Origin: Cystobacter ferrugineus
GTDB lineage: Bacteria; Myxococcota; Myxococcia; Myxococcales; Myxococcaceae
Assembly (NCBI RefSeq): GCF_001887355.1
Contig: NZ_MPIN01000016.1
Coordinates: 208,983 to 272,982, forward strand
Reading direction: 5' to 3'
DNA: 64,000 bases
Shown here: positions 1-64,000 of the stretch, one piece after another
Layout: the number at the start of each line of letters is the position of its first letter
Position numbering within the stretch: the stretch's first letter is position 1
Program-made: the position numbers and the translations under genes
Notes under the pieces: generated by a model
Told to the model about the DNA's origin: nothing
Seen by the model: only the letters and a program-made list of their open reading frames with translations
Databases searched by the model: none

Positions 1-1891
1 AGGCGGCGCGGGCCCCCTCGACAGCTCCTTGCTTCTCCAGCAGCACCCCGAGGTTGTTGGCGGCCCAGGGGGCCGCATCGGCATGGCCGGACTCGATGGC
101 GCGCTGGAAGGCGGCGCGGGCCCCCTCGACAGCTCCTTGCTTCTCCAGCAGCACCCCGAGGTTGTTGGCGGCAAGGGGGGCCGCATCGGCATGGCCGGAC
201 TCGATGGCGCGCTGGAAGGCGGCGCGGGCCCCCTCGACAGCTCCTTGCTTCTCCAGCAGCACCCCGAGGTTGTTGGCGGCCCAGGGGGCCGCATCGGCAT
301 GGCCGGACTCGATGGCGCGCTGGAAGGCGGCGCGGGCCCCCTCGACAGCTCCTTGCTTCTCCAGCAGCAACCCGAGGTTGTTGGCGGCAAGGGGGGCCTC
401 GTCAGCATGGCCGGAGTCCAGGGCGCGCTGGTAGGCGGCGCGGGCCCTCTCGACATCCCCTTGCTTCTCCAGCAACTCCCCGAGGATGTTGGCGGCCCGA
501 GGGGCTGCGTCGACGTGATTCGAGGCCAGCGCCTTCGCGAAGGCGCGCTTCGCCACTCCAAGTTCATTCCGACCATGGGCGACAATCCCGATGGCATTGG
601 CTTCTTCGAAGGTGACGCGCTCGATGAGGAAGTTCCACGTATGTTCGGGAATGCTGGTTCCCTGGCGCTCCAGGAAGTCGGGTATGTAATCGAAGATATC
701 GAAGGCCCTGCCATTCTCTCCCTGCATCGCGAGGAACATCGCGACATGAGAGCTGACGGGCTGTCGGGCCCACTTCAATCCCCGCGCGTAGGTGTCGTCT
801 GTCAGCTCCGCGTCCACACGCAACCCGGACAAGTAGAGCCCGGCGAGCTGCCGAAGCTCCGGCTCTGGAATGGGGCGTTGCAGTCCCGCTCGGCGCCAAT
901 CGGCGGCCGCCAGGACGAGGGCGTTTCCCACCGGCTCTGTCTGGCTTTCGGAGATGAGCTTCCTGGTGAGTTCGCGGGCCGCGACCAGATGCTCTCCAAG
1001 GCCCTTTTGCATCCGGTCCCTGGGCTCATGCGGATAGAGCTGATGCGCCTTGTCGAGCTCGGAAGCATTCAGCTCGGAGTTCAGGGGAACCTCTCCCTCG
1101 TCGAATCTCTTGAGGAGGCTCCGCGTGTCCTCGCCGATTCCGTCCCTACCCAGCAGCTCCCGATACCGGACCGCGGTGAGGGTCGCGACCACCGTGAGCG
1201 GGCGTTTGTGTTGAAGGAGGGTGCTCAGCAGCGACTCGCCGAGGCCACCGGGACCGAGGAAGCGGTGGAGATCGTCGAGCCAGAGCACGGCGGGTCCGGG
1301 CCCCCAGTCGAGCGGCGGCTCGAGGCTGAAGAGTTGTTGAAGAGCAGGCCCGCTCGTGGGAACGAGGAGCAGTGGCTCGAGATGCATGCGGCGGACAGCC
1401 TCGAAGGCCGTGCGTGATTTTCCCGCCTTGGAATCTCCGACCACGAGGACAAGGCGCTTCGTTCGGAGCACTCCGTCGAGCTGTGCATCGATCGCACGTG
1501 GCACGTACGGGGGAAGCTGTCCTGGACGGGCGTACCTCTTGGCGATCTTCGATGGGGTGATGCCCAGCCCATAGGGGTCCATCTGGCTCACGCGGAGAGG
1601 TGGCCACTGGGAGAGCGCCGAGGTGAGAACTCGCTCCCTTGTCTGGCGGTGGCGTTCCTCTTCCTCGTGGAGCTGGCGGTGCTTCTGGTACGCCTCGGCA
1701 ATGTATTTGACGAGTCCGGCCAGCCCTCCCGCGCCCATCACGAGCAGGATCCAGAGTGGCAGCGACTTGTCCCGGAAGAGCGCCAGGAGGGATGCGGCCA
1801 CGAGGCAGACGGCGCCCGCGAACAGCTGGAGCAGCAACGTGCGATGATGGCTTCGCTCCCCATCTGGTGCGTCTGGTCCACGGCCAAGCAC
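1..1891 (-). CDS. membrane-anchored P-loop NTPase with C-terminal TPR-like 36-residue repeats (3' end outside window)
   Basis: The frame stays open from the left edge to a GTG at 1891, preceded by AGGAGG at 6-nt spacing. The N-terminus has two hydrophobic segments (about residues 18-38 and 45-62), then a charged helical stretch. A Walker A motif (GDSKAGKS, about residue 152) and a Walker B-like LWLDD (about 200) mark a P-loop NTPase of uncertain class, possibly STAND-like. After a helical middle region, TPR-like repeats start near residue 440 and become almost identical 36-residue units (for example NNLGVLLEKQGAVEGARA) that run off the edge. STAND-type proteins with such repeats are usually signalling or conflict switches, but the partner or ligand cannot be read here. 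The gene stands alone on its strand. The C-terminus and the total repeat number are unknown. Confidence 0.75.
   Translation of the reverse strand, partial: MLGRGPDAPDGERSHHRTLLLQLFAGAVCLVAASLLALFRDKSLPLWILLVMGAGGLAGLVKYIAEAYQKHRQLHEEEERHRQTRERVLTSALSQWPPLRVSQMDPYGLGITPSKIAKRYARPGQLPPYVPRAIDAQLDGVLRTKRLVLVVGDSKAGKSRTAFEAVRRMHLEPLLLVPTSGPALQQLFSLEPPLDWGPGPAVLWLDDLHRFLGPGGLGESLLSTLLQHKRPLTVVATLTAVRYRELLGRDGIGEDTRSLLKRFDEGEVPLNSELNASELDKAHQLYPHEPRDRMQKGLGEHLVAARELTRKLISESQTEPVGNALVLAAADWRRAGLQRPIPEPELRQLAGLYLSGLRVDAELTDDTYARGLKWARQPVSSHVAMFLAMQGENGRAFDIFDYIPDFLERQGTSIPEHTWNFLIERVTFEEANAIGIVAHGRNELGVAKRAFAKALASNHVDAAPRAANILGELLEKQGDVERARAAYQRALDSGHADEAPLAANNLGLLLEKQGAVEGARAAFQRAIESGHADAAPWAANNLGVLLEKQGAVEGARAAFQRAIESGHADAAPLAANNLGVLLEKQGAVEGARAAFQRAIESGHADAAPWAANNLGVLLEKQGAVEGARAA
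13..454 (-). repeat. 108-bp tandem repeats encoding 36-residue TPR-like units
   Basis: A 108-bp unit recurs with the same landmark at 13, 121, 229, 337 and, more diverged, 445. The first four units are nearly identical at the DNA level. They alternate between a Trp-encoding and a Leu-encoding variant at one position, giving a 216-bp super-period. This suggests duplication of a two-unit block. The array continues beyond the left edge. Confidence 0.9.
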
Positions 1892-2286
1892 GATGATCCT
1901 CCTGTGAAGGCGGACGCCTGCTCAGGAAGAAACAACCCGCCACACGCATGGATTCGCTCCGTAAGCCCGGTAGGCCAGCCCTTCAAAACCCACGTACAGG
2001 GCCGGCGGGCGCATATGCGAAATAGAGGCCGTGTTGAGGATGAGGGATGGAGCGGAGGGGCCGCGGACAGTGGCCACCCAAGCAGTGCGCCCGGTCGGAG
2101 GAAAGGCCGCGCAGCCCCTTCAGGTACACGCTCTGGCACCAGTGAATGGAAGTGCGGCGTTACCTGCAAGACCGAGTGAACGAGCGCGCTAGGGCACGTG
2201 CGGCAGCACCTGCTCCACCAAGTGCACCACCATCACATGCGCCAGCAGATTCTTCGGCCAGGGAGCTCATCGGAGCGCCCGGCGGG
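1892..2286. other. intergenic stretch without recognisable gene
   Basis: This 395-bp stretch lies between the start of the repeat-protein gene and the end of a degraded gene. I see no open frame with coding character, no RNA gene and no clear hairpin. It must hold the promoter of the repeat protein, but no convincing -35/-10 pair was found. Confidence 0.5.
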
Positions 2287-3087
2287 TCACCGCCGCAGGA
2301 GCTCGTTGCCAATGGCCCGCTGTACCTCGAACGTCCTGGGAACGGTGGAGGGCGCCTGGTGCGTCCACAGGCCAAAGTTGAGCAGGCCGTGGATGCGTGG
2401 GTCGCTGCGAGCGAGGTCGTAATACTCCCAGTTCGCGCGGGCGAGCGCCGCGTCATCGCTGTACGCGCCGACCAGATAGGACTGCGGCACCAGCCAGAGC
2501 TTCTGGGAGGGCGTCAGGGTGGCACGCAGCGTGTTGAGATGGCCCACCACCTCGGACAGAGGACCGTAGTGGTCGAAGCCCACCCAGTCCGCGCGCGCGG
2601 GCGTGACGAGGGACGGAGACAGCGAGGGCACCGCATGCACCACCATCACCGGGATGGAGGGGAACGTGTCCTTGATGACGTAGAACCCTCCCACACTCCC
2701 CAGGTACGGGGTGATTTGAATGACGAACTGGTTCCAGGCCTGCGCGTCATGAGATCACGGGCTCGGCGACGAAGGCGAAACGGAAGGCCCCCGAGGCATC
2801 ACGCGAGAAGGGCTTGTCCATGCGCAGCGCCGAGGTGGATGAATGCAAGGACAGCGTATCCGGGCTCCAGACGTGGTTGACCTGGGCCCCCAGATGCTGG
2901 GCACGGGCGCGGGGTACCACAGGCCCGTCAGTTGTTGGCACCGTTGAAGGTGTCCCGGAATTGCTCGGTAGGAAACAGAGCCTGACTTCGCGACGCCGGT
3001 GCCTCCCACTCGGGCTCCACGACCGCGGCCTCCGGCTTCGCGTTCAGCCAGCCAACCGGCCAGGCGGCCTGGCCTCCCGCGTCTTCT
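2287..3087 (-). pseudogene. remnant of an unidentified gene, broken by three frameshifts
   Basis: Protein-like sequence continues along the minus strand but changes frame three times. It runs ...FRDTFNGANN (stop at 2928), then LTGLWYPAPVPSIWG, then VNHVWSPDTLSLHSS...FVAEPVIS (stop at 2747), then AQAWNQFVIQITPYLG and on to ...AIGNELLRR (stop at 2287). The 5' end meets an in-frame stop at 3088-3090 without a start codon. The last segment (about 150 residues, including GFDHYGPLSEVV) could be read alone as a short ORF from a GTG at 2694. The fragments look like a secreted or carbohydrate-related protein, but I do not recognise the family. Sequencing errors could mimic the frameshifts, though three in 400 bp make decay more likely. 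Confidence 0.5.
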
Positions 3088-3196
3088 TTAAACCCGAAAA
3101 AATGAGCCGACTGCTCCTATGGCGGCATCGCGTCTCCGCTCGAAACAGAGAGACCCGACCCACCCCGATTCCCGGCAGCAAGAGAGGAATGTCTTC

Positions 3197-3598
3197 ATGA
3201 ACACGAAGCTCGTTCGTCGAACCGCCATTGCCGTGACCGCCATGGGCCTCCTCGGCCTGACAGGCGCCCTGGTCGTGCCCTCCGCCAATGCCTCCCAGGT
3301 GAGCACCCTCGCCACCTGCAACGCCACCTGGTACGGCGCGGAGGGCGAAATCCCCGAGGGATGGCCGACCGCCAGCGGTGAGCCCTTCAGCCGGTGGGCG
3401 CTCAAGGCCGCACACAACTCCCTGCCGTTCGGTACCCGGGTCAAGGTCACCTACCAGGGCCGCTCCGTCACCGTGACCATCAATGACCGCGGAGGCTTTG
3501 GCGGCGCGACCTGCCTGGACCTCACCTACGGAGCGTTCACGCAGATCGCCAATACCGACCTGGGCGTCATCCCCGTGCAGTACGAAATCCTCCGGTGA
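3197..3598 (+). CDS. secreted RlpA-like double-psi beta-barrel protein
   Basis: 133 residues. The ATG at 3197 is chosen over one at 3119 because it follows a GAGAGGA motif and opens a typical signal peptide: MNTKLVRR, a hydrophobic core, then a cleavage region near NASQ. The mature part has the double-psi barrel signature: ATWYG at the start, then GEPFSRWALKAAHNSLPFGT, then VTINDRGGF, with an aspartate in the DRG motif as in RlpA and related barwin/expansin-like domains. There is no SPOR domain, so it is a minimal secreted domain rather than full-length RlpA. RlpA relatives act on or bind peptidoglycan; activity here is inferred. Two cysteines could form a disulfide. It is a single gene facing away from the degraded gene. 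Confidence 0.8.
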   Translation: MNTKLVRRTAIAVTAMGLLGLTGALVVPSANASQVSTLATCNATWYGAEGEIPEGWPTASGEPFSRWALKAAHNSLPFGTRVKVTYQGRSVTVTINDRGGFGGATCLDLTYGAFTQIANTDLGVIPVQYEILR

Positions 3599-3693
3599 GC
3601 GCCCGCCCGCGCTCCCGCACGTGGCACGGGTCCACTTCTTCCAGGCTCCCCCTCTGCTGCATCGCCCGGAAGAAGTAGACCCCCCTGCCCGCG

Positions 3694-4461
3694 TCAGACC
3701 GACGCCGCGTACACCAGCCACATCGCCGAGGTGTCCAGCAGCAGATGGATGCCCATGAGCCACGGCATCAGGCTCGGACGCCAGCGGATGGCGGCGCCGA
3801 CGACGAACGCGAAGGGCACGAACATCAGCAGCCGCCACGTGAAGAAGCGCGCGTCGAAGAGCAGGGGCAGCGTCGCGTGCTGCGCGGCATGGAACAGAGC
3901 GCACAGGGTGAGTGCGCTCGCGCTCCCGATGCCCGCCTCCCGCAGCCGGGGCATGGCCTCGGCGTAGTAGGTCGGCAGCTCCGTGAGGGCGACCGTCAGC
4001 GGGAAGAGCACCAGCGCGGCGGTGGCCACCCAGACCGGCAGGGGCCGCACGAAGAGGTCCAACGCCCGTTGTGGATCTCCGAACAGCCACGTCGCCAGCA
4101 CGATGTTCGGCAGGTGCGCCAGGGGCGCGGCCACCCCCAGCACGCCGAGCAGCGACAGCACGTCGCGCCCGAGGCGGCGACCTTCCCCTCCCTGGAAGTA
4201 GAGGTCTCGCAGGCCCTGTCCCCGCCCCCGCGCGCCCCTCCACAGCAGGGCCAGGGAGACGAGGCTCGTGAGGAACGCGGTGACGGGCCACCATGCGGCG
4301 GACGCGGACCACGCGTCGGGATGACCCCGCAGCGCGTACCCCGCGGCGATGGCCGCCTGGAACGCGGCGAAGAACACGAGGCGGCTGGTGAGCGGCAGCC
4401 AGGGAAACGGCGTGCACCGGGCCACTGGCCGCGCGAGGGACGCGGAAAGGGTGAGGTCCAT
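3694..4461 (-). CDS. polytopic membrane protein, CPBP-protease-like
   Basis: 255 residues from an ATG at 4461 with AGGAGG about 6 nt upstream. About six to seven hydrophobic segments span the protein. Conserved-looking polar motifs sit inside membrane helices: TELPTYY (about residue 155), ALFHAAQH (about 190) and GIHLLLD near the end. Their spacing resembles CPBP/Abi intramembrane proteases, which use E...H...H residues. The classical EExxxR motif is replaced by ELPTYY, so protease activity is uncertain. It starts about 50 bp after the stop of the AraC-type regulator and may be co-transcribed with it. Confidence 0.6.
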   Translation of the reverse strand: MDLTLSASLARPVARCTPFPWLPLTSRLVFFAAFQAAIAAGYALRGHPDAWSASAAWWPVTAFLTSLVSLALLWRGARGRGQGLRDLYFQGGEGRRLGRDVLSLLGVLGVAAPLAHLPNIVLATWLFGDPQRALDLFVRPLPVWVATAALVLFPLTVALTELPTYYAEAMPRLREAGIGSASALTLCALFHAAQHATLPLLFDARFFTWRLLMFVPFAFVVGAAIRWRPSLMPWLMGIHLLLDTSAMWLVYAASV

Positions 4462-4511
4462 TGAATCCTCCAGGAGGCCGGCCCGTACCGCCGGCTCATC
4501 GACTCGGAGGT

Positions 4512-5357
4512 CTACCGCCGGGAGGAAGGCCCCGGCTTGGATGGAGGGGACATGGCGGACCCGTCCTCCTCGACGGTGGCCTCCACCGGGTGGCCGCCGG
4601 GATAGACCCGAGAGGGCGCGGCCCCCACGAACTCCCGGAAGTCCCGGTCGAGGTGGGGTTGATCGGCATACCCCGCGTCGGCGGCCACGTCGGCCCACTT
4701 CGACCCGGGCTCCGTCGCCGCCACCTGCCACGCCCGGGTGAAGCGCGCGAAGCGGACGAACTCGCGAGGGGGCACGCCCACCGCGTCCTGGAACCGCCGC
4801 GTGAGCTGCCGGCGGGACAGCCCCAGCCGCGTCGCGAGGTCTCCCACCGCCTCGCCCTCGACCGACAGCGCCCGCGCCGCCTCGCGCACGAGCGGGTCGC
4901 ACTGGGGACACACGTGCGCCGCGAGCACCTCCCACAGGGAGTCCATCCCGGAGGGCGAGCCGGCGTGCGCCCGAGCCCAGCGCGCGAGCGCCTCATCGAG
5001 GGAAGGAGCAAGCCCGGCGAGCGGCTCCACCCGCTCCCGCAGGGCCGCGCCCCTCGTGCCCAGCAGGCAGGCACACGCCGGGGGCAATTGGATGCCAATG
5101 ACATCCACCGCCCCCCGAGGCTCGATCTCCAGCGCCCGCCCGAGCCCTCCCACGACGAACCGGGCGGGGAGTTCCCGCCCCTGTCCGTCCTGGACCAGGC
5201 GTCCAGGCTGCCCGAGTTGGAGCACCACATCCGCCGCCGCGATGCCCGGGAGGATGGGGACGCGCGCGCCGGGTGCGAGCTCGCCTCGCAGCCGCCAGAG
5301 GCATACGAGGTGGCGAGCGAGCGTGGAGGGGGCCAACCAGGAGTGGGAGTGCAACAT
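4512..5357 (-). CDS. AraC-family transcriptional regulator
   Basis: 281 residues from the ATG at 5357; no strong ribosome site is visible, and longer starts in the same frame are possible. The C-terminal 100 residues hold the AraC double helix-turn-helix. VGDLATRLGLSRRQLTRRFQ is the first recognition unit, and AADAGYADQPHLDRDFREF the second, ending with the usual GxxPSxY-type segment. The N-terminal half (HLVCLWRLRG, ILPGIAAADVVLQLG) matches the beta-rich ligand-binding module often annotated DUF6597 in this subfamily. Such regulators usually control a neighbouring gene. The membrane protein downstream or the hydrolase upstream are candidate targets; the effector is unknown. Confidence 0.85.
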   Translation of the reverse strand: MLHSHSWLAPSTLARHLVCLWRLRGELAPGARVPILPGIAAADVVLQLGQPGRLVQDGQGRELPARFVVGGLGRALEIEPRGAVDVIGIQLPPACACLLGTRGAALRERVEPLAGLAPSLDEALARWARAHAGSPSGMDSLWEVLAAHVCPQCDPLVREAARALSVEGEAVGDLATRLGLSRRQLTRRFQDAVGVPPREFVRFARFTRAWQVAATEPGSKWADVAADAGYADQPHLDRDFREFVGAAPSRVYPGGHPVEATVEEDGSAMSPPSKPGPSSRR

Positions 5358-5449
5358 GATGAGGTTGGAACCCGCGAGGGACGCGGATGCGTTCAACAGG
5401 GTGCGCTTCGGGCCCCCCTCGTCCTCCCCCAACGTGCCCTCCTCCTGCC

Positions 5450-6325
5450 CTACTCCTGGATGAAGGCCAGCAGGTCGCGGTTGATGACGTCCTTGTTGAC
5501 CGAGCACATGCCGTGGCCGAAGCCCGGATAGCTCTTGAGCCGCGCGCCCTTGACCAACGAAACCGTGAGCTTCGCCGCGCCATCGATCGGCACGATCTGG
5601 TCGTCGTCGCCGTGCATCACCAGGGTCGGCACGTCGAACCTGGCGAGATCGGCGCGGAAGTCGGTCTCCGAGAAGGCCTTGATGCAGTCATATTCAGCCT
5701 TCAGTCCGCCCATCATGCCCTGCATCCAGAAGCTGTCGCGCAGACCTTCCGAGACCTTCACGCCTGGACGGTTGAAGCCATAGAACGCCAGGGTCAGCTC
5801 CTTGAAGAAGCTCGAGCGGTCACCGAGCACCCCGGCGCGGATGCCATCGAATACGTCGATGGGCAGGCCATTCGGATGCCAGTCGGTCTTGAGCATGATC
5901 GGTGGCACGGCGCCGATGAGCACGGCCTTGGCGACGCGCGACGTCCCGTGACGGCCGATATAGCGCGCGACCTCGCCGCCGCCAGTCGAGTGGCCGACAT
6001 GGATGGCCTTCTCGAGGCCGAGCGCGGCGGTCAACTGGGCGAGATCATCGGCATAGGTGTCCATGTCGTGGCCGTCCCACGGCTGTGACGAGCGGCCGTG
6101 GCCGCGGCGATCGTGGGCGATGGTGCGGTAGCCCCGCGCCGACAGGAACAACATTTGATCCTCCCAGGCGTCCGCGGTGAGTGGCCATCCATGAGAGAAG
6201 ACGATGGGCTTGCCATCCTTCGGGCCCCAGTCCTTGAAGTAGATCTGGGTGCCATCCCGGGTGGTGAGATAGCTGCCAGTGATCTTGCCAGCGTGAGCGG
6301 TACTGGGAGGGAGCTTCGTGTCCAT
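5450..6325 (-). CDS. alpha/beta hydrolase, non-heme chloroperoxidase/perhydrolase type
   Basis: 291 residues. The second of two ATGs (6325) is chosen because AAAGGAA lies at proper spacing from it. The alpha/beta fold is complete. The oxyanion region is FSHGWPL, the nucleophile elbow is GHSTGGGE (Ser about 113), the acid is in [10 protein letters not shown] and the histidine in GFGHGM near the C-terminus. The motif set and length fit cofactor-free haloperoxidases, which are better described as perhydrolases or esterases. The natural substrate cannot be read. The gene has slightly more AT-ending codons than its neighbours and lies among accessory genes, so acquisition by transfer is possible but unproven. 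Confidence 0.85.
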
Positions 6326-6502
6326 GGGCATTTCCTTTCGGCGCGAGGAAGAACAAACGGCTACGAGCATGCGCGTCGGAATCTCGACCCTCCATCGTAC
6401 CGGGGTCTGAACGGCCCCATACCAAGGTTCAGGTCAATCGACCCATCTGTACAAAAGACGGTGCAAGCGGCAGCCACCGTAACCACTCCCGAATCTTCCC
6501 GA

Positions 6503-6520
6503 ATCACTCGAAGGAGTGAT
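6503..6520 (-). terminator. hairpin downstream of the cobalamin operon
   Basis: A perfect 7-bp inverted repeat (ATCACTC/GAGTGAT) with a 4-nt loop lies 40 nt beyond the cobS stop. It lacks a clear T-run, so it could be a weak terminator or an mRNA 3' stabiliser. Confidence 0.4.
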
Positions 6521-6559
6521 CCATGGCTACCCATCTTTCTTCCGCCCAGACGCCCGTCG

Positions 6560-7336
6560 TCAGGCCACCTCGCCGCGAGACAGCGCCAGGACGAGCAGGA
6601 GGGCACACTCCCCCACCTGCTGCGTGGCCCCGAGGAAGTCCCCGGTGATGCCGCCCGCGCGCACCCAGAAGCGCCAACCACAGACAAGCGCGGTGAGGCC
6701 GGCGGCCGCCACGAGCGCCCACGCGGTGGCCACCTCCAACCCTCCCCGCCAGAGCAGCGCGCCCATCAGCAGGACGGGACAGGCGGTGGCCAGCATCGCC
6801 TGGGCTCCAGAGACGCGCACCATGCTCCGGCTGCGCGAGGTCGCCTCGCTCGACACATAGGGCAGGCTCACCATCAACCAGATGGGAGGGGTGCGTGCCA
6901 GGCATTGGCTCAGCACGAGCGCCAGCGGCGCGGCCTCATCGAGTCTCGCCAGCAGCGCGATGCGCAGCACCAGCACGACGCACAGCGCCCCCGCGCCGAA
7001 GGAGCCGATGCGGCTGTCCTTGAGGATCTCGAAGAGGCGCGTGCGGTCGTACGCGCCCCCGAGCGCGTCGGCGGTGTCGGCCAGGCCGTCCTCGTGCAGC
7101 GCCCCCGTGAGCAGCATCCCCACGCCCACCACCACCGCGGAGGCGACCAGGGGCCCCGCGCGCTCGACGGCCAGCCAGATCAGCGCCAGCAGCCCACCGA
7201 GGCTCGCGCCCACCAGCGGAAACCAGCCCGAGGCCCACTGCCAGTCCGCCGGGGCGTAGGGGAAGCCCCCCACGGGAATGCGGGTGTAGAAGGCGAAGGC
7301 CGCACGGGCGCCCCGGAGCATGGGAGGAAGCGGCAT
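6560..7336 (-). CDS. cobS: adenosylcobinamide-GDP ribazoletransferase (cobalamin synthase)
   Basis: 258 residues, integral membrane. CobS joins adenosylcobinamide-GDP and alpha-ribazole (phosphate) to make adenosylcobalamin (phosphate), the last assembly step. Family signatures are FYTRIPVG near the N-terminus, GALHEDGLADTADALGG (about residue 85), RIGSFGAGA and the C-terminal GDFLGATQQVGEC, with hydrophobic helices between. The start ATG overlaps the cobT stop (TGATG), so translation is coupled. It is the last gene of the riboswitch-controlled operon. Confidence 0.95.
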   Translation of the reverse strand: MPLPPMLRGARAAFAFYTRIPVGGFPYAPADWQWASGWFPLVGASLGGLLALIWLAVERAGPLVASAVVVGVGMLLTGALHEDGLADTADALGGAYDRTRLFEILKDSRIGSFGAGALCVVLVLRIALLARLDEAAPLALVLSQCLARTPPIWLMVSLPYVSSEATSRSRSMVRVSGAQAMLATACPVLLMGALLWRGGLEVATAWALVAAAGLTALVCGWRFWVRAGGITGDFLGATQQVGECALLLVLALSRGEVA

Positions 7337-8436
7337 CAGCCCCGCCCCTTGTCTGGTACCCCGGCCTCCTCGAAGGTGGCCATGCCCGCGTGCAGCGCGC
7401 ACGCGGCGTCCACCAGCGGCAGCGCCGTCAACGCGCCACTGCCCTCCCCCAGCCGCAACCCCAGCTCGAGCAGCGGCCTCGCGCCGAGGGACTCCAGGAC
7501 GTGCCGGTGGCCCGCCTCCGCCGAGCGGTGGGCGAACAGCATCCACTCCCGCGCGCCCGGGGCCATCCGCTCCAGCGCCAGCATGGCCACCGAGACGATG
7601 AAGCCGTCCACCAGCACGGCCTTGCGCCGCTCGATGGCCCGCCCCGCCGCGCCCATCAGGGCGGCGATGTCCCGTCCCCCCGCGGAGCGCACGGCATGCT
7701 CGGGACTCGCGCCCCGGAGCCGCCGCACCGCATCGCGCACCACCTCCACCTTGCGTGCCAGGCCCGCCTCGTCCACGCCCGTGCCCCGGCCCACCACCTC
7801 CTCCGCCTCCCGCCCGAGCAGCAGCGCCGCCACCGCGGCCGCCACGGTGGTGTTGCCAATGCCCATCTCCCCCAGCACCACCAGGCGGACCTCGTCCGGA
7901 AGCGCGTCCACCTCCGCGGCTCCCGCCGCCAGCGCGCGCTGGAAGGTGGCCTCGCTCATCGCGTCCTCCACCCGCAGGTCTCCCCCCGGCTCGTCCGCCA
8001 CCGGGTCGCGCCGGAAGGAGACTCCCTCGACAGCAGGGGGCGAGAGCGGCCGCATCACCCCCACGTCCACCACGCGCAGCGGCACGCCCAGGTGCCGGCA
8101 CAGGACACTGGAGGCCGCGCCTCCCCGAAGGAAGTTCTCCACCATGGCCCCGGTGACGGCCGGGGGATAGGGCGAGACGCCGTGACGGGTGACGGCATGA
8201 TCCGACGCGAAGAGCAGGGCCGAAGCGGGCCGGCTCCGAGGCAGGGGCGTGCCCTGCAACGCGGCCAGCTTCACCGCCACCTCCTCCAGGACCCCCAGGC
8301 TGCCCGGGGGCTTGGTGAGGCGCGACTGTCTTTGCCGGGCTCGCTCGGCCGCCGCCAGGTCCGGCGCCGGAATGCTCCACCCTCCTCGCGTCGTCTCCAC
8401 CGCTCGGGCGCTCGGCTCGTTCTCCCGGGTGCTCAC
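7336..8436 (-). CDS. cobT: nicotinate-nucleotide--dimethylbenzimidazole phosphoribosyltransferase
   Basis: 366 residues from the GTG at 8436, which overlaps the cobQ stop. CobT activates the lower-ligand base, normally 5,6-dimethylbenzimidazole made by BluB, with nicotinate mononucleotide to give alpha-ribazole phosphate. Hallmarks are RLTKPPGSLG near the N-terminus, FASDHAVTRHGVSPYP, GEMGIGNTT in the active-site region, GGRDIAALMGA and a conserved C-terminal EGSGALTALPLVDAA segment. The length is normal for the family. It works directly with CobS downstream, BluB and the CobC-like phosphatase. Confidence 0.95.
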   Translation of the reverse strand: MSTRENEPSARAVETTRGGWSIPAPDLAAAERARQRQSRLTKPPGSLGVLEEVAVKLAALQGTPLPRSRPASALLFASDHAVTRHGVSPYPPAVTGAMVENFLRGGAASSVLCRHLGVPLRVVDVGVMRPLSPPAVEGVSFRRDPVADEPGGDLRVEDAMSEATFQRALAAGAAEVDALPDEVRLVVLGEMGIGNTTVAAAVAALLLGREAEEVVGRGTGVDEAGLARKVEVVRDAVRRLRGASPEHAVRSAGGRDIAALMGAAGRAIERRKAVLVDGFIVSVAMLALERMAPGAREWMLFAHRSAEAGHRHVLESLGARPLLELGLRLGEGSGALTALPLVDAACALHAGMATFEEAGVPDKGRG

Positions 8437-9920
8437 AGGCCCACCATCTGGTCGAGGTACGTGAGGTCCAGGGCACTCGCGAAATGATCGGCGAGCACCT
8501 CGTACGGGTCGGCCGGGGATGCACCCGCCGTCGTCACGCCGAACTCCGACAGCAGCGCCCGCCGCACCGGCACATTCTCGAAGAGGCCATGCACGAGGGT
8601 GCCCGCCACCTGCCCTCCCCGTGTCACGCATCCCTCGGGCACCTGGCTCGCGTCCTCCCCAGTCCGCATCCGCAGGCCAAAGGGTTGTGCGCCCGGCGCC
8701 ACCGTCACCTGCCCACAATGGATTTCGTAGCCCCGCACCTCGGCGCCTCCGGCGGCGCGCATCCCCGGTAGCCCCTCCCCGAGCCGCAGGGACACCGGCG
8801 CGGTGGACTTCTCCTTCTCGAAGCGCGTCACCACCGGCAGCAGGCCCAGCCCCGCCACATCCGGCTCCGAGGACTCCACGCCCAACGGGTCGAGGATGCG
8901 CTCGCCCAGCATCTGGTAGCCGCCGCAGATGCCCAGCACCGGCTGGCCCTCGTGCACCCGCCGCACCAGCGCTCCCGCCAGCCCCGTGCGCCGCAGCCAG
9001 CCCAGATCATTCGCCGTGCACTTGGTGCCCGGGATGATGACGAGCCGCGCCCCCTCCAGGTCCTCGGGCCGCTCGCACCAGCGCACCTCGACTCCCGGCT
9101 CGCGCGCCAACGGCTCGAACTCATCGAAGTTGGACAGGCGCGGCAGCCTCAGGATGCACACCAGCGCCCCACCCCGCGACTCCGGCTCTCCCTTGCGCAG
9201 GTCCAGCGAGTCCTCGCTGGCGATGCCCGTGTCTCCCAGGTGGGGGATGACTCCCGCCACGCGGATGCCGCACCGGTTCTCCAGAAAGCGCACTCCACCC
9301 TCGAACAGGGCCGGATCGCCGCGGAACTTGTTCACCACCATCGCCCGCACCCGCGCCCGCTCCGCGGGCTCGAGCAGCTCCAGCGTCCCCACCAGCGCCG
9401 CCAGCGCCCCGCCCCGCTCGATGTCCGTCACCAGTGCCACCGGGGCATCGGCTCGCTCGGCCACCCACATGTTCACCAGATCGCGATCCTTGAGGTTCAC
9501 CTCCGCCGGGCTGCCCGCCCCCTCGATGATGACGAGTTCATGGCGCTCGCGCAGGGAGTCCAACGCCTGCCCCACCACCTCGCGCAGCTCGGGCTTGCGC
9601 CGGTGGTAGTCACGAAAGTGCATGCTCCCCAGCACCCGGCCCATCACCACCACCTGGGAGCCCGACGTCGTCTCCGGTTTGAGGAGGATGGGATTCATCT
9701 CCGCGCACGGCACCGCCCGCGCCGCCTCGGCCTGGGCGTATTGGGCTCGGCCGATCTCCGCTCCATCCGGCGTCACCGCGGAGTTGAGCGCCATGTTCTG
9801 CGACTTGAAGGGCGCCACCTTGAAACCCCGCCGCGCGTAGATGCGGCAGAGGGCCGTCACCAGCAGGCTCTTGCCCACGCTGGACGCGGTGCCTTGGATC
9901 ATCAGGGTACGGGCCTTCAT
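8433..9920 (-). CDS. cobQ: cobyric acid synthase
   Basis: 495 residues. This glutamine-dependent amidotransferase amidates four side chains (b, d, e, g) of adenosylcobyrinic acid a,c-diamide. The N-terminal dethiobiotin-synthetase-like domain has the P-loop GTASSVGKSLLV and FKSQNMALNS. The C-terminal class-I-type glutaminase domain carries the cysteine in GICGGYQMLG and the histidine in LVHGLFEN. The start ATG overlaps the stop of the aminotransferase gene (ATGA), and its stop overlaps the cobT GTG. Confidence 0.96.
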   Translation of the reverse strand: MKARTLMIQGTASSVGKSLLVTALCRIYARRGFKVAPFKSQNMALNSAVTPDGAEIGRAQYAQAEAARAVPCAEMNPILLKPETTSGSQVVVMGRVLGSMHFRDYHRRKPELREVVGQALDSLRERHELVIIEGAGSPAEVNLKDRDLVNMWVAERADAPVALVTDIERGGALAALVGTLELLEPAERARVRAMVVNKFRGDPALFEGGVRFLENRCGIRVAGVIPHLGDTGIASEDSLDLRKGEPESRGGALVCILRLPRLSNFDEFEPLAREPGVEVRWCERPEDLEGARLVIIPGTKCTANDLGWLRRTGLAGALVRRVHEGQPVLGICGGYQMLGERILDPLGVESSEPDVAGLGLLPVVTRFEKEKSTAPVSLRLGEGLPGMRAAGGAEVRGYEIHCGQVTVAPGAQPFGLRMRTGEDASQVPEGCVTRGGQVAGTLVHGLFENVPVRRALLSEFGVTTAGASPADPYEVLADHFASALDLTYLDQMVGL

Positions 9921-10969
9921 TCGAGCAACTCCCGGACGCGCCTCCAGGCGGCGCGCAGAAGGGGGTGATCCGCCTCGAGTCTCACGCCGAGGCGGATGTG
10001 ATGCGGAAGGCCGAGGCTGGTGCAGTCACGCACCCGGACGCCAGCCTGGACCGCGGCCGAGGCGAAAGCGCGAGCCTCGGGCACCCGGCACAGGAGGAAC
10101 GTGCCCCCGGAGGCGTCCACCCGGGCGCCGGCCTCGGCCAGGAGTGCTTGCTGCGCACCCCGCAGCCGGGCCACCTCCGCCCGCACCGCGTCCACCTGCC
10201 CGAGACAGTCGAGCGCCACCCGGCCCGCCGCCAGCGCCGGCGCCGAGACGTTCCAGGGCGGGAGGGACGCCTGCACCGCGCGAAGCAGCCGTGGCTCTCC
10301 CAGCAGATAGCCGAGCCGCAACCCCGGCAGGGCGAACACCTTGGTGAGGGAGCGCAGCACCACGACATTGCCTCCCGGGCTCATGGGCGGCACGCCCTCG
10401 AAGAGCGGCTGGTAGGCCTCGTCCACCACCACCAGCGTCCCGGGCGAGGCCTCCGCCGCGGCCCGCACCGCCTCCATCGGGAAGACGGCGAGGCAGGGAT
10501 TGCTCGGCCGGCACACGAAGAGGAGCGACGGCGTGTGGCGGCGGAGCATGGCGAGCAGCGCCTCGAGGTTCCACTCGAAGGGCGGCCCCTCGGCGGCCAG
10601 GGATTCCACCGTGGCGCCGCTGGCGCGCACCGCCTGGGCGTACTCCGCGAAGGCGGGGGTGAGCACCACCGCGCTCCGTCCCGGTCCGGCGAAGGCGCGA
10701 GCCAGGGCCCAGATGAGCTCCACCGAGCCATTGCCCACCACCACCCCGTCCGGCGGCAGCCCGTGCAGCTCCGCCACGCGCTCACGCAGGGGGAGCCCGG
10801 TGGGATGCGGATAGCGCCGCACGTCGGCGGCACGGAAGGACTCGAGCACCGCTTCCGGGGGAGGCAGCGGGGAGACCCCCGTGCTGAAGTCCACGCACCC
10901 GGGCGCCGCATCCCCTCCGTGCGGGGTGGGCTCCAGGTGCAGCAACTCAGGGCGAGGCGAGGGCAACAC
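9917..10969 (-). CDS. cobD: PLP-dependent aminotransferase-fold enzyme, CobD/CobC type (L-threonine-O-3-phosphate decarboxylase)
   Basis: About 350 residues. The GTG at 10969 is preferred because GGGGAGGGG sits just upstream; an ATG at 10990 would overlap cbiB further. The fold is that of histidinol-phosphate aminotransferase: DFSTGVSPLPPP, VGNGSVELIW, the VVVDEAY PLP-aspartate region and the lysine in RSLTKVFALPGLRLGYLLG. Between cbiB and cobQ it is almost certainly the enzyme that makes the (R)-1-amino-2-propanol phosphate that CbiB attaches. The alternative, a true HisC, is unlikely in this context. No PduX-like threonine kinase is nearby to supply its substrate. Confidence 0.85.
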   Translation of the reverse strand: MLPSPRPELLHLEPTPHGGDAAPGCVDFSTGVSPLPPPEAVLESFRAADVRRYPHPTGLPLRERVAELHGLPPDGVVVGNGSVELIWALARAFAGPGRSAVVLTPAFAEYAQAVRASGATVESLAAEGPPFEWNLEALLAMLRRHTPSLLFVCRPSNPCLAVFPMEAVRAAAEASPGTLVVVDEAYQPLFEGVPPMSPGGNVVVLRSLTKVFALPGLRLGYLLGEPRLLRAVQASLPPWNVSAPALAAGRVALDCLGQVDAVRAEVARLRGAQQALLAEAGARVDASGGTFLLCRVPEARAFASAAVQAGVRVRDCTSLGLPHHIRLGVRLEADHPLLRAAWRRVRELLE

Positions 10970-11900
10970 GGAACCCCTCCCCGTAGACATAGGCGGCCGT
11001 CAGCGCCGCGGCCAGCAGCGAGGCCGCCACCATGAGGAAGACCGCCCGGCGGATGTCCTCCGCTCCCGGCTGGCGGCCTCCGGCGCCCAACCGGTAGTGC
11101 CCCACCTTCTCCAGCTCCACTCCCAATCCTCCGGCCACCGCGGCCATGGGGCGGCCCGCGTTGGGGCTCTCGGTGGCGGCGCCGTCGCGCCACCAGGAGA
11201 GCACCGCCCGGGCCGGAGAGGCACCACACAGCGCGCACGCCAACACGAGGAGCGCGGCGGACAGGCGCGCGGGCACCAGGTTGAGGACGTCATCCAGCCG
11301 GGCGGCGGCCTTGCCCAGCCACTCCAGCTCTCCGCGGTAGCCAATCATCGCATCCAGGGTGTTGGCCGCCCGGTACGCGAGCGCCCCGGGGACTCCCGCC
11401 ACCGCGTAGAAGAGGAGCGGTGCCACCACCGAGTCCGAGGTGTTCTCCGCCACCGACTCCACCGCCGCCGCCGCCAACAGCGGGGGCTCGAGGCCCGAGG
11501 TGTCGCGCGACACGAGGCTGCGCAAGGCCAGGCGTGCCGCGGGCGCATCCCCCTCGCTCAGCGCGCGGAAGACGGCCAGGCCCGCCTCGGCGAGGGCCCG
11601 CACCGCGAAGGCGCTCTTGAGGAGGTACACCTCGAGCGCCAACTGCACGAGGGGCCAGGAGGAGACGAGCCGGAGCAGTGCCCACGCTCCGAGGCCGAAG
11701 ACGACGGGACCCGTCACCGCCATCACCAGTCCGTGAAGGAACGCGGGCACGGGCGCACGGGGCGCCAGCCGGCGCAGACGCCGTTGCAGGCGTCCCATCC
11801 ACACCACGGGGTGCACCGGCGTGGGGGGCTCGCCCCAGGTGAGGTCCACCACGAGCGCGGCCACCAGCACCAGGACCGAGTGCATCGCACCGTCCATCAT
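10947..11900 (-). CDS. cbiB: adenosylcobinamide-phosphate synthase
   Basis: 317 residues, integral membrane. CbiB condenses adenosylcobyric acid with aminopropanol (phosphate). The ATG at 11900 overlaps the cobU stop (ATGA); a second ATG follows directly. Family signatures are DLTWGEPPTPVHPVVWMG at the N-terminus, VSRDTSGL, SVAENTSDSVVAPLLFYAVAG with GALAYRAANTLDAMIGYR, and GRPMAAVAGGLGVELEK near the end. Several hydrophobic helices lie between them. Its 3' end overlaps the start of the aminotransferase gene by 20-40 bp. Confidence 0.95.
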   Translation of the reverse strand: MMDGAMHSVLVLVAALVVDLTWGEPPTPVHPVVWMGRLQRRLRRLAPRAPVPAFLHGLVMAVTGPVVFGLGAWALLRLVSSWPLVQLALEVYLLKSAFAVRALAEAGLAVFRALSEGDAPAARLALRSLVSRDTSGLEPPLLAAAAVESVAENTSDSVVAPLLFYAVAGVPGALAYRAANTLDAMIGYRGELEWLGKAAARLDDVLNLVPARLSAALLVLACALCGASPARAVLSWWRDGAATESPNAGRPMAAVAGGLGVELEKVGHYRLGAGGRQPGAEDIRRAVFLMVAASLLAAALTAAYVYGEGFRVALASP

Positions 11901-12442
11901 CCGCCCGCCCCCACCACCCAGTTCCCCGGCTTGATGCGCAGCAGCAGCCCGAGCGCGCCGAAGTACACCTCGTCCGCCGCGGCCGCCAGGCGCTGATGGG
12001 CCCCACCACTCACGTCGCGGAAGGTACGTCCCAGCGGCGTCTCGGGAACGAGGCCCATGCCGACCTCGTTGGTCACCAGAATGGTCGCGCTCCGCCGCCG
12101 CTGGAGCACCCCCACCAGCCGATCCACCTCGCCGAGGATGGCCTCCGGCGCATCCCCCCGGAGCAGGAGGTTGGACAGCCACAGCGTCACGCAGTCCACC
12201 ACCGCCACGTCCGCCGCGTCCTCTTGCAGCACCTCACACAACCGGCGCGGCTCCTCCACCGTCTCGAAGAGACCGACCCGCTCCTCGCGGTGGCGCCGCG
12301 CACGCTCGCGCATCTCGTCGTCGAAGGGCTCGGAGGTGGCGATGAAGGTGCGCCGCGTCCCCAGCTTCTGGGCCAGCTCGAGCGCGAAGCGGCTCTTGCC
12401 ACAGCGCACGCCCCCGCCCACCAGGACGATCTTCCCGCTCAC
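11897..12442 (-). CDS. cobU: adenosylcobinamide kinase / adenosylcobinamide-phosphate guanylyltransferase
   Basis: 181 residues from a GTG at 12442 that overlaps the cbiZ stop. CobU phosphorylates adenosylcobinamide and transfers GMP from GTP. Diagnostic motifs are the P-loop GGVRCGKSRFALE, the ATSEPFDDEM segment, DCVTLWLSNLL and TNEVGMGLVPETPLGRTFRD with the following GGAHQRLAAAADEV. It is of normal length. Its product is the substrate of CobS. Presence of both CobU and CbiZ gives two routes for handling cobinamide. Confidence 0.96.
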   Translation of the reverse strand: MSGKIVLVGGGVRCGKSRFALELAQKLGTRRTFIATSEPFDDEMRERARRHREERVGLFETVEEPRRLCEVLQEDAADVAVVDCVTLWLSNLLLRGDAPEAILGEVDRLVGVLQRRRSATILVTNEVGMGLVPETPLGRTFRDVSGGAHQRLAAAADEVYFGALGLLLRIKPGNWVVGAGG

Positions 12443-13128
12443 CGCACACCTCGCTCTTCCAACCAGCGGCGCACCCCGCGCGCGGTGGCCTCTCGCACCG
12501 CGCCTCCCAGCAGGCTGCCGAGCCGGGTGTGCTTGCCCATGTACTGCTCTCCTCCGGGCCCTTCCGGAGCCGCCACCACGATGCAGTCGGTGCCCGTCCC
12601 GGTGGCCACCCGCAGCGAGCGGCGGCTGGGCACTCGCGCCTCCATGAGGGCCGCCGTCCGGGCCTCCGCCGCGAGCGCCATCGCCTCCACCAGCGCGCTC
12701 TCCGAGAGCGGATGGGACACCTGGCACAGCAGGTTGATGGTGCCCACGCTCCGCAGGGGCCCGGGCTCATCCCCGGCCGCCAGCGCGTTGCCCAGCCCCA
12801 CGGTGGCCACACAGCGCGCCGAGAGCGCACCGGAGGCGAGGTGCACGTCATCGAAGGTGGACACGTCACGCGAGGTGAGCAGGCCCACCGTCTCCTCCGG
12901 CGGCTCCTGTCCGAGGCTGGCCGTGAGGAGCGCCAGCGGGTCCACGCCCGGGACGAGTTCGTCGTCACGCACCTGCCGCCACACCACCGCCCGGGCACGT
13001 CGGCGGCCCCCGTTGAGGATGGCCCACGAGAGGACGGCGTGCGGACGGGCGAAACGCACCACGAGCACCTGCCCGCCTCCCTCCAGGCAGGGCGCTTCCC
13101 CCTCCGGCGTGGCGAGGGCGGCCTTCAT
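12439..13128 (-). CDS. cbiZ: adenosylcobinamide amidohydrolase
   Basis: 229 residues. CbiZ removes aminopropanol from adenosylcobinamide (or cuts pseudo-B12) to give cobyric acid, allowing salvage and remodelling through CbiB. Family-like segments are RPHAVLSWAILNGG near the N-terminus, GLLTSRDVSTFDD, AGDEPGPLRSVGTINLLCQV, ATGTGTDCIVVAAP and a C-terminal KHTRLGSLLGGAV. The ATG overlaps the cbiA stop. CbiZ was first known from archaea and is patchy in bacteria. Here it sits inside a complete de novo operon beside cobU. Confidence 0.9.
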   Translation of the reverse strand: MKAALATPEGEAPCLEGGGQVLVVRFARPHAVLSWAILNGGRRRARAVVWRQVRDDELVPGVDPLALLTASLGQEPPEETVGLLTSRDVSTFDDVHLASGALSARCVATVGLGNALAAGDEPGPLRSVGTINLLCQVSHPLSESALVEAMALAAEARTAALMEARVPSRRSLRVATGTGTDCIVVAAPEGPGGEQYMGKHTRLGSLLGGAVREATARGVRRWLEERGVR

Positions 13129-14516
13129 GTCCCCTTCTCCTTGAAGGCGCGCGCCGAAGCCACGAGTCCCTCGGCGACCAGGGGGTTGGAGGCCCAGTGG
13201 GCGTGGACGTAGGAGGCCAGCACGTTGGGCGGGCCGAAGCCCTCGGTGTGGGTGGAGCCGCCGCGGCGCCGACGGATGCGCAGGACGCCCCCCTGCTCGG
13301 GGACGCCCTCCAACGTGGAGTAGCGGAACTGGTGCCCGCGGAAGCGCAGCCCCGCTCCACCCAGCACGGTGCGCGCGGCCGTCTCCACCTCCACGTAGCC
13401 GAGTGCCTGGAGCTTGGGCGCCATCACCGCCACCCCGGGCACCAACCCGACCATGGGGAAGTCCTGGCCATCCAGGGTGCGGATGGCCTGGCTGAGGTAC
13501 ATCATCCCGCCGCACTCGGCGTAGATGGGGCCGCCGCGCGCGGCGAAATCGGAGAGGGCGCGCCGCAGGGACTGGTTGTCGGTCAGCTTCCGTGCATGAA
13601 GCTCCGGGTAGCCGCCTCCGAGGTACACGGCGTGCACGTCGGGAGGGAGCGCCTCGTCCGAGAGCGGCGAGAAGGGCACGCACTGCGCGCCGAGCCGCTC
13701 GAGCCGCCGCAGGTTGTCCGCGTAATAGAAATGGAAGGCGGCATCCTGGGCCACCGCGATGCGGCAGGTGACGGGGGCCTCGGAGCGGTCCTCCTCCGGT
13801 GCCTCCGGCAGGGCCGGAGCCTCCCGTGCGAGGCGAAGGAAGGCCTCCACATCGTTCCATTCGGCGAGCAGCGTGCCCCAGGCGTCGAGGTGCTGCGTGG
13901 GGATGCTCTCCTCGGAAGCGGTGAGCAGGCCCAGGTGGCGCTCGGGAAAGGCGAGTGACTCCTGGGCGGGGAGTCCCCCCACCACGGGCACCGCCGTGCC
14001 GCGAGCCGCGCGCTGGAGCAGCTCCAGGTGGCCGCGGCTGCCCACGCGGTTGGCGAAGAGACCCGCCACCTTCAGCTCCGGATCGAAGGCCGCCAGACCG
14101 GTGCCGATGGCGGCGATGGTGCGCGCCATGCCCGAGGCATCCACCACCGCGAGCACGGGCGCCGCCAGCCATTTGGCCACCTGCGCCGCCGAGCCCTCCT
14201 CCGAGTCCGGCGAGGCCCCGTCATAGAGCCCCATCACGCCCTCGATGAGCGCCACGTCATGGCCCTGGCTGGCGTGCCGGAAGGTGGAGATGACGGCATC
14301 CCGGCCCATCAGCCAGCCATCGAGGTTGTGGCACGGCGCCCCGGTGGTGCGCGCGTGGTAGCTCGGGTCGAGGTAGTCCGGACCGCACTTGAAGGTGGCC
14401 ACCTTCAGGCCACGCGCCTGGAGCACCCGGGTGAGAGCCACCATGACGGTCGTCTTGCCCACGCCGCTGGACGTGCCCGCCACCACCAGACGAGGAATCG
14501 AAGGAGCGCCGTCCAT
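13125..14516 (-). CDS. cbiA: cobyrinic acid a,c-diamide synthase
   Basis: 463 residues. This enzyme amidates the a and c acetate side chains of (cobalt-)cobyrinic acid with glutamine and ATP. The P-loop is GTSSGVGKTTVMVAL and the substrate region reads FKCGPDYLDPSYH, typical of CbiA. DNLRRLERLGAQCVPFSPLSD leads into the glutaminase domain with the cysteine in YAECGGMMYLS. The C-terminal catalytic histidine region includes RRGGSTHTEGF. The start overlaps the cobO stop and its own stop overlaps the cbiZ ATG. The accompanying pathway is early-cobalt, so CbiA is the better name than CobB. Confidence 0.95.
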   Translation of the reverse strand: MDGAPSIPRLVVAGTSSGVGKTTVMVALTRVLQARGLKVATFKCGPDYLDPSYHARTTGAPCHNLDGWLMGRDAVISTFRHASQGHDVALIEGVMGLYDGASPDSEEGSAAQVAKWLAAPVLAVVDASGMARTIAAIGTGLAAFDPELKVAGLFANRVGSRGHLELLQRAARGTAVPVVGGLPAQESLAFPERHLGLLTASEESIPTQHLDAWGTLLAEWNDVEAFLRLAREAPALPEAPEEDRSEAPVTCRIAVAQDAAFHFYYADNLRRLERLGAQCVPFSPLSDEALPPDVHAVYLGGGYPELHARKLTDNQSLRRALSDFAARGGPIYAECGGMMYLSQAIRTLDGQDFPMVGLVPGVAVMAPKLQALGYVEVETAARTVLGGAGLRFRGHQFRYSTLEGVPEQGGVLRIRRRRGGSTHTEGFGPPNVLASYVHAHWASNPLVAEGLVASARAFKEKGT

Positions 14517-15046
14517 CAGAAGTCGAGCCCCACCTGGGCGGGAATGCCCTTCTCGTAAGGATGACGCACGTTGCGCATCTCGGTGACGAGCTCCGCCACC
14601 GCCAGCAGGGGCTCCGGAGCGGAGCGCCCGGTGATGATCACATGCACGTGGGAGGGCCGTGCCGCCAGCGCCTCCAGCACCTCGTCCACGGGGACGAAGC
14701 CGTAGTTGAGCACGTACGTCAGCTCATCGAGCACCACCACCTCGTGCTCGCCGCTCGTCATCAAACGCCGAGACTCGGCCCACGCCTCCTGGGCGGCGCG
14801 CTTGTCCCGGGAGATGTCCTCGCTCTCCCAGGTGAAACCCCGTCCCATGGTGAGGAAGACGAGCCCGGGGATGGTCTCCGCGTAGGTGCGCTCGCCCGTC
14901 TTCCACTTGCCCTTGATGAACTGCACCACCGCGGGCTTCATCCCCCGGCCGAGCGCGCGGAACACCACGCCGAGCGCGGCGGTGGTCTTCCCCTTGCCAT
15001 CCCCCGTGTAGATGACCAGCAGTCCCTTCGTCGGCCTCGCGTTCAT
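14516..15046 (-). CDS. cobO: corrinoid adenosyltransferase, CobA/CobO type
   Basis: 176 residues from an ATG at 15046 overlapping the upstream stop. It transfers the adenosyl group of ATP to Co(I) corrinoid. Diagnostic motifs are the P-loop YTGDGKGKTTAALG, QFIKGKWKTGER, GFTWESEDISRD, VLDELTYVLNYG and ITGRSAPEPLL, followed by the family's conserved tail around KGIPAQVGLDF. The family name differs between pathways (CobO or BtuR/CobA); cobO is used here to avoid confusion with the uroporphyrinogen methyltransferase upstream. Confidence 0.95.
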   Translation of the reverse strand: MNARPTKGLLVIYTGDGKGKTTAALGVVFRALGRGMKPAVVQFIKGKWKTGERTYAETIPGLVFLTMGRGFTWESEDISRDKRAAQEAWAESRRLMTSGEHEVVVLDELTYVLNYGFVPVDEVLEALAARPSHVHVIITGRSAPEPLLAVAELVTEMRNVRHPYEKGIPAQVGLDF

Positions 15047-16371
15047 GTCCCACGCTCCTGTCGTTCGAACCACGAGAGGCGCTCGCGCAGCCGCACCACC
15101 TCGCCCACCACCACCAGGGCCGGCGGCCCCAGCACGTTGCGCTCCCGCACCCGCTCGGCGAGCGTCTCCAGGGTGCCCACCACCACCACCTGCTCGGGCG
15201 AGGTGGCCGCGGCGATGTAGGCCGCGGGCGTCTGGGGGCTGCGTCCACACTCCACCAGCCGGGCCAGGTTGGCCTCCAGCTTCCGGGTGGCCATGAAGAG
15301 CACCAGCGTGCCTCCGGCCGCGCCCAGCTTCTCCCAGCAGGTGTGACTCCGAGGCCCCTCGATGTCGTGCCCCGTGACGAAGGACACGTCGGAGGCATGC
15401 TGCCGGTGGGTGAGCGGGATGCCGGCGTAGGCGGCGGCGCCGAGCGCGGCCGAGATGCCGGGCACCACCTCGTAGGCGATACCCGCCTCGAGCAACTCCT
15501 CCGCCTCCTCACCGCCTCGCCCGAAGATGAACGGATCTCCCTGCTTCAAGCGCACCACGTGCCGCCCGGCACGGGCCCGCTCGAGCACCGCCGGGTGCAG
15601 CCGGTAACCCGCCTGGGTGGAGCCCTGGTTGCGGTGGCCCACGAGGATGCGTTCCGCCTGGGGGCCGATCTCCGCGAGCACCGCCGAGGGGATGAGAGCG
15701 TCGTAGGCCACCACCTCCGCCTGTCGCAGCAGGGCGCGCGCGCGCACGGTGAGCAGCCCTGGATCCCCCGGCCCCGCCCCCACCAGGGACACGAAGCCGC
15801 CCCGGCGCTCACCCCGCCCGCGCCCGAGGGTCTCCTCGCAGAAGCGCACCCGTTCCTCCAGCGAGGCGCAGGCGTCCGGAACGAAGTGCAACCGAGCGGC
15901 GGAAACGGAGCGGCGCAGGAGCGACTCGAGGACGAGCTGGTAGCGCATCTCGTCCATGGGGCTGTCACTCCGGACGCCGTCCCGCTCATAGGGAATGACG
16001 CCCCAGGGGAGGACGAAGAGGGCGTCGTAGTGCCCCCCGAGCGCCGGAGTCTCGAAGAACTCCGGGACGAGCTCCGCGCACCCGTGCTGGAGCGCATAGG
16101 CGGCGAAGTCCGTGGCGCAGTTGTCCGCCACGAAGCCCTCGCGCCGCTCCTCCTCGCGCTGCCGGCGCACGGCCCACAGCTCCCGGAGCGCCTGCGCCCG
16201 CTCGGGCACGGGCAGTTCCGCCAGGCGCTTCCCGGTGCGCAGGACGAACTCCCGCGTCTCCTCGGAAACGATGGGCAGCCCGAGGCGGCTCGCCAGCGCG
16301 TTCACCAGGGTCGTCTTCCCCACCCCGGCCGCGCCGGTGATGGCAATGCGCAACGGCCGGTCAGCGCGCAT
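15043..16371 (-). CDS. cobA: fusion of an AAA_28/NadR-like P-loop ATPase with uroporphyrinogen-III C-methyltransferase
   Basis: 442 residues in two domains. Residues 1-185 form a P-loop kinase/ATPase-like module: ITGAAGVGKTTLVNALASRL, then SEETREFVLRTGKRL, VADNCATDFAAYALQ and a long basic helix. This resembles the AAA_28 or NadR-kinase family. Residues about 190-435 are a complete SUMT: VGAGPGDPGLLTVRARALL, VAYDALI, KQGDPFIFGRGGEEAEELL, GISAALGAAAYAGIPLTHR and VVVVGTLETLAERV. SUMT makes precorrin-2, the first corrin-specific intermediate. I know no standard fusion of this kind. The ATPase partner could control flux or act on a different substrate. The gene overlaps cbiF by 11 bp and the start ATG is the only good one. 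Confidence 0.9.
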   Translation of the reverse strand: MRADRPLRIAITGAAGVGKTTLVNALASRLGLPIVSEETREFVLRTGKRLAELPVPERAQALRELWAVRRQREEERREGFVADNCATDFAAYALQHGCAELVPEFFETPALGGHYDALFVLPWGVIPYERDGVRSDSPMDEMRYQLVLESLLRRSVSAARLHFVPDACASLEERVRFCEETLGRGRGERRGGFVSLVGAGPGDPGLLTVRARALLRQAEVVAYDALIPSAVLAEIGPQAERILVGHRNQGSTQAGYRLHPAVLERARAGRHVVRLKQGDPFIFGRGGEEAEELLEAGIAYEVVPGISAALGAAAYAGIPLTHRQHASDVSFVTGHDIEGPRSHTCWEKLGAAGGTLVLFMATRKLEANLARLVECGRSPQTPAAYIAAATSPEQVVVVGTLETLAERVRERNVLGPPALVVVGEVVRLRERLSWFERQERGT

Positions 16372-17128
16372 CGTCCGTGCCCCTGCGGAAGCGGTGGGTA
16401 AAGGTCGGGTCGTACAGGCGCGAGTTGGCGAAGTCCTTCGCCTCCAGCACCTCGCCCACCAGGATCATCGCGGTCGCGTTGATACGCTCGGCGCGCACCT
16501 TGTCGCCGATGTCCGCCAGGGTGCCGCGCACCACCTTCTGATCCGGCCAGGTGGCCTTCTGCACCACCGCCACGGGGCAGTCCGGCCCATAGGAGGGCAA
16601 CAGCTTCTCCACCACGTCGCGGATGAGGCCCGCGCTGAGGAAGAGCGCCAGGGTGGCACGGTGACGCGCCAGATCCTCCAGCTTCTCTCCCTCCGGCATG
16701 AGGGTACGTCCCTCGGCGCGGGTGACGATGATCGTCTGCGACAGCTCGGGCAGCGTCAGCTCCTTGCCCAGCACCGCGGCCGCGGCGGTGAAGGAAGACA
16801 CTCCCGGGATGATCTCGTAGGGAATGCCCAGCTCGATGAGCCTGCGGATCTGCTCCGCGGTGGAGCCGAAGATGGACGGATCTCCCGTGTGCACGCGGGC
16901 CACGTCCTGATCCGCGGCATGGGCCTCCTTGAGGACGTCGATGATCTGCTCGAGCGTCATCGACGAGGAGTCGAGCACCCGGGCATCCGGCCGGGCCCGG
17001 GCGATGACCGCCTGCGGGACGAGCGAGCCGGTGTAGAGCACCACGGGGCACTGCTCGACGAGCTCGGCCCCACGCACGGTGATGAGCTTCGGGTCTCCGG
17101 GTCCGGCACCAATGATGTAGACCTTCAT
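16361..17128 (-). CDS. cbiF: precorrin-4/cobalt-precorrin-4 C11-methyltransferase
   Basis: 255 residues. The ATG at 17128 is chosen because GAGGAG lies 6 nt upstream; an ATG 6 nt earlier is too close to that site. CbiF/CobM methylates C11 with S-adenosylmethionine. Signatures are IIGAGPGDPKLITVRGAELV, YTGSLVP, VARVHTGDPSIFGSTAEQ, IPYEIIPGVSSFTAAAA and ITRAEGRTLMP, a stretch characteristic of C11 methylases. The length is normal. The gene follows the 131-residue orphan gene by 10 bp and overlaps the ATPase-SUMT gene. Confidence 0.94.
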   Translation of the reverse strand: MKVYIIGAGPGDPKLITVRGAELVEQCPVVLYTGSLVPQAVIARARPDARVLDSSSMTLEQIIDVLKEAHAADQDVARVHTGDPSIFGSTAEQIRRLIELGIPYEIIPGVSSFTAAAAVLGKELTLPELSQTIIVTRAEGRTLMPEGEKLEDLARHRATLALFLSAGLIRDVVEKLLPSYGPDCPVAVVQKATWPDQKVVRGTLADIGDKVRAERINATAMILVGEVLEAKDFANSRLYDPTFTHRFRRGTDDAR

Positions 17129-17138
17129 TGTCATCTCC

Positions 17139-17534
17139 TCACGAGCAGCGCAGGACGGAGTCACGCACCAGATCCCAGACGTGTCCGGGCACCAGCCCCA
17201 ACCAGCGAGCGTCTGTCTCTGGCCTGGCCTCGTGCTCGGTCACCAGCCGCCACAGCCGCTCCGACACCGAGCCATTGCGACGGATGACCAGCCGCTCGAA
17301 GAGCATCCGCGCCAGGGCCTCGCCCTCGAGCTCCACCACCAGCAGCGGCGCGGCCACCTCCACCGGGCGCACCGGCGAGAGCCGCACATAAGGCAACTCC
17401 ACGCCAGGAATCTGGGCAGGAGGCTCGAAGCCCGCCGCGGCCCAGTCACACGGCTCCTTGAGATCTCCCACCAGGAAGAACGCGCCCTCGGTGGAGGCGA
17501 GCAACGCACCCGCCAGACGTCCCACACGTGCCAT
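17139..17534 (-). CDS. unrecognised protein encoded within the cobalamin operon
   Basis: 131 residues, 3 bp after the cbiH stop and 10 bp before cbiF, so clearly part of the operon. No family is recognised. The sequence has no signal peptide or membrane helix, no P-loop and no methyltransferase motif. It reads as a compact alpha/beta protein: GAFFLVGDLKEPCDWAAAG, then VRLSPVRPVEVAAPLLVVELEG, and WRLVTEHEARPETDARWLGL before a C-terminus ending in cysteine (VLRCS). Its position suggests a role at the C17-to-C11 methylation stage, or as a partner protein, but this is inference only. Confidence 0.75.
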   Translation of the reverse strand: MARVGRLAGALLASTEGAFFLVGDLKEPCDWAAAGFEPPAQIPGVELPYVRLSPVRPVEVAAPLLVVELEGEALARMLFERLVIRRNGSVSERLWRLVTEHEARPETDARWLGLVPGHVWDLVRDSVLRCS

Positions 17535-17537
17535 GGT

Positions 17538-18365
17538 TCAGACCTCCTCTTCGCGAACGACGAGTGAACGGCCCGGCTGCTGCCCCGGGAGCACGTCGCC
17601 CTCCAGGGTGTACTTCCGCGTGTAGCCTCGAGGCGTCACCATGTACCCCTCGAAGAAGAAGGTATGGGAGTTGCCCACGATGACCGTGGTCAGCATGCCG
17701 ATCTCGTAGTCGAGGAAGTGATCGAGGTCGCTCATCACCACCTTCTCCGCCTCACGGTAGGCGCCCTTCACCAGCGCCACTGGAGTGGAGCCCTCGCGGT
17801 AGCGGCGGATGATGGAGTGGGCCTCCACGATCTGCCGGGTGCGCCGCCCGCTCGCGGGGTTGTAGAGCGAGATGACGAAGTCGGACGACGCGGCGGCCTC
17901 GATGCGTTTGGCGATGACGGCCCAGGGGGTGAGCAGGTCCGACAGGGAGATGGTGCAACTGTCGTGGACCAGCGGAGCACCCACGCGCGAGGCGCAGGAG
18001 TTGGCCGCGGTGATGCCGGGCACCAGGTTGAGCGTGGGTGAATCCCCCCGCTTCCAACCGATCTCCCGCAGCACCTCGAAGACGAGCCCCGCCATGCCGT
18101 AGACGCCGGCATCCCCGGAGGACACGAGCGCCACGTTGGCACCGGCCCGAGCGCGCTCCACCGCGGAGCGGGCCCGGCCGATCTCCTCCGTCATGCCCGT
18201 CTGCACCACTTCCTTGCCCTCGAGCAGGTGGCGCACGAGTTTGATGTACGTGCGGTAGCCCACCACCACCTGGGCATTGCGGATGGCCTCCAGGGCGGCG
18301 GGGGTGGCGTGGGCGCCATCACCCGGCCCGATTCCGACGACGGACAGGATTCCTCCCTCAGCCAC
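17538..18365 (-). CDS. cbiH: precorrin-3B/cobalt-factor III C17-methyltransferase
   Basis: 275 residues. CbiH/CobJ methylates C17 and drives ring contraction. Motifs are SVVGIGPGDGAHATPAALEAI at the start, VVGYRTYIKLV, VALVSSGDAGVYGMAGLVFEV, NLVPGITAANSCASRVGAPL and ISLYNPASGRRTRQ, a set diagnostic for this methylase. A C-terminal tail of about 20 residues (RKYTLEGDVLPGQQ) follows the core. The start overlaps the end of cbiG by 8 bp. With CbiG and CbiD in the same operon the enzyme probably acts in the early-cobalt pathway. Confidence 0.95.
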   Translation of the reverse strand: MAEGGILSVVGIGPGDGAHATPAALEAIRNAQVVVGYRTYIKLVRHLLEGKEVVQTGMTEEIGRARSAVERARAGANVALVSSGDAGVYGMAGLVFEVLREIGWKRGDSPTLNLVPGITAANSCASRVGAPLVHDSCTISLSDLLTPWAVIAKRIEAAASSDFVISLYNPASGRRTRQIVEAHSIIRRYREGSTPVALVKGAYREAEKVVMSDLDHFLDYEIGMLTTVIVGNSHTFFFEGYMVTPRGYTRKYTLEGDVLPGQQPGRSLVVREEEV

Positions 18366-19497
18366 GGGCGAGCTCCTTTCGAGGGGAATGAGGAATGCGC
18401 GCGACGGCGAACGTCATGGAGCGTCCGGCGCCGGGCTCGGTGTAGATCTGCTTTCGGACAAGCAACTCGGAGGCCCCCGAGGCGAGCAGCGCCGACGGCT
18501 CGGCCACTCCGCGGGTGCCCACGTGCCGCTTCACCGTCTCCGACGGCGTGGGAACGGGCACCGCGTCCAGCTCGGCGGCCGGGTACGTCTGGAGCGCCCA
18601 GCCATGTTTCTGGCACAGCGCCAGCAGCGCGGGCTCATCCGCCTTCAGGTCCACGGTGGCCACCGCCTTCACCGAGGCGGGAGACAGGAGGGCCTGGGCG
18701 AGCATCTGGGCCACGCCCCGCTCCACCAGTTCCTCCGGAGTGCCCCGGTCACAGCCGATGCCCAGCACCAGACTGCGAGGCCGGTAGATGACGGCCTTCT
18801 CCCATTGAGCGCGGTGCGTCTCGCGGATGTCGCGATCGGTGGCGATGAGGAGCATCTCCCACGCCGCCGGGTCCACCCCATCGAGAGCGCGCGTGTAGCG
18901 CACGCCTGGAGGCAGCGGCTTGTCCTCGGGCCACCAGGAGGGCTCGCCCGCTTCCTGGACGAAGAGCACCGGGGCCTCGTTCACCACGGCGGCGCAGCCA
19001 CGGGTGACGTTGCGCTCCAGATCATCCAGCCGCCAGCCCAGCTCCCGCCCGAGGATGTCCACCGTGAGGGTTCCCCGCACATCCGAGGCGGTGGTGACCA
19101 CCGGGGTGGAGCCGAGCACGCCGGCCACCCGCTCGGTGAAGGCATTGCCCCGGCCCACGTGTCCCGACAGCACGCAGATGGAGAAGCGGGCGGCGTCATC
19201 GACGCACACCACCGCCGGATCCACCTTCTTGTCCTCGAGGAGCGGAGCAATCATGCGCACCACCGCGCCCACGCTGATGATGAAGATGTGGCAGTCGTAG
19301 GCGGTGAAGGTGCGCGACAGGGTGGGCCCCATGGGCAGGGGCATTGGCAGGGCGCCCGCGGGGGCCTTGGCCATCAGCTTCTCGGAGACGTACAGCTCCG
19401 CGCCCGGCAGCCCAGAGAGGAGCCGCTCGGCGATTCCCAGCCCGTGCAAGGTGATGGCGTAGACGGCGTAGGGTTTGCGTGCCGGGGGGAGGCTCAC
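18358..19497 (-). CDS. cbiG: cobalt-precorrin-5A hydrolase
   Basis: 379 residues from a GTG at 19497 overlapping the cbiL/cobI stop. CbiG opens the delta-lactone of cobalt-precorrin-5A and releases acetaldehyde; it is a marker for the early-cobalt (anaerobic-type) route. The N-terminal half shows IFIISVGAVVRMIAPLLEDKKVDPAVVCVDD and SGHVGRGNAFTERVAGVLG. The C-terminal CbiG_C domain shows LVLGIGCDRGTPEELVERG and VATVDLKADEPALLALC. A tail with ASELLVRKQIYT follows. The length includes both domains and is normal. Confidence 0.95.
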   Translation of the reverse strand: MSLPPARKPYAVYAITLHGLGIAERLLSGLPGAELYVSEKLMAKAPAGALPMPLPMGPTLSRTFTAYDCHIFIISVGAVVRMIAPLLEDKKVDPAVVCVDDAARFSICVLSGHVGRGNAFTERVAGVLGSTPVVTTASDVRGTLTVDILGRELGWRLDDLERNVTRGCAAVVNEAPVLFVQEAGEPSWWPEDKPLPPGVRYTRALDGVDPAAWEMLLIATDRDIRETHRAQWEKAVIYRPRSLVLGIGCDRGTPEELVERGVAQMLAQALLSPASVKAVATVDLKADEPALLALCQKHGWALQTYPAAELDAVPVPTPSETVKRHVGTRGVAEPSALLASGASELLVRKQIYTEPGAGRSMTFAVARIPHSPRKELARG

Positions 19498-20258
19498 CGG
19501 GCCACCTCCGCAGTCTGGGCGAAGCGACCCGCGAGCACGCCGCTGCGCTCCTTCTTCGCCACCATCACCATGGAGAAGTAGTCGCACTTGTCGTTGCGGA
19601 TGCTGCGCAGGTCTCGCACCACCTTCTCCTGCCCGGTGGAGGCGCGAGACACGTAGACGGCGCGATCGAGCAGCCCCTCGCGCTCCAGTGCCTCCACCAC
19701 CTGCGGCATGACCGAGCTCACCTTCATCAGCAGCACGGTGTCGAAGTCGCGCAGCACGCGGGTGAGGTCCTCCACCCCGTAGGTGGCCGGCAGGACGGCG
19801 ATGCGCTCCTGTCCATCGGCCACTGGCACCTGCACCGCAGCGGGCACGGCGGTGATCGACGAGACCGCGGGCACCACCTCGGTGCGCGTCCCGGGGAAAC
19901 GATGGGGGACCTCGGCCAGCAGGTAGATGAAGGTGCTGTAGACGAGCGGATCCCCTTCCGTGATGAAGGCCACCTTCTTGCCCGCGGCCAGCCGGGGGGC
20001 GAGCTGCGCGTAGGCTTCCTCCCAGGCGGGCCGCAGCCGCTCGGGATCCTTCGTCATCGGGAAGGTGAGGAAGAGCCGCTCCTGGCCGGGCACCTCGCCC
20101 ACGTTCTCCTTGGCGATGCGCCAGGCGAGCGACTCGTCATAGACGGAGCGCCGGGGGATGGCGATGACGTCCGCCGCGCGGAGCGTGTTCACCGCCCGGA
20201 GCGTCATCAAATCCGGAGCCCCCGGTCCCACCCCCACGCCAATCAACACGCCACTCAT
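19494..20258 (-). CDS. cbiL: precorrin-2/cobalt-factor II C20-methyltransferase
   Basis: 254 residues. CbiL/CobI methylates C20. Motifs are IGVGVGPGAPDLMTLRAVNTL at the N-terminus, VAFITEGDPLVYSTFIYLLAEV, VVPAVSSITAVPAAVQVPVADG and LLMKVSSVMPQVVEAL, typical of the C20 branch. The ATG at 20258 overlaps the stop of the cbiET gene and its stop overlaps the cbiG GTG. Its substrate, cobalt-factor II, would come from CbiX acting on factor II (sirohydrochlorin). Confidence 0.95.
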   Translation of the reverse strand: MSGVLIGVGVGPGAPDLMTLRAVNTLRAADVIAIPRRSVYDESLAWRIAKENVGEVPGQERLFLTFPMTKDPERLRPAWEEAYAQLAPRLAAGKKVAFITEGDPLVYSTFIYLLAEVPHRFPGTRTEVVPAVSSITAVPAAVQVPVADGQERIAVLPATYGVEDLTRVLRDFDTVLLMKVSSVMPQVVEALEREGLLDRAVYVSRASTGQEKVVRDLRSIRNDKCDYFSMVMVAKKERSGVLAGRFAQTAEVAR

Positions 20259-21505
20259 GTCGCTTCTCCCTGTATTGCCGCCGGCCGGGTGGCCGCGAAG
20301 ATGTGGATGGGGTTCTGCGCCTCGTAACGGAGGTAGTGCGCGAGCGGCTCGCCGCGGGACACGTTGAGCATCGTCACGTCCGGAGTGATTCCGTACGCGC
20401 GGAAGGCCGCGTAGGCCTCGGCCACGTTGTCCAGGGTGATGGCGTTGACCACCAGCCGGCCACCCTCGCGCAGGCGCTTGAAGGCCACGTCGATGATGTC
20501 GCGCATGCTGCCCTTGCTGCCGCCGACGAAGACGGCGTCCGGCGCATCCAGTCCCTCGAGGGCTTCCGGGGCGCGCCCCGCGATGACACGCAGGTTGTCC
20601 ACCCCGTGGGCGAGCGCGTTTTCCCGGCACAGGACCACGCCCTCCGGGTCCACCTCGATGGCGAAGACACGTCCCCTGGGGGCGAGCAGCGCCGCCTCGA
20701 TGCCCACCGAGCCCGAGCCCGCGCCGATGTCCCACACCACGCTGTCGGGCCGGATCTCCATCTGGGCCAGGGACAGCAGGCGCACCTCGCGCTTGGTGAT
20801 GAGACCCTTCTTGGGCATGCGCTTGGCGAAGGCGTCCTCGTGGAGGAAGGACATGCGTGGCGGTGGGCGCCAGGTTGGATCCGTGCGCAGCAGGACGAGG
20901 ACGTTGAGGGGCCCGATGTCCGTGCACTCCGCGAGCGCTTCCAGCGAGAAACAGCGGATGCGCTCCTCCGGATTGCCGAGGCTCTCGCAGACCCAGGCCG
21001 TGAAGCCGCGCACACTGTGCTCCAGGAGGTGGCGGGCCAGCGCCGGGGGCGAGTTCTCGCCATCGGTGAGCAGGGCCACCTTGGCCAGGGGACGCAGCCG
21101 CGTGCACAGCCCCTCGCGCGGACGGCCGTGCACGGAGATGACCTCGGCATCCTCCCAGGACACGCCGATGCGCCCGAAGGCGAGCTGCACCGAGGACGGA
21201 TGGGGAATGAACTCCACGTGCTCGGCGCCCACCCTGCGGGCCACCTGGGCGCCAATCCCGAAGAAGAGCGGATCCCCCGAGGCGAGCACGCACACCTGGT
21301 TCTCCAGGGCGAGCTCGGCGATCCGATCCAGCGTCGGGCTGATGCCGCCGCTGAACGAGAGGCGCTCCCCGGAGAACTGGGGAAAGAACTCCAGGTGACG
21401 CTTGCCGCCGACCAGCACCCGGGCCTGCGCCACGGCGTTGGCCGCGCGCGCCGACAAACCCAGACAGCCATCGTCTCCAATGCCCACCACCACCACCGGC
21501 TTCAT
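20255..21505 (-). CDS. cobL: precorrin-6B C5,15-methyltransferase (decarboxylating), CbiE-CbiT fusion
   Basis: 416 residues. The N-terminal CbiE domain (about 1-200) shows VVVVGIGDDGCLGLS, VLASGDPLFFGIGAQVARRVG and the HPSSVQLAFGRIGVSWED stretch. A linker leads to the CbiT domain (from about 230) with KKGLITKREVRLLSLAQM, then WDIGAGSGSVGIEAALL for SAM binding and GGSKGSMRDIIDVAF. It carries out the last two ring methylations, at C5 and C15, and decarboxylates the C12 acetate. In enteric early-cobalt pathways these are separate CbiE and CbiT; here they are fused in the CobL arrangement. Confidence 0.95.
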   Translation of the reverse strand: MKPVVVVGIGDDGCLGLSARAANAVAQARVLVGGKRHLEFFPQFSGERLSFSGGISPTLDRIAELALENQVCVLASGDPLFFGIGAQVARRVGAEHVEFIPHPSSVQLAFGRIGVSWEDAEVISVHGRPREGLCTRLRPLAKVALLTDGENSPPALARHLLEHSVRGFTAWVCESLGNPEERIRCFSLEALAECTDIGPLNVLVLLRTDPTWRPPPRMSFLHEDAFAKRMPKKGLITKREVRLLSLAQMEIRPDSVVWDIGAGSGSVGIEAALLAPRGRVFAIEVDPEGVVLCRENALAHGVDNLRVIAGRAPEALEGLDAPDAVFVGGSKGSMRDIIDVAFKRLREGGRLVVNAITLDNVAEAYAAFRAYGITPDVTMLNVSRGEPLAHYLRYEAQNPIHIFAATRPAAIQGEAT

Positions 21506-22155
21506 GCCTTCACCCCATCCGCGCTGAGCATCAGCAGCGCGTGGATGATGGACACGGCGATGGTGCTGCCTCCCTTGCGGCCGCGCACCGCGATGTGCGG
21601 CACCGGCAACTCGAGCACCGCCTCCTTGGACTCCGCCGCCGACACGAAGCCCACCGGCACTCCAATCACCAACGCCGGACGAGCCCCCTCCTCCTTCACC
21701 AGCCGGGCCACCTCCAGGAGCGCCGTGGGCGCGTTGCCCACCGCCACGATGGCACCATTGAGCAGCCCCAGCCGGTGCGCCTTGCGCATGGACTCGATGG
21801 CGCGGGTGGAACCCGCCTCACGGGCCGCGGCGATGACGTCCTCATCCGAGATGAAGCAGTGCGTCCGGCAGCCATAGGCGGCGAGCCGATCCTCGTTGAG
21901 ACCGGCGAGGATCATCTTCACGTCGGCCAGTACCGGGCTGCCGGCACGCAGGGCGCGGATGCCCTCGGCGATGGCATCGGGCGAGAAGCGGGCCAGCTCC
22001 TTGAACTCGAAGTCCGCGGTGGCGTGGATGATGCGCCGCACCACCTGCCACTCGCCCGGCGAGTAGGAATGCGGACCGGCCTCGTTATCGATGATGGAAA
22101 AGCTCTCGTCTTCGATGCGACGCCCGAGCGTCGTCATCTGCCGCATGTCATTCAT
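21502..22155 (-). CDS. cbiC: precorrin-8X/cobalt-precorrin-8 methylmutase
   Basis: 217 residues from an ATG at 22155 overlapping the cbiD stop. CbiC/CobH moves the methyl group from C11 to C12, giving (cobalt-)hydrogenobyrinic/cobyrinic acid. Signatures are the IIHATADFEFKEL segment that carries the active-site histidine, SPVLADVKMILAGL, NAPTALLEVARLVKEEGARPALVIGVPVGFV and ESKEAVLELPVPHIAVRGRKGGS. Normal length. The product passes to CbiA. Confidence 0.95.
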   Translation of the reverse strand: MNDMRQMTTLGRRIEDESFSIIDNEAGPHSYSPGEWQVVRRIIHATADFEFKELARFSPDAIAEGIRALRAGSPVLADVKMILAGLNEDRLAAYGCRTHCFISDEDVIAAAREAGSTRAIESMRKAHRLGLLNGAIVAVGNAPTALLEVARLVKEEGARPALVIGVPVGFVSAAESKEAVLELPVPHIAVRGRKGGSTIAVSIIHALLMLSADGVKA

Positions 22156-23261
22156 GCCGCGTGTCTCCTCTCCGGGTACTGCCCGAGCAGGGTTCCGTTG
22201 AAATCCACGAGGACGGCGCGAACCTCGAGCGGCGCCCCCGCATGGCGGGTGCACTGCTCGACGACGCGCTGGCACACCAGTCCGGTGATGTGGGTGAGGC
22301 CGTTGGCCGCGCACAGCTCGAGCACGTGGCGGGCGGTGTTGGCGGCCCGGATGTCGGCCACCAGCTTCTCCGGCGCCCCCGCCTCGGCGGCCAGGCTGGC
22401 CAGCAGCTCCATGTTCACCTCGGAGCCGGCCGCGTGCGTCTGCATGCGCCCATCGGCCATCTTGGACAGCTTGCCCATCATCCCCACGATGTGGACACAC
22501 GCCGCCTGGCGCCGGGCGGCATGGCGGATGGCCACGCCGATGAAGTCGCCCACCTGGATGAAGGTCTCCTCCGGCAGGTGGGGCAACAGGCCCATGGCGT
22601 ACTTCTCCGACTTGCCTCCCGTGGTGAAGACGAGCTCGGTGTTGCCGCGCGTCCGCGCCACGTCGATGGCCTGCACCACGCTCGCCTTGTAGGCGGACGT
22701 GGAGTACGGCCGGACGATGCCACTGGTGCCGAGGATGGAGATGCCACCGAGAATGCCCAGGCGCGCGTTGAGCGTCTGCAGGGCCATCTCCTCACCTTTG
22801 GGGACGTGAATGGTGACGATGGCGCCCCGTCCCTCGGGCAGCTCCTCCAGCACCATGTCGGTGATGTTGCGGCGCGGCACCGGGTTGATGGCTGGACTGC
22901 CCACCTCGAGTCCCAACCCCTCCTTGGTGACGATCCCCACGCCCTCGCCCCGCTCGAGCACCACCCGGCCTTCGTCGTCCGTCAGCCGCACCTCGGCGAC
23001 CAGCTCCGCGCCGTGGGTGCAGTCCGGATCATCCCCGGCGTCCTTGATGACACTGCAAAGGGCTTTCTCCCCATCCCACTCGCAACGGTGCAGGGCGAAC
23101 GTCACCGTCTGCCGGTTGGGCAGCGTCGTCTCCACTTGGGTGAGACGCTCGCCGCGCGCCAGCACGCGGGTGGCCGCCTTGGCGGCCGCGGCGGCACAGG
23201 CCCCGGTGGTGAAACCGGTGCGTGAGCCGCGCTTGTCCCGAGGAGGAGGCGCTTCGCTCAT
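22152..23261 (-). CDS. cbiD: cobalt-precorrin-5B C1-methyltransferase
   Basis: 369 residues from an ATG at 23261 overlapping the upstream reductase stop. CbiD methylates C1 in the early-cobalt route and has a fold unlike the other methylases. Motifs are RTGFTTGACAAAAAKAA near the N-terminus, VIKDAGDDPDCTHG, GVGIVTKEGLGLEVGSPAINPVPR, ISILGTSGIVRPYSTSAY and TTGGKSEKYA. It is a diagnostic marker, with CbiG, of the cobalt-early pathway and replaces CobF. Confidence 0.96.
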   Translation of the reverse strand: MSEAPPPRDKRGSRTGFTTGACAAAAAKAATRVLARGERLTQVETTLPNRQTVTFALHRCEWDGEKALCSVIKDAGDDPDCTHGAELVAEVRLTDDEGRVVLERGEGVGIVTKEGLGLEVGSPAINPVPRRNITDMVLEELPEGRGAIVTIHVPKGEEMALQTLNARLGILGGISILGTSGIVRPYSTSAYKASVVQAIDVARTRGNTELVFTTGGKSEKYAMGLLPHLPEETFIQVGDFIGVAIRHAARRQAACVHIVGMMGKLSKMADGRMQTHAAGSEVNMELLASLAAEAGAPEKLVADIRAANTARHVLELCAANGLTHITGLVCQRVVEQCTRHAGAPLEVRAVLVDFNGTLLGQYPERRHAA

Positions 23262-23995
23262 CCCGCGGCCTTCTTGGAGGGATTGTTGAAGAAGCACTCC
23301 ATCCGGATGGCCTCCATCGCCAGTCCGGACTCCACCAGGGCCTGCCGCAACGGGCTCAACACCGCCCCATCCCCGACGAGGTAGACGCGCTCGGGCGCAT
23401 GGGCGCGCGCGGCCTCCAGGGCCAACGCCTGGATGTGCGCGATGCGTTCCGGATGGCCCGGCGGTGGGCAGTCCTGGTGCTGGAAACGGCAGCCCAGCGC
23501 CTCCACGTCCTCGCGAGCCTTATCGGCGGGCAGGAACACCGTGGGCGACTCGGAGAACCACAGCAGCCGCGTCCGCTCGCGCTGCGGGGCGAAGGCGCGG
23601 CCGTGCACCAGCCCCAGCGCGGCGGTGATGCCGCTGTCGGTGGCCACCACCAGCGTGTTCCGGGGCGTGGAGTCATCCGGGAGGAAGCTGCCCCACGGCC
23701 CGCTGAACGGCAGCTCCGCGCCCACCGGAGCCTCGTGCAGCATCGCCGAGCCGGGGCCCTCGGCGAGCCGGTAGACACAGATGTGGAAGGTGCGCTGGTC
23801 CGCGTCGCTCGACACCAGCGAGTAGGCCCGCTTGTGCGCCTTGCCGTCGGCGCGCGGCACACCGGTGTTGAAGATGAGGTACTGGCCTCCGGTGAAGCCC
23901 AGCTCCTCCTCGCCCTGAAGTCGCAGGTGGAGGAGCCTCCCGCGCTCGCCCACGGGCGCGGAGGAGAGGATGCGAGCGGTGCGGGAGACGGCCAT
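23258..23995 (-). CDS. ferredoxin-NADP reductase-like FAD/NAD(P) oxidoreductase in the cobalamin operon
   Basis: 245 residues. The FAD domain shows GGQYLIFN and the flavin-binding KRAYSLVSS (about residue 55-63). The NAD(P) domain shows LVVATDSGITAALGLVH and VYLVGDGAVLSPLRQALVE. The C-terminus reads MECFFNNP, as in FNR-type reductases. There is no [2Fe-2S] domain. The stop overlaps the cbiD start, so it is translated with the ring-building enzymes. The operon has no CbiJ/CobK and no separate precorrin-2 dehydrogenase, so this enzyme may supply a corrin-ring reduction or deliver electrons for cobalt reduction before adenosylation. Either role is inference. Confidence 0.85.
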   Translation of the reverse strand: MAVSRTARILSSAPVGERGRLLHLRLQGEEELGFTGGQYLIFNTGVPRADGKAHKRAYSLVSSDADQRTFHICVYRLAEGPGSAMLHEAPVGAELPFSGPWGSFLPDDSTPRNTLVVATDSGITAALGLVHGRAFAPQRERTRLLWFSESPTVFLPADKAREDVEALGCRFQHQDCPPPGHPERIAHIQALALEAARAHAPERVYLVGDGAVLSPLRQALVESGLAMEAIRMECFFNNPSKKAAG

Positions 23996-23999
23996 GGTG

Positions 24000-24374
24000 C
24001 TAGTCCCTCGGGTAGATTTCGTGGGTGAAGTCGTGCACCTCCTCGAGGTCGCGCCACAGCCGCTGGAGTGACTCGTTCTGGCGCCGCAGCTCCAGCTCCA
24101 CCGACTTGGTCAGCACGAGGAGCGAGCGCAGGTAGGGCATCTTCGGATCATCCGCCCGGGTCGCGGAGACCTTCTCCTGCAGCTCCACCAGGGAGGCCTC
24201 GAAGAAGCGCAGCATGCCCGCCATGTCGCGCGCCTGCATCAGCGAGCGCACCGGCCCCGGCGTCTCCGCCGCGCTGCCCAGCTCGGCCAGCTCGTGCTGC
24301 CGCTCGGCGGCATCGTCCACTCCCAGGATGTTCATCAGCGCCAACCGCAGCGCCGCCAGTTCATGACAGGCCAT
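24000..24374 (-). CDS. DUF3209-like helical protein
   Basis: 124 residues. The ATG at 24374 has GAGGAGA 7 nt upstream. It begins MACHELAALRLALMNILG and continues with ERQHELAELGSA, a long helix LVELQEKVSATRADDPKMPYL and a C-terminal EEVHDFTHEIYP. From memory this agrees with the DUF3209 family seen next to CbiX in haloarchaeal and some bacterial cobalamin clusters. No catalytic motif is known to me. A Cys-His pair near the start and three histidines elsewhere could bind metal. It lies 4 bp from the reductase gene and 11 bp after cbiX, consistent with a role in cobalt handling or the chelatase step; this is inference. Confidence 0.75.
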   Translation of the reverse strand: MACHELAALRLALMNILGVDDAAERQHELAELGSAAETPGPVRSLMQARDMAGMLRFFEASLVELQEKVSATRADDPKMPYLRSLLVLTKSVELELRRQNESLQRLWRDLEEVHDFTHEIYPRD

Positions 24375-24385
24375 GTGTGTTCTCC

Positions 24386-25594
24386 TCACTGCATGATGTT
24401 GTCGACCAGGCGGGACACGAGGCGATCGCCCACCAGGTGCTCATCCACGAGTTCCCGGGCGTCCGCCTCGGTGACTCCGCGATACCAGATGCCATCCGGG
24501 TAGACGGCCACGGTGGGCCCCTCGCCACAGCGGCCCATGCAGGCCGTCCGGGTGATGCGCACCGTGCGCGCCTTGCCCACTTCCTTGAGCTTGCGGCGCA
24601 GCGCCTCGATCAGCGCCACGCTGCCACGCTCGGCGCAGTCGGCGTTGCCGCAGACCAGCACGTGCTTCTCCATCGCGCGGTGGGCGTGCGGATGGGGCGC
24701 CGCCTGGGTATGCGTCTCCCGGTGGCGGATGCTCCAGAGCAGCGCCTTGAGGCCGCCAACGTTCTGCTGGAGGCCCGCGAGCGGCACGCGGTACTGGCAG
24801 CCATCGCACGGCAACGGCACTCCGCCCGCGAGGGCCTCCTCGATGCGCCGATCCACGTGCTGGACGAGCGGCGACATGCTGCCGTCCGCCAGGTGCGGCG
24901 CCACCTCGGCGCGCAGCCAGGGATAGCGCTCGGCGAAGAGGGCCACCTGGGCGTGGATCTTCTGCAACAGCACCCCGGTGAAGAGGAGGTAGGGCGCCAC
25001 CAGGATGCGCTCCGGCCGGGCCCGGGCCACCCACTCCAGCGCCTCCTCCAGCGAGGGCTTCGCGATGCCGACGAAGGCCGGCTGCACCTGGGCGAAGCCC
25101 CTGCCCTCCGCGTAGAGGCGCGTCAGCTTGCAGAAGTCGCCGTTGGCGTCCGGATCCGACGAGCCGCGCCCCAGCATCACCACCACCGTGCGCGCCGCGT
25201 CCTGGGCGGAGAGCGGTCCGGTGCGGGCCTGGGTGCGCTCGAAGGCCAGTTGCGCGAGGTCCGGATGGACGCCGAAGGCCTTCACCGCGAGGAACCGCAC
25301 GCCCGGGTGATTCTCGCGCGCCGTGGCGAGCGCCAACGGAATGTCGTTCTTCACGTGCTTGGCGGTGAAGAGGAAGAGCGGGACGACGAGCACTTCCTCC
25401 ACCTCGGAAGCGAGGGCATCCAGGGCCTCGGGGAGTGCCGGCGCGGTGAGCTCCACGAAGCCCAGGCCCACGCGCCGCTCCGGATGGGCCTCGCGGTAGG
25501 CGTCCACGAAACGGTGCACCTCGGCGATGGCCTGCGCATCCCGGCTGCCATGTCCGACGAAGAGGATGCCGCGGTGGGAACGAGGGGTGCTCAC
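24386..25594 (-). CDS. cbiX: sirohydrochlorin cobaltochelatase with C-terminal thioredoxin-like [2Fe-2S] domain
   Basis: 402 residues from a GTG at 25594 overlapping the cbiO stop. The N-terminal tandem chelatase repeats show GILFVGHGSRD with the metal-site histidine, VVPLFLFTAKHVKNDIP, VVVMLGRGSSDPDANGDFCKL and VAPYLLFTGVLLQKI. A His-rich linker (HPHAHRA, about residue 300) leads to a thioredoxin-like ferredoxin domain. Its cluster cysteines are in CGNADCAERG and ACMGRCGEGP. This long CbiX-ferredoxin type inserts Co2+ into sirohydrochlorin; the iron-sulfur domain's role is not settled. It joins cobalt uptake (cbiMNQO) to ring synthesis. Confidence 0.93.
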   Translation of the reverse strand: MSTPRSHRGILFVGHGSRDAQAIAEVHRFVDAYREAHPERRVGLGFVELTAPALPEALDALASEVEEVLVVPLFLFTAKHVKNDIPLALATARENHPGVRFLAVKAFGVHPDLAQLAFERTQARTGPLSAQDAARTVVVMLGRGSSDPDANGDFCKLTRLYAEGRGFAQVQPAFVGIAKPSLEEALEWVARARPERILVAPYLLFTGVLLQKIHAQVALFAERYPWLRAEVAPHLADGSMSPLVQHVDRRIEEALAGGVPLPCDGCQYRVPLAGLQQNVGGLKALLWSIRHRETHTQAAPHPHAHRAMEKHVLVCGNADCAERGSVALIEALRRKLKEVGKARTVRITRTACMGRCGEGPTVAVYPDGIWYRGVTEADARELVDEHLVGDRLVSRLVDNIMQ

Positions 25595-26448
25595 GGGTGG
25601 GCTTCCTGGTTTGTGGGGACGAGGTGAGGGAGGAGGCGCCGGGCGGCCTCGGCGACCGTGAGGGGCGGGGCCTCCCCTGACTCGGGAAGGAAGGGCGCGA
25701 GCTGGGTCCACAACTCGGCGACGGCCGGTGCGCGCAGGTGCGCCCGTGCCAGCAGCGCCGCGTCCCGGAAGACCTCCGCGGGAGGACCGAAGGCGAGCAG
25801 TCGCCCCTCGCCGAGAATGGCCACCCGGTCGGCGAAGAAGGGCACCTCGTCGGTGGCATGGGTGGAGACGACCAGGGCCACGTCGCGCTCGCGCGCCAGT
25901 CGCCGCAGCAGTCCCGCCGTCTCGCGCTCGCCCACCGGATCCAACCCGGCGGTGGGCTCATCGAGCAGCAGCACCGCCGGATGCATCGCCAGCACGCCCG
26001 CGAGACAGGCCCGCTTCTTCTCCCCGAAGCTGAGCGCCTCGATGGGACGCTCCGCCAGGTGAGTCAGCCCGGTGGCCGCGAGCGCCTCGTCCACCCGGGC
26101 CCGCACCGCGTCCGGGGCGAGTCCCTGATGCATCGGCCCGATGGCCACGTCCTCCCCAACCGTGGTGCCGAACAACTGGTCATCCGGATTCTGGAAGGCG
26201 AGCGCCAGGCCCGCCTCGGTCCGGGCCACCGCCCCGCGCGGAGCCACCTGTCCGCGCAGCCACACCTTGCCGGCACGCTCCAGCACCAGCCCCGCGATGC
26301 CGCGCAGCAGCGTCGTCTTGCCGCACCCGTTGGCGCCGAGCAGCGCGACCACCTCTCCCGGACGCACCTCGAGGGAGAGGCCGGAGAGGATGGCGGGGCC
26401 ACCGGGGTTTCCCACCGCGAGCGCCTCGAGTGCGAGCGCCGCCTTCAC
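25591..26448 (-). CDS. cbiO: cobalt ECF transporter ATPase
   Basis: 285 residues from a GTG at 26448 overlapping the cbiQ stop. It is the ATP-hydrolysing subunit of the cobalt energy-coupling-factor transporter. All ABC motifs are present: Walker A GANGCGKTTLLRG, Q-loop ALAFQNPDDQLFGTTVGEDVA, signature LSFGEKKRACLAGVLA, Walker B VLLLDEPTAGLD and the switch STHATDE. The signature LSFGEKKR is typical of CbiO. A C-terminal extension of about 60 residues follows the ATPase core. Confidence 0.95.
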   Translation of the reverse strand: MKAALALEALAVGNPGGPAILSGLSLEVRPGEVVALLGANGCGKTTLLRGIAGLVLERAGKVWLRGQVAPRGAVARTEAGLALAFQNPDDQLFGTTVGEDVAIGPMHQGLAPDAVRARVDEALAATGLTHLAERPIEALSFGEKKRACLAGVLAMHPAVLLLDEPTAGLDPVGERETAGLLRRLARERDVALVVSTHATDEVPFFADRVAILGEGRLLAFGPPAEVFRDAALLARAHLRAPAVAELWTQLAPFLPESGEAPPLTVAEAARRLLPHLVPTNQEAHP

Positions 26449-27077
26449 GACTGATCTCCCGAGGGTGGGAGGTGGGCCCCGCGGCAGCCACGAGCGGCCA
26501 TCGCCTCGGCGGTGGCGTGGGCCTGATCGAACGCGCGGACCAGGGTGAGCCCTCCGAGCGCCCCGAGCGAATGCACGCCGCGGCGCACGCCCCGGTAGCC
26601 GAGGCGGAGGATCTGGGCCTCGCGCGCGGTGTGGGCCGCCCGCTCGAGGACCGTGGCGTAGCGCACCGCGAGCGCGATCACCTCGGCGAGCGGGGCCGGC
26701 ACCCGCCAGGCTCGCAGCGCGCCCACCAGCGCCCAGGGAGGCGTGAGCGCGATGAGGAGGCCAAAGACGGTGGCCCCCGCGGCGACCCGTGTCCCCAGCA
26801 CCAGTCCGAGTCTCCAGGCTCCACTCGCCTCCGGCCGCAGCAGCCCGTGCAGGGCCCAGAGCGCCAGACCCGAGAAGAGGGCCACCCCGAGGCGGCGGAG
26901 CAACACCCCTGCCCGCTCGCCCACCACGAGGGAGGCGAGGAGGGCCAGCACCGCCACCGCCGAGGCGGTGTACGGGGCGGGCCCGGCGAGCGCCACCAGG
27001 AGAGCGAACAGCGCGCCTCCCAGCTTGAGGCGGGCATCGAGCCCGACCATCCGCTCGCGCAGGGCCGCGCGGCTCAC
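26445..27077 (-). CDS. cbiQ: cobalt ECF transporter transmembrane protein
   Basis: 210 residues from a GTG at 27077 overlapping the preceding stop. Several hydrophobic helices occupy the first two thirds. The coupling helices carry the family motifs around ERAAHTAREAQILRLGYRG and HATAEAMAARGCRG. These contact CbiO. The N-terminal VGLDARLKL is the usual CbiQ start region. The order cbiM-cbiN-cbiQ-cbiO is the standard one. Confidence 0.93.
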   Translation of the reverse strand: MSRAALRERMVGLDARLKLGGALFALLVALAGPAPYTASAVAVLALLASLVVGERAGVLLRRLGVALFSGLALWALHGLLRPEASGAWRLGLVLGTRVAAGATVFGLLIALTPPWALVGALRAWRVPAPLAEVIALAVRYATVLERAAHTAREAQILRLGYRGVRRGVHSLGALGGLTLVRAFDQAHATAEAMAARGCRGAHLPPSGDQS

Positions 27078-27292
27078 GCCCGCTCTCCCGTCTCGACGAA
27101 CAGGGAGCGGTAGAGATAGCCGAGGAAGAATCCCCCCACGAGCCCGGCACACAGGAAGGCGAAGAGGAGGACATCCCCTTCCAGGGGAATCAGTGGCGGG
27201 TGCGGAGCGCGTCCCGCGGCCTCGGCGAACGGGAGCACGACGTGCTCGTCGACACCCGGCCAGCCCGAGGCCTCGGCGAAGAGCGGCTTCAT
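27074..27292 (-). CDS. small membrane component of the cobalt transporter (CbiN-like/PDGLE-like)
   Basis: 72 residues. The ATG at 27292 overlaps the cbiM stop and its stop overlaps the cbiQ GTG. An N-terminal extracytoplasmic part (SGWPGVDEHVVLPFAEAAG) is followed by one hydrophobic helix, LLFAFLCAGLVGGFFLGYLYR. In cobalt and nickel ECF systems the small protein beside CbiM is CbiN or a PDGLE-domain protein that helps metal capture. Similarity to CbiN is positional and topological; I do not see its full signature, so no symbol is given. Confidence 0.75.
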   Translation of the reverse strand: MKPLFAEASGWPGVDEHVVLPFAEAAGRAPHPPLIPLEGDVLLFAFLCAGLVGGFFLGYLYRSLFVETGERA

Positions 27293-28101
27293 GGCGTGGC
27301 GGGTGCGGCGGGAAGCGCGTGGAACTTCAGGAGGGCGGGCCGGCGGCGGGAGATGAAGACGACGGCGCCGGCGGTGAAAGCGCCCTCGAGCAACCCGAGC
27401 GGAAGCTGGGTGGGGAGGAAGGAGAGCAGCAGGGTTCCCAGCGTGGAGCCCAGCGGCTGGGCGCCGTGCAACGCCGAGGCCAGCTCGAAGGACGTCATGG
27501 CGTAGGTGGCCCAGTCGGACAACATGCCCGCGGCGAAGGCCGCCACTCCGAGCGAGGCGCGCACCGAGCGCAGTGCGTGGAAGACGCCGTAGCCGACGAA
27601 GCCGCCCACCACGCCCATGGACCAGATGTCGGCGCCCAGGGTGGTGAGCCCTCCGTGGGCGAGGAAGAGCGCTTGCAGCAACAGCGCCACGAACGTCACC
27701 AGCACGGTCATCACCGGGCCGATGAGCACGGCGGCGAGCCCCGTGCCACACGGGTGCGAGCAGGTGCCGATGATGGGAACCGGCACGGGCATGCAGGAGA
27801 CGACGAAGACCGCGGCGGCGAGCATCGCCACGAAGGGCGAGTAGAGCGGGCTTTGCGCCATGCGTTGTCGCAACCGCGTGACGCCCAGCGCGAGCAGCGG
27901 CAGCACGGAGAGGGTCCAGCCCGCGGCCCACCCGAAGGGAAGGAGGCCTTCCGCCAGGTGCATGGCATGCGCGGGATGAGGCAGCAGCAACACGACGAGC
28001 GCCGCGAGCCCCGCGCTGGGGGAGAGGGGTGCTGACTGAAGGCAGGCCTGGAGGCAATGCCGGAGGACGGCACCGCACCCACGCCCGGAGAAACCCGGCA
28101 T
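27289..28101 (-). CDS. cbiM: cobalt ECF transporter substrate-binding membrane protein
   Basis: 270 residues from an ATG at 28101, the first gene after the riboswitch. A hydrophobic leader (residues 1-46, ending PHPAHA) looks like a signal peptide. Cleavage there would expose MHLAEGLLP, the metal-binding N-terminus of CbiM proteins, where the second-position histidine helps hold Co2+. The rest is a multi-span membrane protein with PIIGTCSHPCGTGLAAVLIGP, FLAHGGLTTLGAD and LPTQLPLGLLEGAF, all typical of CbiM. Confidence 0.94.
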   Translation of the reverse strand: MPGFSGRGCGAVLRHCLQACLQSAPLSPSAGLAALVVLLLPHPAHAMHLAEGLLPFGWAAGWTLSVLPLLALGVTRLRQRMAQSPLYSPFVAMLAAAVFVVSCMPVPVPIIGTCSHPCGTGLAAVLIGPVMTVLVTFVALLLQALFLAHGGLTTLGADIWSMGVVGGFVGYGVFHALRSVRASLGVAAFAAGMLSDWATYAMTSFELASALHGAQPLGSTLGTLLLSFLPTQLPLGLLEGAFTAGAVVFISRRRPALLKFHALPAAPATP

Positions 28102-28129
28102 GGCAACCTCGCTCTCAGTCCACGGAGAG

Positions 28130-28335
28130 ATGGGGTCGAACAGCCCTGGGTAGGTCTCCTGGCTCGTGGATTCAGAGCGCCTGACGGCGTTCAGCGCCAC
28201 CTCCACCTTCCCCGACGCCGAGGCATCGAGTGGTGACTTCGGAGGTAGCTCCCCACTTACAGTGGCGGGACCGCGCCGGACTCACACCGGCTTCCCTGTT
28301 ATGCCCGAGATGGCGGGCACCCCTGGCTATGGATT
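28130..28335 (-). promoter_or_regulatory. cobalamin riboswitch
   Basis: Read on the minus strand, the leader of cbiM contains the conserved adenosylcobalamin riboswitch core. The stretch at 28251-28295 includes GCCGGTGTGAGTCCGGC and GCCACTGTAAGTGG. The B12 box AGCCAGGAGACCT is at 28152-28164, about 50 nt before the cbiM start. Order and spacing match the class-I aptamer. High cobalamin should shut down the whole operon. Outer boundaries are approximate; the expression platform is not resolved. Confidence 0.95.
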
Positions 28336-28349
28336 GAATTGTCGGGGGC

Positions 28350-28379
28350 CAAGTACCGGAGGCGGCGCGCCTCTGTCAA
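28350..28379 (-). promoter_or_regulatory. sigma70-type promoter of the cobalamin operon
   Basis: TTGACA (28374-28379) and TACTTG (28350-28355) are separated by 18 nt, about 16 bp after the bluB stop and just ahead of the riboswitch. The spacer contains a perfect inverted repeat GAGGCG-CGC-CGCCTC, which could be an operator. The call is by pattern only. Confidence 0.55.
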
Positions 28380-28395
28380 CGGAATGCGCGCTCTC

Positions 28396-29049
28396 CTACC
28401 CCTCGGCACTTCGCCACCGGTTCTCCCAGATCAGCTCTTCCAGCGTCCGGCGCGAGTCCCAACCTTCCAGTTCCAACATCGGCCGCTCATAGAAGGCATC
28501 GACATGGCCCAGGCACAGGATGGCGATGGGTTCACTGCCTCGCGGTGCTCCCAACAACTCCGCCAGCCGGGTGGGCTCGAAGAGTGACACCCAGCCCATG
28601 CCAATGCCCTCGGCCCTCGCGGCGAGCCAGAGGTTCTGGATGGCGCAGCTCGCGGAGGCGAGGTCCATGTTCGGCAGGGTGCGTCTGCCAAACACGTAGC
28701 GCTCGCGTTGATCCATCAGCGCCACGACCCAGAGCTCGGGACATTCCTTGATGCCCTCGACCTTGAGGCGCATGAACTCCTCGCCCCGCGGGCCCAGCGC
28801 CTCGGCGGTCCGCGCGCGCTCCTGCTCGACCAGCTCGGCGATGTCACCGCGCAGCCGCGCATCCGTGATGCGAATGAAACGCCACGGCTGCATGAAGCCG
28901 ACGCTCGGCCCGAGGTGCGCCGCGTGGAGCAGCCGCGACATCACCTCCGGCTCGATGGGCTCGGGCCGGAAGTGGCGCATGTCCCGGCGCTCGCTGATCG
29001 CACGGTAGACGGCTTCACGCTCCGCGGGAGAAAAGCGGTGTTTCGTCAT
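28396..29049 (-). CDS. bluB: 5,6-dimethylbenzimidazole synthase
   Basis: 217 residues from an ATG at 29049. BluB is an oxygen-dependent flavin-destructase of the nitroreductase fold that converts reduced FMN to 5,6-dimethylbenzimidazole, the lower ligand used by CobT. Motifs are AISERRDMRHFRPEPI at the N-terminus, LLHAAHLGPSVGFMQPWRF, GRRTLPNMDLASASCAIQNLWLAAR, and GIGMGWVSLFEP near the end. The NMDLASASCAIQNLWL stretch is typical of BluB rather than ordinary nitroreductases. It is transcribed toward the operon promoter but separated from cbiM by the riboswitch. No riboswitch of its own was found upstream. Confidence 0.93.
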   Translation of the reverse strand: MTKHRFSPAEREAVYRAISERRDMRHFRPEPIEPEVMSRLLHAAHLGPSVGFMQPWRFIRITDARLRGDIAELVEQERARTAEALGPRGEEFMRLKVEGIKECPELWVVALMDQRERYVFGRRTLPNMDLASASCAIQNLWLAARAEGIGMGWVSLFEPTRLAELLGAPRGSEPIAILCLGHVDAFYERPMLELEGWDSRRTLEELIWENRWRSAEG

Positions 29050-29104
29050 GGATCTCGAGCCCCTGGCAAGCCCTCGCTCGGGGGGCTCCATACCACCGCT
29101 CGGA

Positions 29105-29728
29105 TCAGCCGAACGTCATGTTCATCAACTTCACGACGGGCTCCTCCCCGTGGAAGTCGATGATGTTCACCGCCGAGTACCCCTGCTCCAGCCGGAACAG
29201 GTGGGCATCCGGCAGGCCCAGCGCCTCGGCCAGTAGCGTCCGGTTCACGCCACCGTGCGAGACCAGCACGAAGGTCTCACCCACGTGCCGCGTGCGCAGC
29301 GCCCGGCCCGCCGACAGCACCCGCTCGCGCATCTCCGGGTAGCTCTCTCCTTCCGGGAAGCGCACCCGCGTGGGATGCGCCATCCACTCCACGAACACCT
29401 CGGGGTAGCGCTTCTCCACCTCCTCATAGGTGAGGCCCTCGAGCAGACCGAAGTCGAGTTCCTGGAACGCCGCCTCCGTGTCCAGCTCCATCCCCTTGAG
29501 CTGCACCAGCGGGGCCGCGCTCTCCACCGCGCGCCGGAGCGGGCTCGCGTAGACGCGTGACAGGGGGGCCTCTGCCAGGAACCGCGCGGCGTGCTCGGCC
29601 TGCAACCGGCCCGAGGAGGACAGCCCCACGTCCAGCCGCCCGTAGCACCGGCCTCGCGCCTCCGCTACTGGCTGCCCGTGCCGCACCAGCACCATGCGCG
29701 TCACGCCCTTCGCGAGTCGCCAGTCCAT
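29105..29728 (-). CDS. cobC: histidine phosphatase, probable alpha-ribazole phosphatase
   Basis: 207 residues from an ATG at 29728. The family motif LVRHGQP holds the catalytic histidine. The set is completed by YGRLDVGLSSSGRLQAE, YASPLRRAVESA, ELDFGLLEGLTYEEV, the second acid region with FPEGESYPEM, and the second histidine in LVSHGGVNRTLLAEALG. This pattern fits CobC-type alpha-ribazole-5'-phosphate phosphatases. The position 55 bp before bluB supports nucleotide-loop assembly. A phosphoglycerate-mutase-like enzyme of another specificity remains possible. Confidence 0.85.
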   Translation of the reverse strand: MDWRLAKGVTRMVLVRHGQPVAEARGRCYGRLDVGLSSSGRLQAEHAARFLAEAPLSRVYASPLRRAVESAAPLVQLKGMELDTEAAFQELDFGLLEGLTYEEVEKRYPEVFVEWMAHPTRVRFPEGESYPEMRERVLSAGRALRTRHVGETFVLVSHGGVNRTLLAEALGLPDAHLFRLEQGYSAVNIIDFHGEEPVVKLMNMTFG

Positions 29729-29819
29729 TGCCTTACCCCTCCACCCGGGCCACACCACGTTCGCACCCACGCGCGATGCCGTCATCCTCGACGTGCAGCG
29801 GGGGCCCGGAAACACGAAC

Positions 29820-29849
29820 GCCCGGAAGCCCCACAGGGGGCCACCGGGC
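29820..29849 (-). terminator. hairpin terminator after the phasin-like gene
   Basis: GCCCGG-T-GGCCCC and GGGGCT-T-CCGGGC form a long stem (one G-T pair and a symmetric mismatch) around a 4-nt loop, 32 nt after the phasin-like stop. It has no strong T-run. It separates that gene from cobC downstream. Confidence 0.6.
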
Positions 29850-29880
29850 GGCTTCGTCTTCAACGGGAAGCAGTCCAACC

Positions 29881-30774
29881 TCACGCCTTGGGCGTCTCCT
29901 GCGGCTTCGGCTCCACCGGCTTCGCGGGCGACACGAGCGAATCCAGCCGGCTCGTCAGCCGATCCAGCTCGCGGTTGATCGCGCTCACCTGGGACTGGCT
30001 CGCCACCCCGCCCACCACCTGGATCATCTGGCTGCGCAGCCCGGTCAGGCGCTGACGCACCTCACCGCCCACCCAGCTCGCCTGCTTCTCCAGCTTCTGC
30101 ACGGTGGGGTTGGCGCGCAGATCGTTCACGTTCAGCATCCCCAGCACCTCGCGGCGCGACTCCCGGCCGATCGTCGCCAGCGTATGCAGCGCCTTCTGGG
30201 CATCCGCCTCGATCTGCCCGAGCTGCTTCTGGGCCTGCTCCAGGCGCACCTTCACGAAGGTCGCCACCTGGCCCGCGGCCTCGGTCACCGCCGTCTCCGC
30301 CTTGGCCGCCTCGGCCTTGGCCGCCTCGGCCGCCTTGCCCGCGACCGCCTCCGCCTTGCCCGCCGCCTCGGCCACCGTCTCGGCCGCCTTCTGCGCCACG
30401 GCCTCCACCTTCTCCGCCGCCTTCTGCGCCACGGCCTCCACCTTCTCCGCCGCCATCTGCGTCACGGCCTCCGCCTTCTCGATGGCCTTCTGCGCCGCGG
30501 CCTCCACCCGGCCCGAGGCCGCCTGCGCCGCGTTCTCCGCCTTCGCCGCGGCCGTCTGCGCCGCGCTCTCCGCCACCTCGGCCGCCGTCTGCGTCGCGGC
30601 CTCCGCCGCCACGGCGACCTCACTCACCGTCTGGGCCGCCTCACTCGCCGTCTCGGCCACCGTCTGCGCCGCGGCCTCCACCTTCTCTTCCCCGGCCTTC
30701 ACTGCCTGTGCGGACTCGTCCGCCTGGTGGGAGTTCGACTGATGGGATTTCGAGTGCTTGTGGTGCTTCGCCAT
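29881..30774 (-). CDS. phasin-like alanine-rich coiled-coil protein
   Basis: 297 residues from an ATG at 30774 with GGAGG about 10 nt upstream. The N-terminus is His/Ser/Lys rich (MAKHHKHSKSHQSNSHQ). Residues about 30-180 are long amphipathic helix with near-repeats such as VEAVAQKAAEK and AAQTVAE, composed mostly of Ala, Glu, Lys and Val. The C-terminal third (KVRLEQAQKQLGQIEADAQKALHTL, ..LTGLRSQMIQVVGG) resembles phasins, which coat polyhydroxyalkanoate granules. Other options are a chromatin-like or apolipoprotein-like protein. No PHA synthase is nearby, so the function is inferred from composition. Confidence 0.65.
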   Translation of the reverse strand: MAKHHKHSKSHQSNSHQADESAQAVKAGEEKVEAAAQTVAETASEAAQTVSEVAVAAEAATQTAAEVAESAAQTAAAKAENAAQAASGRVEAAAQKAIEKAEAVTQMAAEKVEAVAQKAAEKVEAVAQKAAETVAEAAGKAEAVAGKAAEAAKAEAAKAETAVTEAAGQVATFVKVRLEQAQKQLGQIEADAQKALHTLATIGRESRREVLGMLNVNDLRANPTVQKLEKQASWVGGEVRQRLTGLRSQMIQVVGGVASQSQVSAINRELDRLTSRLDSLVSPAKPVEPKPQETPKA

Positions 30775-30808
30775 GTGTTTGAAACCTCCGCGGGGGTAAG
30801 TTCCCCAA

Positions 30809-30837
30809 GAGCTAACGCGTCGCGTCAGGTCAGTCAA
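30809..30837 (-). promoter_or_regulatory. promoter of the phasin-like gene
   Basis: TTGACT (30832-30837) and TAGCTC (30809-30814) are spaced by exactly 17 nt, 35 bp upstream of the phasin-like ATG. The call is by pattern only. Confidence 0.45.
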
Positions 30838-30939
30838 CCCCCATGACGCGGCAAGACGAAAATCAGGTGGGTTCCGACTCCGGCCGGTCGGCGTGCTAGC
30901 TCTGGTGCCTCCTCTCCCACCCCTCCGGAGACCCCATCC

Positions 30940-33159
30940 ATGCGTCAGCTCTTCCTCACCGGCGCGGGCATCCTGGTGCTCGCCTCCGCCGCCTGCAAGA
31001 CGACATCCCACGAGGGGCGTGGGGCCGCACCCACCGTCCCCGCAACCCCCCCATCGACCGCCATGTCTCCTTCCCCGGAAACGACGTCGTCCCAGACGAA
31101 CCCGCTGTTGGATCACTGGTCCGGCCCCTATGGAGGCGTGCCGGCCTTCGATCGCATCCGCATCGAGCACTTCCGGCCCGCGCTCGAGACCTCGATGAAC
31201 GAGTACCGCCGGGAGATCTCCGACCTGGCGAACGATCCGGCGGCGCCGACCTTCGAGAACACGATCGCCGCGTTCGAGCGGCTCGGGCAGCGCTTCGAGG
31301 AGGTGAGCACGCTCTATGGTATCTGGAGCTCGTCGCTCAATGGGCCGGAGTTCCAGCGCATCGAGCGGGAGATGGCGCCCCGGCTCGCGGCCCTCTCCGA
31401 CGAGGTCATCCAGAACGAGCGGCTGTTCCAGCGCATCGCGGCCATCTACGAGTCGCCCGACAAGGCGAAGCTGACGCCCGAGCAGCAGCGCCTGGTGTGG
31501 CACCACTACACGCGCTTCGTGCGCTCGGGGGCCCGGCTCGACGCGGAGAAGAAGAAGCGGCTGTCGGAGCTCAACCAGCGCCTCGCGTCGCTCTACACGA
31601 ACTTCGGGCAGAACGTGCTGGCCGACGAGGAGGGCTACGCCGTGGTGCTCGAGTCGGAGGCCGATCTCGACGGCCTGCCCGACTCGGTGCGCGCGGGCGC
31701 GGCGGCGGCGGCCGCGGCGCGGGGGCTCGCGGGCAAGTGGGCCATCACCAACACGCGCTCGTCCATGGAGCCCTTCCTGACGTACTCGCGCCGAAGGGAT
31801 CTGCGCGAGAAGGTCTGGCGCAACTACGTCAACCGGGGCGACAACGGGGACACGCACGACAACAACGCGATCATCTCCGAGATCCTCCAGTTGCGCGCCG
31901 AGCGGGCCCAGCTCCTGGGCTACGCCACGCATGCCCACTGGCGGTTGGAGAACACCATGGCCCGCACGCCCGAGCGCGCCATGTCGCTGATGGAGGCCGT
32001 CTGGAAGCCCGCCGTCGCGCGCGTGCGCCAGGAGGTCGCCGACATGCAGGCGCTCGCCACGAAGGAGGGTGACAAGATCACCATCGAGCCCTGGGACTAC
32101 CGCTACTACGCCGAGAAGGTCCGCAAGGCGAAGTACGACCTGGACCAGAACGAGGTGAAGCCCTACCTCCAGTTGGAGAAGCTGCGCGAGGCGATGTTCT
32201 GGGTGGCCGGGGAGCTGTTCGGCTTCACCTTCACCCAGGTGAACGACGTGCCCGTGTACCACCCGGACGTGCGCGTCTGGGAGGTGAAGGACAAGGCCCA
32301 GGGCAAGCACGTGGGCCTGTGGTACTTCGATCCCTATGCCCGGCCGGGAAAGCGCTCCGGGGCGTGGATGAACGCCTATCGCTCGCAGGAGCGCTTCCGG
32401 GGGGAGATCACCACCATCGTCTCCAACAACGCCAACTTCGTGAAGGGCCAGCCGGGCGAGCCCGTCCTCATCAGCTGGAGCGACGCGGAGACGCTGTTCC
32501 ACGAGTTCGGCCACGCGCTGCACGGGCTGAGCTCCGACGTGAACTACCCCTCGCTGTCGGGCACCGCCGTGGTGCGCGACTACGTGGAGTTCCCCTCGCA
32601 GCTGCTCGAGCACTGGCTGGACACGCCCGAGGTGCTCAACACCTACGCCCTGCACAACCAGACGGCAAAGCCCATTCCCTCCGAGCTCGTCGCGAAGATC
32701 GCCAAGGCGGCCACCTTCAACCAGGGCTTCGCCACGGTGGAGTACCTGTCGAGCGCGCTCGTGGACATGAAGCTGCACCTGGCGGGCACGAAGAAGATCG
32801 ATCCGGACGCGTTCGAGCGCGACACGCTCCAGGGGCTCGGGATGCCCAAGGAGATCGTCATGCGCCACCGCACGCCCCAGTTCGGCCACGTCTTCGCGGG
32901 CGACGGCTACTCGGCGGGCTACTACAGCTACCTCTGGTCGGACACGCTCACCGCCGATGCCTTCGAGGCCTTCACCGAGGCCAAGGGCCCCTATGATCGG
33001 GACGTGGCCAGCCGGCTGAAGAAGCACGTCTTCTCGGTGGGCAACACGGTGGACCCGGCCGAGGGCTACCGCTCCTTCCGCGGCAAGGACGCGGGCATCG
33101 ACGCGCTGATGCGCAAGCGCGGCTTCCCCCTGCCGGGAGCACCGAAGAAGAAGAACTGA
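30940..33159 (+). CDS. M3-family zinc oligopeptidase (Dcp-like), lipoprotein
   Basis: 739 residues from an ATG at 30940 with GGAGA upstream. The N-terminus is a lipoprotein signal (LASAAC, lipid Cys about residue 19), then a Pro/Thr/Ser linker of about 40 residues. The rest is a complete thimet-oligopeptidase-type fold, with the zinc motif in ETLFHEFGHALHGL (about residue 525) and the third ligand region DYVEFPSQLLEHWL. Dcp-type enzymes cut small peptides. Anchoring in the envelope fits a predator or scavenger that degrades peptides outside the cytoplasm. The histidine kinase starts 18 bp downstream and may share the transcript. Confidence 0.93.
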   Translation: MRQLFLTGAGILVLASAACKTTSHEGRGAAPTVPATPPSTAMSPSPETTSSQTNPLLDHWSGPYGGVPAFDRIRIEHFRPALETSMNEYRREISDLANDPAAPTFENTIAAFERLGQRFEEVSTLYGIWSSSLNGPEFQRIEREMAPRLAALSDEVIQNERLFQRIAAIYESPDKAKLTPEQQRLVWHHYTRFVRSGARLDAEKKKRLSELNQRLASLYTNFGQNVLADEEGYAVVLESEADLDGLPDSVRAGAAAAAAARGLAGKWAITNTRSSMEPFLTYSRRRDLREKVWRNYVNRGDNGDTHDNNAIISEILQLRAERAQLLGYATHAHWRLENTMARTPERAMSLMEAVWKPAVARVRQEVADMQALATKEGDKITIEPWDYRYYAEKVRKAKYDLDQNEVKPYLQLEKLREAMFWVAGELFGFTFTQVNDVPVYHPDVRVWEVKDKAQGKHVGLWYFDPYARPGKRSGAWMNAYRSQERFRGEITTIVSNNANFVKGQPGEPVLISWSDAETLFHEFGHALHGLSSDVNYPSLSGTAVVRDYVEFPSQLLEHWLDTPEVLNTYALHNQTAKPIPSELVAKIAKAATFNQGFATVEYLSSALVDMKLHLAGTKKIDPDAFERDTLQGLGMPKEIVMRHRTPQFGHVFAGDGYSAGYYSYLWSDTLTADAFEAFTEAKGPYDRDVASRLKKHVFSVGNTVDPAEGYRSFRGKDAGIDALMRKRGFPLPGAPKKKN

Positions 33160-33177
33160 GGCTCGCTCCTCCCCCGC

Positions 33178-35040
33178 ATGCTGCGCCGGCTCCTCCCCAC
33201 CCTCGCCGCCCTCGTCTGTGGCTTGCTGGCCCTCTTCTGGGGGCTGGTGAGCCTGCAGCGAATCTTCTCCCAGGAGCGGGAGGACGCCCGGGCCCAGCTA
33301 CGCACCAGCCGCGAGGCCCTCGAGGAATACGCCACCCAGGGCCTGCGCCACCGGCTCGCCCAGCGATTGCAGGGCGAGTGGGACGCCCTGTTGGCCGCCG
33401 GGGGAAATCCCCTCCTCCCCGGCGAGGGCTTCTATCTGCGCTTCCGCGGCCAGCAGATCCTTCCCCGTGCCCCCCGCTTCGCCCCCGGCACGGACACCCC
33501 CGCCCGGAAGCACTACCGCGCGCTCGTCCACGCGCTCACGGGCTCGGGCCCCATGCCCGAGCCCTGGCGCGAACGGCTCTCACGGCAGCGGGACGTGGAG
33601 GCGGCGCTCGACCGGAACCAGGCCTCGCGGGCCGACGCACTCGTCGAGGAGCTGTTGCTCCATCATGTGAAGAACCCGCTCCCCCTCGAGCAGGAGCTGC
33701 CCTTCGTGCTGCTGCTCCTGGAGCGGCTCCAACGGGGATCAGCCACTCCCCCCTTGGTCCGCTATCTCCTGCGCGATGGGCTCCCCCTGGACATCGATCT
33801 CAGGCAACGCTCCCTGCAGCAGGATCTGCTGCTCAGTCGCGAGCTCTTCACCGCGCCCGACTTCGCCTTCCTGCTCGTGCGCACCGTGAAGGTGAGCCAC
33901 GCCCTCGACGAGCCCTTCGAGGACTTCCTGTCCCGTGGGCGCGAGGCCGGCACGGGCGACATCTTCATCCCCGAGGGACTCACCGGCCCCACGCTCCTCG
34001 GCCAGCGCTGGTACGTGGCGCCCGCCCTCCTGAACAAGTCGCGCGACGAGCCGCCCGAGCCGGGCGTGGCCGGCATCGCCGTGGAGCTCGATCCGCTCCT
34101 CGCCGAGCTGACCGCGGAGATGCGCGCGCGGGGCCACTTCGGCCCGGAGGGACGCGTCCAGCTCCCGAGCGCCTCGGACTGGGTGCTGCCCCTGGACACC
34201 CTGCGGCTGGAGGTGTCCGTGCCCCAGTGGCGCGCGGCCGAGGAAGCCATCGAGCAACGCCATGGACTCAAGACACTGCTGGTGGCCACCTGCGGCTCGC
34301 TCGCGGTGGCCATCGGGGTGCTCGCCGTGGTGGCCCAGCGCGGGCGCTACCGCTACGTGGAGCTCAAGAACGACTTCGTGGCCACCGTCTCCCATGAGCT
34401 GCGCACGCCCCTGGCCTCCATCCGCCTGATGGCCGAGACGCTCGAGCGCAAGCTGTCCCAGGCCCCGCCCGACACGCGCGCCTACCCCGAGCGCATCCTC
34501 CAGGCCGCCGACGGCCTGAGCTTCCTCGTGGAGAACATCCTGTCGTTCAACCGCATCGACAAGGGGCGCTGGCGGCCCCGGCCCTCGCCCGTGAAGCTGG
34601 AGGAGCTCGTCGGCATGCTGCGCGCGGACCTGCGCGACTCCGTCACCGTCCCCGTCCGGCTCACCTCGGATGTGGGCGAGGCCCAGATCGAGGCCGACCC
34701 CCCGCTCATCCGCCTGCTCCTGGCCAACCTCGCGCGCAACGCCTGCGCCTACAACCGCCGCTCCCCGGTGGAGCTGTCCCTGCGCGCCTATCCTTCCGGA
34801 CACAATGGCTGCGTGGTGATGTTCTCCGACAATGGCATCGGCATCCCCCCGAGCGAGTGGGAGAACGTCTTCCGCGACTTCCATCGGTTGGATTCCAACG
34901 GTCCCGAGGTGCACGGCAGTGGCCTCGGGCTCGCGCTGTGCCGCAAGATCATGACCCTGCACGGAGGCCGCATCTCCGTGGAGAACTCCAGCCCCGAGGG
35001 CACGACGTTCTGTCTGCTCTTCCCCGAATCCCGAACATGA
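33178..35040 (+). CDS. sensor histidine kinase
   Basis: 620 residues. A first membrane helix (about 5-25) is followed by a large sensor region of about 330 residues that I do not recognise. A second membrane helix lies at about 363-385. The kinase core has the H-box ATVSHELRTPLASIRLM (His about 406), the N-box ANLARNACAYN, G1 FSDNGIGIPPSEW and G2 GSGLGLALC. The stop overlaps the ATG of the response regulator (ATGA), so the pair is translationally coupled. The signal is unknown. The M3 peptidase upstream may be functionally linked. Confidence 0.94.
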   Translation: MLRRLLPTLAALVCGLLALFWGLVSLQRIFSQEREDARAQLRTSREALEEYATQGLRHRLAQRLQGEWDALLAAGGNPLLPGEGFYLRFRGQQILPRAPRFAPGTDTPARKHYRALVHALTGSGPMPEPWRERLSRQRDVEAALDRNQASRADALVEELLLHHVKNPLPLEQELPFVLLLLERLQRGSATPPLVRYLLRDGLPLDIDLRQRSLQQDLLLSRELFTAPDFAFLLVRTVKVSHALDEPFEDFLSRGREAGTGDIFIPEGLTGPTLLGQRWYVAPALLNKSRDEPPEPGVAGIAVELDPLLAELTAEMRARGHFGPEGRVQLPSASDWVLPLDTLRLEVSVPQWRAAEEAIEQRHGLKTLLVATCGSLAVAIGVLAVVAQRGRYRYVELKNDFVATVSHELRTPLASIRLMAETLERKLSQAPPDTRAYPERILQAADGLSFLVENILSFNRIDKGRWRPRPSPVKLEELVGMLRADLRDSVTVPVRLTSDVGEAQIEADPPLIRLLLANLARNACAYNRRSPVELSLRAYPSGHNGCVVMFSDNGIGIPPSEWENVFRDFHRLDSNGPEVHGSGLGLALCRKIMTLHGGRISVENSSPEGTTFCLLFPESRT

Positions 35041-35735
35041 ACTCCCCTTCCGTGCTCATCGTCGAGGACGACGCGAACCTGCGGCTTGGACTGAGCGACA
35101 ACCTCCGGGACGAGGGCTACGAGGTGGTGGTGGCCACGAGCGCCCGCGAGGCCGAGCCCCTGCTGCGCGCGCGCGCCTTCGAGCTGCTCCTCCTCGACGT
35201 CATGCTCCCGGGCGAGGACGGCTACGCCTTCTGCCGGCGCCTGCGCGCCAGCGGAGTGAGCACCCCGGTGATGATGCTGACGGCGCGCTCCCTGGAGGAC
35301 GACATCGTGCGGGGGTTCGAGGTGGGCGCCCAGGACTACCTCACCAAGCCCTACCGCCTGCGCGAGCTGCTCGCGCGGGTGGGCGCCCTGGTGCGGCGCT
35401 CCGGCGGCGAGCCGCCCCAGGTCATCTCCTTCGCGGGCTTCCACCTGGACCTGGGCAAGCGCTCGCTGCGCCGCGCGGAGGGCGGGGAGATCGAGCTGAC
35501 GCGCACCGAGTTCGATCTGCTCGCCTTCCTGCTCAAGCACCGCGACCGGGCCCTCACCCGGACGGAAATCCTCGATGCCGTGTGGGGAGACGTCGTGGTG
35601 GACCCGCGCACCGTGGACAACTTCGTCTCCAGCCTGAAGAAGAAGCTCGGCTGGACGAGCACCTCCGCCTTCACCATCCACACCCTCCGGGGGGTGGGCT
35701 ACCGGCTGGAGCTGGAAACCATGACGAAACCATGA
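35037..35735 (+). CDS. OmpR-family response regulator
   Basis: 232 residues. The receiver domain has the acidic pair IVEDDANLR, the phosphorylation site in LLLDVMLPGEDGY (Asp about 53), the TAR threonine in MMLTARS and the lysine in YLTKPYR. The C-terminal winged helix shows LTRTEFDLLAFLLKHRDRALTRTEIL and VDNFVSSLKKKLG with HTLRGVGYRL. All switch residues are intact. It is the partner of the overlapping kinase. Confidence 0.95.
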   Translation: MNSPSVLIVEDDANLRLGLSDNLRDEGYEVVVATSAREAEPLLRARAFELLLLDVMLPGEDGYAFCRRLRASGVSTPVMMLTARSLEDDIVRGFEVGAQDYLTKPYRLRELLARVGALVRRSGGEPPQVISFAGFHLDLGKRSLRRAEGGEIELTRTEFDLLAFLLKHRDRALTRTEILDAVWGDVVVDPRTVDNFVSSLKKKLGWTSTSAFTIHTLRGVGYRLELETMTKP

Positions 35736-35813
35736 CGAAGACATGGACGGCCCAAGGCCACGCCGTCCGCGCGACTCCGTAGGTTGTGAGGTGTCAGCCA
35801 CGGAGGGCGTCAC

Positions 35814-36575
35814 ATGTTTCAGTCGGTCATCCAGCAGTCGGCAGCGAGCAGGGGTCGGTTCGGCACGGGCGTCTGGGTTTCCCTGGTGGTGCACGCGGGA
35901 GTGCTCGGTGGTGCGCTGCTCCTGTCGAGAGCCACCCACGAGGCCGCGCCTCCTCCGGAGCCCGTGCTCACCTTCGTGGCTCCCCGTCACCGCTCGAGCC
36001 CGCCGCAGGTGGCTGCCCCCCGGCTCGAGCAGAAGCCCACACCGCCCAAGGCGCCCGCCAAGAAGCCCCCGGCGCCCCGGAAGACGCTGCGCCAGCCCTC
36101 GATCATCCCGCCCCCGCCCGCGGTCGAGCCGCAACCCGTGGAGCCCGACCCGGCGGAGCCCACGCCCTCGGATGTGGAGGCGAGCAGCGAGGCCACGGAT
36201 TCGCCCTCGGGAGGAGGAGAGACGATCGCGGGGCCCATGTGCCCGGAGTGCCCCGTGGGGCCCGCCCTCCAGGGCACGGGCGAGGAGGAGATTCCCTTCG
36301 GCGCCGGCATGACGCCGCCGCAATTGCTCTCCGAGGGAGTGCCCGTGCGCTACACGTCCGACGCGCTCCAAGCGGGGGTGCGTGGGCTGCTCATCGCCCG
36401 GTGCACCATCACGAGCGACGGTCAGGTGGGGAAGTGCCGCGTCATCAAGGGGCTGCCCTTCATGGAGCAGGCGGTGATCGAGTCGCTCGAGAGCCGCCGC
36501 TACCACCCGGTGACCTTCCAGGGCCGGCCGGTCAACGCCATCTACACCTTCAACGTGAACCTCCGGCTGCAGTAG
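35814..36575 (+). CDS. TonB-family energy-transducer-like protein
   Basis: 253 residues. A short cytoplasmic N-terminus leads to one membrane helix (VWVSLVVHAGVLGGALLLS, about 20-38). A Pro/Lys/Glu-rich spacer follows (about 45-150, with PPPPAVEPQPVEPDPAEP), then a conserved TonB C-terminal domain with ITSDGQVGKCRVIKGLPFMEQAVIESLESRRYHP. Two Cys near CPECP sit before that domain. No exbB/exbD or TonB-dependent receptor is next to it, so it may belong to another envelope system. Its last 26 bp overlap the convergent Ig-like gene. Confidence 0.88.
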   Translation: MFQSVIQQSAASRGRFGTGVWVSLVVHAGVLGGALLLSRATHEAAPPPEPVLTFVAPRHRSSPPQVAAPRLEQKPTPPKAPAKKPPAPRKTLRQPSIIPPPPAVEPQPVEPDPAEPTPSDVEASSEATDSPSGGGETIAGPMCPECPVGPALQGTGEEEIPFGAGMTPPQLLSEGVPVRYTSDALQAGVRGLLIARCTITSDGQVGKCRVIKGLPFMEQAVIESLESRRYHPVTFQGRPVNAIYTFNVNLRLQ

Positions 36576-37068
36576 GCACGGAGGCCCAGCCCGCGGGGCG
36601 CTCCTTGTCGGCCCGCGGCGCGTCCCTCATGGAGGGCCCCGCCGCCTCCACGGGGCTCACCGTCACCTGGACGGACACGACGCGCAGGTTGCCCGCGAAG
36701 TCCGAGGCGCGCAGGTACAGGGAATGGCCGCCTCCCTTCACGGCGGACAGATCGTGACGACCCTTGTAGGTCATCGTCTCCTTCTCCAGCGTCAGCGGCA
36801 TCCAGGCCCCCGAGGGGGTGTCGAGCTGGTACTCCACCCGGCGCACCCCCGCCCCCGTGGGGCCATCACTCGCCTGGACGGCGATCTCCAGGTGGCCCTG
36901 GAGCGCGTCGTTCGTGGGCTGGAGGACCGTGACACTCGGTGCCGAGGAGTACAGACCCATCAAGGCGGCCAGGAGGTGTGCGCCGACCACGCACAGAACG
37001 CCCATCGACGGGGCCCACGTCGTCCAGATGGCCGGCCTGACATGACTGTGCTTGGAGCTGATTGCCAT
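36550..37068 (-). CDS. membrane-anchored Ig-like-fold protein of unknown function
   Basis: 172 residues from the ATG at 37068, next to GGGGAGGGG. A TTG at 37080 would add four residues. One hydrophobic helix (about 25-45, GVLCVVGAHLLAALMGLYS) is followed by a single beta-sandwich domain with VTVLQPTNDALQGHLEIAVQASD, GVRRVEYQLDTPSGAW and LYLRASDFAGNLRVVSVQVTV. That pattern matches bacterial Ig-like domains. A short Pro/Ala-rich tail ends the protein. The 3' end overlaps the TonB-like gene, an unusual convergent overlap in which both products are plausible. Confidence 0.7.
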   Translation of the reverse strand: MAISSKHSHVRPAIWTTWAPSMGVLCVVGAHLLAALMGLYSSAPSVTVLQPTNDALQGHLEIAVQASDGPTGAGVRRVEYQLDTPSGAWMPLTLEKETMTYKGRHDLSAVKGGGHSLYLRASDFAGNLRVVSVQVTVSPVEAAGPSMRDAPRADKERPAGWASVPTAAGGSR

Positions 37069-37448
37069 GCCCCTCCCCAAAGCCAGAAGCGTGCCGGGCC
37101 CGGGTCTCCCACTCCCCTCGGAGGAACCTCTTCGCGGGCCCCTCCTTTCTTTCGCGAAAACAGAGGGTTGCCCGGTCTGTCCGGATTGAAGACTCCCCGC
37201 GTCAATCCGACCCTCCCGAGCACCCCGGGCACGACGCGGAACTTCTTACCGAGACACTCCCCAACAGTCCGGAAGAAACTCCAGCAGACTCCCCGCCGGA
37301 GGCGCGCCCCCGTCCCCTCGACACCGGGAAGACGGGGAGCGGGAGCCGCGAGGGTGCGTGTGGGGTCCGAGACAGTCGAAAACCGGGGCCTTGACGGCCA
37401 CTCGCGGATAAGACGTCCGGACGACTCCGCCCGGGAACAAGAGGACGC
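37069..37448. other. intergenic region between the divergent Ig-like and modB genes
   Basis: This 380-bp stretch has no convincing gene. It holds a 10-bp palindrome TTTCGCGAAA at 37150-37159 and an inverted repeat CGGATTGA/TCAATCCG with a 12-nt spacer at 37182-37209. Either could be an operator for modBC or for the divergent gene. Confidence 0.45.
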
Positions 37449-38126
37449 GTGGACCCGACCGCCCTGCTGTTGAGCCTGCGCCTCGCGGGCTGGACGACGA
37501 TGCTGCTGCTGCCGCTGGGGTTGCCCATCGCCTGGTGGCTCGCCCGTTCGCGGTGGCGGTGGAAGTTCCTGCTCGAGGCCCTGGTCGCGCTCCCCCTGGT
37601 GCTGCCCCCCACGGTGCTCGGCTTCTACCTGCTGCGGGCCATGGGCCCCCAGGGTCCGCTGGGGCCCGCCTTCGAGTCCCTCTCCGGACACCCCCTGCCC
37701 TTCAGCTTCGAGGGCCTGCTGCTCGCCTCGGTCATCTCCAGTCTGCCCTTCTCCGTGCAGCCCTTCACGGCCGCGCTCGCGGGCGTGGATCCGCGCCTCA
37801 TCGAGGCCTCGTGGTGCCTGGGCGTGTCCCGCGCGCGCACGTTCTTCCGGGTGGTGTTGCCCCTGGCGGCCACGGGCATCCTCTCCGGCATGGTGCTCAC
37901 GTTCGCGCACGCGCTGGGGGAGTTCGGCGTGGTGCTGATGGTGGGCGGCAACCTCCCGGGCCGCACGCGCACGGCCTCCATCGCCATCTACGACGCGGTG
38001 CAGGCGCTGGACTATGACGCGGCGGGGAGGATGTCGCTCGTGCTGCTCATCGTGTCGTTCGTCGTGCTGGCCCTCACCCAGGGGCTGCGCCGCGGGAGGG
38101 AAAGCGCATGGACGCGGCGCTCCTGA
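37449..38126 (+). CDS. modB: molybdate ABC transporter permease
   Basis: 225 residues from a GTG at 37449 with AGAGGA just upstream. Five or so membrane helices. LPLVLPPTVLGFYLL is a ModB signature, and the EAA coupling loop reads EASWCLGVSRARTFFRVVLPLAATGILSG. ALGEFGVVLMVGGNLPGRTRT is also typical. It forms the membrane channel with ModC, whose start overlaps the modB end by 19 bp. No modA is next to it. Confidence 0.93.
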   Translation: MDPTALLLSLRLAGWTTMLLLPLGLPIAWWLARSRWRWKFLLEALVALPLVLPPTVLGFYLLRAMGPQGPLGPAFESLSGHPLPFSFEGLLLASVISSLPFSVQPFTAALAGVDPRLIEASWCLGVSRARTFFRVVLPLAATGILSGMVLTFAHALGEFGVVLMVGGNLPGRTRTASIAIYDAVQALDYDAAGRMSLVLLIVSFVVLALTQGLRRGRESAWTRRS

Positions 38127-39196
38127 TCGACTTCGAGCAGCGCTTCCGGGACGGCCCCACCATCCAGGCCCACCTGACGCTGCCCGCCACGCCGGGCCGG
38201 GTCGCGGTGCTCTTCGGCCCCTCGGGCGCGGGGAAGACCACGGTGCTGCGCGCCCTGGCGGGGCTGGACAGGCCCGAGCACGGCCGCATCCTCTTCCACG
38301 GGGAGACGTGGTGTGACTCGAGCGCCCGCGTCTTCCTGCCTCCCCAGGCGCGGCGCATCGGCTTTCTCTTCCAGGACTACGCGCTCTTCCCCCACCTCAC
38401 CGCGGAGCAGAACGTGCAGTTCGGCCTCGCGCACCTGCCCGTGGCCGAGCGCCAGGAGCGCTCGCGCGCCCTCTTCTCCCTGCTACACCTGGAGGGACTG
38501 GAGCGCCGGGGCGCACGCGAGCTGTCCGGGGGCCAGCAGCAACGGGTGGCCCTGGCGCGGGCGCTCGCCATCCGTCCGCGCCTGCTGCTGCTGGACGAGC
38601 CCCTGTCGGCGCTGGACGCACCCTCGCGCGAGGGACTCCGGGGCGAGCTGCGGCGGCTGCTGCGCGAGCTGGGCGTGCCCACCGTGGTGGTGACGCATGA
38701 TCGGCTCGAGGCGCTCGCGCTGGGAGACGATCTCGTCGCCATGGAGCAGGGCCGGGTCTGCCAGGTAGGGCCGGTGGCCGACGTGTTCAACCACCCGGCC
38801 GAGCTCGCGGTGGCGCGGATGACGGGCATTGAAACCGTGCTGCCGGGCCGGGTGGCGCGGCGCGAGGCGGGGCTGGCCACGGTGGAAGTGGGCTCCCACT
38901 CCCTGCTCGCCCTGGAGTCCACGCCCGCGGGGGACGCCGTCTTCGTCTGCCTGCGCGCGGAGGACATCACCCTCGGCCCGCCCGAGGCCGCGCCCACCAG
39001 CGCGCGCAACCGGCTGGCGTGCACCGTGGTCTCGCTCGTGCCCGAGGGGGCCCTGGTGCGCGTGACGCTCGACGCGGGCGTGCCCCTGGTGGCCCGGGTG
39101 ACGCGGCTGTCCCGCGAGGAGCTGGGGCTCGCCGAGGGACGCGCCGTCACCGCCTCCTTCAAGGCGCCCGCCGTGCGGCTCGTTCCCCGCCCGTGA
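38108..39196 (+). CDS. modC: molybdate ABC transporter ATPase
   Basis: 362 residues. ABC motifs: Walker A GPSGAGKTTVLRALAG, Q-loop GFLFQDYALFPHLT, signature ELSGGQQQRVALARAL, Walker B LLLLDEPLSALD and switch VVTHDRLEALAL. From about residue 290 a TOBE-type domain follows (LACTVVSLVPEGALVRVTLDAG), which binds molybdate or tungstate in ModC. It overlaps modB by 19 bp. Specificity for molybdate is inferred from ModB and the TOBE domain. Confidence 0.92.
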   Translation: MDAALLIDFEQRFRDGPTIQAHLTLPATPGRVAVLFGPSGAGKTTVLRALAGLDRPEHGRILFHGETWCDSSARVFLPPQARRIGFLFQDYALFPHLTAEQNVQFGLAHLPVAERQERSRALFSLLHLEGLERRGARELSGGQQQRVALARALAIRPRLLLLDEPLSALDAPSREGLRGELRRLLRELGVPTVVVTHDRLEALALGDDLVAMEQGRVCQVGPVADVFNHPAELAVARMTGIETVLPGRVARREAGLATVEVGSHSLLALESTPAGDAVFVCLRAEDITLGPPEAAPTSARNRLACTVVSLVPEGALVRVTLDAGVPLVARVTRLSREELGLAEGRAVTASFKAPAVRLVPRP

Positions 39197-39211
39197 GCGC
39201 CCCGCCGCGCC

Positions 39212-40003
39212 TCAGGTGGCGCGTGCGTGGGCGAGGACCCGCTGGAACGCCAGCCGCTGGAGCAGCCACCGCCACGGCGAGCGCAACGCACCGCGGGCTC
39301 GCGCCCCGCCGCGCCCGTCCAGCAAGGACTCCATCGCCGAGCCCACGCCCAGCAGCACCGCCCCATGCAGCCGCGAGGCCGCGTGCTGGCAGAACAGCTC
39401 CTGCTTGGGCGTGTCCATGGACACCCACACCAGATCGGGCCGCGTGAGCTCGATGCGATCGATCAAGGTGTCCACCCACGGCCCCCGGCCATCCGCTGGC
39501 ACGTCCGGCGCGGCCACGCCCACCGCCAGGAGCCCGTACCGGTCGCGCAGCGCGCCCGCCGCCCACTCCGAGAGCTTCGGACGCTCGGCCACCACGACGA
39601 CGCGCCAGGCCCGCTCGCGCGCCAGCGCCGCCAGCGGCGGCAACCATTGCGCACCCGTCCTCGGCTCCAGGGCGAGCGCGGGCACGCCCAGGCGCCCGGC
39701 GGCGCGGATCATCTCCGGGCCTCCCGCCAGCGACAACTCCGCCGTGGCGAGCGCCGAGCGCAACACCTCGTCGCGCTCGGCGCGCACCACCTGCTCCACG
39801 TCCGGCAGGAGGATGCGTCCCCCCTGGCCGCCCGTGACGAGACCCTCGACGGCCCGGAGCACCTCATCCAGGCGACCCAGATCCAGGGGGGCGTGTCCGA
39901 TGCGCACCCGCGGCAACCCCCCCGCGGGGCTCTTGTCGAAACGCCAGGGCCTGGACGGTACGAGTCCAGCTCGTGCCGTCACCAGCCTCATCACCCCACG
40001 CAT
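39212..40003 (-). CDS. WecG/TagA/CpsF-family glycosyltransferase
   Basis: 263 residues from an ATG at 40003 with GGAGGAGG about 7 nt upstream; another ATG at 39991 is possible. The family core is seen in RILLPDVEQVVRAERDEVLRSAL, an N-terminal stretch that usually reads xxNxxxxxxA, and in VGVAAPDVPADG, DLVWVSMDTPKQELF (D/G-TPKQE is the signature) and ALRSPWRWLLQRLAFQRVLAHAR. Such enzymes add N-acetylmannosamine-type sugars to lipid carriers in surface-polysaccharide pathways. It is convergent with modC and lies apart from other polysaccharide genes in the window. Confidence 0.85.
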   Translation of the reverse strand: MRGVMRLVTARAGLVPSRPWRFDKSPAGGLPRVRIGHAPLDLGRLDEVLRAVEGLVTGGQGGRILLPDVEQVVRAERDEVLRSALATAELSLAGGPEMIRAAGRLGVPALALEPRTGAQWLPPLAALARERAWRVVVVAERPKLSEWAAGALRDRYGLLAVGVAAPDVPADGRGPWVDTLIDRIELTRPDLVWVSMDTPKQELFCQHAASRLHGAVLLGVGSAMESLLDGRGGARARGALRSPWRWLLQRLAFQRVLAHARAT

Positions 40004-40029
40004 GACCCGCCTCCTCCTGACGCCCTCAA

Positions 40030-40071
40030 GGGGACGACACAGTGGTGTCGTGGCCCCTGATCTGCCAGGGG
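40030..40071 (-). terminator. two overlapping hairpins between the LuxR-type and glycosyltransferase genes
   Basis: At 40030-40057, GGGG-ACGACAC-AGTG-GTGTCGT-GG-CCCC forms a strong stem-loop. At 40054-40071, CCCCTG and CAGGGG form a second stem that shares the CCCC block, so the two exclude each other. The location 70 nt after the regulator stop suits a terminator or attenuator. Confidence 0.5.
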
Positions 40072-40142
40072 AGTCTGACGTTCTCGGCTCTTGGGGCTGA
40101 CAAGTGTGTGACGTGTTCGCCCCCAGCCGGATTCGTCCGACG

Positions 40143-40832
40143 CTACAGATCCGGCGGCGGCCGCACGCCCAGGTGACAGGCGCGCAGCGCGAGCTGGGTC
40201 CGGTTCTCCGCGCCCAGCTTCCGGTAGAGCTGGGTCACGTGGGACTTCACCGTGCGCTCGGCGATCTGCAGGTGCGCGGCGATCTTCAGGTTGTCCGCGC
40301 CGCCGGCCACGTAGGCGAGCACCTCGCGCTCACGCTGCGTGAGAGTGAGCAGCACGCTCGCGGTGGCCGTGGTCACGGGAGAATGCTCGAAGTCGTTGCG
40401 CAGCAGTTGCACCGGGAAGAGCCGCTCCCCGCGCACCAGGGCGTTGACGGCCGTGCACACCGCGTTCGACGTGAGGCTCTGCCGGAAGAGATAGCCCGAG
40501 GCCCCTTCATCGAAGCACTGGGAGATGAAGTCCTGGGCGTTGGCCGAGGACAACACCAGCATCCGCACCTCCAGCCGGCGCTTGCGCGCCTCACGCAGGA
40601 GGTTGAGACCCTCCATGCTCGAACAACCCATGCCCGAGTCACCACCGGGCTCCACATCCAGGATGGCCACTTGCGGAGGATCCGTGCCGATCCCATCCAG
40701 GAGCGTGCGCGCGTCGCGCGTCACCCACAGCAGATTGAGACCTTCACCCTTCAACCCATCGGCCAGGCCCTGCCAGGCCGCCCAAGGTCCTTCCAACAAG
40801 CCAACGCGCACATCCGTTTGATTCGTTGCCAT
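40143..40832 (-). CDS. LuxR/NarL-type regulator with degenerate receiver domain
   Basis: 229 residues. The C-terminal LuxR helix-turn-helix is clear: LTQREREVLAYVAGGADNLKIAAHLQIAERTVKSHVTQLYRKLG. The N-terminal 130 residues have the receiver fold. A phosphorylatable position survives in VAILDVEPGGDSG, but the usual acidic pair is missing (VGLLEGPWAAW in place of LVDDH). The conserved lysine is replaced by arginine (GASGYLFRQSL). This points to an atypical, perhaps phosphorylation-independent regulator. No kinase is adjacent. Its promoter must lie in the 466-bp divergent region upstream. Confidence 0.9.
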   Translation of the reverse strand: MATNQTDVRVGLLEGPWAAWQGLADGLKGEGLNLLWVTRDARTLLDGIGTDPPQVAILDVEPGGDSGMGCSSMEGLNLLREARKRRLEVRMLVLSSANAQDFISQCFDEGASGYLFRQSLTSNAVCTAVNALVRGERLFPVQLLRNDFEHSPVTTATASVLLTLTQREREVLAYVAGGADNLKIAAHLQIAERTVKSHVTQLYRKLGAENRTQLALRACHLGVRPPPDL

Positions 40833-41298
40833 GTGAGGGCCCCCCAGCCATCACGGCGTACTGCCTGTTTTTTTGGTGAAACCAACCCACTCAGGGTCCG
40901 GCCCACATCCTGGCGATCTCGAGATGAATCGTGCGCGTTGTGGCTCGCGAGGATGGCCGGACCGACCATCGATGCTGCGACTGCGTGAAGCGTACCTCCG
41001 TCGTCACCCGGACGACATCACTCCCAAACTACCACCAGGATGACCGCGATGCGACCGTGGTCCTCCCGACCAGCGGCATGACGAATGACCATCCCTCGCC
41101 CCACTGTCCAGCCATGTCCAGCCATGGAGACGTGCCCGCGCCGTACGACTGTGCACGGGCGAACCCACTGGCCCGTGAAGATGTTGGGCGGCGGGCACTG
41201 GCCCCCCTCCAAGGAGCGTGTCCGAACGGGAGAGCCCTCCGTTCCCGGGAAACGAGGAGGCACGCCAGGGTGGCCATTCCGGGTAATCTTCCCAACAC
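40833..41298. other. divergent intergenic region
   Basis: These 466 bp lie between the LuxR-type gene and the RDD gene. They are somewhat less GC-biased than coding DNA. A run of seven T (about 40868-40874) and a perfect 10-bp tandem TGTCCAGCCA (41105-41124) are visible. I see no gene, RNA or clear promoter pair. Confidence 0.45.
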
Positions 41299-42063
41299 AT
41301 GAGCCCCCCCACCTCCCCCAGTCTGGACGTCGCCACGCCCGAGCGCGTGTCGCTCTCGCTTCCCGTGGCCGGCATCGGCTACCGGTGCCTGGCCTACCTG
41401 GTGGACCTGGCCCTGCTCTTCTTCTTCTGGGTGCTCGCCTACTTCGTCTTCACCCTGCTGGTGAGTGACGTCGTCGGCTTCTTCACCGGCCTGTCCGGGC
41501 TGGTGCGCACACTGATGGTGCTGGGCGTGTTCGCCACCCAGTGGGTGTACTGGACGTTGTGCGAGGTGCTCATGGGTGGCCAGACACCCGGCAAGCGGCT
41601 CGTCGGCATCCGCGTGGTGCGCGTGGACGGCTCGCCCGTGGGCGTGCTGGAGAGCGCGGTGCGCAACCTCGTGCGCGTGGTGGACTCCTTCCCGCTCATC
41701 TACGCCGTCGGGTGTCTGAGCGTGCTGCTCACGCGCCAGCACCGGCGGCTGGGAGACCTGCTCGCCGGCACCCTGCTGGTGCGCGAGGAGCGCATCGACC
41801 TGGACAAGTACACCGCCACGGCCGCGCCCTCCGTCGCGCTCCCATCCGCCGACGTCACGGCGAGACTCGGCTCGGGGGACGTGGAGCTCATCCTGTCCTT
41901 CCTCGCGCGGGCGCCCTGGCTCGAGCCGGCCGCGCGCACCCGCCTGGGCACGCGCCTGGTGGAGCGCTATGGCGGGCTCGACGCGCAACAACACGCCACG
42001 CTGCTCGCCGCGCCCGGAGGCGTCGAGTCCTTCCTGCGCGCGCGCGTCCAGGCGGAGCGCTGA
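41299..42063 (+). CDS. RDD-family membrane protein
   Basis: 254 residues. The RDD domain occupies about residues 22-165, with AGIGYRCLAYLVDLALLFFFWVL (first helix with the R and D residues), QWVYWTLCEVLMGGQTPGKRLVGIRVV and TRQHRRLGDLLAGTLLV. The soluble C-terminal 90 residues (DVELILSFLARAPWLEPAARTRL...) are common in RDD proteins found with SpoIIM-like partners. Function is unknown; some RDD proteins are proposed transporters or ion exchangers. The next gene starts 2 bp later. Confidence 0.9.
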   Translation: MSPPTSPSLDVATPERVSLSLPVAGIGYRCLAYLVDLALLFFFWVLAYFVFTLLVSDVVGFFTGLSGLVRTLMVLGVFATQWVYWTLCEVLMGGQTPGKRLVGIRVVRVDGSPVGVLESAVRNLVRVVDSFPLIYAVGCLSVLLTRQHRRLGDLLAGTLLVREERIDLDKYTATAAPSVALPSADVTARLGSGDVELILSFLARAPWLEPAARTRLGTRLVERYGGLDAQQHATLLAAPGGVESFLRARVQAER

Positions 42064-42064
42064 C

Positions 42065-43045
42065 GTGGCCTCCTCCCTGCCCGCCTTCGTCGCCCGCCGC
42101 CGCCCGGACTGGGAGTCGCTCGAGGCACTGCTCACCCGGCAGCGCGCGGGCACCCTGCGCCTCGAGGAGCTGCGCACGCTCGACGTGCTCTACCGGCGCG
42201 CGGCGGCGGACCTCGCCCACGCGCAGACCTTCCACCCGGGCACCGACGTCCACCGCTTCCTCAACCAGTTGTGCGCCCGGGCCTACGCCGCCATCTACCA
42301 GCCCCCGCGCGAGCGGTGGGCGGCCCTGCTCGCCTTCTTCCGCCAGGACTTCCCGCGCACCCTGCGCGCCCACGGCGCCTTCGTGGCCGCGAGCGCCGGC
42401 CTGTTCCTGCTGGGCATCCTCCTGGGCGCGGTGGTGGTGCTGCTCGAGCCCCGGGGCGCGGAGCTGCTCGTGCCCGAGAACATGCGCGACTACATCTCGC
42501 GCAAGCAGCTCTGGACGGACGGCCTCCTGTCGGTGACTCCGCCGGGCGCGGTGGCCTCGGGCATCGCCACCAACAACCTCACCGTCACCATCGTCACCTT
42601 CGCCTCGGGGCTGCTGCTCGGCCTGGGCACGGTGTTCGTCCTGCTCAACAACGGCGTGCACCTGGGCTCGGTGGCCGCCCTGTGCGTGCACGAGGGGCTG
42701 GGCTCCAAGCTGTTCGACTTCATCGCCGCCCATGGGCCCGTGGAGCTGTCCATCATCGTCATCGCCGGAGGCGCGGGGCTGCGCGTGGGCCAGACGCTCA
42801 TCGATCCCGGCGAGCTGCCCCGGGGCCAGGCCCTCATGCTGCGCGGACGCGAGTCGGTGAAGCTCGTGCTCGGGTGCGCCCCCTTCCTCGCCCTCATCGC
42901 CGTGGTGGAGGGCTTCATCTCCCCGGGCGACTTCTTCCCCTGGTGGGTGAAGACAGCCCTGGGGCTCGCGCTGGGGGCGCTCTTCTGGGGCTACCTGCTG
43001 CGCGCCGGCAGTGCCGGGCCCCGCGCGGGGGCCGAGGTCGGCTGA
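42065..43045 (+). CDS. SpoIIM/DUF95-like membrane protein
   Basis: 326 residues from a GTG at 42065. The N-terminal 100 residues are soluble and helical (RRRPDWESLEALLTRQ, LRTLDVLYRRAAADLAHAQTF). A stage-II-sporulation-protein-M-like region with about six membrane helices follows (FRQDFPRTLRAHGAFVAASAGLFLLGILLG, TIVTFASGLLLGLGTVFVLLNNG, ELSIIVIAGGAGLRVGQTLI). In many bacteria this gene pairs with an RDD gene as here. It probably has an envelope role; sporulation involvement cannot be inferred from sequence. Its 3' end overlaps the convergent J-domain gene by 55 bp. Confidence 0.88.
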   Translation: MASSLPAFVARRRPDWESLEALLTRQRAGTLRLEELRTLDVLYRRAAADLAHAQTFHPGTDVHRFLNQLCARAYAAIYQPPRERWAALLAFFRQDFPRTLRAHGAFVAASAGLFLLGILLGAVVVLLEPRGAELLVPENMRDYISRKQLWTDGLLSVTPPGAVASGIATNNLTVTIVTFASGLLLGLGTVFVLLNNGVHLGSVAALCVHEGLGSKLFDFIAAHGPVELSIIVIAGGAGLRVGQTLIDPGELPRGQALMLRGRESVKLVLGCAPFLALIAVVEGFISPGDFFPWWVKTALGLALGALFWGYLLRAGSAGPRAGAEVG

Positions 43046-43509
43046 CGCACCGGCGTGCGCGCGCGCTGACGGTGGCCGAGGATCTTCTCGTACGCCACGT
43101 TCAGCTCCCGCATCTTCGCCTCACAGCCGCCACGGTCCGGGTGCTGCGCCAGCGCCAGCTCGCGGAAGCGCGCCCGCACCACCTCGATGGGATCCGTCGG
43201 CGACACGCCCAGCACCTGGTGCGGATCCTGCTCGTCCAGCGCCGCCAGCCACGCCTCCAGCTTGTTCTTGGCCGCCAGGAAGCGCGCGTCCGCGTCCGTC
43301 TTGTCCTTCACCGGATGGGTGCGCATCTTCGCGTCCGCGCGGAACACCTCCGTGTAGGTACTCGACACCCAGCGGTGGCACGAGCCGCAGCGGAAGTACT
43401 TGATGCGCGGTCCCTCGTGACGGGCCATGCGCACCCCACAATAGGTGCACTCGACCTCCACGTTTTCCAGGGTCCGCCAGTTCCAGCTCGTCCCAACCGC
43501 CGCGCTCAT
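42991..43509 (-). CDS. zinc-ribbon and J-domain protein
   Basis: 172 residues from an ATG at 43509; a longer frame upstream lacks coding character. The N-terminal part has a zinc ribbon with CTYCG and CGSCH pairs (about residues 23-50). The C-terminal part holds a J-domain: DPHQVLGVSPTDPIEVVRARFRELALAQHPDRGG and ELNVAYEKILG, with HPD intact. J-domain proteins stimulate DnaK-type chaperones. This small zinc-ribbon version may target Hsp70 to specific clients. Confidence 0.88.
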   Translation of the reverse strand: MSAAVGTSWNWRTLENVEVECTYCGVRMARHEGPRIKYFRCGSCHRWVSSTYTEVFRADAKMRTHPVKDKTDADARFLAAKNKLEAWLAALDEQDPHQVLGVSPTDPIEVVRARFRELALAQHPDRGGCEAKMRELNVAYEKILGHRQRARTPVRQPTSAPARGPALPARSR

Positions 43510-43672
43510 GAATCCGTCCACCTCGATGTGTGTCCAGGCGCTACAGGTTCGTAGCGGGCGGCAAGGTCTCATGATCGGATCCCCTGTCAAAAAAAATGAG
43601 CGGGGGGCGGGGTGGAAAAATCCGCTCACCCCCGGCGTCCGGCCGGGGCCATTCCGCGCTAGAACCCGGCGG

Positions 43673-44500
43673 ATGCTCGAACGGACCATCGCCTTCATCG
43701 GCGCCGGCAACATGGCCGAGGCGCTCATCAAGGGGCTGTTGCGCGCCGGCACCGCGCGGCCCGACTCCATCATCGCCACCGGACGCCGCGAGGAGCGGCT
43801 GGACACCCTGCGGCGCACCTATGGGGTGCGCACCACCCTGGACAACGTCGCCGCGGTGCGCGAGGCGGACGTGGTGGTGCTCGCCGTCAAGCCGCAGGCG
43901 CTCGACAAGGTGCTCATCCAGGTGGCGCCCGCGGCGGACCCGAAGAAGCTCTTCATCTCCGTGGCGGCCGGCGTGCCCATCTCCGTGATGGAGCGGCGGC
44001 TGGGCCAGGGGGTGCGCGTCATCCGCACCATGCCCAACACCCCCTCGCTGGTGGGCATGGGCGCCTGCGCGCTCGCCTCGGGCGAACACGGGACCGAGGA
44101 GGACATGGCCGTGGCCAGCCGCATCTTCCAGTCCGTGGGCATCACCACCGTGGTGGAGGAGAACCTCCTGGACGCCGTCACCGGCCTGTCCGGCAGCGGC
44201 CCCGCCTACATCTTCCTCATCATCGAGGCGCTCTCGGACGCGGGCGTGAAGGTGGGCCTGCCGCGCTACACCGCCCAGAAGCTCGCCGCGCAGACGGTGC
44301 TCGGCAGCGCCCAGCTCCTCATCGAGACCAACGCCCACCCCGGCCAGCTCAAGGATCAGGTGACGAGCCCCGGCGGCACGGCGATCGCTGGCCTGCATAC
44401 CCTGGAGGCAGGCGGGCTGCGCACCACGCTCATCAACGCCGTGGAGGCGGCCACGCGCCGCTCCCGGGAGCTGGGGGAGCAGTTCCTGGAGAAGTCCTAG
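43673..44500 (+). CDS. proC: pyrroline-5-carboxylate reductase
   Basis: 275 residues from an ATG at 43673. ProC makes L-proline from pyrroline-5-carboxylate with NAD(P)H. The Rossmann motif is IAFIGAGNMAEALIKGLL. Further signatures are VVLAVKPQALDKVL, VRTMPN-type VIRTMPNTPSLVGMGACAL, AVTGLSGSGPAYIFLIIEAL and LKDQVTSPGGTAIAGLHTLE, the family hallmark near the C-terminus. The length is normal. The divIVA-type gene follows 21 bp later on the same strand. Confidence 0.96.
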   Translation: MLERTIAFIGAGNMAEALIKGLLRAGTARPDSIIATGRREERLDTLRRTYGVRTTLDNVAAVREADVVVLAVKPQALDKVLIQVAPAADPKKLFISVAAGVPISVMERRLGQGVRVIRTMPNTPSLVGMGACALASGEHGTEEDMAVASRIFQSVGITTVVEENLLDAVTGLSGSGPAYIFLIIEALSDAGVKVGLPRYTAQKLAAQTVLGSAQLLIETNAHPGQLKDQVTSPGGTAIAGLHTLEAGGLRTTLINAVEAATRRSRELGEQFLEKS

Positions 44501-44521
44501 GGCTGGCCTATACTCGGGGTC

Positions 44522-45049
44522 ATGAAGCTCACCCCGCTCGACATCCGGCAGAAGCGCTTCGAGGCCGCCCTGCGCGGCTTCTCCAAGCGAGAGGTGGAGG
44601 CCTTCCTGGAGCTCATCGCCGGTGAGTTCGAGGAGGTGGTCAAGGAGAACATCGGCCTGAAGGAGGAGCTCAAGCGCACCCAGCTGCGGCTGGAGCAGCA
44701 CCTCGAGCGCGAGCGCACCCTCCAGGAGACGATGGTCACCGCCCAGCGCATCAGCGAGGACATGAAGGCCGCGGCCAAGAAGGAAGCGGAGATCATCCTC
44801 GCGGACGCCGAGCACCAGGCGGAGAAGATCGTCCACGGCGCGCACCAGCGGCTGGTGCAGGTGGTGGAGGACATCAACGAGCTCAAGCGCCAGCGCACCC
44901 AGTTCGAGTCCCAGGTGCGCTCCGTGGTGGACGCGCACCAGAAGCTGCTCGAGACGTTCAGCGGGCGCACCTTCGCGGACAAGGACTACGCGCGCGTCGA
45001 GGACAACGTCGCCTACCTCACCCAGAAGAAGGCGCAGAGCGGCGAGTAA
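44522..45049 (+). CDS. DivIVA-domain protein
   Basis: 175 residues. The first 60 residues match the DivIVA/GpsB membrane-binding domain: LTPLDIRQKRFEAALRGFSKREVEAFLELIAGEFE. The rest is a coiled coil (KENIGLKEELKRTQLRLEQHLERERTLQ and AEIILADAEHQAEKIVHGAHQR). DivIVA-type proteins bind curved membrane at poles or septa and recruit partners. Position after proC recalls other bacteria with proC or yggT-type genes near divIVA. Which process it serves in a myxobacterium is not known from sequence. Confidence 0.88.
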   Translation: MKLTPLDIRQKRFEAALRGFSKREVEAFLELIAGEFEEVVKENIGLKEELKRTQLRLEQHLERERTLQETMVTAQRISEDMKAAAKKEAEIILADAEHQAEKIVHGAHQRLVQVVEDINELKRQRTQFESQVRSVVDAHQKLLETFSGRTFADKDYARVEDNVAYLTQKKAQSGE

Positions 45050-45147
45050 TCCCCCGTGTGACGCCGCGCGTCGCGAGCGCGGAGGGCACAGAGCTTGGCG
45101 CGGCGCAGGCCCAGGCTGCTATGTCTTCGGGCACGAGAGGCCCGCCC

Positions 45148-46314
45148 ATGCGCCATCTGCTCCTGCTCCTGCTGCTGTTGCTCCCGCCCCGGGTGTGGGC
45201 CCAGGAAGAGGTCGTCGGTCCGCGGCTCGAAGCGGGCCACGCCCAGGGCCGCGTGGAGCCCGCCCTGGTGCCCACGGCCCCGCCGGAGCTGGTGGCGGGC
45301 GCGGTGGACACGCCCCGCTTCCACATCCTCTACACCGCCAGATCCCAGGAGGCCTCGCGCCAGCTCGCCAGCGGCATCGAGTCCATCCGCGACGCCTTCG
45401 TGAGCGTGCTGGGGCGCGACTGGCCCGGGACGACGGAGGTGCGCGTGGGCATGGGGCGCGAGGAGTTCGAGGCGCTCGCGCTGCCCGGGGGCGAGCCGCC
45501 GGGCTGGGCGGTGGCGCTCGCCTACCCCTCCCACCGCATCATCCTGCTCAACGCGCAGACGCTCGCGGGGCCCGAGGGCCAGGTGACGCTGCGGCATGAG
45601 CTGGCGCACGTGGCGCTCGGGCAGCTCGCGCCGCGCTGGCCACGCTGGTTCCAGGAGGGGCTCGCGCAGCACCTCACCGGGGAGAACCTGTCCATGACGC
45701 ACTACGCGGCCCTCTTCCGCGCGGTGGCCCAGGAGAAGGTGTTCCGCTTCGAGCACCTGGCCGAGGAGTGGCCGGATCTCCCCACGGACGTGGAGATCGC
45801 CTACGCGCAGAGCGCGGCCTTCGTGGCGTGGCTCTCGTCGCACTACGGCCCCGAGGGCATGGGCCGGCTGGTGGACGAGGTCGCCACGGGCCAGCCCTTC
45901 GAGCAGGCCTTCGGCAAGGCCTTCCACACCTCGCTGTGGGTGGAGGAGCAGGCCTGGCGCGAGGGACTCGCGGCCCGCTACGGCTGGCTCCCGCTCACCA
46001 CGAGCACCTCCCTGCTGTGGCTGCTCATCATCGTGCTCGGCGCGGCGGCGTACCTGAGGCTGCGCACCATCAAGGAGCAGCGTCTCTTGGAGATGGACGA
46101 GCGCGAGGCCGCCGAGGAAGCCGCCATGCGCGAGGCGCTCGAGGCGGAGCTCGCCCAGCAGCGCGCCGCCCTGGTACCCCCGGACCTGGCCTCCCCCGCG
46201 AACGCGCCCGAGACGCTGGAAATCCCCGAGTGGTACGAGCCCGCCTCCCCGCCCGGCGCGGAGCGCGACGAGGACGAGGAGACGCCCCGTCCGGCGAAGC
46301 CCACCGTGCACTGA
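45148..46314 (+). CDS. peptidase-MA-family gluzincin-like membrane protein
   Basis: 388 residues from the ATG at 45148 (GAGAGG 7 nt upstream). Earlier ATGs at 45121 and 45058 lack such a site. A signal peptide (LLLLLLLLLPPRVWAQ) is followed by an extracytoplasmic peptidase domain with LRHELAHVALGQL and WFQEGLAQHLTGE, which form the HExxH and downstream Glu of peptidase-MA gluzincins. A second hydrophobic helix (about 290-310, LLWLLIIVLGAAAYL) anchors it. A cytoplasmic Glu-rich tail ends it. Substrate unknown; envelope maintenance is a reasonable guess. Confidence 0.85.
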   Translation: MRHLLLLLLLLLPPRVWAQEEVVGPRLEAGHAQGRVEPALVPTAPPELVAGAVDTPRFHILYTARSQEASRQLASGIESIRDAFVSVLGRDWPGTTEVRVGMGREEFEALALPGGEPPGWAVALAYPSHRIILLNAQTLAGPEGQVTLRHELAHVALGQLAPRWPRWFQEGLAQHLTGENLSMTHYAALFRAVAQEKVFRFEHLAEEWPDLPTDVEIAYAQSAAFVAWLSSHYGPEGMGRLVDEVATGQPFEQAFGKAFHTSLWVEEQAWREGLAARYGWLPLTTSTSLLWLLIIVLGAAAYLRLRTIKEQRLLEMDEREAAEEAAMREALEAELAQQRAALVPPDLASPANAPETLEIPEWYEPASPPGAERDEDEETPRPAKPTVH

Positions 46315-46348
46315 GTTCCCCGCCCCGCGGGTAGAATCTACAGAGGTG

Positions 46349-46377
46349 GGCGCGGCGGCGCCCCGGTACGCCGCGCC
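46349..46377 (+). terminator. hairpin after the peptidase-MA gene
   Basis: GGCGCGGCG and CGCCGCGCC form a perfect 9-bp stem with an 11-nt loop, 35 nt after the stop. No T-run follows; terminator function is tentative. Confidence 0.45.
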
Positions 46378-46467
46378 AAGTAGTTGAATTCATTGCCGTT
46401 CGGCGGTGAGAAGCCGTTGGCCAGCGCCTTGCTTAACCCCCGAGCATCAGTGGGGAGGAGAGGCGTC

Positions 46468-46986
46468 ATGGCGGAGCACGCACGGCGAAGGGCAGGAGTG
46501 GCGAGGGTGTTCGTGGGGCAGCCCGAGCGGCTCGCGGCGGCATGGCGCCGGATGCGCTTCGCGGAGGCCCGCAAGGACGGCTCTCCTCCCTGCAACCAGT
46601 TGGAGAGCGTGGTGGAGCCCTTCATCCGCGAGGTGGGCCGCACGCTGGAGGGCGTGGGGGGCAGCGCCTGGAGCCGGACGCGCGCGGTGCTGAGGCTGTC
46701 GTCCCGGCGCGGCTCGCGGGTGCTGAATGACGAGTTCGCGGCGCTGCGCCGCTGCCTGCTGGACGCGGTGGAGACGCTCGGCGGCGGGAACGCGGAGCGC
46801 GCGGTGGTGAACCAGGCGCTGGACGAGGCGGTCAGCTCGACGGAGGAGCTGGTGGAGCACCTGGCCAATCCGTTCGCGCCCAAGCCGCGGGTGCCGTTCG
46901 CGGGGCTGGTGGTGCAGTGCTTCGAGAAGCCCGCCCGGGGGCGCGAGAAGGCGCACTCCGGGGAGAAGCACGCTCCGGCACATTGA
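46468..46986 (+). CDS. hypothetical protein
   Basis: 172 residues from the ATG at 46468, preceded by GGGGAGGAGAGG. Earlier ATGs in frame lack such a site. No known domain is recognised. The sequence is basic and helical: RVFVGQPERLAAAWRRMRFAEARKDGSPP, then VVEPFIREVGRTLEGVG, FAALRRCLLDAVETLGG and STEELVEHLANPF. There is no signal peptide or membrane helix. A Lys/Arg-rich tail ends it. Strong ribosome site and codon bias support a real gene. Function unknown; it stands alone between convergent polA and the peptidase-MA gene. Confidence 0.7.
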   Translation: MAEHARRRAGVARVFVGQPERLAAAWRRMRFAEARKDGSPPCNQLESVVEPFIREVGRTLEGVGGSAWSRTRAVLRLSSRRGSRVLNDEFAALRRCLLDAVETLGGGNAERAVVNQALDEAVSSTEELVEHLANPFAPKPRVPFAGLVVQCFEKPARGREKAHSGEKHAPAH

Positions 46987-47157
46987 GTTTTTCGAGGGGT
47001 TGGTCGACCCGTCCGGCTTGACGCCTCCCCCGCTTGGGGGCGGTGTCCGGGGCCGGCGGTTGAAGGGGGCTGCGCTGACGGGCCCATGGGGAGCCCGAGG
47101 CGCTCACGGGGCGCGTTCCCGTACGGGGGTTCGGAGAACGCGCACGGTATGGCCGCT

Positions 47158-47193
47158 GAAAGCCGCGGAGGCGGGGGTCTCCGCGAGCCTTTC
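47158..47193 (-). terminator. hairpin downstream of polA
   Basis: On the minus strand CGCGGAG and CTCCGCG pair around an 8-nt loop, and flanking GAAAG/CTTTC extend the stem. It lies about 45 nt after the polA stop. Confidence 0.5.
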
Positions 47194-47237
47194 TGACGGC
47201 CGGGCGGGTCGACTCTTTTTCCGGGCGGGCGCGTGCG

Positions 47238-49913
47238 TCAGTGCGCGTCCGCCCACGTGTTTCCCGCCCCCACTTCCACCTTGAGCGGCACCTTGAGCGT
47301 CATCACCGCGCCCATGCACCGGCGCGACAGCTCCTTCACGGCCTCCACCTCGTCGTCGGGCGCCTCGAAGAGCAATTCGTCGTGCACCTGCAGCAGCATC
47401 CGCGTGCGCAGCTTCTTGCGGGCCAGCTCCGCGTCCACCTCCAGCATCGCCTTCTTCATGAGGTCGGCCGCCGTGCCTTGAATCGGCATGTTGATGGCGG
47501 CGCGCTCGGCGGCCTGCACCACCTGGCGGTTCTTCGCGCTCAGGTCCCCCATGGGCCGGCGCCGTCCGAAGAGTGTCTCCACATGGCCCCGCTCGCGCGC
47601 CACCCGCACCGTCTCGTCCAGGTAGCGCTTGATGCCAGCGTAGCGCGTGAAGTAGCGCTCGATGATGTCGCGCGCCTCCTCCTCGGGGATGTTCAGGCGC
47701 GTGGACAGGCCGTAGGGCGACAGGCCGTAGGCGATGCCGAAGTTGACCATCTTCGCCACCCGGCGCTGATCCCTCGTCACCTCCGCCTGCGGCACGCCGA
47801 AGATCTCCGCCGCGGTGCGGCTGTGGATGTCCTCGTCCCGGGCGAAGGCGTCCAGCAATACCTCGTCCTCGGCGATGTGCGCGAGCAGCCGCAGCTCGAT
47901 CTGACTGTAGTCCGCGGAGACGAGCTGGTGGCCCTCGTCGGCGATGAAGGCGCGGCGGATCTCCATGCCCAGCTCGGTGCGGATGGGGATGTTCTGCAGG
48001 TTCGGGTCCGACGAGGACAGGCGCCCCGTGGCCGTGGCCGCCTGGTGGAAGGTGGTGTGCAGGCGCCCGTCCTTCGTCACCAGCTCCGGCAGCGTGTCCA
48101 GGTAGGTGCTCTTGAGCTTGGACAGCGAGCGGTACTCGATGATGGCGCGCGGCAGCGCGTGCTTCTCCGCGAGCTTCTCCAGCACCTCCTGGTCCGTGGA
48201 CGGGCCCGTCTTGCCCCGCTTGAGCACCGGCAGCTCCAGCTTCTTGTAGAGCACCTCCGCGAGCTGGGGATTGGAGCCCACGTTGAACTCGGTGCCCGCG
48301 AGCTGGTGGATCTCCTTCACCTTGGCGTCGCACTCGGCGCCCACCTTGTCGGAGATCTTCCGCAGCGCCGCCACGTCCACCTTCACGCCCCGCTCCTCCA
48401 TGCGCGCGAGGATCGGCACGAGCGGCACCTCCAGCTCCCTGGCGAGCCGGTTGAGGCCCAGGGGCTCCAGCTCCTCCTGGAGCCCGGGCACGAGCCGCCG
48501 CGCCACGTCCGCGCGCACCGCGTACGCCACCGCCACCTCTCCGGGCGAGAACTCCTTCAGGGGCCGCGGCTTGCGCCCCCCCGTGGAGGGCAGCGCGGGC
48601 AGGTCCACCTGCATCCGCTCGCGGGCGAGGAACTCCAGGGTGTGATCGCGCCGCGACGCATCCAGCAGGTAGCTCAACAGCTCGACGTCCTCCTCCCCTC
48701 CCCTCAGGTGGATGCCCTCGCGCGCGAGCAGGAGCCACAGCGCCTTGAGATCATGCCCGCCCTTCTTCACCCCCTCGTCCTCCAGCACGCCCGCGAGAGC
48801 GCGCTTGAAGTCCGCGGGCTTCACCTGCTCCACGCCCAACCCCTCGTGGCGCAGGGGCACGTAGCGCGTGGTGCCATCCGGCAGTGCCACCCCGAGCCCC
48901 ACCAGCGTGGCGGACAGGGGCAGGCCCTCGTAGGCGGGAAAGAGCGTCACCTGCCCCGCCTGACGGATGGCCGCGGCGAGCGCCTCGAGCGCCTCCTTCG
49001 TGGTGATCTGCTCCGTCTCCGTCTTGAGCTGCGTGGGCTCGCGGGCGGGCAGCTCCTTGAGCAGCGCGGAGAACTCCAGCTCGGTGAAGAGCGGGCGCAG
49101 GAGCTCCTCGCGCAGGGGCTGACGCACGAGCTGGGAGATGCTCACGTCCAGCTTCAGGTCCGTGCGGAACGTCACCAGGTCGCGCGCGAGCAGGAGGCTG
49201 TCGCGGTGGGCCTCCAGGGCCGCGCGCATCTTCGGCTTCTTCACCTCGGACAGCCGCGAGAGCAGCGCGTCCACGCCCCCGAACTGGGTGAGCAGCTCCA
49301 CCGCGCTCTTCGGTCCGATGCCCGGCACCTTGGGCACGTTGTCGATGGCATCCCCGATGAGCGCCAGGTAGTCGCGCATCTGCGCCGGCTCGATGCCCAG
49401 GCGCGTCTTCACCTCGGAGGGATCCGTGTAGCGCTCGTTCTGCGGATCATAGAGGTGCACGTGCTCGGAGACGATCTGCACGAAGTCCTTGTCCCCGGTG
49501 ACGACGAGCACGTCGAAGCCCTCGGCGACGGCGCGCTGGGCCAGGGTGCCGATGACGTCGTCCGCCTCCCAGCCGGCCACCTCCAGGATGGGCAGCGCGA
49601 GCCCCTCCACCACGCGGCGGATGTAGGGGAACTGCTGGGCCAGGTCCTCCGGCGTCGCCTTGCGGTTGGCCTTGTAGTTGGGATCGATCTTCTGGCGCTC
49701 GGCGCGGCTCTCCTTGTCGAAGGCGAGCGCCACGTGGGTGGGCTCGAGCTCCCGGAGCGCCTTGAGCACCTGGCGGGTGAAGCCCAGGGTGGCGTTGGTG
49801 GGAATCCCCTGACGGGTCGTCAGGGGGGGAATGGCGTGATAGGCGCGGAAGATGAAGCTGGAGGCGTCGATCAGGACGAGGCGGGGCGCGCCATTCGAAG
49901 GAGGGGGGACCAT
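47238..49913 (-). CDS. polA: DNA polymerase I with degenerate proofreading domain
   Basis: 891 residues from the ATG at 49913; a GTG at 49937 is an alternative. The N-terminal 5' nuclease (about 1-290) is intact: LVLIDASSFIFRAYHAIPP, VALAFDKESRAERQ, WEADDVIGTLA, VVTGDKDFVQIV and GDAIDNVPKVPGIGPKSA. The polymerase domain has motif A SADYSQIELRLLAH, motif B RRVAKMVNFGIAYGLSPYG and motif C QVHDELLFE. The middle 3'-5' exonuclease-like domain lacks the catalytic acids: the DTE motif position reads LFPAYEG, and the second motif reads GGHDLKALW without the expected Asp. Proofreading is therefore predicted absent, as in Taq-type enzymes. It is the last gene of a minus-strand block that begins with the FHA-CpaF gene. 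Confidence 0.96.
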   Translation of the reverse strand: MVPPPSNGAPRLVLIDASSFIFRAYHAIPPLTTRQGIPTNATLGFTRQVLKALRELEPTHVALAFDKESRAERQKIDPNYKANRKATPEDLAQQFPYIRRVVEGLALPILEVAGWEADDVIGTLAQRAVAEGFDVLVVTGDKDFVQIVSEHVHLYDPQNERYTDPSEVKTRLGIEPAQMRDYLALIGDAIDNVPKVPGIGPKSAVELLTQFGGVDALLSRLSEVKKPKMRAALEAHRDSLLLARDLVTFRTDLKLDVSISQLVRQPLREELLRPLFTELEFSALLKELPAREPTQLKTETEQITTKEALEALAAAIRQAGQVTLFPAYEGLPLSATLVGLGVALPDGTTRYVPLRHEGLGVEQVKPADFKRALAGVLEDEGVKKGGHDLKALWLLLAREGIHLRGGEEDVELLSYLLDASRRDHTLEFLARERMQVDLPALPSTGGRKPRPLKEFSPGEVAVAYAVRADVARRLVPGLQEELEPLGLNRLARELEVPLVPILARMEERGVKVDVAALRKISDKVGAECDAKVKEIHQLAGTEFNVGSNPQLAEVLYKKLELPVLKRGKTGPSTDQEVLEKLAEKHALPRAIIEYRSLSKLKSTYLDTLPELVTKDGRLHTTFHQAATATGRLSSSDPNLQNIPIRTELGMEIRRAFIADEGHQLVSADYSQIELRLLAHIAEDEVLLDAFARDEDIHSRTAAEIFGVPQAEVTRDQRRVAKMVNFGIAYGLSPYGLSTRLNIPEEEARDIIERYFTRYAGIKRYLDETVRVARERGHVETLFGRRRPMGDLSAKNRQVVQAAERAAINMPIQGTAADLMKKAMLEVDAELARKKLRTRMLLQVHDELLFEAPDDEVEAVKELSRRCMGAVMTLKVPLKVEVGAGNTWADAH

Positions 49914-49978
49914 GGGCTCGGCCTTAGCCGAGCCCACCGCCCTCTGTCCACGTTGGTAGGAAGCTCAGACGCTACCCG

Positions 49979-52195
49979 TCAACACCCGCTCTGCTTCTTC
50001 TGCTCGGCGACCTTCTCCGCCATGCCGTCATTGGGCACGGCATATTCCAGGACGAGATCCAGATCCTGGCACGTCTGGGCGGACTTGAAGGCCTTGAGGG
50101 CGCGCGTGGAGCACCGGCCCACGTCCGAGTTGAGGTCCGTGTTGCCCGCGTAGAAGCTGAAGCCCAGCTTCCAGATACGGCACGCCCGGCGCCCGTCTCC
50201 GCGCTCGTCCCAGTACTTGCCACGGGTGATGGCCTTGGCGGCCATGTCCTGCTGGATGTTGCGGCGGTAGAAGGACGGACGCGCCTCGAACAGGTTGTCC
50301 ATCAGCCGCTTGTCCACGTCCAGCGCCTCCTGGAGCGACTCGGCGGCCTTCTCCACGTCCTCGCTCTGCAGGTGGCCCTGGCCGATCTTGAAGAGCTGAT
50401 CCACGTTGTTCACGTCCGCGATCATCTTGTCCGCGTCCGCGTGGAACTGGGCCATCTCGTAGTTGTTGCGCAGCCGCTGCAGCGTGGCGACGGCCTCGTT
50501 GCCGCGTCCGCCCCAGTAGTCCAGCATCGCCTCGTGCATGAACTTGTTGGAGAAGCGCTGCTTGAAGGCCGCCTCCACGATCTTGCGGGGATTGGGCGCC
50601 GCGTCGTCATCCATGAAGATGTCCGACACGGGGCAGTGCCAGGGCTCGGCATTCGGGTCCAGCTTCTGCCGGGCGACGAGGAAGTCCAGGTAGAGCTTGT
50701 TCCTCGGCCGCCACTCGGTGCGGCCCAGACGCCGGCGCGAGTCGAGCACGAGGGTGAAGCCGATGGGCGGCTCCAGCTCCTCGCGCGACATCTTCTGGCA
50801 GGCAAAGCCCATGTAGCGCTCGCACCGGGGCACCGCCGCGCTCCACTGGGAGTCGCGCACGTAGCGCTTGCAGTCGTCCTCGGAGCGCTTCATCACCTGG
50901 CTCACCGCTTCCTGCACCTTGGGCTTGGCCCGGCGGAAGTAGGAGCTCTCCTTGGGAATCTTCTTGAAGAGATCCAGCGCCTCCTCGTCCTTGCCGCGCT
51001 GGAGCGCCTTGATGCCCTGGGCGAACTGCTCCGAGGCATCCTTCTCCAGCGTGATGCGCTTCATGAGGGAGACGGCCTCGGAGTTGATCGGATCGAGGTT
51101 CAGCACCTTCGAACAGGCCGACTCCGCCCGGCCCCAATCGGGCTCGCCGCCCATCTCCGAGGAGGAGTAGGAACGGCACTGGCTGAGCAACTCCTGGATC
51201 TGCTCGGTGGGATCCACGGCGGGCGCCCCCCCGGCGGCCAGGGCCCCCGAGGCACTCTCCTCCGAGCCCCCCGTGGTGCTCTTGACGATTCCCGCCACCA
51301 GCAGCACGCCCACCACGCTGGCGGCCACGACGAGCAACCGCTTGCGCGAGGCCGCCGCGGGAGCCTCTTCCGAGGACGCCGCCTCGGCGCGCGAGGCACG
51401 GCCCCGCCTGGGCGGCGCGGAGCCGGTGCGCTCGACCGCCACCTCCACCATGCCGAAGGTGATGATGTCGCCGGGCTGCAGGTTCATGGGCTCGTTGGCG
51501 GCCACCCGCTCGCCATTGAGCAGCGTGCCGTTGGCACTGCCCAGGTCGCGCAGCACCGGACCCTGGGGGGTGAGCTCCACCTCGGCGTGCCGGCGGCTCA
51601 CCGAGTCGTCGTCGAGCAGCACCGTGGCGGGAGCCTGCCGGCCCACGACGAGCTTGCCCTGGAGCCGGAACTTCTGGTTGGCCCAGGGACCCGTGAGGCC
51701 CTTGAGCACGAACCCGCCCTCGTCCTCCTTCTCCCCGTCCGCGTTGTCCTCCGGGGGAGGCGCGGCGGGCGCGGGCCGCCGGGCGAGCGCCGCGGGAGGC
51801 CGCTTCGCGGCGGGCATCGCCCGGGTGGACTCCGGCTTCGAGCCTCCGAGCGCCACGCCTCCCTCCTCCGCGGGCTTCGTGCTCCGGCGCGCCCCGGCGG
51901 GCCGGGCGGACGCCTTGAGCTTCAAGGCGTAGTCGCCCAGCACCACCTCCGACCTGGACGTGAGGGCCGTGGGGCCGGTGATGCGCTGGCCATCCACGAA
52001 GGTGCCATTGGCGCTGCCCACGTCCTCCACCATCACCGCGCCGTCTTCCTCGAAGAAGCGGGCGTGGCGGCGCGACACACCGCCCTCGGCGAGGACCAGA
52101 TCGTTGGTGCCCTCCTGGCGGCCGACCTTCAGCTCGCCAGACAGTTCATGCTCGCTCTCGCTGCCGTCGGGGTGACGGATGACCAGGGTAGGCAT
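49979..52195 (-). CDS. double FHA-domain membrane protein with C-terminal helical-repeat region
   Basis: 738 residues. The first FHA domain (about 15-95) shows KVGRQEGTNDLVL, VSRRHARF and SANGTFVDGQRI. The second (about 170-255) shows VVGRQAPATVLLDD, VSRRHAEVELT and SANGTLLNGERV. Both keep the Arg, Ser-x-x-His and Asn-Gly residues that bind phosphothreonine. One membrane helix follows at about 287-305. The outer 430 residues contain TPR-like helices (IKALQRGKDEEALDLFKKIPKESSYFRRA, HLQSEDVEKAAESLQEALDVDKRL) and several Cys. It lies 7 bp after the FHA-CpaF gene. It could connect cytoplasmic Ser/Thr-kinase signals with an envelope machine. Confidence 0.88.
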   Translation of the reverse strand: MPTLVIRHPDGSESEHELSGELKVGRQEGTNDLVLAEGGVSRRHARFFEEDGAVMVEDVGSANGTFVDGQRITGPTALTSRSEVVLGDYALKLKASARPAGARRSTKPAEEGGVALGGSKPESTRAMPAAKRPPAALARRPAPAAPPPEDNADGEKEDEGGFVLKGLTGPWANQKFRLQGKLVVGRQAPATVLLDDDSVSRRHAEVELTPQGPVLRDLGSANGTLLNGERVAANEPMNLQPGDIITFGMVEVAVERTGSAPPRRGRASRAEAASSEEAPAAASRKRLLVVAASVVGVLLVAGIVKSTTGGSEESASGALAAGGAPAVDPTEQIQELLSQCRSYSSSEMGGEPDWGRAESACSKVLNLDPINSEAVSLMKRITLEKDASEQFAQGIKALQRGKDEEALDLFKKIPKESSYFRRAKPKVQEAVSQVMKRSEDDCKRYVRDSQWSAAVPRCERYMGFACQKMSREELEPPIGFTLVLDSRRRLGRTEWRPRNKLYLDFLVARQKLDPNAEPWHCPVSDIFMDDDAAPNPRKIVEAAFKQRFSNKFMHEAMLDYWGGRGNEAVATLQRLRNNYEMAQFHADADKMIADVNNVDQLFKIGQGHLQSEDVEKAAESLQEALDVDKRLMDNLFEARPSFYRRNIQQDMAAKAITRGKYWDERGDGRRACRIWKLGFSFYAGNTDLNSDVGRCSTRALKAFKSAQTCQDLDLVLEYAVPNDGMAEKVAEQKKQSGC

Positions 52196-52202
52196 GGCGG
52201 GA

Positions 52203-53942
52203 TCATTCCTCGCGGAAGATGCTCATGTTGACGGGGATGCCCTTGCGCTGCAGGTCATCATAGAACTTGGGCACGAAGCCACTCGCCACGTACCGGCCGC
52301 GCACCTTGCCCTCGTCCGTGAAGCCTTCCTGCTTGTAATAGAAGATGTCCTGGAGGGTGACGATGTCCACCTCCATGCCGGCGATCTCCGTGATGTAGCA
52401 GATCTTGCGCGTGCCGTCGGAGAAGCGCGTCTGCTGCACGATGATGTGCACCGCGCTGGCGATCTGCTCGCGGATGGCCTTCACCGGCAGCTCCATGCCG
52501 CTCATGAGCACCATCGTCTCCAGCCGGGCGATGGCGTCGCGCGGCGTGTTGGCGTGCAGCGTGGTGAGCGAGCCGTCGTGGCCCGTGTTCATCGCCTGGA
52601 GCATGTCCAGCGTCTCGCCCGCGCGGCACTCGCCCACCACGATGCGGTCGGGCCGCATGCGCAGGCAGTTCTTCACCAGGTCGCGGATGGTGATGGCGCC
52701 CTTGCCTTCCAGGTTGGGCGGACGGCTCTCGAGCTGCACCCAGTGATCCTGGGGCAGTTGCAGCTCGGCGGCGTCCTCCACCGTGACGATGCGCTCGTCC
52801 TCGGGGATGAAGGAGCTGATGATGTTGAGCGTCGTCGTCTTGCCCGAGCCCGTGCCGCCCGAGATGACGATGTTCTTGCGCGCCCGGACGCACATCTCCA
52901 GGAACTCGGCCATCTGCGCCGTCACGGTCTTGAACTTGATGAGATCCTGGATCTTCAGCGAGTCCTTCTTGAACTTGCGGATGGTGATGCAGGGGCCCTT
53001 GAGCGCCAGCGGCGGGATGATGGCGTTGACGCGGCTGCCATCCTTGAGGCGCGCGTCCACCAGGGGGCTGGACTCGTCGATGCGCCGGCCGATGGGCGCG
53101 ACGATCCGCTCGATGACGCCGAGCACCGCCTGGTTCGAGCTGAACGTCTTCTCGCTCAGCACGAGCTTGCCCTTGCGCTCGATGTAGATCTGGTTGGCGT
53201 GGTTGACCATGATCTCGCTGATCTCATCCGACGCGAGGAACGCCTCCAGGGGCCCCAGGCCCAGCGCCTCGTTGATGACGTCGGTGAGCAGCTCCTCGCG
53301 GTCCACCTCGGGAGGCAGCTCTCCGTCCGCCTCCATCTGATCGATGATGTCGCTGATGGCCTTCTCGGTGCGCCGCCACAGCTCGTCGTCCCCGAGCCGA
53401 TCCATGTCCATGCGGCGCAGGTCGAGGTACTCGATGAGCCGGTCGTGGATCTCCTTCTGCAGCCGGGTGTAGGCCTCCACCCGGGGATCAATCCGCTTCC
53501 TGTTCTTGGCGAGCGCCGAGGCGAGCGAGGCGGGCATGCGCGCGTTGGCTTCCGGCGCGGGCGCCTCCTCCTCGTAGGGCTCCTCCTCGACGGGCTCCTC
53601 GTCGTAGTACTCCTCCTCGGGAGGCGCCGTGCGCGTCTGGGAAGCCTCTTCCTCGAGCACCTCCACGTTGAGGATGTAGTCGCCGATGGAGATCTGATCG
53701 GTCGGCTTGACCACCTGCGGCCCGGCGATCTTCTTGCCGTTCACGAAGGTGCCGTTCGTGGACTTCATGTCCACGACGATGAACTTGCCGTCCTTGGCGA
53801 TGATCTTCGAGTGGTACTTGGAGACATTGCCCTTGGCGAGACGGATGTCGTTGCCATCCAAGCGACCGATGGTGATCTCGTTCTTCTCGAACTCGATCTG
53901 CTCGGTGCCGCCACCCTTCTCCTCGAGCGTAATCAGAAACAT
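52203..53942 (-). CDS. FHA-CpaF/TadA-type secretion ATPase
   Basis: 579 residues from the ATG at 53942. An N-terminal FHA domain (about 1-100) has ITIGRLDGNDIRL, VSKYHSKI and STNGTFVNGKKI. An acidic linker (EEEYYDEEPVEEEPYEEEAP) follows. The rest is a CpaF-type secretion ATPase with EISEIMVNHANQIYIERKGKL, DARLKDGSRVNAIIPPLALKGP, Walker A SGGTGSGKTTTLN (about 365), RIVTVEDAAELQL, VVGECRAGETLDMLQAMNTGHDG and the LTTLHANTPRD His-box. It powers assembly of Tad/Flp-like pili or secretion. The FHA fusion suggests control by Ser/Thr phosphorylation. Its partners, the secretin and prepilin peptidase, are just upstream on the same strand. Confidence 0.94.
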   Translation of the reverse strand: MFLITLEEKGGGTEQIEFEKNEITIGRLDGNDIRLAKGNVSKYHSKIIAKDGKFIVVDMKSTNGTFVNGKKIAGPQVVKPTDQISIGDYILNVEVLEEEASQTRTAPPEEEYYDEEPVEEEPYEEEAPAPEANARMPASLASALAKNRKRIDPRVEAYTRLQKEIHDRLIEYLDLRRMDMDRLGDDELWRRTEKAISDIIDQMEADGELPPEVDREELLTDVINEALGLGPLEAFLASDEISEIMVNHANQIYIERKGKLVLSEKTFSSNQAVLGVIERIVAPIGRRIDESSPLVDARLKDGSRVNAIIPPLALKGPCITIRKFKKDSLKIQDLIKFKTVTAQMAEFLEMCVRARKNIVISGGTGSGKTTTLNIISSFIPEDERIVTVEDAAELQLPQDHWVQLESRPPNLEGKGAITIRDLVKNCLRMRPDRIVVGECRAGETLDMLQAMNTGHDGSLTTLHANTPRDAIARLETMVLMSGMELPVKAIREQIASAVHIIVQQTRFSDGTRKICYITEIAGMEVDIVTLQDIFYYKQEGFTDEGKVRGRYVASGFVPKFYDDLQRKGIPVNMSIFREE

Positions 53943-54028
53943 GGGCGCGGATGCTACCAAGCGCCCCCATGTGGCTCCAAGGGGACATGACGCGCCGCCA
54001 CGGGCTCGCCCGCTCCCCTGAATGCGAC

Positions 54029-54071
54029 GAGGCCGGCCCCCCTCCCCCCGCGGGGGATGGAGACCGGCCTC
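54029..54071 (-). terminator. strong hairpin between the secretin and FHA-CpaF genes
   Basis: GAGGCCGG and CCGGCCTC enclose an inner CCCCCGCGGGGG palindrome, making a long GC stem 29 nt after the secretin stop. It likely ends or attenuates the secretin transcript. Confidence 0.6.
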
Positions 54072-54099
54072 GGGCCGCCCGGGAAGCAGGCGGGAAACC

Positions 54100-55548
54100 T
54101 CAGTCGAAGATGTTGAAGGTGACCTCGGAGCGCGCCTGCTTGTAGCGGCTCTTCACGTCCTCGATGAGGGTGTGGATCTTGTCCGAGTCGGGCGTGACGA
54201 TGCGCGGGGTCACGAAGATGACGAGCTCGCGCTTGGTGGAGTCGAACGCGCGGTTCTTGAAGATCTCCCCGATGATGGGGATGTGGCCCAGGCCCGGCAG
54301 CTTGGAGACGGCCTTCTGCTCGTCGTGGCTGAACACGCCGGACAGGACGATCGTCTCGCCGTGGCGCACGGTGACGTTCGTCTTCACCTTGCGGGTGCGG
54401 AAGCCGGGGATGGCCGCCGAGCCACCGATGGAGACGGCCACCGAGGTGTCCAGCTCGCTCGCCTCGGCCTCGATCTCCGTCTGGATGTTGCCGTTGCTGT
54501 CCGCGGTGGGGCGCAGGTTGAGGATGACGCCGTAGGGCTTGTACTCCACGGAGAACTGGTTCTGGGTGATGAGGGGCACGGGCACCTCGCCGCCCGCGAG
54601 GAACTCGGCCTTCTCGCCGCTGGCGCACACCAGCTTGGGCTGGGCCAGGAGCCGGCCGTAGCCGTCATTGCCCTGGAAGCCCACGGCGAACTCCGAGCCG
54701 CCCGTCAGCGACGCCATGCCCGCGCCCGAGCCGAAGCTGCCCGGGAAGAGCGCCTGGTTGATGGTGGCCGTGGCGGACACGGTGCCGGCGATGTCCGTGG
54801 GGTACTTGATGCCGTAGCGATCGCGCGAGTTGCGGCGGATCTCCACGAACTGCACCTCGGAGATGATCATCTTCTTGATGCCCACGACGAGCAGGTTCTC
54901 CACCTTCTCGCCCAGCGCCTTGACGAGCAGCTCCGCCTTCTGCATCTCCTGCTGGCTCTCCACCGAGCCCTCCAGGAAGATGGTGGAGCCCTGGGGGTTG
55001 ACCTGCACGTTGCGCAGGCCCGCCTTCTGGAAGGCGGCGGTGAGGTTCTGCGCCACGAGCTTCTTGGCGTTGGGCGCCACCTTCACGAAGCTCTTCACGT
55101 TGGGGTAGAGCGCCGCCACCTCCTCGATGCGCGCGGCGTCCGCGGACGTGTACGCCTGGCCGTCCAGGAAGATGCGATCTCCCACGATGCGGATGCTGAC
55201 GCCTTCAATCTCTCCGAGCAGCTTCTTGATGTCGGAGCTGACCTCGGTGGGGTCCTGCTTGCGCACCGCGATGTTGTAGGTGACGCGCTGGCCGTTGCCC
55301 TTCCACACCAGCAGCGTCGTCTTGCCCTCGCCCTGCCCGAGCACGAGCACCTGGCCGGGACCCAGCGCCTTCACCTCGGCGACCCCCGGGTCTCCGATGG
55401 AGATGCGCGTCATGCCGGGGATGGAGAGCACCTTCTGGGCGCCCACGCCCAGATTGAGGGTCGAGCTGTCCTGGGCCTGCGCGCTCGCGGCGACCAGCAC
55501 GGTCAACAGGGCGCCGATCGCGGCGGCCTGGGTGAAGCGTCCAAGCAT
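54100..55548 (-). CDS. CpaC/RcpA-type secretin
   Basis: 482 residues from the ATG at 55548 (AAGGAAC upstream). A signal peptide (about 1-26, ending ASAQAQD) is followed by a pilus-secretin N-domain (LNLGVGAQKVLSIPGMTRISIGDPGVAEVKAL), a BON-like segment (VSIRIVGDRIFLDGQAYTSADAARIEEV) and the secretin core with YGRLLAQPKLVCASGEKAEFLAGGEVPVPL, VEYKPYGVILNLRP, and TVRHGETIVLSGVFSHDEQKAVSKLPGLGHIPIIGEIF. The last stretch is the secretin hallmark. It forms the outer-membrane pore of a Tad-like system with CpaF and CpaA. Confidence 0.94.
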   Translation of the reverse strand: MLGRFTQAAAIGALLTVLVAASAQAQDSSTLNLGVGAQKVLSIPGMTRISIGDPGVAEVKALGPGQVLVLGQGEGKTTLLVWKGNGQRVTYNIAVRKQDPTEVSSDIKKLLGEIEGVSIRIVGDRIFLDGQAYTSADAARIEEVAALYPNVKSFVKVAPNAKKLVAQNLTAAFQKAGLRNVQVNPQGSTIFLEGSVESQQEMQKAELLVKALGEKVENLLVVGIKKMIISEVQFVEIRRNSRDRYGIKYPTDIAGTVSATATINQALFPGSFGSGAGMASLTGGSEFAVGFQGNDGYGRLLAQPKLVCASGEKAEFLAGGEVPVPLITQNQFSVEYKPYGVILNLRPTADSNGNIQTEIEAEASELDTSVAVSIGGSAAIPGFRTRKVKTNVTVRHGETIVLSGVFSHDEQKAVSKLPGLGHIPIIGEIFKNRAFDSTKRELVIFVTPRIVTPDSDKIHTLIEDVKSRYKQARSEVTFNIFD

Positions 55549-55577
55549 GGTGAGAGTTCCTTCGCGTTGCATCCGAG

Positions 55578-56114
55578 CTACCCCAATCTGTCGTGCTGCC
55601 ACCACATGGCCCAGAAAGTCCCCAGCGCGATCGCCACGCCATACGGGATATGGCGTCGCGGCGCGTCCACCGCGCCCTCCTGCATCCACCGTACCCGCAC
55701 GGCCCAGCGCCGCACCAGGTCGGCCAACGTCTCCCAGACGGCGCCGTGCCACAGCAGCGTCACCACCGCCTGCAGGGCTCCCACCAGGGAGATGAATGCC
55801 GCCGCGGCCATCACCGCGGGAAAGCCCAACACCGCGCCCACACCCGCCATCAACTTCACATCCCCCCACCCCATGCGCCCGCGCAACGCCGCCGGCACCA
55901 GCACCAGTGCCAGGCCCGCCCCGGACACCACCCCACTCACCAGCCCCGTCTCCAGCCCTCCCACTCCCTCGCTCGCCAGACGCACCCCCAGGGCCACCAC
56001 CATCAGGGGATAGGTGACGACGTCGAGGATCCGGCGGCGCAGCACGTCCGTCACCACCGAGATCACCAGCGCCATGCCCAGGACGATCCACAGCGCGATG
56101 TGAGAGGGCGTCAT
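55578..56114 (-). CDS. CpaA-type A24 prepilin peptidase
   Basis: 178 residues from the ATG at 56114. Short A24 family enzyme without the N-terminal methylase domain. The two catalytic aspartates are in SVVTDVLRRRILD near residue 19 and in the GDVKL motif (GRMGWGDVKLMAGVGAVLGFPA, about 75). About five membrane helices. It would process Flp/Tad-type prepilins, but no prepilin gene is seen nearby. It lies 29 bp upstream of the secretin gene. Confidence 0.9.
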   Translation of the reverse strand: MTPSHIALWIVLGMALVISVVTDVLRRRILDVVTYPLMVVALGVRLASEGVGGLETGLVSGVVSGAGLALVLVPAALRGRMGWGDVKLMAGVGAVLGFPAVMAAAAFISLVGALQAVVTLLWHGAVWETLADLVRRWAVRVRWMQEGAVDAPRRHIPYGVAIALGTFWAMWWQHDRLG

Positions 56115-56123
56115 CAAGGGCGA

Positions 56124-56158
56124 GCCGCCTCCCCCCCTGGGGAATGGGAGGAGGCGGC
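56124..56158 (-). promoter_or_regulatory. leader hairpin upstream of the prepilin peptidase
   Basis: GCCGCCTCC and GGAGGCGGC form a perfect 9-bp stem with a 17-nt loop. Its base ends about 10 nt before the prepilin-peptidase ATG, where the ribosome site should be. It may be a terminator of the upstream transcript or may hide the start site. Confidence 0.4.
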
Positions 56159-56228
56159 GGGAACTAAACCAGGGAGGACCGCCATCCGTCAATCAGGCAA
56201 CGGCCCAACTTCCTGAAAAGACAGTGCT

Positions 56229-56245
56229 CCCGGTGTTTCTCCGGG
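56229..56245 (-). terminator. terminator after the 300-residue FHA gene
   Basis: CCCGG-AGAAACA-CCGGG lies 3-4 nt after the FHA stop and is followed, at a distance of about 10 nt, by a short T-run (CTTTTC). It is a modest factor-independent terminator candidate. Confidence 0.45.
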
Positions 56246-56248
56246 GGT

Positions 56249-57151
56249 TCACTGGTAGGTGAGCCGGACGCGCTCGCTGCAGATGAAGTACTCGTCGCCG
56301 TCCTCGACCTTGCGGCGCTTGATGCGCTGCTTGTTGAACCAGGTGCCGTTGGACGAGCCCAGGTCCTCGATGAAGAAGTCGTCGCCCTCGCGGACGATGA
56401 CGGCGTGCTCGCGCGACACCTTGCCGGAGTTGATGACCAGGTCGCAGTGCTTGCCGCGGCCGATCACGAAGCGCTCCTTGGTGATGCTCTGCGGCTCGGC
56501 GCTGTCCATGGACAGCAGGAGCCCGCCCACGGGCTGATCCATGGGCTCGTCCTCGGGCGGCGCCTCGTCCTCGGGGGGCGGCTCGTCCTCGGGCAGCGGC
56601 TCGTCCTCGGGCAGGCCCAGATCCGAGTCGTGCTCATCGGCCAGGGGCTCCTCGTCGAGCTCCTCGCGCGGCTCGTTGCTCTTGCCCTTGATGAGGCGCT
56701 CGAGCTCGGCGGCGGTCTCCAGCACGCGCTCGGCCACCTCGCGGCGGGCCGGATCATTGTCCAGGGTGTTCGCCGAGGAGCGCTCCTCGAGGCGAGGGGC
56801 GGCCCGCTGCGGGGCGGGCGCCGGCAGCGGCGTGTCCTCGCGGGGCGGCGGCTGCGGAGTCTTGGCGCCGCCTCCGCTCACCGGCTGCAACACGGGCGGA
56901 GCGGCTCGGGCGGGGGCCGGGGCGGCGGGCCGCGCGGCGGCCGTGGCCGGAGCGACGGGAGCCTCGGCGGCGGCCTCGGAACGGCTCGGGCGCACCTCGA
57001 GGAAGCCATTGAGACGCGCGAACATGAACAACGCTTGGTTGATGAGCGCGTCGCGGTCCGAGCCCATCTGCTGGGCCATGTCTTCGTAGGTCTCCCACAG
57101 GTGGTCGGCGATGCCGACCTTGCGGGCGGGACGGGTATTCTGGTCAATCAT
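56249..57151 (-). CDS. FHA-domain protein with an N-terminal RHH-like segment
   Basis: 300 residues. The N-terminal 55 residues (KVGIADHLWETYEDMAQQMG, DALINQALFMFARLNGF) look like a ribbon-helix-helix or similar small helical dimer. An Ala/Pro-rich stretch and an acidic repeat (PEDEPLPEDEPPPEDEAPP, about 185-205) form a flexible linker. The C-terminal FHA domain (about 220-300) shows FVIGRGKHCDLVI, VSREHAVIVR and SSNGTWFNKQRI. All FHA binding residues are present. It may be a phospho-reader that touches DNA or another protein; target unknown. It is the third FHA protein around the Tad-like genes. Confidence 0.85.
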   Translation of the reverse strand: MIDQNTRPARKVGIADHLWETYEDMAQQMGSDRDALINQALFMFARLNGFLEVRPSRSEAAAEAPVAPATAAARPAAPAPARAAPPVLQPVSGGGAKTPQPPPREDTPLPAPAPQRAAPRLEERSSANTLDNDPARREVAERVLETAAELERLIKGKSNEPREELDEEPLADEHDSDLGLPEDEPLPEDEPPPEDEAPPEDEPMDQPVGGLLLSMDSAEPQSITKERFVIGRGKHCDLVINSGKVSREHAVIVREGDDFFIEDLGSSNGTWFNKQRIKRRKVEDGDEYFICSERVRLTYQ

Positions 57152-57211
57152 CGGTTTGACTCACTCATCCAGGAGCGCCGGACGATAACAGAGCGCTCGC
57201 GGGACGCGAAA

Positions 57212-59242
57212 TCAGCGAAAGGGTACCAATCCCAGGGCGTTCGCCGCTCCCGCGACGACGGTGGACAGGTTCATCTGCAGGATGGCGTTGGCCGAGGGAT
57301 AGACGATGTAGGCGAAGTCCGTGTCCCCCACCCTCGCCCGCACCACGGGTCCGGGCAACCGGAACGCGCGGAGCACATCGTAGTTCACGAGGTCCACCGT
57401 GAGGACGTACGGGAAGTAATGGGACGCGGTGGCCACCACGAAGCGCTGGTCCCGGCCCACGGGGCTCTGGCGCAGGTCGCGCGTGACCGTCAGGGACACG
57501 GCCGTGCCCGTGTCCTGCCCCGCGTAGCCCGGGGGGTGGAAGAAGAAGGTGTCGGCGCGCGAGTAGGTGCTGCCCGTGCCCATGCGCTGGAGGTAGTTGC
57601 CCGCGGGACCGGTGAGCACGAGCGGGCGCTCGCCCCCGGCGCGGACCTCGAAGCGCGGGTAGTCCGCGCAGGCCGCCGGCAGGCCCCCCGCGGGCACCAG
57701 CAACGCCGTGGGAGCCGTGGGCGTGGCGCGTTGGACCTCCGCCACCCGCACGGACTCGGCACAGGCCGGCTGGGACGTGTCCTCGGGAAGCAGCACGATC
57801 AGGTCACCCGGACGCACGCTCGGCTGCGCGCTCCCATCCTCCAGGGCATCGACGATGGGGACCTCGAAGGTGGTGGTGGCCGGATCCCGCTCCAGCCGGG
57901 AGGCGTTGGGCAGCACGCCCTCGGAGGTGAGCACGTACGTCTCGTCCCGGGTGACGCCGTACGTGCCCGAAAAGGCGATGTCCGCCCGGCGATCCGGGGT
58001 GGAGGGATCCACGTTGTTGCCCACGACATCCAAGAGGGCGACGGTGGCGGTGGCCGTGTTCGGCGTCTCCGAGGCCAGCCAGAGCGCGCCCACGTTGAAG
58101 TCGACGAGGTCCAAGGCATTGAAGAAGAGGATGGAGCCCGTGGACAGCGGCACGATGCCCAGCAGCGGAACCGTGGACTCGCGCGTCTCACCACCCTGCA
58201 CGCTCAGCAGGGTGTTGGTGGACAGCGACAGGCCCATGGGCAGCCCCAAGCCCGCGTTGATGGGCAGCATGGGGAAGCCGGTGAAGTCCTTGGCCCGCGT
58301 GCCCGTGGTGGAGTCCACCGCCAGGATGCCCGACTGGCAATCGACGGCCGGAGCCGGGGCGGCGGGCTGGGTGCAGTTGGAGGGATCCAGCACGCCGAAG
58401 ATGCGCGCGCCCGGGGCCCGCCGCTCGGGTTGCGCGTCCGCTCCGGGCACCCGGCCATGGGTGACGAGCTGGAGCACCTGCGAGCCCCCGAAGTCGAGCG
58501 TCGTGCGCCGGACCTTCGTGTTCACCTCCAGGATGAAGCTCGTTCCCGGGTTGCCGTACTGGCCCCGGCGCGTGGACACGGCGATCAGGTTGGGATCGGG
58601 CAGCACGAGCAGCGAGCTCACCGCCTCGTCGGAAGCCAGCTCCAGGAGCAGCTCCGCGGTGAGGGGCACCGGGGGGGAGGCCAGCGCCTGGGTGTCCGTC
58701 GTGAGCAGGGCCCGCCACACCCGAGCCCCGGCGGGCTCCTGGGTGGCGAAGTAGAGCGTGTTCGAACCACCCTCCTGCTCGGTGGCGAGCGCCGCGAAGG
58801 CCGTCACCGGCCCCGAGGACACTCCGGTGAGCTGCCGCGTGTCGAGCCGGGCCACCTCGCGCATCCCGTTGGCGGCGGCGTCCACGACGGAGATGAGCGC
58901 CGAGCCACTGCTGCGCGCGTACACATAGGTGCCGGTGCGCTCGTTTCCCTCCGCGTCATAGCGCACGTCCCGCGCGAGCGCCTGGGGCCGGGGCAGCACT
59001 GGAATGGAGAGCGGCTCCAGCGGATTGGGGGCACGCACGTAACCCCGCTGGTTCGCGTCCTCCGTCAACTGGAGCACGCGCAGCTCGTTGCGGTCCGCCG
59101 ACGTGACGAACAGCAGATCATTGACCAGGGCCAGGTCATACGTCCCCTGGAGATCCGCGGGCAGGGCCACCGGAGCCTGCTGCGTGCACGCGCACAGCAG
59201 CACTCCCACTCCCAACACCAGAGACACCATGAAGCGCTTCAC
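57212..59242 (-). CDS. lipoprotein of unknown function, beta-propeller-like
   Basis: 676 residues from a GTG at 59242 (GGAGGTG 5-6 nt upstream), overlapping the stop of the gene before it. A lipoprotein signal has the lipobox LCAC (lipid Cys about residue 19). The rest is long and beta-rich with recurring blades such as LALVNDLLFVTSADRNELRVLQL, YVYARSSGSALISVVDAAANG and YFPYVLTVDLVNYDVLRAFRLPG, suggesting a beta-propeller. No catalytic motif is seen. Paired with the next lipoprotein gene, it may be a surface or periplasmic scaffold; a link to the Tad-like genes is only positional. Confidence 0.75.
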   Translation of the reverse strand: MKRFMVSLVLGVGVLLCACTQQAPVALPADLQGTYDLALVNDLLFVTSADRNELRVLQLTEDANQRGYVRAPNPLEPLSIPVLPRPQALARDVRYDAEGNERTGTYVYARSSGSALISVVDAAANGMREVARLDTRQLTGVSSGPVTAFAALATEQEGGSNTLYFATQEPAGARVWRALLTTDTQALASPPVPLTAELLLELASDEAVSSLLVLPDPNLIAVSTRRGQYGNPGTSFILEVNTKVRRTTLDFGGSQVLQLVTHGRVPGADAQPERRAPGARIFGVLDPSNCTQPAAPAPAVDCQSGILAVDSTTGTRAKDFTGFPMLPINAGLGLPMGLSLSTNTLLSVQGGETRESTVPLLGIVPLSTGSILFFNALDLVDFNVGALWLASETPNTATATVALLDVVGNNVDPSTPDRRADIAFSGTYGVTRDETYVLTSEGVLPNASRLERDPATTTFEVPIVDALEDGSAQPSVRPGDLIVLLPEDTSQPACAESVRVAEVQRATPTAPTALLVPAGGLPAACADYPRFEVRAGGERPLVLTGPAGNYLQRMGTGSTYSRADTFFFHPPGYAGQDTGTAVSLTVTRDLRQSPVGRDQRFVVATASHYFPYVLTVDLVNYDVLRAFRLPGPVVRARVGDTDFAYIVYPSANAILQMNLSTVVAGAANALGLVPFR

Positions 59243-60663
59243 TGCTGCACCTCCGTGCACGTCGCGGACTGCCCCACGTCCTGACGGGCGCCGAGGTAGG
59301 CCACGAGCCGCGCGTTCTGCGGACTGTCGAGGTTGGGGATGTCGATCACCGAGATGCGTCCATCTCCGAAGTTGCTGGCGAAGATACGCGCCGAGTTGCC
59401 CTCTCTCTGCACGTCGAGGCCGAAGGGCCGGGGCGACTCGGTGCCGCGGATCTGCCCCACCGACACCTGGGCCACGACCTGACCCACGTCCGGATCATAG
59501 ATGGCCACCACACCCGCCTCACTGCAGGAGATGAGCACCAGCTCCGCCCGCCCGTCCCCTCGGGGCACCAGTTCCACTTCCGTGGGTCCGAGCGGCAGTG
59601 GCACCGAGCCCACCACGGTCATGCGGGGCGAGTCCCCTTCACTGCCCTCCACGTTCACGATCAACAGCGAGTCCGGCGAGCGCACGGCCATGTAGAGCCG
59701 GCGGCTGGCCGCCCCCGACACCGCGGGCCTCGCCGTCAGCGCGAGCCCCCGGGAGTCATTCGCCGCGAAGCTCAGATCCAACCCGGGGTCGATCAGCCGC
59801 CCGGGGTTGTTCTTGTCCAGCACGCGCAGCAGGAATCGCCGGGTCGCCTGGCTGCGCGACGCGTACACGTCGTACCGGCCGGAGACGAACACATAGCGCT
59901 CGTCGACGACCACCGAGTTGCTGCCGCCCTGGGGGAGATCCGGAATGGACAGCGAGAAGAAGTCCGACGTGGACACCCGGGGCTCGTCACCCGGCAGACG
60001 CACCACGTAGGACTGGAAGGCCTTGCTCAAGCCCGACGGGGCCGACCCGGCCGGAGAGTCCGCGGCGCTCAGGTGTGTCACCCACACGTCGCCCTGCGCC
60101 CCCACGTCCACGCCGAAGGGCGCGGGCGCGCGGGGCAGATCATCCGTCTGGCCCGAAACCTGGGTGAGGGACAGCGCGCCCTCGATGCAGTTGTTGCCCG
60201 TGCTGCCCACGCAGGACAGCCGCGTCGGCTCCGGCACGTCGATGTAGTGGATGAAGTCGCCGTCGGCGCGCGCGGTCACGAAGATGCGGGGCGCCGCGTC
60301 CGTGCGCTCCCAGTAGGCGAGCTCCCCGGCATAGCTCTGGATGAAGACCTGGGATTCGGGCGGCACGTTGAGCTGCTCGAGCGTCACCACGGGGGCGGCG
60401 GGGTTGGCGCTCGACTCGCTCAGCAGCGGCAGCCGGTTGCCCTCCGTGCCCACGCGATCCAGATCGACCGCCATGACGGTGCCCTGATCGAAGCACCGGT
60501 CGAAGTTGGCACTCGACACGTAGAGGATGCCCCGCGTGGAGCCGGCCACGGAGCGGTAGTGGATGCCGCTCGGGTAGACGAAGCGATCCGTGGGCGGGGG
60601 CCGCGGCTCGGCTGCGGAGCACGCGACGAGGGAGAGCGCGAGGCTGGGGAGGAGGATGCGCAT
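59239..60663 (-). CDS. YncE-like beta-propeller lipoprotein
   Basis: 474 residues from the ATG at 60663. The lipobox is LVAC (lipid Cys about residue 15). Repeating blades include GILYVSSANFDRCFDQGTVMAVDLD, APFGVDVGAQGDVWVTHLS, RRLYMAVRSPDSLLIVNVEG, LVLISCSEAGVVAIYDPDVGQVVAQV and SARIFASNFGDGRISVIDI, typical of YncE/NHL-like propellers that bind other molecules. The stop overlaps the start of the larger lipoprotein, so the two are co-translated and may form a complex. Confidence 0.8.
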   Translation of the reverse strand: MRILLPSLALSLVACSAAEPRPPPTDRFVYPSGIHYRSVAGSTRGILYVSSANFDRCFDQGTVMAVDLDRVGTEGNRLPLLSESSANPAAPVVTLEQLNVPPESQVFIQSYAGELAYWERTDAAPRIFVTARADGDFIHYIDVPEPTRLSCVGSTGNNCIEGALSLTQVSGQTDDLPRAPAPFGVDVGAQGDVWVTHLSAADSPAGSAPSGLSKAFQSYVVRLPGDEPRVSTSDFFSLSIPDLPQGGSNSVVVDERYVFVSGRYDVYASRSQATRRFLLRVLDKNNPGRLIDPGLDLSFAANDSRGLALTARPAVSGAASRRLYMAVRSPDSLLIVNVEGSEGDSPRMTVVGSVPLPLGPTEVELVPRGDGRAELVLISCSEAGVVAIYDPDVGQVVAQVSVGQIRGTESPRPFGLDVQREGNSARIFASNFGDGRISVIDIPNLDSPQNARLVAYLGARQDVGQSATCTEVQQ

Positions 60664-60714
60664 GTCGGAAGGGGGGCGGAGTGTAGGAACCCCCCTCCCT
60701 TCGAGCAACTACAA

Positions 60715-60738
60715 AGGGGCCGGAGTATTCCGGCCCCT
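60715..60738 (-). terminator. factor-independent terminator after glyS
   Basis: A perfect 10-bp stem (AGGGGCCGGA/TCCGGCCCCT) with a 4-nt loop is followed on the minus strand by TTTGT. It lies about 60 nt after the glyS stop and ends the glyQ-glyS transcript. Confidence 0.75.
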
Positions 60739-60798
60739 CGGGGCGGGCGGGCCCGAAGTGGGCTCGGAGTGGGCCCCTCCTCCCCTGCCCGGCGGCCG

Positions 60799-62898
60799 TC
60801 AGGCCTCGGACTGGATCTTCGAGAAGTCTGCCACCTGGTTGAACAACGTGCCGACCTCCGTGAGCAGCCGGATGCGGTTCTCGCGCAGGTCGCGGTCCTC
60901 GGCCATCACCATGACCTTGTCGAAGAAGGTGTCCACGGTGGGCTTGAGGCCGGTGATTTCCTGGAGGGCGCCGGAGAAGTCATCGGCCTTGACCCGCGCC
61001 CCCACGCGGGTGCGCGCCTGGACGAAGGCCGAGTGGAGCTGACGCTCGGCGTCGTCGGTGAAGCGCTGGGAGTCCACGCCGCCGCGGCTCACGTCCTTGC
61101 CCTGCTTCTCGACGATGTTGACCACGCGCTTGAAGGCCACCGCCAGGGGGGCGAAGTCCGCCTGCCCCACGATGCTCGCGAGCGCCTGGAGACGCTTGTG
61201 GGCGGACACGAGATCGTCGTAGCCGGCGGCGAGCACCGCCTCCACCACGTCCGTGCGGTACTGCTCGGTCCACAGCGCCTTGAGGCGGCCGCGGAAGAAC
61301 TCGAGCACCTGCTCACGCGCGGCGGGCTCGCCGGCCTTGCGCTTGACGTTGGCGAGCTTGGGCGCGAGCTGCTCGAGCGCCGCGTCCACCGCCTGGGACA
61401 GCGAGAAGCGGTAGCCCCGGTCCAGCACGATGCGGATGGTGGTCAGACACGCGCGCCGCAGGGCGAACGGATCCGCCGCGCCGCTCGGCCCCTTGCCGAT
61501 GGCGAAGATGCCGCACAGGGTGTCCAACCGATCGGCGAGGCCGATGAGCGCTCCGGGGTCCTGCGTGGGCAGGGAGTCCTCGGCCGAGCGCGGCAGGTAG
61601 TGCTCGAAGATGGCCAGGGCCACCGCCTCCGGCTCACCACTCGCGCGGGCGTACTCACGGCCCATGACACCCTGCAGCTCGGGGAACTCGCCCACCATGC
61701 CGGTGACGAGGTCCGCCTTGGACAGGGTGGCGGCGCGCTCGAGGGTGGACTCGAGCCCGCCATGGCCCGTCCACCCCGCCAGCTTCACGGCCAGCGAGCG
61801 CATGCGCGCCACCTTCTCCGCGTAGCTGCCGAGCTGGCCCTGCCACACCACGCGCGCCAGCTTCTCCGTGCGCGCCTCGAGCGGCGTCTTGCGATCCTCG
61901 TCGAAGAAGAAGCGCCCGTCGGCCAGACGCGAGCGCAGCACGCGCTCGTAGCCGCGCAGGGACAGGTTCACGTCGCGCACCGGCGTGTTGGACACGGCGA
62001 TGAAGCGCGGCAGCAGCTTGCCGCTGGCATCCACCACGGAGAAGTAGCGCTGGTGGCTCTTCATCTCCTGCACCAGCACCTCGGGGGGCAGATCCAGGTG
62101 CCGCTCCTCGAAGGAGCCCACCACCGGGTTGGGCAGCTCCACGAGGTTGGTCACCTGATCCACCAGGGAGTCGTCCTCCATGAGCTTGCCACCCGCCTGC
62201 TGGGCCGCCGCGCGCACCTTCTCCAGCACCGAGGCGCGACGCCTGGTGAAGTCCGGCACCACGTTCGCCTTCTCCAGGGCGGCCTCGTAGTCCGAGGGCC
62301 GGGCGAGCTCGATGGGCGCGGGTGACAGGAAGCGGTGGCCGTAGGTGGTGCGGCCGCTCTTCACGTCACCGAGCACCACCGGCAACACCTCGCCGCCCAG
62401 CAGCGCCACCACCCACTGCACGGGCCGCGCGAAGGCCTGGTCCACATCGCCCCAGCGCATCGTCTTGCGGAAGTTGATGCCGTGCACCGCCGTGTGGAGG
62501 ATGTCCTTGAGGATGTCCGCCGCCGGGCGGCCCTTCTCCTCCACCTTGGCGCCCAGGTACTCGCCCTTGGGCGTCTGCACGCGCAAGAGGGCGTCCACCG
62601 CGACCTTCTGGCTCTCGGCGAACTTCTCCGCCGCCTTGGTGGGCTTGCCGTCCTTGTCGAAGGCCGCCTTGACGCTGGGGCCGAGCACCTCGCGGGTGAT
62701 GTCCTCGCCCCGCTCCGCCACGCCCTTCACCCACACCGCGAGCCGGCGCGGCGTGCCGTAGGTGCGCACCTCGCCGAAGGACAGCCGGGCCTCGGCGGCG
62801 CGCTCGGTGATGACGCGCTTGAGGTCCTCCAGCGCGGGGAGGATGAACGAGGCGGGAATCTCCTCGGCGCCGATCTCCAGCAGCAGTTCACTGGCCAC
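60799..62898 (-). CDS. glyS: glycyl-tRNA synthetase beta subunit
   Basis: 699 residues. It is the tRNA-binding subunit of the alpha2beta2 bacterial enzyme. N-terminal [19 protein letters not shown] is the family start. Further signatures are [63 protein letters not shown] and [17 protein letters not shown]. The HD-like region reads [19 protein letters not shown] (here [10 protein letters not shown]). A C-terminal anticodon-type domain ends with [21 protein letters not shown]. It overlaps the glyQ end by 11 bp. Confidence 0.97.
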
Positions 62899-63868
62899 GG
62901 GCCACCTCCGCCTGCTCGGGCTTGTTGAGCGTCACCGTCTTCCAGTAGTCGCTGGCCGGCTTGCCCTCGAGCACCGGCGGCTGCTCGCCCACGGTCCAGG
63001 GCGTCTTGAGCAGCGGGTAGCCGAGCTTCTCACGCATCTTCAGGTAACCCTCGGCGCACAGGCGCGCGTTGTCGCGCACGCGCTTGATGAAGTTGGCGCG
63101 CTCGGTCACCGAGATGGCACCGCGCGCGTCCAGCAGGTTGAAGGCATGCGAGCACTTGAGCGCGTAGTCATACGCGGGCAGCGGCAGCTCGCGCTCGATG
63201 AGGCGCTTGCACTCCTTCTCGTAGGAGTCGAAGAGCGCGAAGAGCATCTGCGCGTCCGACTCCTGGAGCGCGTAGCGGCTCATCTCCACTTCGTTCGGGT
63301 GGAAGACCTCGCGGTACTTCACGCCCTTGACCCACTCGATGTCGTAGACGTTCTCGACGTTCTGCAGGTACATGGTCAGGCGCTCGAGGCCGTACGTGAG
63401 CTCCGCCGCCACGGGCTTGCACTCGAAGCCGCCGCACTGCTGGAAGTAGGTGAACTGGGTGACTTCCATGCCGTCACACCACACCTCCCAGCCGAGACCC
63501 CAGGCGCCCAGCGTGGGGGACTCCCAGTCGTCCTCGACGAAGCGGATGTCGTGGTCGAGCGGGTCCATGCCGATGGCGCGCAGCGAGTCCAGGTAGAGCT
63601 GCTGGACGTTCTTGGGCGCGGGCTTGAGGATGACCTGGAACTGGTGGTGCTGGAACAGGCGGTTGGGATTCTCGCCGAAGCGGCCATCGGCGGGACGCCG
63701 CGAGGGCTGCACGTAGGCCACGTTCCAGGGCTCGGGGCCCAGGGCGCGGAGGAAGGTGGCCGGGTGCATGGTGCCCGCGCCGACCTCGAGATCATAGGGC
63801 TGGTTGATGATGCAGCCCAGCTTGGCCCAGTGGTTCTGGAGCGTGAGGATCAGATCCTGGAAGTACAT
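62888..63868 (-). CDS. glyQ: glycyl-tRNA synthetase alpha subunit
   Basis: 326 residues from the ATG at 63868 ([11 protein letters not shown], the usual start); an upstream TTG would add 13 residues. Catalytic class-II subunit: [101 protein letters not shown] and [16 protein letters not shown]. All expected motifs are intact. It partners GlyS downstream. Confidence 0.97.
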
Positions 63869-63952
63869 GGCGCCGCGGACCGTAGTGACGGGGTCCAGGA
63901 GCGTCAAGAACGGCCCGCATCCTCCGTGTCCTATCCGAAAGCGGGAGGCACC

Positions 63953-64000
63953 TCAGGAGGACGGCTCGCGCAGCCACTCGGGCATGGCGGACGCCACCTC
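63953..64000 (-). CDS. 3' end of a gene running off the right edge
   Basis: The last 15 codons of a minus-strand frame (EVASAMPEWLREPSS) end in TGA at 63953-63955, 85 bp upstream of glyQ. Too little is present to identify the product. Confidence 0.35.
   Translation of the reverse strand, partial: EVASAMPEWLREPSS

Follow-up and report, generated by a model that had tools for sequence, protein, structure and literature searches.

Gene organisation and genomic surroundings

The window, i.e. the whole stretch of 64,000 nucleotides analysed here, originates from the 12.05 Mb draft genome (42 contigs) of Cystobacter ferrugineus and starts at position 208983 of its contig C16 (genome handle G000). 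It begins within a gene on the minus strand that runs from 210873 to 208096 and encodes a protein of 925 residues. Truncation of this gene by a contig end was rejected, because the contig runs on past the window and the reading frame closes at 208096. The preliminary description had asked for the full gene from adjacent sequence; the adjoining contig sequence indeed completed it, with 12 repeat units. The encoded protein combines two predicted transmembrane (TM) helices, a P-loop NTPase region and a C-terminal array of tetratricopeptide repeats (TPRs); the positions of these features are collected in Table 1. With the N-terminal part as query, a paralogue was not found in the same genome (38 of 38 candidates scored). 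The array DNA as query returned four places (112 candidates, 40 scored), all within the TM–NTPase–TPR gene, and an array elsewhere in this genome was therefore rejected.

Table 1. Positions of features, in window coordinates unless another record is named.
Feature	Position	Strand	Basis
CDS of the TM–NTPase–TPR protein	2..1891, then on to G000:C16:208096	-	GTG start at 1891
First predicted TM helix, residues 19-37	1781..1837	-	prediction
Second predicted TM helix, residues 43-61	1709..1765	-	prediction
NTPase region, about residues 96-457, AAA+-like fold	521..1606	-	model of moderate confidence
Walker A GDSKAGKSR, residues 152-160	1412..1438	-	sequence
Walker B-like VLWLDDLHR, residues 202-210	1262..1288	-	sequence
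GLGEHLVAARELT, place aligned to the relatives' conserved proline; proline absent here	965..1003	-	alignment
Array part in the window: four complete units (1-4) and most of the fifth, out of 12	2..517	-	TRF, unit listing
Streptomyces anulatus pair, repeat region	L069:6900-8000 and L075:6900-7560		

On the right flank, counterparts of an RlpA-like gene and of the sequence starting near 5.4 kb of the window lie side by side in the genomes G001 and G002. The RlpA-like gene (window 3119-3598), by eye that of a small secreted protein, marks the start of this syntenic flank. The approximately 16 kb left of the RlpA-like gene in G001 and G002 gave no match of at least 100 bases in G000:C16 170500-212070, and the left stretch of G001 has its counterpart on another contig (C30) of the source genome. 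The 5 kb adjoining the TPR gene on the left recur in part at other places of G002, with 95-97% identity. A serine-recombinase-like gene is located about 12 kb (L012:3749-6088) and a transposase-like gene about 8 kb (L012:9000-10391) left of the TPR gene; toxin/immunity-like genes surround both of them, all these genes being named by eye. The stretch carrying the TPR gene thus looks accessory. The flank match to G001 stops at L012:3700, adjoining the recombinase-like gene, and about 170 bases at the end of the transposase-like gene recur exactly at seven other listed places of the genome.

The repeat array

A 108-bp tandem array in frame with a P-loop NTPase gene, as reported in the preliminary description, was confirmed on the minus strand by TRF, which found 4.7 copies with 92% matches (score 863) in positions 1-512 of the window and 11.9 copies (score 1981) in the complete array formed by the window and the adjoining contig sequence. 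The array consists of 12 gapless TPR units of 36 residues (108 bp) each, with unit 1 beginning at window position 517, and was matched by Pfam TPR_2 (PF07719) in 11 stretches with 162.5 bits. Units 2-9 are homogenised, showing 90.7-100% DNA identity (N counted as mismatch), whereas units 1 and 10-12 are diverged and share 79.6-92.6% DNA identity with other units; the mean amino acid identity across all 12 units is 80.6%. On the basis of their DNA identity, units 2-9 fall above the limit of over 85% identity over 100 residues or more, which PMC4986451 gives for highly conserved repeats of NLR proteins. A uniform middle with diverged ends is the pattern that would be expected from recent expansion within the array, and this gradient backs the expansion that had been proposed. 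Among units 2-9, pairwise codon differences amount to 77 nonsynonymous versus 21 synonymous ones.

The units had further been described as alternating in one residue, Trp or Leu, with a 216-bp super-period. Units 3 and 4 do differ by a single codon (TGG/CTT, all three bases changed, groove position 2) and units 4 and 7 are identical, but changes at positions 4 and 14 set unit 2 apart as well, and additional changes are found in units 6, 8 and 9. At position 7 of the unit, the Trp/Leu column, units 1-12 have the residues R L W L W L L W L R R W, so that the two-unit period is confined to units 2-6 and is lost between units 6 and 7. Mean DNA identities within units 2-9 at lags of 1, 2, 3, 4 and 5 units are nearly equal (95.2, 96.3, 95.9, 94.7 and 96.3%), and 216 bp therefore barely exceeds the other lags. 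The longest exact repeat comprises 251 bp at a lag of 324 bp (three units), as compared to 153 bp at a lag of 216 bp. A super-period across the whole array was rejected on these grounds, and what remains is a local alternation. Duplication of two-unit blocks is likewise only a local pattern here; an exact block duplication, with units 5-6 equal to units 7-8, occurs in a relative (L069).

The base directly before the window is an N inside unit 5, where the codon TNC encodes Phe or Tyr and other units carry T or A. As the number of 12 units rests on a draft assembly with this N and with exact repeats of up to 251 bp, it is not safe.

The NTPase region

STAND proteins are recognised by a set of sequence features, several of which were present in the window protein: a Walker A motif of the form GxxxxGK[ST], a Walker B motif consisting of a hydrophobic stretch that ends in acidic residues and, by the TPR_2 match, C-terminal superstructure-forming repeats. 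The GxP motif is absent; by eye, VAARELT occupies the aligned place in an alignment of eight rows (A1), five of which have proline there and two of which (L015 and L016) a strict GxP. Owing to the missing GxP, we call the protein STAND-like and do not count it as a STAND member. Searches with STAND profiles gave no match to the window protein, AAA_16 with an E value of 0.14 being the only one seen, and Pfam detected neither NACHT nor NB-ARC nor a DNA-binding domain. PADLOC returned weak matches only (REase_II in the repeats, PDC-S28 with 0.084, a 4TM effector with E 0.049), of which REase_II was discarded since it covers 29 residues within the repeats. A sequence search of solved structures, with a best E value of 0.11, was discarded as well.

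An AlphaFold2 model of the part encoded in the window, built from a four-row alignment (mean pLDDT 69.8, pTM 0.43), was confident for the TPR part and of low confidence at residues 298-309, 321-387 and 390-412. A second model comprised residues 96-460 (mean pLDDT 67.1), and in both models the putative winged-helix region (300-410) that follows the helical domain has low confidence. Foldseek matches of the first model are led by TPR proteins, and 6mfv, a STAND protein with TPRs, comes 22nd (E 1.6e-6, rmsd 18.9); the top matches reflect the TPRs and were set aside as evidence for the NTPase class. The model of residues 96-460 matched AAA+ ATPases, with SAMD9 first (E 5.3e-5) followed by NSF, Hsp104 and Cdc48, and with the MalT complex 8bob at rank 14 (E 8.0e-4). 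In a second structure comparison NSF led with Z 11.1, a tie with EfAvs5 at Z 10.3 (185 aligned residues, rmsd 4.0). As judged from the models, the NTPase is of the AAA+-like class and probably, though not provenly, a STAND. These fold matches do not tell STANDs from other AAA+ proteins. Its AAA+/STAND-like appearance gives no indication of a different domain class, which the preliminary description had named as an observation that would speak against it.

Relatives exchange their front modules

The occurrence of the gene is sparse. It is present in one of four genomes of the genus, namely the source genome, and in none of the other three; the gene or a relative was found in 3 of 145 genomes of the order and, by profile search, in 4 of 195 genomes of the phylum, the fourth being marginal (G096, E 1e-3, model positions 19-97). 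The two nearest relatives belong to other genera and share 46% identity in the N-terminal part. A pattern-based search of GTDB contigs yielded one relative in Nocardiopsis trehalosi, and three queries found 9, 16 and 14 records of actinomycete plasmids with relatives. Neither phage records nor viral contigs (the latter by a pattern-based search sensitive to close relatives only) contained a match, so that no prophage link appears and a phage origin was rejected. Matches of the array DNA in 42 of 145 genomes of the order (two candidates scored per genome) were short or weak and were not counted as homologs, except for one (L022) that falls inside the L010 gene.

Equal unit numbers and diverged repeats in close relatives had been put forward as evidence that would contradict recent expansion. 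The repeats of the two nearest relatives are indeed diverged (L010, 48.8% amino acid identity with 15 of 16 units used, against 80.6% here), but their unit numbers are unequal, 16 and 13 versus 12.

The relatives differ in the region in front of the NTPase. Hydrophobic helices, two in the window protein, number three in L010, two each in L009, L015 and L065 and one in L014, and L018 has two upstream of the gene. The front of L011 is PNP_UDP_1 (E 1.4e-12, above the gathering score), which PADLOC matched as 'Effector PN-superfamily' (1.2e-14). By eye, a glycine-rich segment resembling an amyloid motif, of the type ISGG..VVMAG.I.GPV, precedes the NTPase in L067-L071 and L019, and looser versions occur in L065, L066 and L072; L065 combines the motif with helices. 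In the front of L016, NACHT_sigma matched weakly and below its cut-off (E 0.0045). Matches to nSTAND_NTPase5 in L066 (E 4.6e-7) and L065 (E 2.6e-6) and to nSTAND3 in L010, L014, L015 and L019 (E 0.0027-0.31) all lie below the curated cut-offs. A PADLOC PrimPol match in L066 was discarded, as it sits in the repeats. The P-loop lysine is missing in L015:7704-9767 (GDRLSGTSR) and L018:7884-9311 (GDPASGVTR), and judging from these motifs both NTPases may be inactive.

In L071, the C-terminus of an upstream 144-residue product matches the front segment with a score of 66 that none of 2000 shuffles reached. The same C-terminal segment scored 61-72 with L065, L067, L068 and L069, and 38, 23 and 22 with L066, L016 and L073, respectively. 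Pairing of the motif with the upstream gene of the same locus was clear only in L071 and unclear in seven of the eight loci tested, where 337 (L016), 116 (L073), 1568 (L069), 310 (L068), 957 (L065), 201 (L066) and 1321 (L067) of 2000 shuffles reached the pairing score. The 144-residue product (L071:5355-5789) has a hydrophobic N-terminal segment and no match in Pfam, NCBIfam or PADLOC.

Variation of units and of their number

TPR positions 2, 5, 9, 12 and 13 are taken by us, following the consensus-TPR literature, to be groove positions; a literature source for this assignment was looked for and not found. Their mean entropy exceeded that of the other non-core positions in eight of eight arrays, and a fraction of 0.0001 of 20,000 random sets of five non-core positions did as well. 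In the window array, positions 24, 28 and 29 are variable too, and in units 1-8 of L069, which is not among the eight arrays, positions 5, 9, 13 and 22-24 vary. Since variability in the groove is a general property of TPRs, the bias speaks for ligand binding and not for immunity as such. For a Podospora TPR-NLR, selected sites on the concave side are described in PMC4986451.

Copy-number variation, which the preliminary description had considered likely, was seen in a distant relative carried by two plasmids of Streptomyces anulatus, with 9 units in one (NBC_01598, L069) and 4 in the other (NBC_01414, L075). The sequences flanking the units are nearly the same in both plasmids, with 99.6% identity over 1047 bases on one side and 99.9% over 964 bases on the other. 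The copy with 4 units is broken, with a split annotation and a front that is partly missing, and the difference may stem from an error in one record, although both are titled complete. A further S. anulatus copy (L076) is 85.5% identical in one piece over 2183 bases; its unit count, about 11 by eye and 5 by script anchor, is not used as evidence for any reading.

Proposed function and alternative explanations

The product of the window gene is a membrane protein of NLR-like build whose TPR sensor has expanded recently. Of the recognition or defence role that had been suggested, recognition is well supported by the architecture and by the swapping of front modules among relatives. Defence is our best guess, held at slightly better than even chances, and none of the PADLOC models matched the NTPase portion in any protein scanned. 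The defence role is suggested by the architecture and by analogy, since most differences between the repeats fall at the expected site of target binding, as in fast-changing immune receptors.

The explanation we favour, with a confidence a little above even, is an NLR-like (STAND-like) sensor of non-self that acts through a membrane effector and is diversified by repeat shuffling. It builds on computed features, namely the architecture, the TPR identity, the front-module swapping, the homogenised middle, the groove bias and the repeat-number difference in a relative. A STAND-like sensor is suggested because the P-loop NTPase sits between two hydrophobic helices and the TPRs, because relatives with the same NTPase exchange the front module (PNP_UDP_1, TM helices or amyloid-like segment), and because of the sub-threshold nSTAND_NTPase5 matches in L065 and L066 together with the Foldseek match to 6mfv. 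The groove variation in eight of eight arrays, the nonsynonymous excess in units 2-9 and the sparse occurrence (3 of 145 genomes of the order) with relatives on actinomycete plasmids point in the same direction. Weighing against it, the window protein lacks a STAND model match and GxP, a paired amyloid-like motif was found in one of eight loci, the repeats of the nearest relatives are diverged, the Walker A lysine is missing from L015 and L018, positions 28 and 29 also vary in the window array, and the searches of phage records and viral contigs gave no prophage link.

According to this model, the NTPase would be closed at rest. Binding of an inducer, perhaps a protein from a phage or another foreign source, in the groove on the concave side of the TPR superhelix would then make the NTPase open, take up ATP and multimerise. 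Multimerisation would gather the N-terminal two-helix membrane segments, which might then perturb the cytoplasmic membrane, so that the cell is stopped or killed. Specificity could shift via gain, loss and shuffling of near-identical units whose differences lie largely in the groove. The ligand, the oligomerisation, the membrane damage and the immunity in this scheme are putative; published models exist both for STANDs whose sensor consists of TPRs (PMC6468293) and for the repeats of fungal NLRs (PMC4986451).

A membrane-bound STAND-like regulator, similar to the soluble MalT or AfsR and responding to a protein or metabolite of the cell itself, with repeat identity arising from neutral unequal crossing-over in a GC-rich array, appears unlikely to us. 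Tandem arrays homogenise without selection, and the MalT complex 8bob (E 8.0e-4) is among the fold matches. Many STANDs are regulators (PMC6468293, PMC10936776). However, the window protein has no DNA-binding domain, the fronts of its relatives include PNP_UDP_1 and amyloid-like motifs, and the homogenised units show a nonsynonymous excess.

Somewhat less probable still is that the same machine serves kin discrimination (allorecognition) between social cells, like fungal het NLRs, instead of anti-phage defence. The toxin/immunity-like neighbour genes (by eye) and the absent phage link in phage records and viral contigs agree with such a role, as does the incompatibility function of fungal NLRs with conserved repeats (PMC4986451 and PMC12222747), but relatives also reside on actinomycete plasmids, where conflict with phages or plasmids is equally likely. 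That unit order and number are partly a product of assembly, with true copies collapsed or expanded, we hold to be quite improbable: the N in unit 5 at a T or A site, exact repeats up to 251 bp in a genome of 42 contigs and the unreliable short-read assemblies of fungal 126-bp repeats reported in PMC12222747 would fit it, but the frame is open through all 12 units, the outer units have their own differences, and a homogenised array is also found in a plasmid record titled complete (L069).

Beyond the single protein, the favoured non-self sensor might tentatively be extended to a receptor family in social and filamentous bacteria that diversifies like fungal het genes, by unit shuffling and replacement of groove codons, with interchangeable front modules delivering a death signal; we regard this as possible, though doubtful. 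No name for such a family was found in the catalogues and literature searched. If true, some bacteria would generate receptor diversity as fungal allorecognition NLRs do, by repeat-number change and homogenisation with contact residues replaced. The S. anulatus pair, with 9 and 4 units at the same place, would be a ready system to relate repeat number to specificity, albeit with a broken short copy. This reading would also connect immune-type effector modules with genes whose annotation says no more than hypothetical, 'sel1 repeat family protein' or 'tetratricopeptide repeat protein'.

Comparison with known systems

The closest known systems are the conserved-repeat NLRs of fungi such as Podospora HET-D and HET-E, which have the same order of effector, NTPase and near-identical repeats (PMC4986451, PMC12222747); examples are Pa_2_10340 (sesB-like/NB-ARC/TPR) and Pa_3_8560 (PNP_UDP/NACHT/ANK). 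Variation of the TPRs is concentrated at concave-face positions in both, PNP_UDP is among the effectors of the window protein's relatives, and a relative differs in repeat number. In contrast to the fungal proteins, the window protein is bacterial, has a TM front and an NTPase that is neither NACHT nor NB-ARC by Pfam; repeat-number polymorphism is known here from a distant relative (9 versus 4), and a second strain with the gene was not found. The STAND-TPR ATPases PH0952 (PDB 6mfv, a Foldseek match) and MalT (PMC6468293) likewise have a TPR sensor behind a P-loop NTPase, whereas the window protein lacks GxP, carries TM helices at the front and has repeats that are far more alike.

Antiviral STANDs of the Avs and bacterial NACHT type, as covered by PMC10907252, share the N-terminal effector, central NTPase and C-terminal repeat sensor, and EfAvs5 is among the tied fold matches (Z 10.3), but the window protein has no Avs or NACHT family match and its effector is a TM pair. 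Bacterial amyloid NLR signalosomes with BASS motifs and BELL effectors (PMC7889193 and PMC12261475) resemble those relatives that have a short front motif, likened by eye and without assignment to a BASS family. The small protein adjacent to L071 combines a hydrophobic N-terminal segment with a matching C-terminal motif, as in these signalosomes. The window protein, in contrast, has TM helices and no motif, and therefore no motif pair.

Two further observations concern neighbouring and related sequences. One Pseudonocardia plasmid carries two tandem relatives (L017:3764-6550 and 7533-10334) with a helix-turn-helix-looking front, as judged by eye, and atypical repeats. In the window itself, tandem repeats of 33, 66 and 99 bp at 30264-30658 on the minus strand encode an Ala/Lys/Glu-rich repeat protein.
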